Under the pieces are notes generated by a model. That model had not been told where the DNA came from. It ran no database searches and saw nothing but the letters and a program-made list of their open reading frames with translations. Shown in pieces: positions 1 through 64,000 of a stretch of 64,000 nucleotides of DNA; position 1 is the stretch's first letter; each line of letters opens with the position of its first letter. The translations under genes and the position numbers were made by a program. Origin of the DNA: Gossypium raimondii (lineage: Eukaryota; Streptophyta; Magnoliopsida; Malvales; Malvaceae); the NCBI RefSeq assembly GCF_025698545.1, contig NC_068566.1, positions 45,425,192 to 45,489,191 on the forward strand, read 5' to 3'.

Positions 1-957
1 GTTCACTCGCTTTTTCTTGTTTTTCCATTTTCCAACGCTAATTCACTTTGTTTTGTTTTTCTTTCTTCTTTGCGGAGAACAGAAGGAGAAAAAGAGGAAG
101 TAAAAAGATCGAGCGGTTCGTGATTTTGAAATCGCTTGATTTTTTTTTTCGACGGATCTGCTTCGAAATTTGGAAAATAAAATTTATATTTGGTTTCTAA
201 GCATTGTATTTTTTCATCGGGAAAATTTGATTTTCTTTTTTGAGCTATGGAATTTGTAGATTGAGTTCTGTCTTTCGAGATCTTGATCTAGCCTTCTATT
301 AGATTTCCTCAGGTTCGTGCTTTAACCTACATTTTGTTCTTACATTTTCTTTTTGAATTTTATTGTTGTGTTTGGATCTGTATGGGTTTTTTCGATTATT
401 TTTAGTTCAGCTTTTAAATTTATTTAAGAAATTATACGGGGAATCGATAATGCAGCTTGATGTTTTGAATTTTGAATTTTTTTTGATTTTTTTTTTGGAA
501 TTTTGATTGTTTGGTTGCTGAGAAAACGTGAAGAGTGTAACTCCGAGCTCTTTTTTACTTTTTATTTTATTTTAAATTTTATTTTTTTTTCGACAATTGA
601 ACACTCTTAGTTTCTGGTTAGCAGAGTGATTTTATTAAGTGTAAGATACGAAAAGAATCTCCGTTCTTTCTTTTTCTCTCTCTCTCTTATCTCTTTCAGT
701 TTTCGCTTGTGTCCAAAAAAGAAGAAAAAAAAGGGCTTTATGCTTAACACCAGTAATGCCTTTTCTTTCTCCTAGTTTCCCTCTAAAATGTGAGCTAAAT
801 TCGTTGAAAAATCGGTTTTTATTTAAAATTATAATGAAGTTGCAAACTAGTATGACAAAATTTGTGCCTTTACTTTCTGTATTTAGCTCTGAATAGATAA
901 TTAATGATATATATATCAAAATTTTCACTAAGATAAATATTGTTATCCCCTTTGCAG
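1..957 (+). other. 5' leader of the kinesin gene with a leader intron
   Basis: The first 312 bases read as a pyrimidine-rich, non-coding leader exon that probably begins before the window. A donor follows CAG at 313, and a matching acceptor (TTTGCAG) ends at 957, giving a 645-base leader intron rich in T tracts. The second leader exon then runs from 958 to the start codon at 1022. This is read from splice signals alone, with no transcript. Leader introns are common in plant housekeeping genes and often raise expression. Confidence 0.6.
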
Positions 958-1021
958 GACTGAGTCCTATGTTATCTGAAAGATAGATTTCAAAGAAGTC
1001 AGCTTCGACATTCAGCTAATA

Positions 1022-4000
1022 ATGCATATGAAGGAAAGCGGTCCAGCTAATGGCTTGCATGGAACTCATAATGTAGATATTGAACAAATGGGAAGTTTTG
1101 AAGGTGTGATTCGACGTAAAGTAATAACATTTTTTAGCTCTTTCAGTGTTTTTAATCATCTTCCACTCTTGAACTTGGAGCCTTGATTTTACTAGGTGAC
1201 TGGCTGTCTTCTTTGGTGGACTGGTTAAATGCAATATTTCCTGATTTAAGGTTGCCACTGGATATGACAGAAGACGAGCTGAGAGGGTGTCTGATTGATG
1301 GAACTATTTTTTGTACCATTTTGAACAAGCTGCATCCTGGTTCTGTTGAAATGGTTTGATCAATCATTTGTTAATACTTTGTTTGCTGAGTTATTATTAT
1401 TATTATTATTATTTTAGTTCACTTTTCTTTTTTTAAGACTTAATTTTAAATGTTTTTATCTTGTTCTGGACGTTCTACTTCACCATTTGAGCATGTTTCT
1501 TCTCTAACTTCAGGATGGTGATTCTGATTGTGGTCTTGCAAATGTCAAGAAATTTCTGATTGCTATGGATGAAATGGGGCTGCCCAGCTTTGAATTGTCT
1601 GATATTGAGCAGGTATCAGTTGATTTGAAGAAGCTTTTTCTTTGAGCAATGTTCTATTCTGGGTGCCAAATATTTAAGGTTGGATTAAAGTGAAAACATT
1701 TTTCTACTAATTGATCTTGAAACAAAAACTATTTGCCTACAAAATTGATCTTAGCTTGTGCATGATGAGGAGTAAGCTATGGCTGGCTCAGTTTTGGGTG
1801 TATGGGTTTGGTATATACCTGATAAAATGAACTTTGGACTCTCATGTTTAGTTGTACGTCTATCTCAGTCAAAAGAATTTGTCTTGGGATGTAAACTCCT
1901 CTTTCAAGCCCTTTTGATCTTAACTTTGGGATGGTTCTTGATCTGAGTGGAGGCTTCTCCCCCCCTCCCCCTGATGGATTGATCATTTGATCATGGAATG
2001 AAACCTCTATCTGGTTAATGGTGTATGATGAACTACCTTTTTTCTTTTGGGACAAAATGAATTACCCTAGTCGGTTGGGTTCAAGTTGCAAGTTAGCATT
2101 CCATTGCTGTTTTTCTTTTCTTTCTACCTTTTGGTTAATAATTTGGGACATATGCAGGGCCATATGATGCCGGTTTTAGAGTGCCTTAAGACACTTAGAT
2201 CATGTTTCAATCCTAATGATGAGGCCAATAGCTTCCAACATCCTTCCAGAAAGAGATGGGATATTTCTGGTGAATTCGAGAGCATCCAAATGAAGCAAGG
2301 ATGTTATGCTGATCTTTCTGATGCAACAGTTTTGGAATTATTGAAATCAAGCAGTTTAGATGTAAGATTCTGAACTCTTTCCATACATGTGTCTGTATCT
2401 ATTACGTACTCAAGATTCTGATAGCAACTTTTTGGTTAATGCATTCTTATGCACCTTCCTTTTTGCAGAACGTCTCAACTCAATCACTATTCAGTATAAT
2501 TTACAAGATTATGGATGAAAGTATTGAAAGAAAGAAAGGAGATGTACCTCATGTATGCCATCAGGAGTACATACATTTGCTGTATTTCCTTAGCATTCAT
2601 GGATGTTTTTAGTTTTGTCTCTTTTCTGAGACTGGTAGTCATGCATCTGTCGTGCTATATATATATTTTTTGATACCGTTTTTTAATTTGTGGTTTTCTA
2701 TTGTTTCCTTTTTGCTCAGCGTGTCGCATGCCTGTTGAGAAAGATTGTAGAAGAGATCGAATGGCGAGTTTCAACTAGGGCAAGAAATTTAAAAAATGTA
2801 AATTGCTTCGGAACTTTCTATTTCCTCTCTCTAAGAGATTGTTTTCTCATGTGCGGTGCATGGATAATGAATATTTGTATTTTGTGATCCTGAAGCAAAA
2901 CAAACTTTTTAGGGCACAGGAGGAAAAGTATCAATCAAGGATAAGAGCACTTGAGACCCTTGCAAAGGGAACCATGGAGGAAAATATGGTACTTGACTAA
3001 CAGTTTAGGGCATGTGCCTTAGTTCTTTTTGCCTTTAGTTCTCCCTGTCTCAATAATCCTGGATTTGTTTTGCTTCCTGTAGGTTGTTCTAAAGAATCTA
3101 CAACATATAAAGGTGCAATTCTTAATGTTTTCCCTCTTAATTCATTGTTGATTTTTAAAATTTTACCATGTTGTTTTAGTTCTGTGCCTTTGGTTTTCCG
3201 AAGACTCTCATTGACATATTGTTCTCTGGGTTTCACATCTTTTAATAATTGCTTCATCCATAATGCTTCATCCATAAATTTGAAACTGAAGGACTATATC
3301 TATTTCTGTGAATTGCTTAACTTATATTTACTAGTTAAGTTTAAACTGCAAGAAGGATACAGTATATTTATATGTACTTTTGCATGTATTTCCATTTATA
3401 TCTTGTATGAAATTCAACTAGTGTACTGACAGAAGCGACTTTGAGATTTGAATTTTCTTTTGAAGGAAAAGCCATTTAATTTCAGAAGAAAATTTTAAAG
3501 GATGGTTTAACTTTGTATTACTTAGTTTAAAATGCTTATATTAAGTTTGCAGATCTGATATTAGTCTCCTTTTTACGTACTTGCACTGCCTGCAATGCTT
3601 TTATGTTAGTTTAACTAGTTTGGGATCGGAACTTTTCACTAGAATTTGGATAGTAGATAATCTGATCCCTGTTGTGTTGTGAACTCAAGCTAAGATTGAC
3701 ATGGCTAATCAATGAGGCTATTCTTTTTTCCCGTTGTAAGTCTTAATACCAGGCGACTATGTGGTGTTATGCAAAGATTTATCTCTTTGCCATATTTTGT
3801 TGCTTGATAGTCTAATATAATTGCTTTGTTATTTCATGAGAATTGCAGTTTGAAAAGAGCAAACTGGAGGAGAAGGGTAAAGTTGAAGAGCAGGATGTGC
3901 TTCAGCTTAAGAAGGAGAAGGTTCAGAAAGACCTTGAGATTTCTAGGCTAAAAGAGGAACTAGAGAGCAGCAAAAAGATGCATGAAATACAGTGTCTCCA

Positions 4001-7000
4001 ACTGGAAGCCCAGGCTGAGGATAATAAAGTATTGTTAGAAAAGAAGTTAAAAGAAGTCGAGTATCTTTTAAGTGACTCCAGGAAGAAAGTGGACGAGCTT
4101 CAGTCATTTTCTGAATCTAAACAAAAGAGATGGAAAGATAGGGAGCGCAGTTATCAGAGCTTCATTGATCAGCAATTTCGGGCTTTGAAGGTTTGTTGTG
4201 TTTGTGATGTTTCTATGATAGGATATTGATACATGGTCCTATAACATGAAGTTTTACACTGTTTAGGAATTGAGGGACGCTTCAAAATCTGTCAAACGTG
4301 AGGTTCTAAAGACTAAAAAGAGCTACTCAGAGGATCTAAATTTCTTAGGTAGTGTTGGTTATTCTTGCTGTTTGTTTTGTTTGTTTGGCTTGGTCTGCTC
4401 ATTTCCTTATATTTTGGGATGTGAGCAATTCCTCATTGTGTATACCCTTTTTCCTCGAGTAGGAATCAAGCTTAAAGGAGTGGTAGATGCTGCTGAAAAT
4501 TATCATTTGGTTCTTTCTGAAAACCGTAGATTGTACAATGAGGTTCAGGATTTGAAAGGTACATTGTATATCTTAGTTTGTTCGGGTTTCTTTGCCAAGT
4601 AGCTTAAACTACTTCTTATTTGTGCAGGAAATATTAGAGTCTATTGTAGGATAAGGCCATTCCTTCCAGGGCAAAGTAAAAAACAAACAGCAATAGAATA
4701 TGTTGGTGAGAATGGTGAATTGGTTGTTTCGAATCCCTCAAAATTAGGGAAGGACACTCATAGGCTCTTCAAGTTTAACAAGGTTTTTAGTCCAGCAGCT
4801 ACCCAAGGTTCTAAAATTTCTTAACTCAGTTCATTTGATAATGAAACTCATCTCTTAATTTAATGCTATATAGTTATAGCCACACTTTTCATGACTGCTG
4901 CTTGTATATCACATATTTCAATGTGATATGTCTGCAGAGGAGGTATTTTTGGACACCCAACCATTGATTCGATCTGTTCTTGACGGATACAATGTTTGCA
5001 TATTTGCTTATGGTCAAACTGGCTCAGGAAAAACTTATACTATGGTGAGCTGCCTGCTAATATTTTTCCATTTGAAATATATAGATTATTTTAAACTTGT
5101 TGGCTATGTCTTATGCGTGTTTATTCTTCTTTCCAGAGTGGACCTAATTTGTCTTCTAAAGAAGACTGGGGAGTCAACTATAGAGCATTGAATGATCTTT
5201 TTCAAATCTCTCAAAGCAGGAAGAGCTCCATTATATATGAAGTTGGTGTGCAAATGGTTGAGATATATAATGAACAAGTTCGTGATCTGCTTGTTATTGA
5301 CAGTTCTCAGAGAAGATATCCTTTATTTTAATCTTTTTAATTTCATTTCTTATGTTTCTTGAATCTGGTCTGAAATTTGGCTCTATAACTTATGTTCTAT
5401 TGCTATTGTTCCTTATCCTTGGTTCTATACAATACCTTACGTTACCCTATTGGTTTAAGAATTTGCAATACTCATTATAATTTTGTGTTTGGTCTAATGG
5501 TTATATTTTATTCCTTGTGATTCTTTTTCCTGCCGTTAAAGATGTTATTTGTTTCCTTTGACTTGCACACACTTGGGATTTGGAGCACCACCCAACCAAA
5601 TGGGTTAGCTGTCCCTGAAGCAAGCATGCATTCTGTAAAATCAACCACAGATGTTCTGGAATTGATGAATATCGGTTTAATGAATAGGGCTGTTGGTGCT
5701 ACCGCCCTAAATGAGAGGAGTAGCAGATCCCACAGGTTATATTTTACTCTGTATGTAACTTGTTATTTGGAGAATTTGAGTTTTGCATCTAATGGGTTTC
5801 AGTAAATTATGTGCAGCATTCTCACCGTTCATGTTCGTGGCACGGACATAAAAACTAATGCTGTTTTGCGCGGTAGTCTACATTTGGTGGATCTTGCTGG
5901 CAGTGAACGGGTAGATCGTTCTGAAGCAACTGGAGATAGGCTTAGGGAGGCACAACATATAAACAAATCCCTGTCAGCTCTAGGAGATGTAATTTTTGCT
6001 CTGGCACAAAAGAATTCTCATGTCCCTTATAGAAACAGCAAACTGACTCAAGTTCTCCAGAGTTCTCTGGGTACTTTTTACTGTTCAGATTTTAATTTGC
6101 TATTTCACGGTCATGCCCATTAGATTCTACATACCTTAAAAGCCTATTTATTTGCACTTACTGATTGTAGGTGGCCAGGCGAAAACCCTTATGTTTGTGC
6201 AGCTTAATCCTGATGTAGAATCATACGCTGAAACCATAAGTACTTTGAAGTTTGCCGAAAGAGTTTCTGGTGTTGAGTTAGGTGCTGCACGGACTAACAG
6301 AGAAGGAAGAGATATCAGAGAACTTATGGAACAAGTATCCTTTTCTCTTCCTCTACTCATTTTCCCTTTTCTTCGAGTTAATGTAGCATAGCTGTTGAAA
6401 CCAATAGTTGATTGTTTGAAAATGGTTACCTTATTTCTCTGGGGACAGAGAAAGCAGAGTTATAGTCCAATGTTGGACCATGAAAATCTTCACTTTCATT
6501 AATGAGCCTATCAACTGGCATCGTTGCAACGGTGTAATCTCGTTCACTTATAATCTTCTATTTGATCTTATAGGTTTCATCGCTCAAAGAAACCATCACA
6601 AAGAAAGATCAGGAGATTGAGCGTTTGCAACTGCTTAAGGGTAATGGCAATGGTACTAAGCGTGGTATGAGCTCACTGAGGTACGAGTCTTCCTCTCCTA
6701 GGGGACGCTCCAGTGGGACTCCTCGACAAAGCCTGGGCCTCTCAAGACGGCCAAGCTTGGGAAGTTTTGAGAAAGCAGATGTTGATGCTGACATTTTCTC
6801 AGCTAATGGTGATAAGCATTCTGAATCTGGCTCTCATTGGTCAATTGATGAATCCAGGCATCAAAATGAATCACTTGCGCATACAAACATGATAGGAAGA
6901 GATTTGGGTCCGAATCTTACTGACGATATTGAACTGTTGGGATTCGGAAATGCAGATTCAGAGGAGAGATTAAGTGATATATCTGATGGTGATCTATCAA

Positions 7001-7522
7001 TGGGGGCTACAGATACTGATGGCTCAATCTGTAGTGCCGTGGAGTTTACTCTTTTCCCGGAAGTTTCAAAACCTGCTGATAAACCAGAGAACGTTGAGAA
7101 AGCAAGCAAATCTGAAAAATCTGATAATATTGGGAAGTAAGTATACTTTAACTCCTACGGCTTTTATTTTTCACTGCAATATCTGATAACTTGATTAATT
7201 TGACTTACTCCGGTCGGCTCCTGTTCAAAAATAGGTCTATCGCCCCATCACTCCCGTCTAAGCTTCCAAAGCTATCTCAGAAAGTGTTGCAAACAAAACC
7301 TACTGCTCGATTGTCACTGTCCCGGAGCACCTCCAAGATCCCATCGAGTACGTAATTATTATATACTGTTCCTATGATCAAACTGTTTTGAATTTTGATC
7401 ATTGTCTCCTCACTCTTTCGTTTTTCATTGGAATGTGTATATATATATCATCAGGTTCTAAGAAAATAACTGCTGCAACCACTAGCAATTCTTCGATTAA
7501 GCCCCCAAAACGACGGCCGTGA
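1022..7522 (+). CDS. kinesin-14 motor protein with N-terminal calponin-homology domain
   Basis: Minus-end-directed microtubule motor, possibly also binding actin through its CH domain. I read 20 coding exons: 1022-1103, 1196-1353, 1514-1612, 2158-2361, 2469-2552, 2720-2797, 2896-2988, 3083-3112, 3849-4190, 4267-4348, 4463-4558, 4628-4807, 4938-5044, 5137-5315, 5571-5735, 5817-6070, 6171-6334, 6574-7136, 7235-7347, 7455-7522. Every junction keeps frame, giving 1046 residues. The CH domain is about residues 28-150 and a coiled coil about 240-440. The kinesin-14 neck and motor begin near 440-455 ([13 protein letters not shown]). The P-loop GQTGSGKT is 535-542, switch [10 protein letters not shown] 652-660 and switch II DLAGSE 685-690. 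A serine-rich tail follows residue 800. All motor motifs look intact. From memory it is closest to the Arabidopsis KIN-14 subgroup with [11 protein letters not shown] after loop 2. All introns are GT-AG except the AT-AC intron 5316-5570. Confidence 0.95.
5316..5570 (+). other. AT-AC (U12-type) intron of the kinesin gene
   Basis: No GT donor can join exon 14 to exon 15. The exon instead stops before ATATCCTTT, the textbook 5' splice site of minor-spliceosome AT-AC introns. The intron ends ...TTGCACAC, with a branch-site-like TTCCTTTGAC (5552-5561) whose A lies about 10 bases before the AC. Splicing 5315 to 5571 keeps frame (phase 2) and gives SSQRRLGIW, which fits kinesin-14 motors. Confidence 0.88.
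6335..6573 (+). other. kinesin intron with a U12-like GT donor
   Basis: This intron starts GTATCCTTTT, a full match to the donor consensus of GT-AG introns removed by the minor spliceosome. It ends TTATAG. The branch region is weaker: TATTTGAT lies only about 8 bases from the end, short for a U12 branch site. The junction is phase 0 and in frame, so the intron is real; its class is uncertain. Confidence 0.5.
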
Positions 7523-7990
7523 TCTGAAACTATGTTTTTAGATGGTAGAAGATCTTTGACTTAAAGTTTAGTTTGTAATTTATATCGAAAACTTCACTAT
7601 GTTTATTGTCTGTAGGTTGTTTCTTCCTTCCATTTATCTTATTGGAAGGGGGCCAATGTTAGCGAAACTGTTCACTTGTAATATACTTACTAAAAAAAAA
7701 GGGTGTTATATCAGCCCCTCCACTTGGGTTCTCGTCAAACTGCTACTCTATCTATGCATTTTTTATTGATATATATAGGATAATTATTTGATACATTGTG
7801 TATTAAATAATAATCCATATATGTACATTGCAGGTCACACAATTATGTTTAACCTTTTTTTTTTGGTCTAAAGTTATAATATAGTCACTTAATTAATCAC
7901 ATATTTTTGTTATATTTTTTATAATAGTAAGATCACGTGGCAATTCTAAAATTGACATGATAAGTTTAGCCTAGTAAGATTTATACATGA
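7523..7990 (+). other. kinesin 3' untranslated region and AT-rich spacer
   Basis: The stretch after the stop codon is U-rich, with likely 3' end signals around 7555-7700 but no clear single poly(A) motif. Beyond about 7740 it is anonymous AT-rich DNA. I see no gene. Confidence 0.5.
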
Positions 7991-8370
7991 TGTCTAGGGG
8001 TATAATCGAGCCGAGCCTGAATATTGTCAAGCTTGAGCTTGATACTTAGTTTGAGCTCAATCCAACTTTTATTTTTAAGCTAGAGTTTGGTTTGAGATAT
8101 AATTGAGCTACTTGAGCTCGAGTTCGATTAAGCTCGTTTACCAATTTTTGCACTCAAGCTTGCTTTGATAATTAAGCTTATGGTTAATAGTATATATCAA
8201 GGATAATAATATAATTTGGTAATATGAAAATATGAAGAGCTTGATAAGGCTCATGAGTTGTTCAAGTAAAGTACTACGAAGCTCGAATTTGGCTTGATCG
8301 AGAGCTCAAGTTCAACTCGATATTATTGAATTGAATTTGAATAATTTTCAAATTAAATTTGAGTAATTTG
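7991..8370. repeat. dispersed repeat rich in GAGCTCGAG-like words
   Basis: The segment contains many diverged GAGCTCGA / AAGCTCGA words and their complements, so it is partly self-complementary. Similar segments occur at about 22985-23250, 43745-44240, 51455-51600 and 62770-62840. This is a common plant repeat style. No coding capacity and no clear ends were found, so the family is unknown. Confidence 0.5.
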
Positions 8371-8559
8371 CAAACACAAATATCTCATTTTCAATTTGGA
8401 CTATTTGAAAAATAATTTATATATTAATTTAATCAGGATTCTAATGAGCATGCGTGAAAATCTCTTCTTAGTTTACAGCTTACACCTTCCAAAAATACCA
8501 ATACCATTCATTCAACTCATACTTTGAGAATTTGAAGCTCTATGGCAAATGCAATAGTG

Positions 8560-8830
8560 ACCTAGTTTTGGCAAAATGCCAATTTAAGAATGTTTCTTAA
8601 AAGTGCTTTTGGGACAAAAAGTACTTTTAGGACAAAAATATTTTTAAACAAGCTGTTTTTTCAGAGAAAAAATGTTTCGTTTAAACTAAAAATTGGCCTA
8701 AAAGCACTTTTTTCAGAAATTGAAAATTTTAGTTTATTCTTGAAAGCACTTTTGAAAAGCATTCCTAAACTAAGCTTAAGCACTTTTGGTTCGATAATTA
8801 AGACGACGACCATTGCAACTGTTCGATATT
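8560..8830. repeat. MITE-like palindromic repeat (AAAAGCACTTTT words)
   Basis: Left and right parts are inverted copies built around AAAGTGCTTTT / AAAAGCACTTTT. The one open frame across it (8590-8832) is a by-product of that structure. It looks like a short non-autonomous DNA transposon; I could not fix its target duplication. Confidence 0.45.
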
Positions 8831-9162
8831 AGTCCCAACAGCGTAAGCAAGAATGGGGTTAAGCCCACTTTCATTAGGCTGGCCCATAAACAACACATAC
8901 CAAAATAAATCTCATGTTAGCATGAAGTGCAATTGGATTGTCATGTGATTTGTCACATCAACTTCATAAAGAAACTAATATTTTAATTAGTATTTTTGTT
9001 AAAGAAATGCGATTTGAAAAATTTTGAAAGATTAATGGCCAAATTGATAGAAAATGTAAATGTTGAGGGTTAAAATTATCATCATGCCATTTAATTATTG
9101 TTAATGTTGATAGCTTTTCGCGTCATACTATAAATAAGTAAAACAAACGACTCATCATCAGT

Positions 9163-9236
9163 GTCTGGGTGGTGTAGTTGGTTATCACGCTAGTCTCACA
9201 CACTAGAGGTCCCCGGTTCGAACCCGGGCTCAGACA
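9163..9236 (+). tRNA. tRNA-Val (anticodon CAC), copy 1
   Basis: A complete cloverleaf can be drawn. The acceptor GTCTGGG pairs with CTCAGAC, the D arm carries GTAGTTGGTTA, and the anticodon stem CTAGT/ACTAG encloses CTCACAC with anticodon CAC. The T arm is CCCGG-TTCGAAC-CCGGG, and discriminator A follows. No intron. A T run just after it would end RNA polymerase III transcription. Its body is identical to the copies at 13158 and 22050. It opens the first unit of the tRNA/cysteine-rich-peptide array. Confidence 0.97.
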
Positions 9237-9783
9237 TTTTTTTAATTTTCCTCGGCTTGGCTTATCTATCTCAACTTTTTTAAAGTGCTGTTTAAATATG
9301 AGAGAAAATTATTCTTTTTTCTTTTTGAAACAGAGGGAAAAACTTATTAAGACTAAAAAGAAATAGAAATTGTATATTAAATTTATTAATTTTTTAGTAT
9401 ATTTATGGTATAATACTTATTCATTTCATTTATTCTAAAAAATTTATGAAGTCAACCTAGTCAGGGAAAGCAACAGAGTAAAATACAAACTGCATAATTC
9501 TTAAAAAAAAAATAAAAAATCCTATAATCGATTGATGATGGAAATTTGAGGAATGAATTTGGGAAGTTGCTAAATTTCCCAAAAAAAAAGCAACCAAAAT
9601 TCCAAAATTATAAATTTATATTTGTTTTTTTTCTTTTTTCTTTTTATTTATAAATATTTACGTATGGAACCAACCTAGTAACATTATTTATAGCAACATA
9701 ATGGTTCTCTCTCTCTCACTCACACACAACACTGATTTAGCCAAAGAAAAGCCATTGAAATTAAAAAAGAAAAGAAAATCCCC

Positions 9784-10340
9784 ATGGAAGCTTCTTTGAA
9801 ATTGGTTGTTTTCTTCACTCTTTTTCTGGCATCTGGTAAGTAATTCAACAAGCAATCAATACAATATACATGCAGATGTGTTTTGGGTTTGTTAAATTTT
9901 TTATAGATTCATAAGTCAATGGTTACATTAATAGATTCGATATTGTCTTATTATTATGGTTTTATCTCCCATCTTTACAATAGAGTTCTGCAAGACCAAT
10001 TTTGCAGTACTCTTACTTTGTGGACTTGTCAGCATTGGATAAAGATCGGAGATAAAATTTCGATAAATATATATATATATATATATATACACATTGGTAT
10101 CGATATGATTTGATGTTTTATTCTAGCACCTGGGGTTTGTTTGAAAAAGAAACATTTACTAAAGTGTTGGTGTTGTTGTTGGAATGTATGCTGTTCTCGG
10201 ATGCTGCAACGATGATCGAAGGTCAACAAAAGAAGCTGAAATGCAAAACCAAAGAGGATTGTGTGAGGCAGTGCACTACTACGTACCTTTCATGTTTGTA
10301 CTCCTGCTGGTTATTGTGCATGTGCCGGCAGCAATCCTAA
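9784..10340 (+). pseudogene. small secreted cysteine-rich (defensin-like) peptide gene, copy 1; fossil
   Basis: Two-part gene. Exon one (9784-9835) encodes a signal peptide start, MEASLKLVVFFTLFLAS, followed by a normal donor. A cysteine-rich second part lies at about 10180-10340, after an intron of about 350 bases that carries a TA microsatellite. The peptide type (signal peptide, then a short chain with C-x5-C and later clustered cysteines) resembles plant defensin-like or nodule-type cysteine-rich peptides, but I cannot name the family. Compared with its two sisters it looks broken, with about two breaks. A TATA-like TATTTATAG lies about 95 bases upstream of the start and is shared by all three copies. 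The tRNA-Val gene is 0.55 kb upstream. Confidence 0.6.
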
Positions 10341-10737
10341 TTGCTGTTAAGGACCTATAAGTTTTTACTCTATTTCATCCACATCCAATTTTATTAATAA
10401 GTTTGGAATTTTCTGGGAAATAATGTATTGTTGTTCGACGTTTTCAATGAAGTAAGTATCTACGATTATAATGTTTCTATGGTTTTCTTAATTACGAGAT
10501 TAATCTCAAAATTATACATGAATTATGGTTTAATGTATGATTATATACATAAACTTTGATTTTATGCAATTTCATAATTAAAATTAAAAAAAGTTACATT
10601 AATATATTTATATTAATCTAACTTGTTGCATGTCAATATGTTTGGTCAGTTACAATTGACATTGCAATTGGTAGTGAGAATATTGTAGTACTTTTAAGTT
10701 GACTATTTTTGAGACTAGCAAAATTAGGATATTGATC

Positions 10738-11080
10738 GGTAAAAGTACTCTTCGAGTTAGATTGCATTTTATCTCTTTTATTAAAAAAATGGATAAATTA
10801 GATCAAATAGCAAATTGATTTTTTTTGTTAAAAATTTCTTTCATTTGTATTGTTAAAACTAGCGTGATTGATGAAATAACCAAACAGTAACAAGTGGCGT
10901 GCCGGGTGTGCCTTATGCTGATGCATAAAGATCAATTTTTAAAAGTAGAAATGGATGAAAATTTTAACATGATGATAGATTTGCTCTTTGACCTAATGTA
11001 TAGAGACTAATTTACTCATTTTTTAGTAGAAGGGACAAAATGTTATCTGATTCCTAATATAAGAATCTCTATAGTAGTTT
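10738..11080. repeat. palindromic MITE-like element
   Basis: The left end (pattern: AGATTGCATTTT, then ATGGATAAATTAG) is repeated inverted at the right end (CTAATTTACTCATTTT ... AAAATGTTATCTGATT). The same family recurs in the TBL intron near 59685-60640. About 340 bp, no coding capacity. It lies just downstream of peptide copy 1. Confidence 0.5.
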
Positions 11081-11390
11081 AAAAGATATGGACCGATTTG
11101 AGAGCTAAATTGAAGTGATGTCGTAAACTTTTATACATTGAAGCTTCAATGGACCTTGGAATATAAAGATTAGAGAGTGTGCAATTTGGTTCATTGTGGA
11201 GAACTTATTTGAGTGCAACTACAATGTATTAAATTGGAAATACTTATTTGGGTGAGAGCATTCATTGTGAAAGTGCGAGAGGCTACAACAATATGCAAGG
11301 AGCGGTTGAGATTATATGATAGCTTGTACAAACAATATGTAGTGGATTTTTCACTAAGCATGGCATAATATACGTTACTAAGGGTGAGTT

Positions 11391-11532
11391 TGGATGGGCG
11401 GTGCGTTTACCTGCGGTTAGTGTAAAAACAGCGGTAGCGGTGAGATTAGATACTGTAGCAACACTGTAGCGTGAGACAAAAAGTAAGCTAAATGCACCGC
11501 ACCACACCCAATCGCCCATCCAAACCCACCCT
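11391..11532. mobile_element. 142-bp MITE with 20-bp terminal inverted repeats
   Basis: The left end AGGGTGAGTTTGGATGGGCG matches the inverted right end with one mismatch. The interior is relatively GC-rich (GCGGTAGCGGTGAG) and self-complementary. It has no coding capacity. The target duplication is not clear, so the superfamily is open. Confidence 0.75.
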
Positions 11533-12270
11533 AAATCGAATTACGTAATCATATTCGTGTGTTTGATTATTTTTATTGCATTCACATGTTTCTTATTAAG
11601 TTACAACGATTTCAATATGATTTACTAAACAATTTAGTAAAAATGTGATAATAATTTTCGAAATTACCCTTGTAAAATAAAATATAAAATATATTAATTT
11701 TAACATTTTCAATAATATTTATTATTAACAAACATATAATTTAAAATAAATTTAATACTCTATTTATCATAAAATATATTAAAATTTGGACAATAATATT
11801 AAAATAATTTGATATGAAAATTTATTTCTTCTTTTAATGGAAAAAGTATTTCATAAAGCATTTGGCATTTGAATCGCAAGAATTATGATTGAGACCATGT
11901 TATTGTTTCGAGTTTTTCATTTTAATTAGGCATAATATTAAATTTAGTCTTTAATATTTTTATTTTATTAATTTAACTTTTATTTTTAAAAAATTAAATT
12001 AAATTTAGCCATAATATTAAAAAACAATTAAATTTTGTCCATCAATATTTTAATAAAATACTAATTAAAATATTAAAATTTTAAAATAACATTCGCATGG
12101 CAATTAACATGTACTTTGTGTTAATATTTTAAATTTTATAATTCTTTTATATATTTTTTATTTTTTATATAAATTATTGGTTGGTGTAGCATATACGATA
12201 AATAGTCTCATGTTAGTATGAAGTGTATTTGGGCTGCCCACGGGATGCCACACCAACTTCATTAAAAAAT
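11533..12270. other. AT-rich spacer sharing blocks with the other array units
   Basis: About 11540-11830 matches 21176-21400 (the stretch just before the second tRNA-Asp), and its end matches 14200-14280 before the first tRNA-Asp. About 12050-12260 matches 20940-21165. These shared blocks show that the array grew by duplication of large segments. No gene seen. Confidence 0.6.
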
Positions 12271-23586: not shown

Positions 23587-25030
23587 GGACCTATAATTTT
23601 TTCCATATTTCATCCACCTCCAATTTTATTATTAAGTTCGGAATTTGCTGGCGAAAAAATGTAGTGTTCTTCTACGTTTTTAACGAAATAAGCATCTATT
23701 ATTATATTCTTCTTCTTTTTAATTTGACCCTTTTTTTTATGTATTTTTATAATTTTATTAAAGCAGCAAAATTAGGATATTGAAATATGAAATCAAAAAG
23801 ATTAAGATATGCCATTAGAAATGATTAGCCTTACTCCATGTTTCAAGGATAGCTAATATAAGGGGAATTTAGGGGAGGCAGGGACTTGGCCTAAAATAAT
23901 AAAACTACAAATTGATATATGATAAAATTGCAATTTAATCCTCTCAAAATGGAAAAATAAAAATCTTCTAACATTGATGAAATTATAAATTAATAAATAA
24001 TAAAATTAATCTTTAAGGTTTCAATCCTCACCAACTGATAATTGTTATATTCATTTAAGTTTTATTATTTCTAAAATTTAATGTGCCAAACATATTATCG
24101 TATATGCAATACCTTATCAGCTTGTTATTTCAATACCTTATCGTATGTGCAAACGGTAATGGTTGCCATTTGTGTCAAGATTAGAATTTCAAAATTCAGA
24201 AAATATAAGAACTTAGAATGATCTAATTAGAGAATATTGACCAAATTTACAATTATACGCATAATACAAGACTGGTGTAAGTAAGTACTAAAATTTTAAA
24301 TTTCAATGAGTTAATGGATTAAAATTGACCAATTCGAAAAATACCGAAACTAAAATTGATGAAATCATAGGACTAAATCCGAGAATTTGGGAGGAATAAG
24401 CAATTAAGAAGTCAATATGTGTAACATGGAATCCCCTGCATTTACAACAGTATCATGGAACTCTGACAATGATACATAAGTACATCATGATATAGTCTCT
24501 ACAGACAGGATTTGCAGTCACTTGGTTTTTCTCTCAAAAGAAAAACAGCATTTATTACTGAATTATTGAAGTGGGAAATAGTTAAAAAAGGGATAAGACA
24601 AAGAAGATGGTAATTGGTGAAAATTTTGATAGAATCTGAGGACAAAAATGGGCAACTCAGATCATTATTGTTAATATGAACAATGTTTTTTTTACCTTCA
24701 AATCTACTTTGGTTCCATGTTCCAACCCAGACATAGTAAAAATATTTTTTCAGGTAAAAATTTTCTATGATTTACTGCCCCTCATAGCTCCATAGTCTCA
24801 ATAGCTACATCACTATTTCTTTTTTTGCCTTGCTATCAAAGTTACAATATGAACAGTATGGTGTTTTTTTTCCCTATTCTAATTCTCTAATTATGGAACT
24901 CAAGAATGAACCAATAGTGCAATGAAGAAATTCATGTCCTCGAGGAACTCGGATTATCGAATGTGCATCCTGATTTGCCGAGTAAGATGTGTGACATCCC
25001 CCTATACAGTAACCCCTTGCTTTTCAATGT
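23587..25030. other. intergenic region and 3' side of the DUF3527 gene
   Basis: About 23870-24050 belongs to a dispersed repeat also seen at 37270-37500, 52500-52780 and 56100-56260 (G-rich border, then TTTAATCCTCT words). From about 24400 to 25030 the sequence is less repetitive and may hold the 3' untranslated region of the minus-strand gene. No other gene seen. Confidence 0.4.
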
Positions 25031-27308
25031 CTAAACACGAGCAATTGGAGAGAAGGGAGGGTTAATCACGTAGGATGGTGGGATTGGCATCGCTCTCTTG
25101 CCGGCTTTTTTCTTCTTCTCCTCTTCCGTGACCGCTTCGATTAAGAATTTCACTTCATCCTCAAGAAATGATTTCAGTGAATTGCATTCGGGCAAATGAT
25201 TGGTTTGTGGTTCACCGGTAGCTGTGGGGGTTTCACTACCGTGCAATATGGCGACACAAATGGAAAATGCTTGTAATGCGGACAACTTTGCATGGAAATC
25301 AACCGCATACCCTCCTTCGATGGCTGTCATGGTCAATGCCGGTGTATTCTCTTTGGCACCCTACATGATAATCAAAATTTAGTAACGGGTAACATTAATT
25401 AACCCTGCAGAATCGAAAAGTTGCTTCGGAGTAAAATTAAAACCTTACCTGAAGAAAAAGTTCAAAAGGCTGCTCACTGTCCACTAACACTTGATCTTCG
25501 GAACAATTTATACTTGGGTTGCCAAAAACTACAAGGGGACAAGCCATGTCCCAGCCACCGCAATCACAGCCTCCGCCATTCCTCCACCTATCGAGTAATG
25601 ATGAAGGACCCGAAGTCTCGGTACTAGGATATCCATGGTTTCCGGTCGGAATAACCACCTTCACCTTTTCTTGGATCTTGCTATCTTGTACGTTGCTTTT
25701 GCATTCTTCGACCATAGAGAGATTGAGTAGGTTTAAATGCCTCGTATAGCCTATTTTATCGCCTCGTCTGTATTTCAAGCTCTCTCTCTTCTTAAATGGT
25801 ACTTGAATGACTATGGCGGCAGTTTCAAGGCTCGGGTGCAAATTCGCAGGTAACAATGGAGTTGATCCATTTACGGATTCGACCTCATCGCTGTCCGAAG
25901 CAACATTTAAATGATCTTTCAGCCTCACTGCATTAGAGCCATCATCTGATTCATAGCAACCCACATCTGAGCCTGGACTAGGACAGACCCGGGTTTTACG
26001 AACATCAGGGGATTCTTGGACGGAAACATGCTGTCTCGCATGCGCAATGTCATACAAAACAAATTCTGTAACCATGGAGTTTTCAAGAACCCCATTATCT
26101 TTAATTTCTGAGCACAAACAGCACGAGACTTGCATCTGCGCAACAATGGAAGAATCTTTGCTACTATCACTCAATCCCCATATACTCGCATTGCTCTTCT
26201 TTCTATTGCCGACTGAGTGAAACGTATATACCCAATTGAAAGCATTATCTTGTTTCCATTGTTTGGCCAGAAAAACAACATCTTCTGGTTGATTCATTGA
26301 GAACTCGAAAAATGGCATCCCATGTTTCACTCCCAACTTGAGACAACCATGTAGGTGAACCGGTGAACTTGCCGTTGGTGATTGAACCCTATCTTTCGTA
26401 GTGAACAAGGAATCCGGTTCGGAATTCCGAGGTGAATGAGAGAAGTCGTGTAACAAAGATTTCCGAAATGTCTTATTTCTCCTAGCATTTTCCATCCCGG
26501 CTTCTGCTGTATAACCCAATGGACTTCGCAATGACTTTGATTTCATGAACGGATCAAACATCTTTTTAATAGGACTAAATCTAGGCCTTGAGCTGGTCCA
26601 GGAAAACCGGTCACTTTCCGACGATGATGGCGAACAAGACGCTTCCACCTTAGCAGATAACGACTTATGCAGTTTTTGAACCGTGTCTTCTTCAAGAAGA
26701 TCATTCCCATCATCTAAAGGACGAACAACTGGTTCACATCCAAAACTTACATCCTTCTTGTTACCTATCCTGACACTTTGCACCAACTGTTTCCCTCTCT
26801 TATCTAAATTTTTATTATCCGAACTTAAACAGATTTCAATAAAGCCACTCGATGAACATGGCTCGACATAAGGTTTGTTAACTGAACCTGATTTCAAGTT
26901 TGAGCCAACAGACATCACTGAGTTCCTTTCATCTTCTGAATTACAAAGAGAGTCGACAAACCTAAACGAATAAGACGTATCACTACTACGCGACAATTCA
27001 ATTTTCCTCCGGCCCTCGACGGTACCAGTCTTTTTCATTTTACTTACCTCTTTAGAGCTTTGATATATAGATCCACGCTTTAACTCAGCATTGCTTTCCG
27101 CCCCAATAGATCTACATTGCATGTTCTTACAAGAAGCACTACGGTAACGGCGAAAGCTGATTTCGGTAAACCCTTCCTTTACCTTCAATATCTCATCTTT
27201 ACGACCCGATTTTCCTTTCGGATATCGCTTCTCGATGTTCGAACATTGTCGAGGAGGTGGAAGAACAGTGTTGGGACTCAGATCTAATGTATCCATCTCT
27301 AATCCCAT
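25031..27308 (-). CDS. DUF3527-domain protein
   Basis: Function unknown; this is a plant-specific family I recognise from its C-terminal block. Two coding exons on the minus strand, 27308-25449 and 25360-25031, are joined by an 88-base GT-AG intron at phase 0, giving 729 residues. The start MGLEMDTLDL is chosen because the longer frame upstream crosses an AG acceptor (exon begins at 27324) and is therefore intronic. Residues 1-330 are serine- and charge-rich and probably disordered. The conserved region begins near CLKLGVKHGMPFFEFSM, continues with VVFLAKQW and WVYTFHS, and ends in the cysteine/glycine-rich GGGCDCGGWDMACPL plus FSICVAILHG. There is no signal peptide or membrane span. The gene appears complete. 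Confidence 0.9.
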
Positions 27309-28060
27309 TGATTCATTTACAGTCCTGCAAAAAAATGCAATGCAAGTCATATAAACACAAATTCGAGCTAAAAAAGAAAAAGGCCATCATCTTCAACAAT
27401 CCACAAATTAAATTGATCTTAACATTAGAAATAACATTCATTTGGTAAAAGATTTGAACTTTATTAAAAATAAAAATAGAAACTTTATTTTTCACTTGCA
27501 TTTCAAGCTAACAAAAAGGGGGCAAAGTGAAAGACAAAAAATGGGGATACCCACCATTATAGATCTTAGAGAAGTGAATTAAAAGAAAACCCCAAAACTA
27601 AGCAGATACAAGCAAAATCAAAATACCCATTTTTCAACTCAAAGTTTCTCTCATGAAAAAATCTACAAGAGAAAGAACACCAAAAATCCTTTCTTTTAAG
27701 AACAAACCAGACATGAAAGAGTACTTAGAATTGTAAAAGAAACACCCAACAAAAACAAAAGTACAATGTAAAAAGCAAGACATAACAAGAACTGGAACAG
27801 TAACTAGAAAACAAAAGTATGATATAGACATAAAAAGCATGCCTTGCCTTGCCTTTGCCCCTTTTCCTTGACTGTGTGTGCTATAGATTGTGTTTTTAAC
27901 AAAAAAGAGTGAGAGTCAAGTATATTTGAGTGTTTTCTTTTTCTTTCTCTCTCACATGATCTCTCATGAGAGACAATGAGCTGCTCAGCTTCTGTTTATG
28001 TCTTGTAATAAAGCAATCTTGTTCCAATTCATCATCATATGCTTGTTTCCTATATTAGGT
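27309..28060 (-). promoter_or_regulatory. 5' leader, leader intron and promoter region of the DUF3527 gene
   Basis: An acceptor (TTTTTGCAG) ends 16 bases before the start codon on the minus strand, so a leader intron runs through at least 27327-27500. Pyrimidine-rich, CT-repeat-containing sequence near 27930-27975 on the plus strand is typical of a plant leader or core promoter. The upstream donor and the start of transcription cannot be fixed. Confidence 0.45.
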
Positions 28061-28965
28061 AAAAACATCTCTTTGGTCCCTCTTAATTTTTTATATTAAG
28101 CAATTTGATCCATTTTAGCAAAATTTAAACAATTTAATCTTTCTTAATTTTGAAAGCGAACAACAGCTTAACAAAATATATAAATATTGGAAACTTAATT
28201 TTCTATTATATCGATCAAAATTATGTATAATTGATATATATTAAATTGCTTTGTTTTTTTAAAGAGACCAACTTGCTCAATTTTGAATTTAAAAGGGACC
28301 GGAAAAACAATTTTACCCCCATATTACGATTTTGCTACAACTTTTCCAGCCAAAGGGTGTTAATGGGGGCACCCGTTTGGGGAAAGACAAAAATACCAAT
28401 AAACAATGCTAATCTAATTTCTTTGTAATGGGTATTTCTGGGTTTTCACATAAGTTATTAATAAAAAAATATTCTTTAATAGAAAAGAGGTAAGGGGATG
28501 ACTGTATCACTGGCACAGTACCATTATCTTAATGGCTTTGGGAAGTGTACATTGTATCAAAAAACTGGATTCCCATAATTAATTTAACTATTTCCCAAAC
28601 AATTATAATAAATATATAAATAATCATTTAATTTAGGACATTAATGATGTTGTAAATTCGGATCTGTCTCATTGGAATTACAATAAACCCCCTCCCCAAT
28701 CATAAATGCTATGGAGTGTGGACCAATTTTGTTGACAAATTTGCCCTAAACTCTGTTTAGATTAAGAAATAATAATGTTTCAACCACTTGGCACAGTGCT
28801 AAATAATAAAAGCCAGAAAAATTAGCCGTTGGCATTATTAGATATTTTCTTTTTTGGTATATTTGAATGAAGAGGGGTGGATTGGTCAAATTATGGAAAA
28901 AGATTTTGATGAGTAAATTTTGAAAATTTAAAACTTCTCCAAAACTATTATAAACTAATGTAGAA
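28061..28965. other. AT-rich intergenic DNA
   Basis: This contains a repeat-like stretch with 'ggtccctcttaatttttta' wording at 28070-28300 and otherwise no recognisable feature. The open frame 28231-28428 has no domain. Confidence 0.4.
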
Positions 28966-29343
28966 GATTAATAGATAAATTATTTTATGGACCTTTCTCA
29001 CTATATCAGGTCCTTTTTCAATTATTTAATGTATTTCAGTAATTTTTTATATGTCATTAACATATAATTTTGGTAAATTTTTAACCCTAAACCCCACCTC
29101 GAACCTGAACCCTAGGTTCAAGATTCAACGTTCAAGGTTTAGGGTTTGAGTTTGATGTTTGGGGTCTAGTGTTTAAGGTTCGAGTTCAATGTTTAGGGTT
29201 CTAGAGTTCGAAGTTTAGGGTAAAAATACCAAAATTATGTGTCAATGACATGGAAAAAATTTGTTGAAATGTTATTAAATAATTGGAAGGAGACTGTGGA
29301 TGATGTGATGGGAAGAGTTCATAAAATAATTTATCATATTAAT
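28966..29343. mobile_element. foldback element with telomere-like TTTAGGG words
   Basis: Two arms of about 150-170 bases are inverted copies of each other, starting ATTAATAGATAAATTATTTTATG on the left and ending in its complement on the right. The centre (29085-29222) is filled with diverged AACCCTAAA and TTTAGGG words, the plant telomere motif, in both orientations. No coding capacity. Confidence 0.75.
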
Positions 29344-30120
29344 ATATACAATATGATTAAAAAAATATTATTAAAATAGTAACTTAAAATAAAGGTAATC
29401 AACTAGATTTTAATAATTGTACTTTTTTCAATATTGTTTAAATTGGATTGGTTAATGTACTTATCTCGCTCAAAATCAGTTGAATCGAGTTAAAAAATCG
29501 GTTAATAATTTTTATTTTTTATGAATTTTAATAATTTATTTAATTGTTGATGATTTGAATATGTATTTTCTTTTTAAAATGTAATGCTTGTTAATACATT
29601 AATTATATTTTTAAGTGATATTTATATATTTACACTTATCATAGCCCTATAATATATGATTCCAAAGTTCAATAAATTTTAGACCTACTTTTCGTTGTGA
29701 ACAACAACTTAAAGTGAGTTCAACAATCGAATTTAGTGTTAGACCTTTCCTTTGCATCATTCAATTGGGTCCTAAAATATGTACTACAACCAAATCAGTG
29801 TTAGGATTGGACATTCAAGTGACTTAATTGTAATAGAAAATTCAAGTAAAAAAATTGGTTTTAGGGAAGGTAACAACAATCAATTTATGGGTTTTAATTG
29901 GTAAAACATTTTTTCCGTAAGGTAGACCCAATTGAATGCTTTTTTCACTCTCATCTTGATAAACAAAACTTATTATAGTTTTTTATCATCTGCTCTTTAT
30001 TATCAATGTTTAGAAGTACTTATAGTATCTCCCGAACCTTTAAATAGGAGGATAATACGCTTCAACACACTTGAACCCACGTCCTCCTGCATTAGCAAAA
30101 ATACCGATATAAATCGAGTT
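29344..30120. other. intergenic DNA with a minus-strand SINE-like copy
   Basis: Mostly AT-rich. At about 29995-30120, read on the minus strand, there is the motif GGACGTGGGTTCAAGTGTGTTGAAGCG followed by ATTATCCTCCTATTTA, a member of the SINE-like family listed at 30415, 35395, 44945 and 57530. The B-box-like core GTGGGTTCAAGT suggests a tRNA-derived origin. Confidence 0.4.
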
Positions 30121-30414
30121 AATAATAAACTTTTTATGGAATTATATGATATAATATGATTGGTGGTGAAGGAGAAAATGGTAAAAGTATATAAGTATAT
30201 AATATATATAATATTGTTAATTGTAAAATGCATGTGATTTTGCTTAGGCGGGAGGGAGCAAACGAAATGGGGGGTGGGGCGGTCAATCACATTTCACACC
30301 AAACCCACGGGAGAATCTTCTATTTCTTTACTCCAAGTTCTTTGCTTTTTCCCATTTTATTTTCCTTTTTCTAAGCTTGGAAATCAACCAGATAAATTGT
30401 ATTTAAAAAGGTGG

Positions 30415-30545
30415 ATTGAGTTTTAGTTCGATTGATGTTGATATTGTTGTCGGTGTTGAAAGATATGAGTTTGGGTGTGCTGAAATATACTATCTTTTTA
30501 TTCGAAGGTTGGGCAGAAACTATAAATAATTTTAAATTGTAAAAA
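30415..30545 (+). repeat. SINE-like repeat, plus strand
   Basis: It reads 'tagttcgattgatgttgat...gttgaaagatatgagtttgggtgtgctgaaat' and so on, a diverged copy of the family with a tRNA-B-box-like GAGTTTGGGTG core and a downstream GGTTGGGCAGAAACTATAAATAATT tail. No coding capacity. Confidence 0.4.
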
Positions 30546-31120
30546 TTAAAATAAAATCAAATTTTTATATGGATAATTTATATGTCAAAGATGTGATTTC
30601 TTTTTGTTCATGGAATGTATAAAAGTTATTCCTTGAGACTTGAGAGTAATGATGGGTGATAATAGAGATGGGGATGGAGATGGATCAAGGTTTTGCATGG
30701 GATAGGCTGCCTGCAAGGCTCTATAAAGTTATGACTTTTAATAGGTAAAAAAAGGAAAAGAATGGGAAGATCAGCTATACATCTAGCTATATAAAGTGTA
30801 GCATTAACAACGGCAATTAGGCAACCACCATAACTAAGCATGGTGTTTGCTTAGACGCCAACCCCCACTCCATTATGTTACCCTACTTTGTGAAGAAGAA
30901 TTCGGTGAAAATGGATAATGCGACAAAATCATGACTGAAAATGGGTCCAAATGGACTTTTGCCCACGTGGAGAAGCTGATGGACCAACTCCATTGAGTGA
31001 CTCATCTTGAAGGGAACTTGATCATGCGTTGCCTTTGTTCATATGGAGGAGTTGATGGTCCATCTTCATCGAGTGATTGATCTTAAAGGGACTTTAATCA
31101 TTTTATTTTCTCTCATTTTT
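30546..31120. repeat. intergenic DNA with a two-unit tandem repeat
   Basis: At about 30945-31095 two units of roughly 75 bases follow one another ('gaagctgatggaccaactccatt...' and 'gaggagttgatggtccatcttcat...'). They lie next to the LTR-like fossil that starts at 31121. The rest shows no gene. Confidence 0.5.
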
Positions 31121-33252
31121 TGTTCTTGGTTATTGTGTGTTTGTATTTCGAAATTATCTATTCTTTTACTTTGATATTATGAGAATTTTAAGATATTTTT
31201 TTTTGTCTCGAACTCTTTTTCACTCCTTTCTATAAAGAGTATAGTGTTTTTGTTAAAAAAATTCGATTTGAAAACGTCCTTTTAGCACAGCAGGAAATTA
31301 AAATTTTGAATACTGAGTCGATTTGTAATATTTATAGAAATGAATCATCTACCGAAGTCGCATGTGTGTTTTCGGCTAGACGGATCCTTGTTGTTTTTGC
31401 TTTCATCCGGATGACCTTCTTCATTATTCTCGTATCACAAACTGCTTTGAGTGTGGGCACGAACTAATTCGAATCAAATATAGAACCAGAAATTGTTTAC
31501 TTTACTTTCAATGGGGAAGCAAATTTCTCTCTCAATAGAAGTTAGTAGAATTGTTATTCCGAAAAAATAGGTTTTATACTTAAAGAATAAACTCTCATTA
31601 TTTTCGAGTAGAATAACAATATCTCAAAGTTGTATATTTAGCCCTACTGGTGTCATCTATTTATACGGAGAAGAGGTGAAACCCTTGTTTAACTAATAGG
31701 TGGGGCGACAACCCTAGTTAATTAAACTAAGACTTGTCGTCTCTAGCATTAAACATGAGAGGCTATTGAGCCTCTACCATATCGAGTCCAATTACAAACA
31801 CTTCTTTGATTTTTAACCTAGTACTTTATAATTCGATCCAACTCGATATTTATTTTTCTATTTCCAAAAATAAATACCGTAAATTAATTTATTAATTAAA
31901 TAATTTTCTCAACCCAATTCTAATTCTGTTAAAATCATGACGACTTTATCGTAAAAATCTATGAGAAAATATATTTAATATTTCTACATTAAACGTATTC
32001 ACTATGACCAAATAATTTATTTCCATTTTTGAGCTTAATTTAATTAGAAAATCATAAATTCATTTACAGATCATTTTTCATTTTCATTTTGGAGAAAATC
32101 ACATTCATTTCTAAATGTTTCCTATTTCTCTATTCTTACCATTTCTATTCATTTATGCTTATTTGATTTGACATACAATTTATTTATGGTTTCAACGAGG
32201 CGGGAGGACCAATTGGACATATGCGATTAAGACTTATAATTAAGTTCCAGTTTTTCACCTCTTAATTATAAATTCATTTAGTCACAAAGTCATTCCACTA
32301 TAGTATCGTTATTGAGCTCTTCCTAATGACATACAATTACAAAAGCAACTCGATTAGTGTTTATCCAATGATTTTATCATAAGTGTGTTACCCTTATAAA
32401 ATATCCTTAATCTTTTTTGGATAAATTCATTCTCCCAATATGATCATATTTTATCTCATGGTAACCATTACATATTCATTCATGAAAAGTCAATTACTAT
32501 TAAATAATAATCAAGTCATTCATCACAAAGACAAATGATTCGTGACCACGTTTACTTTTCATCAACCATTTAATGTCATTGAGAGGATATCATTTACCCA
32601 TATCTCGAGTTATGAATTTCACTGTTGTGAATGATGCTACATACTGCAGAAGTCGTATACCTGACACACCAGCTTTCAGTTTCTTATCTATTTGAACTCA
32701 AGTTTTTACTTACATCAAAATATACGAGTCACGCATATATAGTTCGTCATCCACTCATGATTAAGGTATGTCACACTTTAAACGTCATAAGTGAATAAAT
32801 CCATAAACAGATTCAGGATCTATTCTTTTTGGGTCCAATCCGATGTACTATTAGTCCAATCAGTCATATTTATATCTCTATCTTTTAAGAGTCATCCGCG
32901 CCGATATTCAAGACAAAACATATCCCAACTGGACTTGTTAGACGACATATTAGTCTTTCAATTAGTTTTCTCATTTCCAATTAAACTAAAGATATGTTTA
33001 GGTTTGTTTACTAATACAAACTGTCTTTCCGTATTACAATCCGACTACATAACACCGCTTAGTATTAGTTTAAACATTAGACAATCAGTGAGCCAATATT
33101 TACTTTTATTTTGTTTTGCATGTAAAAACCACATTAGAACATTATACAAAGGATATTAATGTAATTAATAAATTATTTTTTAACCAATCTATTCGAAAAA
33201 ATTACAAATGTACATAGACGAAAATACTATACTTAAAGCACTAGATCCAACA
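31121..33252 (-). mobile_element. LTR-like fossil, minus strand, possibly Copia
   Basis: On the minus strand it begins TGTTGGATCTAG and ends CCAAGAACA, the TG...CA form of a retroelement terminal repeat. ATTTTT flanks both sides, but that sequence is too simple to prove a target duplication. No gag or pol frames and no primer-binding site were seen, so it looks like a lone LTR. It is broken and moderately old. Open frame 32791-33159 is not a gene. Confidence 0.5.
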
Positions 33253-35214
33253 ATTTTTTCTACATAATCTACAATTTTCTTTGTGAGGAGGCATCCCTTC
33301 TCCCCAAATTATGGGGCTATTTTTTCCAAATTTCTTAGAGAAAATTGTCTTGCGCCACTAAGTATTCTCTAACTCTAACTACTCACCTGAGTCAGTTTCA
33401 AGCATAGTTACTCTTGTGTTGTCTTCTAATTACCCCTTTCCTCACAAGTCATGACTTCCTCAATGGTGTCCTTTAGGCTGAGATAATCATTGATAGAATA
33501 GTTATAAGTTATGATATAAGCATTCTGCCCTGACTTCCTCTTCCATGAGTTAAGCTGCACGAGTGACAAGTTCCAATATTCCTCTATTCCCACTATAGAT
33601 TTCTCTTTACAGACATTTAGAAAGGTATAATGATGAAAGTGAATATGCAATACTCCTTTAGGTGTTTCCAGTAACAATAATTGCGACGCCCCGACTTCGT
33701 CTTTTTGCCACTAAGTGAAACGGTAAATAAAGTGCTCTCACTGTATCGAGGCTATACTGTCAGCTCAGAGATTGCCTCTAATTTCAAGATGTATCTGCTT
33801 CTTCCTCCCCTAGCTGCTCCTCGTTCCTTTAAGCTTCCTATTTGACATATCACTTAATTTCAAAGCTTTGTTTCGGTTTAAGCCCACTTGTTCAACTAAA
33901 TTTCTTAAAATTGTGTAATTTTCCTCCTTCAACAATTCAACAATTGCAAATGTCTATTCACGTCATTTCAAAAATTTGTTGCAACTTCTTAATAAGATTA
34001 AAATAACACATTTGTCAATTTTTAAAGATTGGTTCGAGGGATTTGGAATTTGGATCACAAAAAGGTATGACCTTAATAATTATATATATATATATATATA
34101 TATGATTGTGAAAACTAGTGAGGCTGGGTGGTAGTTTATTTATTCACGTGGATATTATTTAATTTATATATATTTTAGGGTTTTGTTGTAATTTCTTTTT
34201 AATCGAAACTTTTAAAAATTTTATATCGGATGGTACAGGTTGATACGTACTAGTACAAGCTATGTTATTTTATATCAAACGAAACTTAAACTACTTGATT
34301 GTAGCCTTCAAGGGTAGAGACATAAATTTTTATTAGATTTTCATGAATAAGTCAATTATTATAACACTAAAGTTATGTAAGATGTTTGGTGGTACAATGG
34401 GGTAGTTCGTATTGCAAGGGTGCGAAGAATTGCTAGGATGAGGGTTGTTCACGTCATGGATAGTGTAGAAAGTCGGTAAGGTTGGAGATTTGAGAAAGTC
34501 AAAGTTTTGACTATACATGTTGTCTCTCCTTTTACCCCAATGTTGTCCCAGCCATTGAGTTTCCTATTCCAAGGTTGTCATAATATAATAGTGGATGCCA
34601 ACTTAGGGTATTGTTGAAGTTGATTTGAAAGAACTAGACAAAACGTTAACTAGATGTGATAGATTGATAGGTGTCATAAAGGATCCTTAACAATATATCT
34701 ATTATGAATTATATGAGTTCATTGAGTGTAACATGGTATTTAAGCGAAGTTATGAAATTGATAAAGTTATTTGTGATATGAAAAAGATAAGTTGACTTTT
34801 TCTTTACCTCAACTGTGTAACCATTAAATAATCTAAAAAAACTACCTTCAACGATAGATTTGCATGGCGGAGTTATAAATTTTTTTTTAGACAATTCAGC
34901 AATTTTCCCTGCATAATTTTCCTAGGAAAGTGAGTAAGCATATGGTCAGCTATGGTTCGGCCGGTGGGGATACAAAGTTCGAATGAGGCTGCTACATTGT
35001 AATTGAGTCAATCCATCGAAAAGTCATCGAAGCAATCTGGGGGGATGCCATTGTCGTGCTTGCTAAATCATCATCTCAACATTTCCTACAACGACATTTG
35101 TGTCATTGCCTTAAGGTACCAAGAACTATCGGACCATTCCATGGTGATCAAACGGGGACCATGAAGGAGGATAGTGGTATATGATATGAATATGGGGTAA
35201 AGAGTGTTGGGATG
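33253..35214. other. unassigned intergenic DNA
   Basis: This contains a TA microsatellite (34080-34103) and several short open frames without recognisable domains (33426-33677 minus, 34333-34518 minus, 34709-34894 minus). The less AT-rich part from about 34530 to 35214 precedes the PHD-finger relic and may be the decayed body of the same gene, but I could not match it confidently. Confidence 0.35.
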
Positions 35215-35320
35215 GTGGATTGCCTTTGTGGAGCCATAGATGACAATGGGGAATGATTGATCTCATGTGATATTTGTGAAGTTTGGCACCATACGAGGTG
35301 TGTTAAAGATTCCAAATAAC
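35215..35320 (+). pseudogene. PHD-finger gene fragment
   Basis: One frame reads VDCLCGAIDDNGE, then a TGA stop, then LISCDICEVWHHTRCVKDSK. The spacing C-x-C ... C-x2-C-x4-H-x2-C and the phrase CDICEVWHHTRC are those of the PHD zinc finger found near the C terminus of MMD1/MS1-like plant proteins (VDC-CGA-DD-GE). The matching ends at the point where the duplicated AT-rich block begins. It is a fragment, with a stop inside the finger and no intact upstream frame. Confidence 0.6.
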
Positions 35321-37988
35321 AAAACTATTTATGTACATATATAGTATATGTTTTAAGAATTATTTTATTTTATACATTTTATTATATTTAAGATTTTGAC
35401 TGGTATGGGCATTGTTACAAATACAGGAGAAAATAAATTCGAATATGCTAAAGCGTATTATCCTCCTATTTATGTGCTGGGGAGGGGATTATAATGAGAT
35501 TGTTCAAAAAAAATTTTTTTAAGTAAGTTGGTGTCACTTATTAATTGGATCCCAACCCAATTATAAAGTTACCAAAAGCTCATTATTCTTATAAAGCAAT
35601 AAATATTAATTTAAGGGTAAAATAATATTTACGTATAAGAGATTTGAACCTAAAAATCATAATGTTTAACATCTCAACTTTACCATTTCAATCAAAGCAA
35701 TTTTTTTTCATAATCAATCAAAGCATATTTAGTTTATACATACATATATATATTTTAAAAAATTTGTTAGATGAAATTTTCACTCACATCGTAAGTGTAC
35801 CATAATCAGTGAAAGTACCAGGGAAGCCCCTGCACTTAGGGGTGAATTACATATCGGCCCCTCTACTAAAAAAAGACAAATTAGCACTTGTACATTTTGA
35901 AACTTGGATTTTAGCCCGTTCGTTAATTTTTTTTTTGGTAAATAATGATGTGGAAGTTAAATCAATGTTGAAAATTATTTTTTAGGGGTAAATTATAAAA
36001 ATGATCACCCAACTACGCATTTCGTTTTGTTTTGGTCACCCAACTATTAATTTTTTCGATTTAGTCACTAAAATTTTTAAATTTAAATATTTTAGTCACT
36101 CTGAGTTGATGCGGACTTTTTTTACTAGTTTAGTAACAAAAGTAGCCCTCTAATGTTTACACATTCTATTAATTTGATCCTAAATATAAAAATTCAACAA
36201 ATTTAGCCCTTAATGTTTACAAAATTTTTCATTTTAGTTATAATTCTAAAAATTCAATAAATTTGGCCATCAACATTTACAAGGTATGTAAATTTAGTCC
36301 TAACTCTAAAAATTTAAAAAAAATTAAAAAAATCATTTTTAGCTCTTTATAACCATTTGACTAACCCATGTGAGATATTAAAATAAGAAAATAGTAATCT
36401 CTTTCAAGTCACTTGCAAAAGAACTCTAAAAGTTAGAATTTGAACTAAACTGCAAATTTTGTAAATATTGAGAGTTAAATTTGTTAATTTTTATATTTAG
36501 GATCAAATTGATAGAATGAGTAAACATTAGAGGGCTAATTTTGTTAATAGACCAATTAAAAACCCATATTAGCTTAGAGTGATTAAAATATTTAATTTCA
36601 AAACGTTCTTGACTAAATCGAAAAAATAATAGTTGGGTGACCAAAATAGAACGCAAGGCATAGTTGGGTGACCATTTTTATAATTTACCCATAAAAAATA
36701 ATTTTCAACATTGATTTAACTTCCATGTCATCATTTAACAAAAAAAATTAACAAATGAGTTAATTTGCACATTTTGAAATGTATAAAGGCTAATTTACCC
36801 ATTTTTTCAGTAGAGAGACCAGAATACAATCTGTCCCTAAGTATAAGGGCTTCCCTGATACTTTTACCACCATAATCTAGTTTTCTTATGTCTCTTTATA
36901 ATTTTCAGATAACTTGTGTTCAAAATTGAGACTTAATTCTTTTATTTTGATTTGGCATAATTTCATCTCTTTATTTAAACTTATTATATTTTCAAGTTCA
37001 AATTTGAGATTTAATTTTTTTATTATTTTGATTTTGCATAATTTCATCTCTTTATTTTTGCATAATTTCATCTCTTCATCTAAACTTATTATAAAGCTTC
37101 TGATTGCATTAGTGTCAGGGGTTAACCGAGTACCATTTTAATTGGGAAAAGATGAAAATATCCTCGCTTTACAAAGTAATCTGTACAATTTTGAAAGTGT
37201 TTTTATCATTTTGTATCTTTTATATAGAAAAATATATGCAATAAGATTTGAACATATATTTCTTTAGTAGAAGCGGATCCTCACTAGGGCCTAGGAGGGC
37301 CTTGGCCCCCCAATTTTTTTGAAAATTTTAATTATACCCTGAAAATTTTAATTAACCCCCTCCTAAATTTTGAAAATTATCATTAAACCTTTGAAAATTT
37401 TTAAAAATTTCGATTTGAGTTTCTGAAAATTCTCACCAAAACCCTCAAAGTTCTTAAAATTTTTAGTTAGGCCCCACAAAACTTATTGCCTAGATCCGCC
37501 ATCGTTCTTTAGTTTTTCACATTTATATCTTACCATTAAACTAAAGCCTCATTTATTATTTAAATCAATTTTTTTATAAATACATTTGTTATAAAATGTT
37601 GTTATTCACCCACGTCGCGATTGTGCTATAATCTAGTTTTCATAATCTTATTAGTTAATCTAAATAAATAACTATGGAAGTTGTTCGATTAAAATATTGG
37701 TGTGAAGTTTTTAAAAACACCATTTTCAATTCATCATTGAGATGTTAAACTTTTGAGTTTGAATAAGTGTTTTTAAAAAGTCAACATTTTAATTGAAATA
37801 GTTAACATTATTAATTATTTGAATTAATTAATTGCATTAAAGTGGAGATTAAATTATGTTAAATTAAAGTATAAAAATTAAATTCAAAATTTTAACATAA
37901 TAGAGGGACCAAAATCATAATTTGATCAAATTTATAATAATATCTTCATATATAACCTCCAAATTCATAAGGTTAAATTTTATAACCC
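35321..37988. repeat. left half of an old tandem duplication
   Basis: Blocks in order match 38345-41380: for example 'gttttaagaattattttatttta', 'aagttggtgtcac', 'taacatctcaactttaccatttcaatcaaa', 'cttatttatacagaaaaat'-type text and the closing 'aaattcaaaattttaacataatagagggacc'. The left half contains the foldback element at 35808-36868 and a G-rich-bordered dispersed repeat at about 37270-37500. It is non-coding. A SINE-like copy is at about 35395-35490. Confidence 0.6.
35808..36868. mobile_element. 1.06-kb Mutator-like foldback element with nested palindrome
   Basis: Terminal inverted repeats are AGTGAAAGTACCAGGGAAGC on the left and the complement of GGTAAAAGTATCAGGGAAGC on the right, extending for more than 150 bases. 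Both ends are bordered by a perfect 9-base direct repeat, ACCATAATC (35799-35807 and 36869-36877). Nested inside is a second palindrome, GGGTAAATTATAAAAATG at about 35996 and its complement ending at 36690. A 9-base duplication is the mark of Mutator-like transposition. No transposase is encoded. Confidence 0.8.
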
Positions 37989-37999
37989 TATAATATATT

Positions 38000-38340
38000 A
38001 TTATTTCCAGTTAATTGATTAATTCGATTAGTTACCTAGTTTCAAACTGAATTAATCGATAACCAAAATTTCAAAAAAAATTTAATCGACCTTGATCGAA
38101 TTAAATTTGGTGGCGAACCAGTTAACTAAATTAATTCAATTCAATCAGTTAATCCGGTTAAAACTGAAAAATATGCACCCTTAAACGAATCTCACAATTA
38201 TTTTTACAACGATGATTCTAATTTAAGTTATTCCCAAGAAAAGTAAACACTCAGTCAGTAAGCCACAACTTGAAGTTTGAAATTCCATGGGTTTTCCTCT
38301 ACAAACAATGTGAGGAAAAGATTGTGTTATTGTCTTCTCT
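38000..38340. other. spacer between the duplicated halves
   Basis: About 38000-38170 carries a 'ttaattcgattagttacc ... aatccggttaaaactg' repeat similar to ones at 50640-50950 and 53940-54510. No gene. Confidence 0.4.
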
Positions 38341-38689
38341 TCCCTAAAACTATATATACATGGATGTCTGTTTTAAGAATAATTTTATTTTATGCTTATC
38401 TTCTTTTTACTATATTTAAGATATTGATTAAGTTGGTGTCATCCATAAATCGATTTTCAACTTAGTTATAATGTATAAAGTTACCAGAAATCCATTATTT
38501 TTACAAAATAAAAATATTATTTTAAGGGCAAAATGATCTTTTAATATGAAATCTAAAAAAAAACTTGCACTCTTTTGTGCAATTCCAAATGTGAAGTAAG
38601 TCTTCGTATTTTATTAGTGAAACTAACTATTTGAAATTTAATGACATCGTTTTATTTCTTCAAAAATACCAAAGTAACAAATAAAAATG

Positions 38690-39335
38690 AACCCCATTAT
38701 TATAAATCAAGTTATTAAATATTTCAAACAAATCTTGATATTCAAACTTCCTATTATCTAATAAAAACCTAAAATTTCTAATAATAAGCCAAAATCGCCT
38801 ATATGATTAATTACAAATACTTTTTGACAAGTATTTACTGTTGGGAGTCATGTGAACCAAAACCTATTAATAAATAAGAATTCATTTCAGTAAAAAACTT
38901 ATTAACAAATAAAAACTGAACCTCAATATTATAAATCAAATTATTAAATATTTTGAACAAATCTTGAAATTTGAAACTTCCCAGTATCCAATAAAAACTT
39001 AAGATTTCTAATAATAAACCGAAACCGCATATCGAATTAGTTACAAATACTTTTTGACAAGCGTTTGCCACCGTGAGTCTTGTGAACCAAAAACCTATCA
39101 ATAAATAAGAATACATTCCAATAAAAACCTACTAACAAATAAAAAAATAAAAAAATAAACCTCATTATTATGAATCAAATTATTAAATATTTCAAACAAA
39201 TCTTGAAATTTAAAATTTCCCATTATCCAATAAAAACCTAAGATTCCTAATAATAACCCAAAACCGCCTATCTGATTAATTATATTTTTTTTTACAAGCG
39301 TTTGCCACTGTAAGTCACGTGAACCCAAAACTTAT
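38690..39335. repeat. three tandem copies of a repeat of about 231-235 bases
   Basis: The phrase 'attataaatcaa.ttattaaatattt' recurs at about 38698, 38930 and 39165, and 'gtgaaccaaaa' follows each copy. The minus-strand open frames at 38835-39116 and 39098-39328 are the same repeat read twice. Confidence 0.75.
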
Positions 39336-39511
39336 GTATTCTCAACATTGAAGTATAGAACAAATTCATATAAGGATAACGAGATTTGAAGCTAAAACAT
39401 CACAATCTTTAACATCTCAAATTTACCATTTCAATTAGAACATATTTAGTTGATATACTAAATTTTAAAAATTTTGTTAGATAAAATTTTCACCCAGTGT
39501 ATCATAATTTA

Positions 39512-40066
39512 GGTTCTGTTTGTTTGATTGGCAGAAAATATTTTCCATTTGGAAAATGAACTCCAAAACAAGGGAAAATGGGTTACATTTTAGGGAAAAT
39601 GTTTTACCCTTTCAATTTCCGTAAGACATTTTCCGTGCTCTCCTCTCTATCGCCTCCTTCATTCCTTCCTTCATTTCAGTAGAAAATTGCTTCATTTATC
39701 GATTTTCCAAGAACTTGTTTTTTAATTATTCAATACTTGTTTTTTAACACAATTACAAATAATTTATTTGATATTAATTTTTTCAATTTATAACGATTAA
39801 TATTGTAGCTTAATAATTGAATATTATTATAAATAAATCATTGCAATATATGTAAAAATAATTTAAAATATAAAATTTATTAATACATATCAATATATGT
39901 AAAAACAATTTTTCAAAAATATTTCTATGAAATCATAAACAAATAAAAATATTTTACAGATTCAATCAAACACTAGAAAATATTTTCCAAGAAATTATTT
40001 TATAGAAAAGTAAAATATTTTCCAAATCATTTTACGGAAAATATTTTAGTGGCAATCAAACAGACC
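39512..40066. mobile_element. 555-bp MITE (GGTTCTGTTTGTTTGATTGG ends)
   Basis: The left end GGTTCTGTTTGTTTGATTGG is the inverted match of the right end CAATCAAACAGACC, followed further in by AAAATATTTTCC and its complement. TTTAG occurs at both borders. No coding capacity. Confidence 0.7.
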
Positions 40067-40429
40067 TTTAGTTTTTCTTTATCTCTTTGTAATTTTTAAA
40101 TAATGAAGATCATGTAACACAAAGGGTCAAATTCTAAATTTAGTCCCTTTATTATGTTCAAATTGGGATTTAATTCTTTTATTTTGATTTAGCATAATTT
40201 CATCTCTTTATCTATATACTTATTATAAAGTTTCGATTAAGTTGGTGTGACGGATTAATTAAGTACCAACTCAATTCGAAAAAAAAGACGAAAATGCCTT
40301 CATTTTACAAAGTAAATTGTACTATTTTGAGAGTGTTTCTGTCATTTTATATCTTTTATATAAAAAATAGAAAAATATACATATAGTAATATTTGAAAAC
40401 ATGCTTCTTTTATTTTTCACATTTATACT

Positions 40430-41010
40430 TGTTGATACAATGATACAACAAGGGAGGAGTATGAAGGAGCATGTGTTGGTGTCAATGGAGGTCGGTTCAC
40501 CCAATCAAGGCAGAGAGTCGGAGGCTATAAAGAGTGGAAAATGGAGAGAGTTTGGAGGTGGGGTGCTGAGAGTTAGAGGGCAGAGTGTAGGCTAGTATAT
40601 TTAAGAATCGATCCCTTTCATCGTCTTCGGGGATATTTATAGGTGAGGGTCCCGTGGAGGATAGCGTTAACGTGTTGGATTTGCCATCAAGCTATCATTG
40701 TAAGATGTGTGTGTGGATGTCTTCGTTGGGATAAGGATGTCTATGATATAACAAATCCTGACACTCACTCTTATTTGATGGTACTGGGCGATTGAACGCA
40801 CATGAGCTTTAGTGACTAAAGAGATCACACTTTTAACAGCAGGCCGAGTGCTTGGAAGAACGAATGACTTTCTTGAATGATTACCTTACGCTTGTTTGGA
40901 TGGTTAGGATGGGAGGTGAAGCCTCTAGTAACTTTCAAGGTGATCTGGTGGAGTTTATCCTTCGGGTGGTCTTTCGACTTGCTATGTGTCTTCATTTGTC
41001 GAGGAAGTAT
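40430..41010. other. less AT-rich insert of unknown origin
   Basis: This stretch has no counterpart in the left duplicate. It has clearly higher GC content and ordinary-looking open stretches (40401-40595, 40852-41034), but no domain I recognise. It could be a piece of a retroelement or of a former gene. Confidence 0.35.
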
Positions 41011-41539
41011 AACAATACTTTACCATTAAACTAAGGCTTAATTTATTATTTATATTAATTTTATAAAATATATTTGTACGTTATAAATTTTCATAATCTG
41101 ATTAGTTAATTCAAATAAATAATATGGAAATTCTTCCAATTAAAACATTGATGCGAATTAAAAAAAAACACTATCGTCAACTTATCATTACAATGCGAAA
41201 CATTTTAAGTTCAAATAAGTATTTTTAAACTATTTGGATTAATTAATATGAAAAATTAAAGTATAAAGACTAAATTCAAAATTTTAACATAATAAAAGGA
41301 CTAAAACCATAATTGGATCAAATTTATAATAATATCTTTTCATATATAACCCCTAAAATTCAGAAGGTTAAATTTTATGACCGACAGGTGTAGGGCCAGC
41401 CAGTCACTTCCACTACTCTCTCTTTTCTTTTCTTTTTAACTCTATATATAATGATTGTTATTAACTTTTTATTTTAATTATAAACCACACACGCAAAAAA
41501 AAAAATAAAGAAATAAAGAAATAAAAGGAAAAAAAAGGA

Positions 41540-42175
41540 AACCAACTTGTTCAAGAAACAATTAAAATGGCAGATTCACAGGTTTTAATTGAAGAATCTA
41601 AGTTTATCTCATTTTGGGTCTTCATTTCTTTGGTTTCCAGGTTCTTCTTCATTATTCCTTTCCTCCTTTGATTTGTTTTAATTATAATAATTGCATATTT
41701 TTTCCATTTATGTATTTTTATTCAACTTTTTAATTTCTGGGTTTTTTTTTTTTGCGTTTATTGTTTTCTATAATTGTTCTTCCTGTTTTACTTTGTGAAT
41801 TTGGTTTTTTTGGGTTATGCTTAGTTTGACTTGAAGGGTATGTTTGGAAGTAGCTTGCTTGATGATAAAGTTGGATTATTTATTTATTTATTTATTGTGA
41901 GACAAATTGTTTTATTCTTTACCCTTTTATGGTCAAAGAGAATCATTTGAGAACTTGGTTTTTGCATCTTTTTTTTACTTCAATCTTTGGGTGTTTTTTT
42001 TGGATGTTGATGTGTGAATTGTGGTGCAAATTCGAGGAAAGTTGAATTTTCTTTTCGGTTCTTTAATTTTCCTTTGGTGTTCATTTGATTGGATTTGTGT
42101 GGACTTTTCTGCAAATAATTTAGAAGGATCGGGTTTTAATAGAGGAATTTGTAAAAGTTATAGTTTTGGTTGAAA
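41540..42175 (+). promoter_or_regulatory. leader region of the HAD phosphatase gene
   Basis: Purine-rich then CT-rich sequence, with a likely leader donor at about 41640 (TTTCCAG/GTTCTT) and T-rich intron-like DNA up to about 42160. The short ATG near 41566 opens a small upstream frame. Splice sites are inferred from sequence only. Confidence 0.4.
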
Positions 42176-43327
42176 ATGGCAGTGATGGAGTCGATTACAA
42201 CGACATCTCTTCTTGGTCATAGTCCTTTGCATGGTAGAGTTTCTGTAAGGGACATTTCCGGCAAACAGAAACCAATCAGTTATCGACTCCGAGTTACAGA
42301 ATTTACCGGCAGAAGAATTGTTGTGTCGCCTCTTTTACCGAGGTTGAAAGCCGATAGGTTAGTTAATTTAGGGGTAGAGGCTCGTGCGATAGAGCTGACG
42401 AAGGAGGTGCATGCGTATAGAGAAGAAGAAAGATCTCCTAAGAATTGGAAGGATGAAATTGAGGCTGGTATCGTTCAAAAACCCGATTTGTGGCCACCGG
42501 AAAATAGAGCCGATAAGCCTTCCTTGCGTAATCCCCGGCTTCGTCACGAAAGGATGGGTTGTGGTTGGATAGCGGCTATTTTCGAATGGGAAGGAGTTAT
42601 AATTAAAGATAACCCTGAGCTCGAGAAGCAAGCATGGTTGACTCTTGCTGAAGAAGAAGGCCGATCCCCTATTCCAGCCTTTATGCTGAGAAGAATAGAA
42701 GGGATGAAGAATGAGCAAGCGATTTCTGAAATCTTGTGTTGGTCTAGAGACCCGGCATCGGTTAAAAGAATGGCCGCGAGGAAAGAAGAAATTTACCAAT
42801 CTTTACAAGGTGGGGTGTATAGATTTTGTAATGGATCTAGTGAGTTTGTGGATATTTTGATGCATTACAATATTCCAATGGCTTTGGTCTCGACTCGGCC
42901 GAGAAAAACTCTAGAGGCTGCAATGAGAACAATCGGCATCGAAGAGTGCTTCAGTGCCATTGTGGCGGCAGAGGACGTATGTCGAGGAAAACCCGATCCA
43001 GAAATGTTTCTATACGCTGCACAACTTCTAGAATTCATTGCAGAGCGGTGCATTGTATTCGGAAACTCTAACCAGACCGTCGAGGCAGCTCATGAGGCAC
43101 GGATGAAGTGCGTTGCTGTTGCTAACAAGCATCTTGTCTATGAGCTCAGGGCTGCAGACTTGGTGGTAAGACGTTTAGACGAGCTTTCAATTGTTGATTT
43201 AAAGAACCTTGCAGATATAGAGTCACCTGAATTCGGATCCGGAGACCCAATCCTGGAGATGGAGATAGACGAGGAAGATGATGAACCGCCTGCATCAACA
43301 GCAATTGATGATGGTATTTTCTGGTAA
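42176..43327 (+). CDS. plastid HAD-superfamily phosphatase, PyrP2-like (riboflavin pathway)
   Basis: Single-exon gene, 383 residues. The family member in Arabidopsis (PyrP2) is annotated as dephosphorylating 5-amino-6-(5-phospho-D-ribitylamino)uracil in plastid riboflavin synthesis. The first ATG in frame is at 42176; the codon two before it is TTG. Residues 1 to about 60 are rich in Ser, Arg and Thr like a transit peptide. The HAD fold follows: motif I region IFEWEG at 135-140, motif II LVSTRP 237-242, motif III GKPDPEMF with Lys272, motif IV region VFGNSNQT 294-301. The usual nucleophile pair DxD is ExE here and motif IV has Asn where Asp is expected. As I recall the sequence, Arabidopsis PyrP2 shares these changes. 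An acidic C-terminal tail follows residue 350. The call is sure for the family, less so for the reaction. Confidence 0.88.
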   Translation: MAVMESITTTSLLGHSPLHGRVSVRDISGKQKPISYRLRVTEFTGRRIVVSPLLPRLKADRLVNLGVEARAIELTKEVHAYREEERSPKNWKDEIEAGIVQKPDLWPPENRADKPSLRNPRLRHERMGCGWIAAIFEWEGVIIKDNPELEKQAWLTLAEEEGRSPIPAFMLRRIEGMKNEQAISEILCWSRDPASVKRMAARKEEIYQSLQGGVYRFCNGSSEFVDILMHYNIPMALVSTRPRKTLEAAMRTIGIEECFSAIVAAEDVCRGKPDPEMFLYAAQLLEFIAERCIVFGNSNQTVEAAHEARMKCVAVANKHLVYELRAADLVVRRLDELSIVDLKNLADIESPEFGSGDPILEMEIDEEDDEPPASTAIDDGIFW

Positions 43328-45256
43328 CCCCCTGAAAGAACTGTAAACTTTTTTTTCAATGTTCTTCATATGATTCTTGATGATAATTTGTTCCATTTAT
43401 TGTATAGCAAAAAAGGAGCAAAAAACATGAAGAAAATATAAAAAAAAATGGTGGTCTGCATTGGACAACCACATGATTTATTTACCCATAGATGTATAGT
43501 TGTATCATATACATGCTTGCTTTTCAAATTTCTAGTTATAAAAGGTAAGATTTCGTATTTTTGCTTGGTTTAATTTGGATTGGGTTAATTCGTTTCTCTC
43601 GTTAAAATTGGTTCTTATATTTTGTTAGTATTTAACAGTATAAATAAATAAAATTTTAATAAAAAATTAATTTTTCTTTGATTTAATATAGGATTAATTT
43701 ACTCATTTTAAATAAATTAATAAAATGTAATCTGATTTCTAATACAAGTAGAGGTGCTTATGGACCGGGTTGGGTTGGGTCCGGTCTGAAATATGGACTT
43801 AAATATTTGTCCAAATCCGTTTATATTTACAAAAGATTAATCCAAATTCATTTTAGTTCCGTTCATATATTTTTTAATTTTAAAAAAAAATATATTTATA
43901 TTATATTATATTATTTTAATATTTTTCATTTATTGAAAACTTTTATATAGTTATATATACTTTATTGTTATTTTAATGTTTACACATGAGAGTAAGGTTA
44001 TATATTTAGTATAGATTTATTTTTAATACGTTCTAAATTATATAATATATAAAAATAATATAATATAAAGTATTATAAATTTAAAAACGAGTTGAGCTCG
44101 AGCCTTAAATATTTAAACTCGAGTCCAAGTCATATTTCAAACGGGTTTAGTTTTTTGTTCAAGTCTATTTTTTGAGTCTAATATTTTTACTTAAACTTTT
44201 TCAAATTTTCGACAAGCCTTTTAAGTCTAGACAGATAATTCGACTTATGAATAAGTCTAAATATGACATATTTATGTTACTTTATCAATATTTTATTTAT
44301 GAATTAATTGATTTATTTATAAAGCAATAAATTTATATAATAATAGTATATCAGGAAATAAGAATATCTAGGAAAGAGTGGACGCAACAGAGTCGTTTAG
44401 TCACGTGGCCAAGAAACGTGCACGCAACCCAGAAACGACTACATTAATTTTCTTTAGGTAACGGGACCTATCTCTTTCTATTTTTATATTTAATAAATTG
44501 GTCCCTTAAAAAAATTAATTTTTATTAATTTTAATATTTTTTAATAATTATATATAATTATGATTGGTATAATAATAAATTTAACCTTTAATTTTTATAT
44601 ATTCGTTGTAAATATTAACGGGATGTATAAATGCTACAAAGCTAAATTTGTTAAATTAAAATCAAATTAATAGAATGTGTAAATGTTATGGACTAAATTT
44701 ATTAAATTAAAGTTAAATTGACACGATGTGTAAATCTTGTGGACTGAATTTGTTATCATACTAATAATAAATATATACAATTAATTGTGCTTAGTTGTTG
44801 ATTTTAAAATTGAACAAAATTGAATTATTCTGAATTTTTAAAAAGTAATTTATTTGAAAAATAAAATAAAAATGTGTTTTATTTTTAAAAATATTAATAA
44901 AAAAGCTTATTTTTTTTAGAAAAATTAGACAATGTAATAATTGTTTATTAATACTCTATTGGTGTAGGCATTGATGCGAATGCAAGAGAACGTGAGTTTG
45001 AGTATGTTGAAGCGCATTATCCTCCTATTTTATTCCTTGAGGTTTGAGGAAAGACTATAGATAATTCTAAATATTGTATTAAAGAAAACGGATATGAAAA
45101 ACTCTTACAATTCTTCTTCTACCAACACCTCTCAAATAAACATACAAATCTCTTTTCTTTTCATGAAAATTTAAAACAATGGTATAATTTCAATTTTAAT
45201 CCTTAGAATATGCTGAAAGTGAAATCCCAACACATATTCTTCACACAATTTTTATA
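43328..45256. other. 3' region and repeat-rich intergenic DNA
   Basis: The HAD gene's 3' untranslated region probably ends near 43450-43560. About 43745-44240 is a dispersed repeat with inverted parts ('ggaccgggttgggttggg' and 'gagttgagctcgagcc'). A SINE-like copy lies at about 44945-45070 (GTGAGTTTGAGTATGTTGAAGCG, then ATTATCCTCCTATTT). No gene. Confidence 0.45.
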
Positions 45257-48200
45257 GGATTAATGTAATATTTGCCTCCAAAGTGACATCCAATTATCAC
45301 TTTAGTATTTAAAGAACTGTTTTTTTATCAATTTAATATTTGAAGTTTCCAAACTTCAAGTACGTTATCTGGTTATTATTGCTATTATAGAAAAGATGAT
45401 GTAGCATGCCAAGAGTGTGCCACATCACTCTCTTTTTAATAAATAAATAAAACAAAAAGGCGAAAAATCTCAAAAGGAAATTATAAATAGGAAAAATTAT
45501 AATTTTTTTCAGAATTTAAAAACATACTTTTAAAAAACATAAAATATAAAAAATAGTGAAAAAGTAAAAGAAAAAAACAGTACAAAGATAGAAAAAGAAA
45601 CATGGAATAATATGGATATATAAATATCTATAGTCATTTTAATCACCTTTGAATATTTTTCTATTTTTTTAAATTTTATTTTCACAATAAAATTAAAAAA
45701 ACATAGCAGAAAAAATCAAAATTATAAAAAAATATTTTTAAAAACACAATATGTATATGAAATTGGTTCTTTCAAGGTTTATCAAGATTCAATAATTAAA
45801 TTAAAATTGTACAAAATGCTTTGAGCTTTGAGATTATGTTTATTTTGTATATTTTACGTGTTCAAATCAATTAATTCATGAATTAATTCTGGTAACTTGG
45901 TGATTTTATATTTAAATTCATTAGGACGAAATTGGATTTTTCATTAAAAAACAAGCGAAAAAGTACTAAATTAGAGCACAAACAATAAAAATGGGTTGAA
46001 TTAGAAATTTAGAGATATTTAAGGGCTAATTAGATTTTTAACTTTGTAAAAGCCCCATTTAGAAAAAAATCTAATATGAATGTGATTTCATGTAATTGGT
46101 TGTTAAGTTAAGGTAGACTAATTTTAATATATGATATGGTGGACTTTGCAAGTGGCTTGAGTACACTTGGAAATTTAATCAAATTCATCCTTTCTTTCTT
46201 TTACGCGTCATTACTAAAGTTTATACATTTTGTCAATTTTTTTTTTCATTTCATTATTTTGGCTAAATTACTTCTAAGTACCTTTCTCTTTCCACCTTCA
46301 ACCATTTTTATTAAAATCATTTACATACACCAACTAGCATGATTAATCTCATACTTTACTAAACTTCTACTTAGCTTTAAGCCGATATTCTTTTCGGTCA
46401 AGAATAGTGAGAAATGAATTCGTACTAAAAATCTTTCATAACGGTTTTAACCATCTGTCTGGAATATGGGATAGTACAAATTCGTCCATTAAAGTAATTT
46501 CAATTTGAATTCAAAAAACGCGAGTTGGGTTGGAGTTGTTTGGCGTACAGTTGGGAAGTCGAGTCAACTGTGTTGTATTCGGATACCCGCGAACAAATTG
46601 ACGTATCTTGGTGGGGTCATACTAGTTGGGCTCTTCAAAACGCAAGGCTGCCAGGGTCTTGAATTTCGAACACGTGTATCGCGGTTAGACAATCAGTGAG
46701 GGATGGTTCGTAGGTCATACTGGAATCAACTATAAAAGGAAGAATTTCCAGTTGGGATGTTCTTAGCTGCTATAACCAGATTATGATTTGGAGGAAAAAA
46801 CTCATTTTCAAGGATCGATTCAGAATCAAAATTAACCGAGTCTAAGGTTAATACTTTATTTATTGCTTAAGAAATTCAACTCCATTTACTTGTTTTATTT
46901 TCGATTAATATAACTGTTATTTGTTGCTATTTCATTTCATTTACTTCCCAAACATTTTCATTCCCCCCATTATTTATTTTTTTTAGCAAGCTCATCACGA
47001 GTCGTGGGCACGACTATTGCCGCGACAATAATTCTAGTCACAAGAAAAGGAGAAATTAGATAACCAATCTCAATGGATTCAAACCTACTACTCTATACTG
47101 CTATTTTGTATTATTTTATCGTAAGAATTTTTATTTGGTGGTTTCAATGCCCATCAAGCTTTAACTTTACATGTTGTTTATGTTTGTTTTTCAACACTTT
47201 CGATTCCAAACTGGAGCTGTCATTACCATAAATTTCTATGCAAAAGAATTAATAGTGGTCATAATTTTCTTCAATCAACGTTTTTCATTTGAGATTTGAT
47301 TTAATTAATTTTGAGTTAAATTATTTTAAATTTAGATGCTTTCAAATTTGATTAATTTAAATGCAAAAAGAGTGACGGATCGATGAACTGCAAAAGAAGT
47401 GATAGGCCATGATGATTGTTCAATTGTGGACATAAATTCTGTATAGTACGACTATGGATCGTGCATTTGGAGTCTTCTTTTATGATGAAATGTGTACAAT
47501 TAAAATGTTGCTATCCAAGAGGTTAAAGGCTTGTGATATTTACAAGAGTTTGATGAGGAGTAAAATTCGATTTGATTCGAAAAAATTAAAAAAATAAAGA
47601 ATTGAGTTATTCGATTTTTTTGAGTCAATTTGAATAAGTAATTCGAGTTTCGAGTTTGAGTCAAGTTGAATTTTACAATTCGAATAATTCGAATAACTCA
47701 AATAACAAATTGGTGTGAATACCGCTTTGGTCCCTACTCATTTTTGAAAATGAGCAAGTTGGTTTCTCTATCAACAAAAAATTAAAAAAATTCCAAAAGA
47801 AATTCAAAATAATTTTTAAATATCCAAATATTTATAAAAATTCTAAAGAATATATATAAAAAATTGAAAAATAATTTCGGAGACCTAAATAAGTAAACTA
47901 AGGATTCAAGTTTATCATTCTAAAGTATTTTTTTCTCTTATTTTGCTTTGAAAGAGATTTCAAATATACGTGTTTATATGCTCTAAAATAGAATTAGTTA
48001 TATAGTAACAAGATGTTAATTTGACATGTTTAATTTTTTTTAATTTAACTCAAACAATTCTAGTCGATTTGACTGAACTCGAATTTTATTTCACTCGACT
48101 AAATTCAAAAAAATTCAAATCGAGTTAGGATGATAAAACGAGACTCGTCAAGTCAATTAACTCGAAACTTTTACATTTAATTTAATTTGATTCGATCAAA

Positions 48201-48703
48201 CGCTCACTCCTAATTTCTTTTACTACAATTTTTAATTGATTCAAACGGAATTAAAGTAAATCTGAAATTGATTTAGACAAATTTTCAAATTCAATTACAT
48301 ATAAAAATAATTTACTAATATTTGCTATATAGAATTGAGATTATAATTATTTTTAGAAAAGCAATTGACAAGCCTTGAATACTTTTTATTTTGTTTTTTT
48401 TTTATATATTTGAATGATTTCTTTTATTTTTGAATTATTTTTGTATTTTATGTTTTTTTAAAAGGGTCTTGATTTCCCTTTTTTTTAAAATTTTTTTGCA
48501 TTTTCTCGTTTTTTGCATTTATTTTAGAAAAAAGAATAAAATTAGATGGGAGCACGCCACATCAATTTTTTGTAACGGAAGTAACGGCTGGGATAACATG
48601 CTTGACGTTTGAAATTTTCAAGTATCAAATTGATAAAAAAAATTTCTTTAGGTACCAAAGTGATAATTAAGTGTAACTTTGGGGGCAAATAGTACATTAA
48701 CCC
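45257..48703. mobile_element. 3.4-kb element bounded by long terminal inverted repeats
   Basis: The left end GGATTAATGTAATATTTGCC and the right end (complement GGGTTAATGTACTATTTGCC) are inverted repeats of about 190 bases, and weaker similarity continues inward to about 45560 and 48420. TTTTATA borders both sides (45250-45256 and 48704-48710). The interior has no transposase. It holds a less AT-rich block (about 46380-47060) that may be a piece of another, fossil retroelement, and a nested foldback (about 47555-48210) made of TTCGAATAATTCGAATAACTC words. It could be a non-autonomous transposon enlarged by insertions. Confidence 0.6.
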
Positions 48704-49884
48704 TTTTATATTGCAGGACAATGTTCTCAATTTACAATTTTGATCCTATAACTATGTATGAAACGGAAGACTACACACCATTTGTGTGTGTGTGTTTATT
48801 TTTTAATTATAGATAAATAGTTAAATTTTTATTTTGGTCCTCTATTATGCCTAAATTTAAAATTTAATTGTTATATATTTTATAATATTATTAATTAGTC
48901 CAAATAATTAATATCATTAACTTTTCGACTAAAACGTTACGTGGTTATATATAATTTGAATGCCTTAAGGATCTTGAAGATTGACAAGTGATTCCCATTT
49001 CTTTTGGGTTTGTATTTTTTTTTATGTTATAAAACAATGGTCAAATTTTAGTTTTGGCCCTGACAGTCTTGAAGCTTAAGATTTAATCTATATACTTTAA
49101 TTTTTTACATAATTTGGTACATTTACTTTTATAATGTTATTAGCTATTCTAAATAGTTAATATTGTAAACCATTTCAATGAAAATATTAACGTTAAATTT
49201 TCTTAAGAACAATATTTCAACAAAAAATTATTTTATCATGACGAGTTCGAATGAGTTTTTAAGAAAAATTCACACGGTATTTTCAATATTATTTTATTGT
49301 TACATGACTTAATATATTCCTTTTAATTTCAAAATGTTGTAACAATGGATTTAATAGAAAGATTTTAATGGTGATCACAACTAGACTTGAACTGCTTTTA
49401 ATTCAAAAAGTAGAGGACTAAATTCCTAAAAATAAAAGTAGGGAACTATATTCCAAATGTACTAATTGTATAGAAACTTAGAGAAAATTTTAATTTTTAC
49501 TTTTTACATCATAGAAAATGATTAAATTTCAAATTTGACCCTCTATTATGTTTAAATTTGAGAACTAATCCTTATACTTTAATTTCAAACATAGTGTGGT
49601 TGTTATATTTTGATAATGTTATTAATTAGTCCAAATAGTTAATATTATTAACTTTCCAATTAATATGTTTTGTGGTTATATATAATTTGAAAGCATATTT
49701 TAGATCCGAAAAGTAAAGGGGTTAAATTCTTAAACTCAATAATTTGATACAAATAAATAACCAACCAAATACGAAGTGTGGGTGTACCATACTAGTTTAT
49801 AATATAATAACATGCTACTGAATTCAACAAGGAAATTGAAACACTCCCTTAAAAAACCTACATTCCTTGGTTCCTTTTTGTTTA
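48704..49884. repeat. diverged repeats of about 150 bases
   Basis: The theme 'attagtccaaatagttaatattattaac...gtggttatatataatttgaaagc' occurs at about 48830-48970, 49050-49200 and 49530-49700, and is related to text in both halves of the 35-41 kb duplication. No gene. Confidence 0.45.
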
Positions 49885-50439
49885 GGGTAAATTACACACC
49901 ATTATTCGCTGAACTATGGGTAAATTTTTGTTTTGGTCACTTAACTAAAAAAAGTTACAATTTGGTCACTAAGCTATTCGAAAGTTTTCATTTAAGTCAG
50001 TAGGTTGTTAAGGCTTTTTTTTTAAGCTTCGCTAGCAAGCTCTAAGCGATAATTTGACGATTAGTATGATGGATCAATATTCATCAATAAGTAGAAGAAC
50101 ATACCTTAGATCCACGTCAATTGAAGGTTAGTGTTGGAGATAAGAAAAACAAGTTGTTTGACTTTTGGTTTGTAGATTCATAATGTCTAAAGCTGTTTCA
50201 TGAAGAAAAAGCTAAACTGTAAAAGAGAAAAGGAAAAAGAGCTTTCGATTGGTGTAGGCAGTGTGCGCAAAGGAAGCTATATAGCATCGATTTTAACAGT
50301 CATAGTTTAGTGATTAATGATGTAGTTTAGAGAAGGGGAAAACTTTTGAATAGTTCAATGACCAAATTGTAACTTTTTTAATTAAGTGACCAAAACGAAA
50401 ATTTACCCGTAGTTTAGTGATTAAAGATTGAATTTACCC
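49885..50439 (+). mobile_element. 555-bp Mutator-like MITE with perfect 9-bp target duplication
   Basis: The ends GGGTAAATTACA and AATTTACCC are inverted, and the repeats extend for about 100 bases. A perfect direct repeat TTTTGTTTA flanks both sides (49876-49884 and 50440-50448). The core of about 350 bases (around 'cgctagcaagctctaagcgat') is shared with 12271-12806 (inverted) and 62158-62724. No coding capacity. Confidence 0.85.
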
Positions 50440-50448
50440 TTTTGTTTA

Positions 50449-53400
50449 TGAGTATTTTGCTTCGGTTGTCATAGGCATGTATTTGTTTTCAACGATATGC
50501 AAGCAATCTTAGTAAAATTATTATTTTGGCCCCTAGCTTTGCCTAGCTTTTATTTGTTTAACGCATGGATTTTCTTAAAATCACTATGTTGTGACAATTA
50601 GGGGGTGTTTTGTTGGACAAATGAGAGAGTTTTCAATCAATGTTGTTTGAAACGGATCGGCCGTCAATTGAAAATTAGTTGGGGTATCGATCCACAGAAA
50701 AGCTTTAGATCGGTTGAGTTGGAAATTAGTACGGATTGATTCAACAAGCTAAAAAACTGGTTGAGTCAAGAACTTGTACAAACCAATTCAATTAGATTAA
50801 AAAACTGGTTGAATTGATCTTTAAAATAGGGTTTTAATATTATCTTTATTTTTTTTATTTTTTACTAATTTATTCAATTGAATCTTCAAACTGATTGAAC
50901 CGACAAATCAATAACATTACTGATTTGACCACTAATCCGATTTTAAAAACCTTCTTTCAACAATGGTGTGATGAAAGCCATGAGAAGTGAGATAATGTGA
51001 GATGAGCACCAAGAGATGAGATGTCTAATTGCTCTTGTCATGATACAGATAAGACGATGTCGTTTCAAATGGTAACTTGTTATATCCATTTATGATGAAC
51101 AATGACTACTAGTTATGGGTTCTTAATTAACGACGACATCTTTTCTGTATTTAGAAAACAACGTCTCACCTTACACTAATTTTTCCCTATGAAAAAATAT
51201 AGGGTAAAATTACTGTACAGATCCTTGATGTAACTTATTTAAAGATTTGTCTACTATAATGATTCATCTACTTTTAAAATGAGCACAAAGATTTTGTAAG
51301 TTAGAAAATTGATTAAAATAATAAAATTTTAAAAAGTTAAAAAGAAAAAATTGTTAATTAATTTCTTGAGGTGGAGTTAGTTAAATAATATAGCATTTAA
51401 TGGTGGAAAAGGTATGGAATCGGATAAAATTGCCATTATATTTTAGAAAATATGAGTAGAGGTGATCATGAGTTGGACTGGAATTCAATAAAATTTTAGG
51501 CTCGTTTTCTAGGCTTGAATTCAGCTCGAAAAATAGGCCTAAAATTTTGCCTAAACTGACTCAGATAAAATTACTAAAACCCGAGCCTTGCTCGACCCGC
51601 CTATATTAATTCTTTTTATAATATTATTCTTATATAATTTTTTAAAAAATATAATACATCAAATATACTAAAAATATTAAAATCAATGTTTCCCAACAAA
51701 TTAAAAATAAAAAAGTATTTATACTTAAATAACACTAAAATAGATATAACTTAACAAGTAAATGTCTCTAAAATAGTAGGAACATTAACAATAAAATAAT
51801 GATTATAAAATATCTAAATAACAACAATAAAATAGTAACAATATAATAGCAAAATGATAGCAAAATAATAACAAAACACAGCAGCAAAACAATAGAAACA
51901 ACAACAAAACAGTGGAAACAATAGCAAAATATAGCAGCAATTTACCACAAACCTTATTTGATAGAAATTTACCACAAAACTTTGATTTTCTAATTGAAAT
52001 TTATCGCTCAATATTAATTTGATGATTTGAAAATATAATTTAATAAAAAATTTCAAATATTTTATTTTAATAGTTAACAATAATTTAATTTATAAATATT
52101 AAAACTTAATAAATTAAATTAGAATTTGAAATAAAAACATGAAAAATAAAATACATACATCATAAAAGAAAAAATAAGTTTATTTATTTTATAAAACAAC
52201 CGGTTTTACTTAATTTAAATATTATATTATATTAATTAATTTATTATTGTTAAATATTTTAGTAAAATATAAAATTATTATTAAAATTTGTCTTCAAATT
52301 ATTTTAAATTAAAATTTAACAAAGTAAAAGTTGAATATAGAATGAAAGAATAGTAGTAAATTTATTTTTTATTTATAAAAACAATAGAAAATTTAGAGCA
52401 AAATATATTAACCCTATTTTAAATTAATGCCACATCATTTAATTAATTTTTTTTCTCAATTTTTACAAAAATACAACCATTTACAATGAAGAAATCATAT
52501 TATAAATAGAGCAGAGCGAAGGGGGCTAGCAGGAGACCGGCCCCCCTAAAATGAAAATTTTCACTTTTAGTCCTTTTATAATTCAAAAAAGTTTAAATTA
52601 ATATATGGTAAAATTACATTTTGGCCCCCCAAGAATGAGAAAAAGTTAATTTAATCCTCTAAAAATTATAAAGATATAGGCTATTAAAATGGTGAAACTT
52701 CACTTTTTCTATCATAAAAACATACAACTTTATTCTAACCCCCTCTAAAATTTTTTTAGCTCCGCCCCTGATTATAAATTCACGAATTTATATCGAACAC
52801 TTGTGCTTCAAATATACTCAAACATGAGATATAAACTACACTAAATATATCCATATCTAACACATATTTATATTATCACTCTCAAATATCAAACATATAC
52901 CACTAAATGAAATGAAATTAAAGCATTGGATTCCAACAAGTAACCATTGTTTGCTTGTGATGTGAAAAAAGGGATGGAAAGAGGGTCCAGATAGATTAGT
53001 TTTATTTTGAGAAGAGACAGATTAAATCTCTCATCCCTCCAATAATGGAAACCTTTAATTATTGCCACCTTCCTATCACCTTTAAATTTTTTGTTCAAAT
53101 TCTATTATGAGATCCTGTACTTTGCGTAATTTATGGATTTAGTGTATATATACTTTAATTTGATCAATTTTAGTTTTGTACTGTTCAAACTTTGAAAATT
53201 GAAACTTAATCAAATGGTAGGAATTAAATTTGATTGGTTAAACTCGTTATTAGTCATGTATTATGCGTAAAGTTATAGATTTAGTTCATGTTATTTTTTT
53301 AGTAATATGTGGAAATAACAAAATGACATGACATTATACATGTGATAATATGTTTGACGCATCGGATTTTGAAAATAACAAAATTTAACTTAATGAATTT

Positions 53401-54870
53401 AATAGCTACCATCTGGTCAGGACTAAACTTTTAAAATTCTGAAAGTACATGGATTGAAAATGACTAAATTAAAGTATAGGTACCGAATCCACAACTTACG
53501 TAAAATACAGGGTCTAATAAGAGAATATGACCTTAGTATTTCATTTAATAAATTAATAATTATTCTTAACACACACCTAATTCCATCCTAAAATCTCACA
53601 TCCAATCTTTTAATGAGTTTTAGGGTAAAGCCTCCTTATCAGCTTGCCCATGCTTCTCCCTCAAAATTGTTTTACAAGTTTCTCTTTTTTTAATCATAGT
53701 GATAAGAGTTTGTGTATGCATAATTACTACTAAATTATTAAGTACAACTTTTGTTTAAAATGTTTGAATGGCTAAATTCATGAGAGAGTAGTAATTATTG
53801 GGTCAGTCATATAATAATGATTGTACCTTTTTGAAATTAAGGTAAAGTCAAATAGAGAATATCTAAATATATCCTTTTAATTAAAATCCTCTTAATTATT
53901 TAACAAATTTTGTGGTCTTCAATTTGTAAGGGATGCAATCACCTATCAGATCAATGGTCGAATCAGTTAGGTTATCAGTTTGTCGGTTTGGTCGTTGGTT
54001 CAATTGATTTTAGCTGATTCAACACTTCGTATCAGTTCCCAGTCTAATCAGTTTAACAGCACCTTTAGTACCGATACTCGACCGGTTTTGGGTTTGATCA
54101 ACTGATCCGATCTTGTTCAAATAACATTGAAATTGAGTGCAATTATTTTTCTTTGGAATTGGACGAGTCGAATTGGTTTTGAGATGGATCAATCTGGATC
54201 ATATTGAATATTCATGATTTAAAGTTGCTATCTCATTTTGATTAGAGTGGCTTAGAATCATTTTGAATTTCGGTCATTTTAGGTTTAAGCAATGTTTTTT
54301 GAACTAGATCAGTGATTAAATTAGACAAACCTTTAATTATCAGTTTGACCGATTCATATTATTTAAATTAAATAAATTATTAAAATTCATAAAAAAATTA
54401 AAAAAATCATAAAACCCAATTCAACCTTTTTTTTATTTAGTTTGGTTCAACCGGTTCGTACTGTTTGGGTTCAAATTCTATATCCAATCGGTTTAGTCCG
54501 GTTTCAACAATTTTAAGTTTAAATTATTTGTAGTTTGGATATTGTTTTGGGTTGGGATTATTTATGTAAACCCATAATTTCTTGTTCTGGTGACTTTATG
54601 TTCGAGCTATTTTGGGTTACTTGATTTAGGTAGAAATAGTAATGGCAGATGGAGAATCACATTAGAGTTTAGGGGATGACAAGAATCAATCAAGTTGTCA
54701 CCTTCAAGATCCGGCTCATAAACACTCCATTGGAATTTGACAAGCCCTCTTCCAAACAAACACACATGAAACTATTTTTTCTTTATTTGTCAAAAATTAC
54801 AAATTTTTTTACTATTCAACAAAGAAAGAAAGAAAGAAAAATATCAATGTCACAATCTTCAATTATCTTC
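50449..54870. other. gene-free, repeat-rich intergenic region
   Basis: Dispersed repeats occur at about 50640-50950 and 53940-54510 (GGTTTGACC/ACCGGTT-type words, partly inverted), 51455-51600 (the 'aaataggcctaaaatttt' family) and 52500-52780 (G-rich border, ending AGCTCCGCCCCTG). An (AACAGCAA)-like low-complexity stretch is at 51800-51945. The open frames at 51814-52080 and 52889-53098 (minus) have no domains. Confidence 0.45.
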
Positions 54871-54998
54871 CGTATATCATCACTTCTTTGCCTACATAAA
54901 AACCCCACACACCCGTCAAATTCTTTGTTCATTGCTCTCTCTTTTCTTTGTTTTCAGTTCTTAATACTTTGTTTGATTTCATCAAAAAAAATCCCATC
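54871..54998 (+). promoter_or_regulatory. beta-tubulin core promoter and leader
   Basis: A TATA-like CATAAAAAC lies at about 54894, roughly 105 bases before the start codon. It is followed by a CT-rich stretch (CTCTCTTTTCTTTG) that fits a plant leader. The exact start of transcription is unknown. Confidence 0.45.
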
Positions 54999-57238
54999 AT
55001 GAGAGAAATCCTCCACGTTCAAGCCGGTCAGTGTGGAAACCAAATCGGAGGCAAATTCTGGGAAGTTGTTAGCGACGAACATGGAATTGATCCCAAAGGG
55101 AACTACGTCGGTACTTCTCGTGTTCAGCTTGAGAGGGTTAATGTTTACTACAACGAAGCTAGTGGTGGTCGTTACGTACCCAGAGCTGTTTTAATGGACC
55201 TTGAACCAGGAACCATGGATAGCTTGCGTACTGGTCCGCACGGACAACTTTTTAGACCTGATAACTTCATTTTTGGTCAAAATGGAGCTGGGAATAACTG
55301 GGCTAAGGGTCATTACACTGAAGGAGCTGAATTGATTGATTCGGTTCTTGATGTTGTTCGTAAAGAAGCTGAGAATTGTGATTGCTTACAAGGTATTTGA
55401 TAAAATTGCTAAGTGACTCTGTTAGACACAATTTATTATTTTTATTTTTATTTTTATTTTTATTTTGTGATGGAATGTTTGCAATTAGGCTTCCAGATTT
55501 GTCATTCTTTGGGAGGTGGAACTGGTTCGGGGATGGGGACACTGTTGATATCAAAGATCAAGGAAGAATACCCTGATCGGATGATGCTGACTTTCTCGGT
55601 TTTTCCGTCGCCTAAAGTGTCTGATACGGTGGTTGAGCCCTATAATGCGACTTTATCAGTGCACCAGCTTGTGGAAAATGGTGATGAATGCATGGTGCTT
55701 GATAATGAAGCTCTCTATGATATCTGTTTTAGAACTCTCAAGCTCACTAATCCCAGCTGTAAGTTGATATTTAAATTCTATTTTCATATATACTAATTGG
55801 GTTTGGGTTTATTCTCAAACACAAAAATTCGATCAAACCCGAGTCGAATTCGATCAAAATTAATACTGATAATAAAAAAGTTAACAATCTAGACCTATTC
55901 AATTTAAACTTGAATTGATTTGAACCCAAAAATAGACGAGAACTTGAAAAAGTTCGAACACGTAACCAAGTTTTGAAATGATGCAAATCCATACAATTTT
56001 ACTTGAAAAGCCCCAAGTCTCAAACCCAAAACTCTAAATAACTTGAAAAACCCAAACTCAACATTACATTAGAAAATTGAGCCTCAAACCCATACTTGAA
56101 ACAACTTGGCTCAAAGTGATCAGAGCGTAGTCAGAAGATTATTTTAAGGGAGTTAAAGTGTAATTTTACTATTATATTAACTTGTGATTTCTTAAAAATT
56201 AAAGGGATGATATAGATATTTTTCCATTTTAGGGGAGTCAAGATCACTGTCTACCCTTCTTTCCACATCTAGAAGTGATCAAAATTTGAAATGATTTGAA
56301 CCCAAGATAATCTAAACCTAAAGTGAACTAAACTCAAGTAATTCAAACTGAAGTGACCCAAAATTTAAAAATTAAAACTGATCCAATCTAAATTGACTTG
56401 ATCCAGAACCAACTTAACTCGTGTAATTCAGAGATCTAATTAGTCATATACTTCAAAATGAAAGAAATAAAACCTTTCTTGCTTGCCAAGGTAGGTTTGA
56501 GGATTCAATGACTTTTTACATATGATGTTTTTCAAGTAACCTCTTTTTTGTGCATTTATATGAACAGTTGGTGATTTGAATCATTTGATTTCAACAACTA
56601 TGAGTGGAGCTACATGCTGCCTTCGTTTCCCAGGCCAACTCAACTCCGATCTCCGAAAACTAGCTGTAAACTTGATCCCATTCCCACGCCTGCATTTTTT
56701 CATGGTTGGTTTTGCACCCTTGACATCCCGTAGCTCGCAACAGTACCGAGCCTTAACGATCCCCGAGCTAACTCAACAAATGTGGGATGCTAGAAACATG
56801 ATGTGTGCCGCTGATCCCCGCCACGGAAGGTACTTGACGGCGTCAGCTATGTTCAGAGGCAAGATGAGCACTAAAGAAGTTGATGAACAAATGATAAATG
56901 TGCAGAACAAGAACTCATCGTATTTCGTAGAGTGGATTCCCAACAATGTTAAATCAAGTGTTTGTGACATCCCACCCACCGGGTTAACAATGTCATCAAC
57001 ATTCATGGGGAATTCGACGTCGATTCAAGAGATGTTCCGGCGTGTTTCGGAACAATTCACCGTTATGTTCCGTAGGAAGGCGTTTTTGCACTGGTATACA
57101 GGGGAAGGAATGGATGAAATGGAGTTTACAGAAGCGGAAAGTAACATGAATGATCTGGTTTCGGAGTATCAGCAATATCAAGATGCTGTTGCAGATGACA
57201 ATGATGAAGATTATGAAGATGAGGCAATGGAAAATTAA
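54999..57238 (+). CDS. TUB: beta-tubulin
   Basis: Subunit of the microtubule alpha/beta heterodimer; binds exchangeable GTP. Three exons, 54999-55392, 55489-55758 and 56568-57238, keep frame and give 444 residues, normal for a plant beta-tubulin. The N terminus is MREI, the tetrapeptide recognised co-translationally in tubulin mRNA autoregulation. The tubulin signature GGGTGSG is at residues 140-146, where it belongs. [19 protein letters not shown] and the acidic tail ([11 protein letters not shown]) are present. The two introns have GT-AG ends. Intron 2 is long (809 bases) because it holds dispersed repeats at about 55860-56450. The isotype is somewhat unusual near residues 35-45 ([14 protein letters not shown]). 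It appears intact and functional. Confidence 0.97.
55759..56567 (+). other. beta-tubulin intron 2 with repeat insertions
   Basis: An 809-base GT-AG intron. About 55830-56100 and 56290-56440 are rich in 'aacccaaa / acttgaatt' words of a dispersed repeat. Between them, 56130-56270 matches the G-rich-bordered family seen at 23870, 37270 and 52500. No coding content; the short minus-strand frame 55771-55992 is not a gene. Confidence 0.6.
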
Positions 57239-57855
57239 GGTGATTTTTTTAAAAAAAATTCAACTTCAAAAAAAAAAAAAAAAAGCCAATGGTGTTTTTG
57301 GGGACTACTTGGTGATTTGTCATTTGATGCTTAAAGAGCCATGTGTGATTTGTGTTTTGAATTTGATGCATTTTGTGAAGAATTATGATTGAAAATATGT
57401 GATTGATTGTATGTAATTTTGGATTGTAAATTTTGCTTATTTGTGTGTTTATTTATATAATAACTTCACTTTGGCTTGTTTATTTGACTATGATTATCTA
57501 TGCATTTGTAATAATTTGTTGATTGAGTCATAGTTTGATTGGTACATATATTGTCCTCAATACAAAAGGAAGTGAGTTTGAGTGCGTTGAAACGCATTAT
57601 ATTCCTATTTATGGGTTCTAAGCATTATGCTTCAATTTTTTTTTCAATTTGGTACCTCTTCTGTTTTATCATCTTCAATGGCTGGGTTACCCATTCAAAA
57701 TTTGGGATGATTCGAGCAAAAACAATTAGGCCGAAAAATGGGCTTTAGCAAAAAAAATAAAATTAGGCATGTTTAAAGTATGAATCGAATTTGGGCTTGA
57801 ACATTCAAGGCAAGAGTTCTGTCTGGCTGGTTTTTTAGTTTTGTAATATATTATA
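57239..57855 (+). other. beta-tubulin 3' region, then a SINE-like copy
   Basis: The 3' untranslated region starts with an A tract (57270-57284) and probably ends by about 57480. At about 57530-57620 there is a SINE-like copy ('gattggtacatatattgtcctcaatac', AGTGAGTTTGAGTGCGTTGAAACGC, then CATTATATTCCTATTTATGGG). The frame 57539-57748 is not a gene. Confidence 0.45.
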
Positions 57856-58522
57856 AGCTTAATATAACATTTTGTATCTAAACTTGACATTTTTTCTTAA
57901 TTTGATTACTAAACTTTTTTTGGGCCTAATTTGGTACCTAAACTTGACATTTTTTTCTATTTTAGAAACTAAGCTTTTTTTAGGTTCAATTTGGTACCTA
58001 AATTTATTAAATATTATACAAATTACATAAAATAGTAATGGTGTTATTTTTTTGTTATGCTACAAAAATATTGTCAGTATTAGAGGAAATTCATGTTAAA
58101 AAATAGGTATTGAACTATGCTAAACGAATTAATATTAAATAAGAAAAAAGTTTAAAACCCTAATTAAAAGAAATTGATTATTTTCAATTAATAAAATAAA
58201 TAAATAAATAAATAAAACTAAAAGTAATTGGACATATAAAATAAAAAAAATCATATAATTTATCTCATGTCGGTCATACATTTATTATTTTTCTACTTCA
58301 TAAAAAACAACATTGTTAGTATATTGGAGTAATTTGTAAAACGTTTGACAAGTACCAAACTGTACAAAAAAAAAGATTAGGTATCAAATTAAGAAAAATA
58401 GTCAAGTTCATGTACCAAATTGGACACCTAAAAGTTTAAGTACCAACTTAACAAAAAGTATCAAGTTTAGGTACCAAATTAAGAAAAATGTCAAGTTCAA
58501 GTACCAAATATTATATTAAGCC
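57856..58522. mobile_element. 667-bp palindromic MITE with 9-bp flanking repeat
   Basis: The left end AGCTTAATATAACATTT and the right end AAATATTATATTAAGCC are inverted repeats extending about 150 bases through 'ttggtacctaaacttgacattttt' units, which are themselves repeated two or three times in each arm. TATATTATA borders both sides (57847-57855 and 58523-58531). Because this flank is pure AT, the duplication is likely but not certain. No coding capacity. Confidence 0.65.
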
Positions 58523-58829
58523 TATATTATATTTTTTATTTTATATATTATATAATTTATAAAATATATATATAATTATTAAATTAAAATTAAAATAATA
58601 TAAGAAGGTTTAAATTTTGGACTGAATTTGTAAACACCTTTAATTTAATGATTAAAATTTATATAATATAAATTATTACAAAGAAATAAATTTATATAAT
58701 TAAATTATAATTATATTATGCCAAAAAAAATTAACACATATTGCATCTACACAAAAGCTCCAACCAAAGCCACATCGAAAATGGTAATTTAATCCCTCCA
58801 AATGTTGAATTCTCACAATCTAATCCTTT

Positions 58830-61130
58830 TCAAGCATTTTTCTTCAACTTTCCTCTTAACAACAATTCCCTCTTCATCCAATATACCAAAAACTCATTCC
58901 AAGTATCAATAGGTCCTGGCAAACACCAATGAACACAATCATTTACTGATACATTCCTGTTCATTGAATGTCCATACCTATTTGGATGCCCATCTGGTCT
59001 CAACCACATGATTTCAGTGATATTTATAAGTACAAATCTCAACCCATTTTGTATCCCTTCTTCTACCTTAGCTTTCCTAAATTCCTCAACTTGAGTCAAA
59101 TAAAACTCTTTATTATACTCTTCTATTTTCATCTCTTTTGTAAAGGGTCTTGTTCTATCACAACTCCCACCATTATTCCAATCCCCATTTTCAAAATGGG
59201 CTGCTGAAAATGTCCTTAAAAATGTAACCCCTTCATAGTTTTTAAGGCTAAGAAGGGTTTTAAAAGTTGTTTGAAATGCCATTTTGTACCCATAATACCT
59301 TGTGAGGCTAGTGATGTTGCTGTGGTTGCATTTGTGGCAACCTATGAGTTGACCATCTTGGTAGTACAATAATGGGCGAAAGAACCATTGGCCTACTGAT
59401 ATGATTACATAATCAAAATTCTTAATCTCATTTGCCCATTCTTCATCAGCTTCATCTAAGTATAGGCTCATTAAGCTGTTGAATGAATGGCCTTCTGGGT
59501 CTGAATCTTTGTATTTAACTAAGAATGGTGACCACAATGCTGATAATGTGAAATTGTATTCACTATAGAACAAATGTGTTGAATAGATTGAGGCTGATGG
59601 AGATTTGTTTGATATGTCCTCTGCATAAGTTACCTGAAAAGATAAAATGCAAATTCAGGGGATTAAAGTAATAGAAGTTAGATTGAATTTCGTCTCTTCT
59701 ATTCAAAAAATGAGTAAATTAGTCATTATACATTAGATCAAAGAATAAACTGGTTCTTCTATTAAAAATTCTATCAATTTTTAGTGTTAAAAACTGGTCT
59801 CTATCCATCAATATAAAGTACATGTGTTACACCAAGTGTAACTGTCTGATTATTTTGTTAACCACTTCAATATTTTAACAGTAGAACTGAATGAAATTTT
59901 TAACAAAAACAATAGCAAAAGTATCATGAAGGCCCCTGTACTAAGAGTCAGATTGCATTTTGCCTTCTCTACTTAAAAAAGGGGCAAATTAGCCCCTATC
60001 TGTTAGATCATACAACAAACTAGTCCTTTCTATTAAGAACTCCATCAATTTTTAGTGTTAAAAACTTGTCCCTATAAGTCGACATAAGATACACATGGTA
60101 TGTCATATGTAACTGCCTAATTATTAAGCCAGCTTTTAATACTACAAATATATGAACATTTTAGGGTAAACTATTGTAGAGGCCATCCAACTATGGTCTC
60201 TTTTTTTTGTCACCTAACTATTAAAAGTTACAAAATGGTCACCCAACTATTAGTAAATTTCTTTTTGGTCACCTAACTATTTAATTTTGTCTTTTTTGGT
60301 CACCAACGGGCTAATGTAAAATTACAAACACTCAAAAAACCAAGATAGTTAGATGACCAAAAAAGACAAAATTGAATAGTTGACTGGCCATTTTTTAATT
60401 TTTCATAGTTGGATGCCGCAAAAAAAAATCATAGTTGAGTGAATTTTTTAACAAAAAAAAGGACCAATATGCTCTTTGAACTAATGTACAAGGACTAATT
60501 TACCTATTTTTTGAGTAGAGGGGACAACTTTTACCTAAAAACAACCTACTTACCCTTTGATCTAACGTATAAAAACTAATTTATTCTCTTTTTTTAATAA
60601 AAGAAATAACGAAATACAATTTAACCCGAATATAAAAACCTTGATGGTACTTTTATCTGTTTTAAAAGGATGATTGAAAAGAAGCAACTTTCACTTACAT
60701 GAGCTAACAAGCACAGCAACGATTGCATTTGGTTCCTTCCTACAGAATCACCAACAAACGCCATTGATTTCCCTCGAACAATCTCTAAAAACTGAGTTGC
60801 ATCAAAGAGAGGTAACTCACAACCAAATGGCTTCCATCTCCATTTCATGAACTGTAAATCAGGTCTCCCAAACTTCATACAATTATGCTGATCAATAATG
60901 AGGGGACATGTTTCATTGGTGTAATAAGGACCTTGAGGGTAAATCACCCATTTTCCACTAAACACATCACATTTATCATCATCACCACCACCTAACTCAG
61001 TGCTTCTTCTCAAGCTGCTTGACAATGGAGGATGGGAATTTTTCAAAAGAATTAAAGGGATGGAAGTGATAAAAATCAAAGAAAGGGTTGAAACAAGAAA
61101 TTTTTGGCAATTGGTTTGATGAAATTTCAT
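58830..61130 (-). CDS. TBL-family (trichome birefringence-like) polysaccharide O-acetyltransferase
   Basis: Golgi enzyme family that acetylates wall polysaccharides such as xylan, mannan or xyloglucan; the substrate of this member is not evident. Two exons on the minus strand, 61130-60699 and 59633-58830, join at phase 0 to give 411 residues. The ATG at 61130 is the first in frame; the longer frame starts with a TTG codon. Residues 11-30 are a single hydrophobic signal anchor. The TBL domain with CDVFSGKW, then the catalytic GDS motif ([10 protein letters not shown], Ser129), and the DxxH motif in [10 protein letters not shown] (Asp376, His379) are all present. Length and motif order fit a complete enzyme. 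The intron (1065 bases) is unusually rich in palindromic repeats. Confidence 0.93.
59680..60660. repeat. nested palindromic MITEs within the TBL intron
   Basis: Successive shells pair with each other: AGATTGAATTTCGTCTCTTCTATT near 59685 with its complement ending near 60630; AAAAGTATCATGAAGG near 59925 with CCTTGATGGTACTTTT near 60640; and GGGTAAACTATTG / GTCACCTAACTATT arms at about 60168-60445 in the centre. They belong to the families at 10738 and 35808. No coding capacity. The whole insert lies within 59634-60698, so splicing removes it. Confidence 0.65.
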
Positions 61131-62157
61131 GGTTGGGAAGATAGAAAAAAGCAAGTGAACTTGTTGAAGTTATATATGAATTTTGACAAGGGCTGAGTGG
61201 CACCAACTAATTCATCATTATCATAATGAATGAATCCCCAATGTTTTTTGTTTGTTTCAAAAGAATGCTTATTATATTTGTACATCTTTATAGTAAGAAA
61301 ACATGGGAGTTCTCTTATGGTATATAGCAAAATGGTCCATTGTTTTTGAAGGAATAATATTAGGTATAATATTGGAAATTTAAATGGTATAATATCAAAT
61401 TTAGTCTTTAGCGTTTTCATTTTTTTTTTGTTAATTTGGGTCTTATTCTTTTCTTTTTATCCAGTTAAATTTAGTTATTAACCTTTCAAAAAAAAGTCGA
61501 ATTTATCTTTTAATGGAAATGTTGACTAAAGCATTAACATGACAAAATTTAATATTTATAAAATATTTAAAAATACACGTGGATTATCATGTTGTCTGTC
61601 GTGCTTGAAAGTTTAATGTTTTGTTTAGTATTTCCATTAAAATAACAATTTGACTCTTTTGAAAAGTTGATGGTCAAATTCGACTCTTTTAAAAGATGAA
61701 GGAACAATTTTAGAATAAAATAATAATGACCAAATTAATAAAATATATAAATGTTAAGGGTTAAATTTATAAATATACTTATTTAAATTGAATGATTGGA
61801 GTTAAGAAATGAATAAAAGAGAAGCAAAACCACGATTTTACAGTCAAAACCAATCAACTTCAGTCTCGTCTTTTATTTTTCATTTTAAATTTTTTCGGCA
61901 ATTATAAAAGTCGGCTTAAATGACAAATCGATATATGATAAAGAAAAGGTTAAATTCTCTTATTAGTTCTTGTACTTTGTAAAATTATGGATTTAATCCT
62001 ATAGTTTTTAAAATTTAAAATTTTAATAACCACCAAATGATAACATTTAAATTCAGTTATTTCCTATATATGATGTGCAAAATATTTTATAACGATTATC
62101 ATTTGTGTTCATGGGCGAAGTTAGAAATATTGATAGGGGTCGGGATATTTATAAAAA
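61131..62157. other. TBL promoter side and intergenic DNA
   Basis: Directly upstream of the TBL start (to about 61400) lies ordinary AT-rich sequence with no sure TATA box. About 61380-61760 is a dispersed repeat ('aatttagtctttagcgtttt ... ggttaaatttataaatata') similar to 11930-12110 and 20870-21010. No gene. Confidence 0.4.
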
Positions 62158-62724
62158 GGGTAAACTACATCCAATGTTATTAAACTATTAGTAAGTTCAT
62201 ATTTTGATCACTCCACTACAAAAAGTTGTAAAATAGTCGCTAAATTGTTTAAAAGTTTTCATTTAAGTCATTAAACTATTTGAAATTTTTTATTCAAGTC
62301 ACTAGGCTATTAAGTTTTTTTTTTTAAGTTCGTCTAGAAAGCTTTAATCGACAATTCAATAACCGGTATGGTGGGTCAATACCCATCGATGAGTAGAAGA
62401 ATATACCTTAGATCCAAGTTGATCATACGATTAGTGTTAGAAACCGGAAAAGAAAGTTATTTGGATTTTGGTTTGCCGATTCGTGACGTTTAAAGTTGTT
62501 TCTTAAAGAAAAAAAAAACTAAACTGTAGAAGAGAAGGGAAAGAAGAGCTTTTGATTGGTACAGATAGTGCAAACAGAGAAAGCCATACTACAAAGATTT
62601 TAACAACTCAATGACTTAAATGAAATCTTTCGAATCATTTAATAATCATTTTTGTAACTTTTTAAAGTTGAGTGACCTAAACATAAACTTACTAAAGTTT
62701 AATAACACTGGGTGTAGTTTACCC
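62158..62724 (+). mobile_element. 567-bp Mutator-like MITE
   Basis: Ends GGGTAAACTACATCC and GGGTGTAGTTTACCC, with long inverted arms and the same core as 49885-50439. The 9-base flanks TTATAAAAA (62149-62157) and TTATATAAA (62725-62733) agree at 8 of 9 positions. The frames at 62620-62876 lie on its edge and are not genes. Confidence 0.8.
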
Positions 62725-63788
62725 TTATATAAACTAATAAAGACAAGCATAAAATGTGCTTGGGTTAGACATTTACAAATATGGATGAGTTTGGATAAAA
62801 TTTTAGGCTCATATTTTAAACCAAGCCGAGCTTGACTTGAAGAAGCATAAAACGTACCAAATTTTCGAAAGTACATGGACTAAAGTTGAGCAATTCGAAA
62901 AAATACAAAGACTAAATCTATAAGTTTCATAAATTATAGGGACTAATAGCAAAATTTAACCTAAAAAGCACTTTTTGTCATCTTTCATCCATTGGAAGCA
63001 TTATATGACACATATTCATTTGGATCTGAATTATATGCATGAATCTTTGGTTTTTGAAGGGGGACCTCCTAAGAGTTTTTAACTTCAATCATCAGTCAAT
63101 ATCATTTCATTCTAAAACTAAATATTTGCAGCAATGATGAGTCTCACCCCTCCCCTCCCCTCCCCCCAAAACAAGAAACCCATGAGCCCACACCATGTTA
63201 GCCCCTCGCTTTAGTACTTGTCGTGACCCCAAAGTGAAAATTAGTCTTTGTTTATAATTACTACTAGTACGATGTTCTTAGACAGGCTTGGCTTAGAAGC
63301 AAAGCAATTGTTATTGCAAAATTTTACTGCTCCTAACTTCAATTATATAAAGTTATATGTATATATAATGGAGTTGTAATTCCACTATTATCTTACTAAG
63401 CGTCAATGGAGTAAATAAGTTTCACAAATGAGTAATTATTTGATACAGCATTTATGGAATGCTTTAGATTCCATAAATAGATTAAGAGTGTGACAAGTAT
63501 CATATTTATTTGTGTTGAGTGTTTATTTCTCCATTTCCTTTCTCAAGAAGGCTCGTCTTCATATATATATACAAGGCACAGTCCATTGACGTGACATGGT
63601 AAAGGTAACTAGGCACCATGTGTGGCTACACGTTACTCCCTAGGAGTTACACGCGTTCTCAAATATTTCCCAGAAAATATGGGCGAACTGGGGGCAAACA
63701 AGAGTATAGCTAGTTGGACTATACCTCGTGAATTGGGATGAATGGCGAACACACGTGTCCTCGATAAGAAAGTTAGAGAACAGACGAG
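62725..63788. other. intergenic DNA, possibly the promoter side of a gene beyond the window
   Basis: This contains a repeat fragment (62770-62940), a C-rich tract (63150-63168) and, from about 63540, less AT-rich sequence with ACACGTGT (63751-63758) and TACACGCG words that could be regulatory. No coding region is visible. Confidence 0.35.
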
Positions 63789-63872
63789 GGATCAGATATC
63801 AGATCAGATATATATGACAAGCTCTACATTGGATCAGATATCAGATCAGATATATATGACAAGCTCTACATT
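63789..63872. repeat. perfect 42-bp direct repeat, two copies
   Basis: Units 63789-63830 and 63831-63872 are identical (each begins GGATCAGATATCAGATCAG). Each unit also contains short GATCAGATAT sub-repeats. The lack of any difference suggests a recent duplication or slippage. Confidence 0.95.
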
Positions 63873-64000
63873 CCTTATATTAAAATTTTTATATTTTTAT
63901 TACATGATACACTTGTCACATTTTCATGATATTAATCTTACTCGTCAATTGTTTTTTACTCTATTAATAGTTAACTCAATTATTACGGTTTTAATGATTG

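Follow-up and report, generated by a model that had tools for sequence, protein, structure and literature searches.

A predicted U12-type AT-AC intron at a common position in the motor domain of a plant kinesin-14 gene and its paralogues

Results

A CH-domain kinesin-14 gene with one intron lacking GT-AG ends

The window (the whole 64-kb stretch of DNA analyzed here) is AT-rich plant nuclear DNA with intron-rich genes. A kinesin gene lies on its plus strand (Table 1). The hand-fixed model yields a spliced coding sequence of 3141 nt that encodes 1046 aa and is open through all 20 coding exons. Pfam domains found on the predicted protein were the kinesin motor (residues 457-777, 1.1e-108, nearly the whole profile covered), Microtub_bd (437-597, 3.4e-44), and the CH domain (34-130, 3.2e-8). 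The best PDB matches were the kinesin-14s KIFC3, KCBP, Kar3, and Ncd. The combination of a kinesin motor with an N-terminal CH domain indicates a KCH-type protein, and the same arrangement of an N-terminal CH domain and an internal motor is described for the KCH-type kinesin-14s GhKCH1 of cotton and OsKCH2 of rice (PMC1434745, PMC5852081).

Other reading frames in the window were named by eye. Beta-tubulin-like frames occur at 54948-57238 (plus strand), about 47 kb from the kinesin gene, and a frame at 42170-43327 (plus strand) was guessed to be hydrolase-like. Pieces resembling trichome-birefringence-like proteins, again a guess, lie at 58830-61154 (minus strand). A frame of 637 aa at 25437-27350 (minus strand) has no assigned kind.

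The coding model has 19 introns, 18 of them with GT-AG ends. The exception is intron 14, which starts with ATATCCTTT, ends with TTCCTTTGACTTGCACAC, and is positioned between the codons in exon 13 that we take to be the P-loop and the NERSSRSH codons in exon 15 that we take to be switch I.

Table 1. Features of the kinesin-14 gene discussed in the text (window coordinates)
Feature	Position	Strand	Basis or remark
Gene for a CH-domain kinesin-14, all 20 coding exons and the introns between them, start ATG at 1022	1022..7522	+	Manual model, every junction in frame
Exon 13, holds presumed P-loop codons from 5012	4938..5044	+	Gene model
Exon 14, 5' of the AT-AC intron	5137..5315	+	Gene model
Intron 14, predicted U12-type AT-AC intron, 255 nt, phase 2	5316..5570	+	Donor motif, frame, paralogues
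Predicted U12-type 5' splice site ATATCCTTT	5316..5324	+	ATATCCTT in 12/12 kinesin-14 loci
Putative branch site of U12 type, TTCCTTTGAC; the A at 5561 is followed by 9 nt of intron	5553..5562	+	Same motif in L009
Predicted 3' splice site AC	5569..5570	+	Adjacent AC dinucleotides out of frame with the 5316 donor
Exon 15, ends in presumed switch I codons NERSSRSH from 5710	5571..5735	+	Gene model
Intron 17, GT-AG, U12-like donor GTATCCTTTT	6335..6573	+	Branch site 6/9

Signals and reading frame of intron 14

The first-pass annotation had read this interval as a minor-spliceosome AT-AC intron on the strength of a donor motif, a branch-like motif, and a terminal AC, and all three are present (Table 1). 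The 5' end matches the U12 donor pattern [A/G]TATCCTT, and the AT and AC termini form one of the two pairs (AT-AC or GT-AG) sought for this class. Near the 3' end, TCCTTTGAC agrees with the branch consensus TTCCTTRAY at seven of nine positions when anchored on the A, and it is one T longer than the consensus; intron 14 has a putative branch site of the expected kind. Introns of the U12 type are expected to lack a polypyrimidine tract ahead of the 3' splice site. In intron 14, the sequence from branch to intron end is CTTGCACAC, and the stretch upstream is T-rich, as is the whole genome region.

Joining exon 14 to exon 15 across these ends splits an Arg codon (AG/A), and the spliced product reads ...SSQR/R/LGIWSTT... 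within the open 1046-aa frame, which bears out the claim of an exactly in-frame junction. Read-through of the intron reaches a stop codon (TAA at 5329) five codons in. Motor alignments to kinesin-14s in the PDB continue across residue 604, with only small gaps against KIFC3 and KCBP at the junction.

The signals were also searched for on both strands of the window. ATATCCTT alone occurred four times (three on the plus strand, one on the minus strand). A combined pattern, [AG]TATCC[TC] with a branch site of the TTCCTT type no more than 1.5 kb downstream and AC or AG close by, had intron 14 as its sole match.

AT-AC introns spliced by the major (U2) spliceosome are known (PMC2831892, PMC3584512), and intron 14 might in principle be one of them. 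Those of sodium channel genes carry G at donor position +5 (PMC2831892). Intron 14 has C at +5 and the full TATCCTT, unlike the known U2-type AT-AC introns, and removal by the U2 machinery is accordingly a very improbable account of it.

The same donor is present at the homologous position in 11 paralogues

The window gene's own genome (assembly G000; 750,779,957 bases in 281 contigs, at least 13 of which, C1 to C13, are of chromosome-like length) was searched with the motor exons, 20 loci were fetched, and paralogues were compared over their motor regions. ATATCCTT was found at the homologous place in the 11 loci with clear matches to both flanking exons (L009 to L019), that is, in 12 of 12 genes when the window gene is included. 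An in-frame AT-AC join from this donor was found in 10 of the 12 (the window gene, L009 to L015, L018, and L019). In L017 (G000:C1:47817000-47820500, minus strand), the sole in-frame end found from the U12 donor was AA, and AT-AA is the commonest noncanonical pair reported for plants (PMC10639083). Only L016 lacked an in-frame, stop-free join from ATATCCTT.

As a control, donors were collected at five other intron positions in the same genes, of which 49 of 60 gene-position pairs could be determined. Exact TATCCTT was present in 1 of these 49, the donor of intron 17 in the window gene. That donor, GTATCCTTTT, matches the GT type of U12 donor perfectly; at this place GTAACCGTC is found in L009, the paralogue closest to the window gene. 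Intron 17 was considered as a second U12 intron, and the case is unproven: its branch site is weak (6/9), and the donor is not shared with L009 or the four other determined paralogues. It is probably of U2 type, with a donor that matches by chance.

In L009 (G000:C12:53721500-53725500, minus strand), in-frame stops interrupt motor exons 12 and 16, so this locus is likely to be a pseudogene or to include errors. Even so, the U12 donor persists there, and the branch motif is that of the window gene. Such stops in so close a relative could suggest that the window gene is itself decaying and that its exon 14-15 junction is merely broken. We give this idea almost no weight, as the window gene is open through its 20 coding exons and the donor is common to 12 genes.

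The comparison across paralogues is the strongest evidence for intron 14. Eleven sister genes share the start signal at the same spot, which argues that the intron is real. That a clade of 12 kinesin-14 genes shares it at this codon suggests that it is old.

Alternative joins of exons 14 and 15

The first-pass annotation also stated that no GT donor can join exons 14 and 15. This was too strong and is not literally true, since 14 GT-AG joins keep the frame without meeting a stop; all of them score lower than the AT-AC join. Within the limits set, 56 AT-AC and 13 GC-AG joins were found as well. The join that removes 5316-5570 received the top score when the products were scored as protein against KIFC3 and KCBP (220), and the best GT-AG join, with donor 5293 and acceptor 5541, scored 186. 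A U2-type GT-AG intron such as this one, beside AT-AC motifs present by chance, would need the cell to use a product in which about eight residues at conserved positions are swapped for intron-derived ones. It also falls behind in the paralogue-comparison scoring (521 versus 571) and leaves the shared codon position of ATATCCTT in all 12 genes unexplained. Despite the number of GT-AG joins available, we therefore consider that reading highly unlikely.

Other AT-AC pairs lie near the top of the KIFC3 and KCBP scoring (215, 214, 213, and down to 212), so the protein score rejects GT-AG but cannot fix the exact AT-AC pair. What fixes the exact junction, 5315/5571, is the evidence of the paralogues together with the U12-type donor motif, and not protein similarity alone.

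Across the clade, the join from the U12 donor beat the best GT-AG join in 11 of the 11 genes where it is possible, by 4 (L011) to 58 points (L010). Among all joins tried, it ranked first in nine loci and second in two (L011 and L018). An earlier automatic choice of junctions, in which AT-AC pairs were handicapped, had picked the ATATCCTT donor in 9 of 12 loci, the others being L011, L016, and L018. These scores are support and not proof, because the picker permits many terminal pairs and at times prefers odd joins (AT-AA in L011 and L016; a two-base shift of equal score in L018). Taken with the signals, the frame, and the 11 paralogues that carry the same donor, they favor a U12-type AT-AC intron in the motor domain as the best reading of what the first-pass annotation had observed.

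Branch sites and minor spliceosome snRNA genes

Branch sites were scored as matches to TTCCTTRAY with the A placed 7 to 22 nt from the intron end. The 12 clade introns matched at 7 to 9 of the nine positions (mean, 7.7); in the window gene, the 18 introns with GT-AG ends matched at 3 to 7 (mean, 5.2). The window gene's branch site is weaker than those of most paralogues. Control introns 1, 3, and 7 of the window gene also reach 7/9, equal to intron 14, so this signal cannot decide the matter by itself. The A is followed by 9 nt in the window gene and by 9 to 11 nt across the 12 loci; the 9 nt of the window gene fall short of the reported optimum for the distance from U12 branch to 3' splice site, 11 to 13 nt (PMC3584512).

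Genes for three minor spliceosome snRNAs were found above the Rfam cutoffs: U12 (C10:56826755-56826913, 90.3 bits), U6atac (C8:50434704-50434831, 98.3 bits), and U11 (C3:4747209-4747335, 78.9 bits). U4atac was not found in the genome at an E value of ≤0.001 in a filter-limited search, which is no proof of absence. Branch regions were paired with a piece of the genome's own U12 snRNA. The duplex of intron 14 had an energy of -11.0 kcal/mol, and the mean for the 12 introns was -9.1 versus -5.9 kcal/mol for the controls, with overlap between the sets (L019, -3.8 kcal/mol; control intron 7, -10.2 kcal/mol). Pairing of the donor with U6atac and U11 pieces gave -6.4 and -6.5 for intron 14 and -5.6 and -8.2 for the U2-type control intron 13, which is no clean separation.

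The intron position in related kinesins

A tree was built from 34 motor rows chained from tblastn pieces, with the junction columns left out. A single branch (ultrafast bootstrap, 98; SH-aLRT, 95) set the 12 loci bearing ATATCCTT apart from the rest, and four GT-AG kinesin-14 loci formed another group (95/87). The branch joining the wider sister group is weak (86/78), and some rows have long branches and unsure placements. In L021 to L024, a GT-AG intron interrupts the same split Arg codon in the same phase (4/4). The KCBP-like L020 has its intron at another place; L025 and L026 were unplaced at this position, and L027 and L028 had no usable match to exon 14.

Seven further loci resemble kinesin-13 (L031 to L037; identity taken from the matches of one locus to KIF2C, KIF2A, and Klp10A), and in 7/7 a phase-2 intron with GT-AG ends is offset by one residue. 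The split codon is followed by K-L in kinesin-13 and by L in kinesin-14. Given this one-residue difference in position, the kinesin-13 intron is at most a candidate for the same ancestral intron as that of kinesin-14. Three donors among these seven loci (GTATTTCC, GTATTTCC, and GTAATTCC) faintly resemble a U12 donor.

Change from U2 to U12 type is reported to be very rare (PMC2831892, PMC7367187). An ancestral U12 intron that was later converted to GT-AG in the sister clade is for that reason the likelier history, one that a single genome cannot prove.

L016 is a candidate for U12-to-U2 conversion

In L016 (G000:C13:34260000-34263500, minus strand; site around 1614-1720 on the reverse complement), GATGGTGTGTAAATAAGAG precedes the donor in the exon, compared with GATGGTCTAAATAAAAG in its sister L018. 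The two sequences differ by two bases, and this difference would account for both a new stop codon and a new GT donor. The L016 frame hits a TAA ahead of the intact ATATCCTT donor, which therefore offers no join that is in frame and stop-free. An intron of 106 nt with GT-AG ends (donor GTGTGTAAAT, acceptor ...CATTAG) is in frame. Its GT lies 16 nt upstream of the U12 donor and its AG four nt past the old AC, and its product, SADEIRNSS, is six residues shorter than that of L018. The other determined motor junctions of L016 (12, 13, 15, and 16) are GT-AG and stop-free. Under permissive scoring, an AT-AA pair (293) came out slightly above the GT-AG pair (287). L016 may have undergone true conversion from U12 to U2 type, may be a young pseudogene, or may reflect an error in the assembly.

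Discussion

Intron 14 is very probably a genuine U12-type AT-AC spliceosomal intron. Recognition by U11 and U12, replacement at the donor by U6atac, and lariat formation at the branch are textbook steps of minor splicing. In intron 14, U11 and then U6atac would pair with the ATATCCTT donor, and U12 snRNA would pair with the TTCCTTTGAC branch region, where the lariat would form. The minor spliceosome would then join the two flanking exons, which would make the Arg codon, and with it the motor domain, whole again. The intron signals, the frame, their conservation among paralogues, and the U11, U12, and U6atac genes are directly observed features of this genome, and from the sequence we infer that it is the minor spliceosome that removes the intron. 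If intron 14 were left unspliced, the intronic stop would end the protein after 604 residues and a few intron-coded ones, and the motor would break off before switch I. With five introns downstream of that stop, the retained-intron message would be a likely target of nonsense-mediated decay.

This kind of intron is already well known. Intron 14 resembles plant U12-type AT-AC introns in its donor, its branch-like motif, its AC end, and perhaps its short distance from branch to end; it differs in a branch motif one T longer than the consensus, as in L009. AT-AC introns are 26% of the Arabidopsis U12 introns tabulated in PMC7367187. The U12 intron of plant CBP20 genes is likewise kept at one place within a gene family (PMC5932401), whereas in the present case the family is a clade of motor proteins, with 12 genes in a single genome, and the intron is of AT-AC subtype. 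Among the papers listed by full-text searches of PMC, none described a U12 intron in plant kinesin-14 genes, and orthologous Arabidopsis introns may well be contained in U12DB, SpliceRack, or IAOD.

Conversion of U12 to U2 introns is documented (Burge et al., as cited in PMC2831892). Of the 79 clusters reported, 74 are GT-AG and 5 AT-AC, and conversion of AT-AC introns is described in PMC2831892 as rare and as probably following a switch of subtype. The GT-AG introns that share codon and phase with intron 14 in the sister clade and the shifted GT-AG pair in L016 resemble such conversions. L016 would differ from the reported cases, which are mostly GT-AG, in starting from an AT-AC intron and in using a new neighboring donor with no subtype switch. 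Conversion via a cryptic U2 donor near the U12 donor is mentioned in PMC3584512, and L016 fits that route rather than the subtype-switch route. That a clade of 12 kinesin-14 genes needs the minor spliceosome because of a single ancient AT-AC intron in the motor, with L016 escaping in a single step directly from AT-AC U12 to GT-AG U2, is a tentative proposal to which we assign somewhat less than an even chance. If true, the L016 conversion would have occurred without the switch from AT-AC to GT-AG subtype that is proposed as the usual intermediate.

For the kinesin-14 family, these results would correct gene structures at a point where prediction limited to GT-AG introns would probably mis-join the catalytic domain. 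They would link no fewer than 11 readable junctions of the motor domain to minor splicing within a single genome, and they predict that impaired minor splicing in a plant would lead to a joint drop of correctly spliced mRNA across the kinesin-14 clade. The occurrence of apparent U12 AT-AC, U12 AT-AA, and GT-AG introns at one codon of one family would further make these genes a useful case for the study of intron class change.
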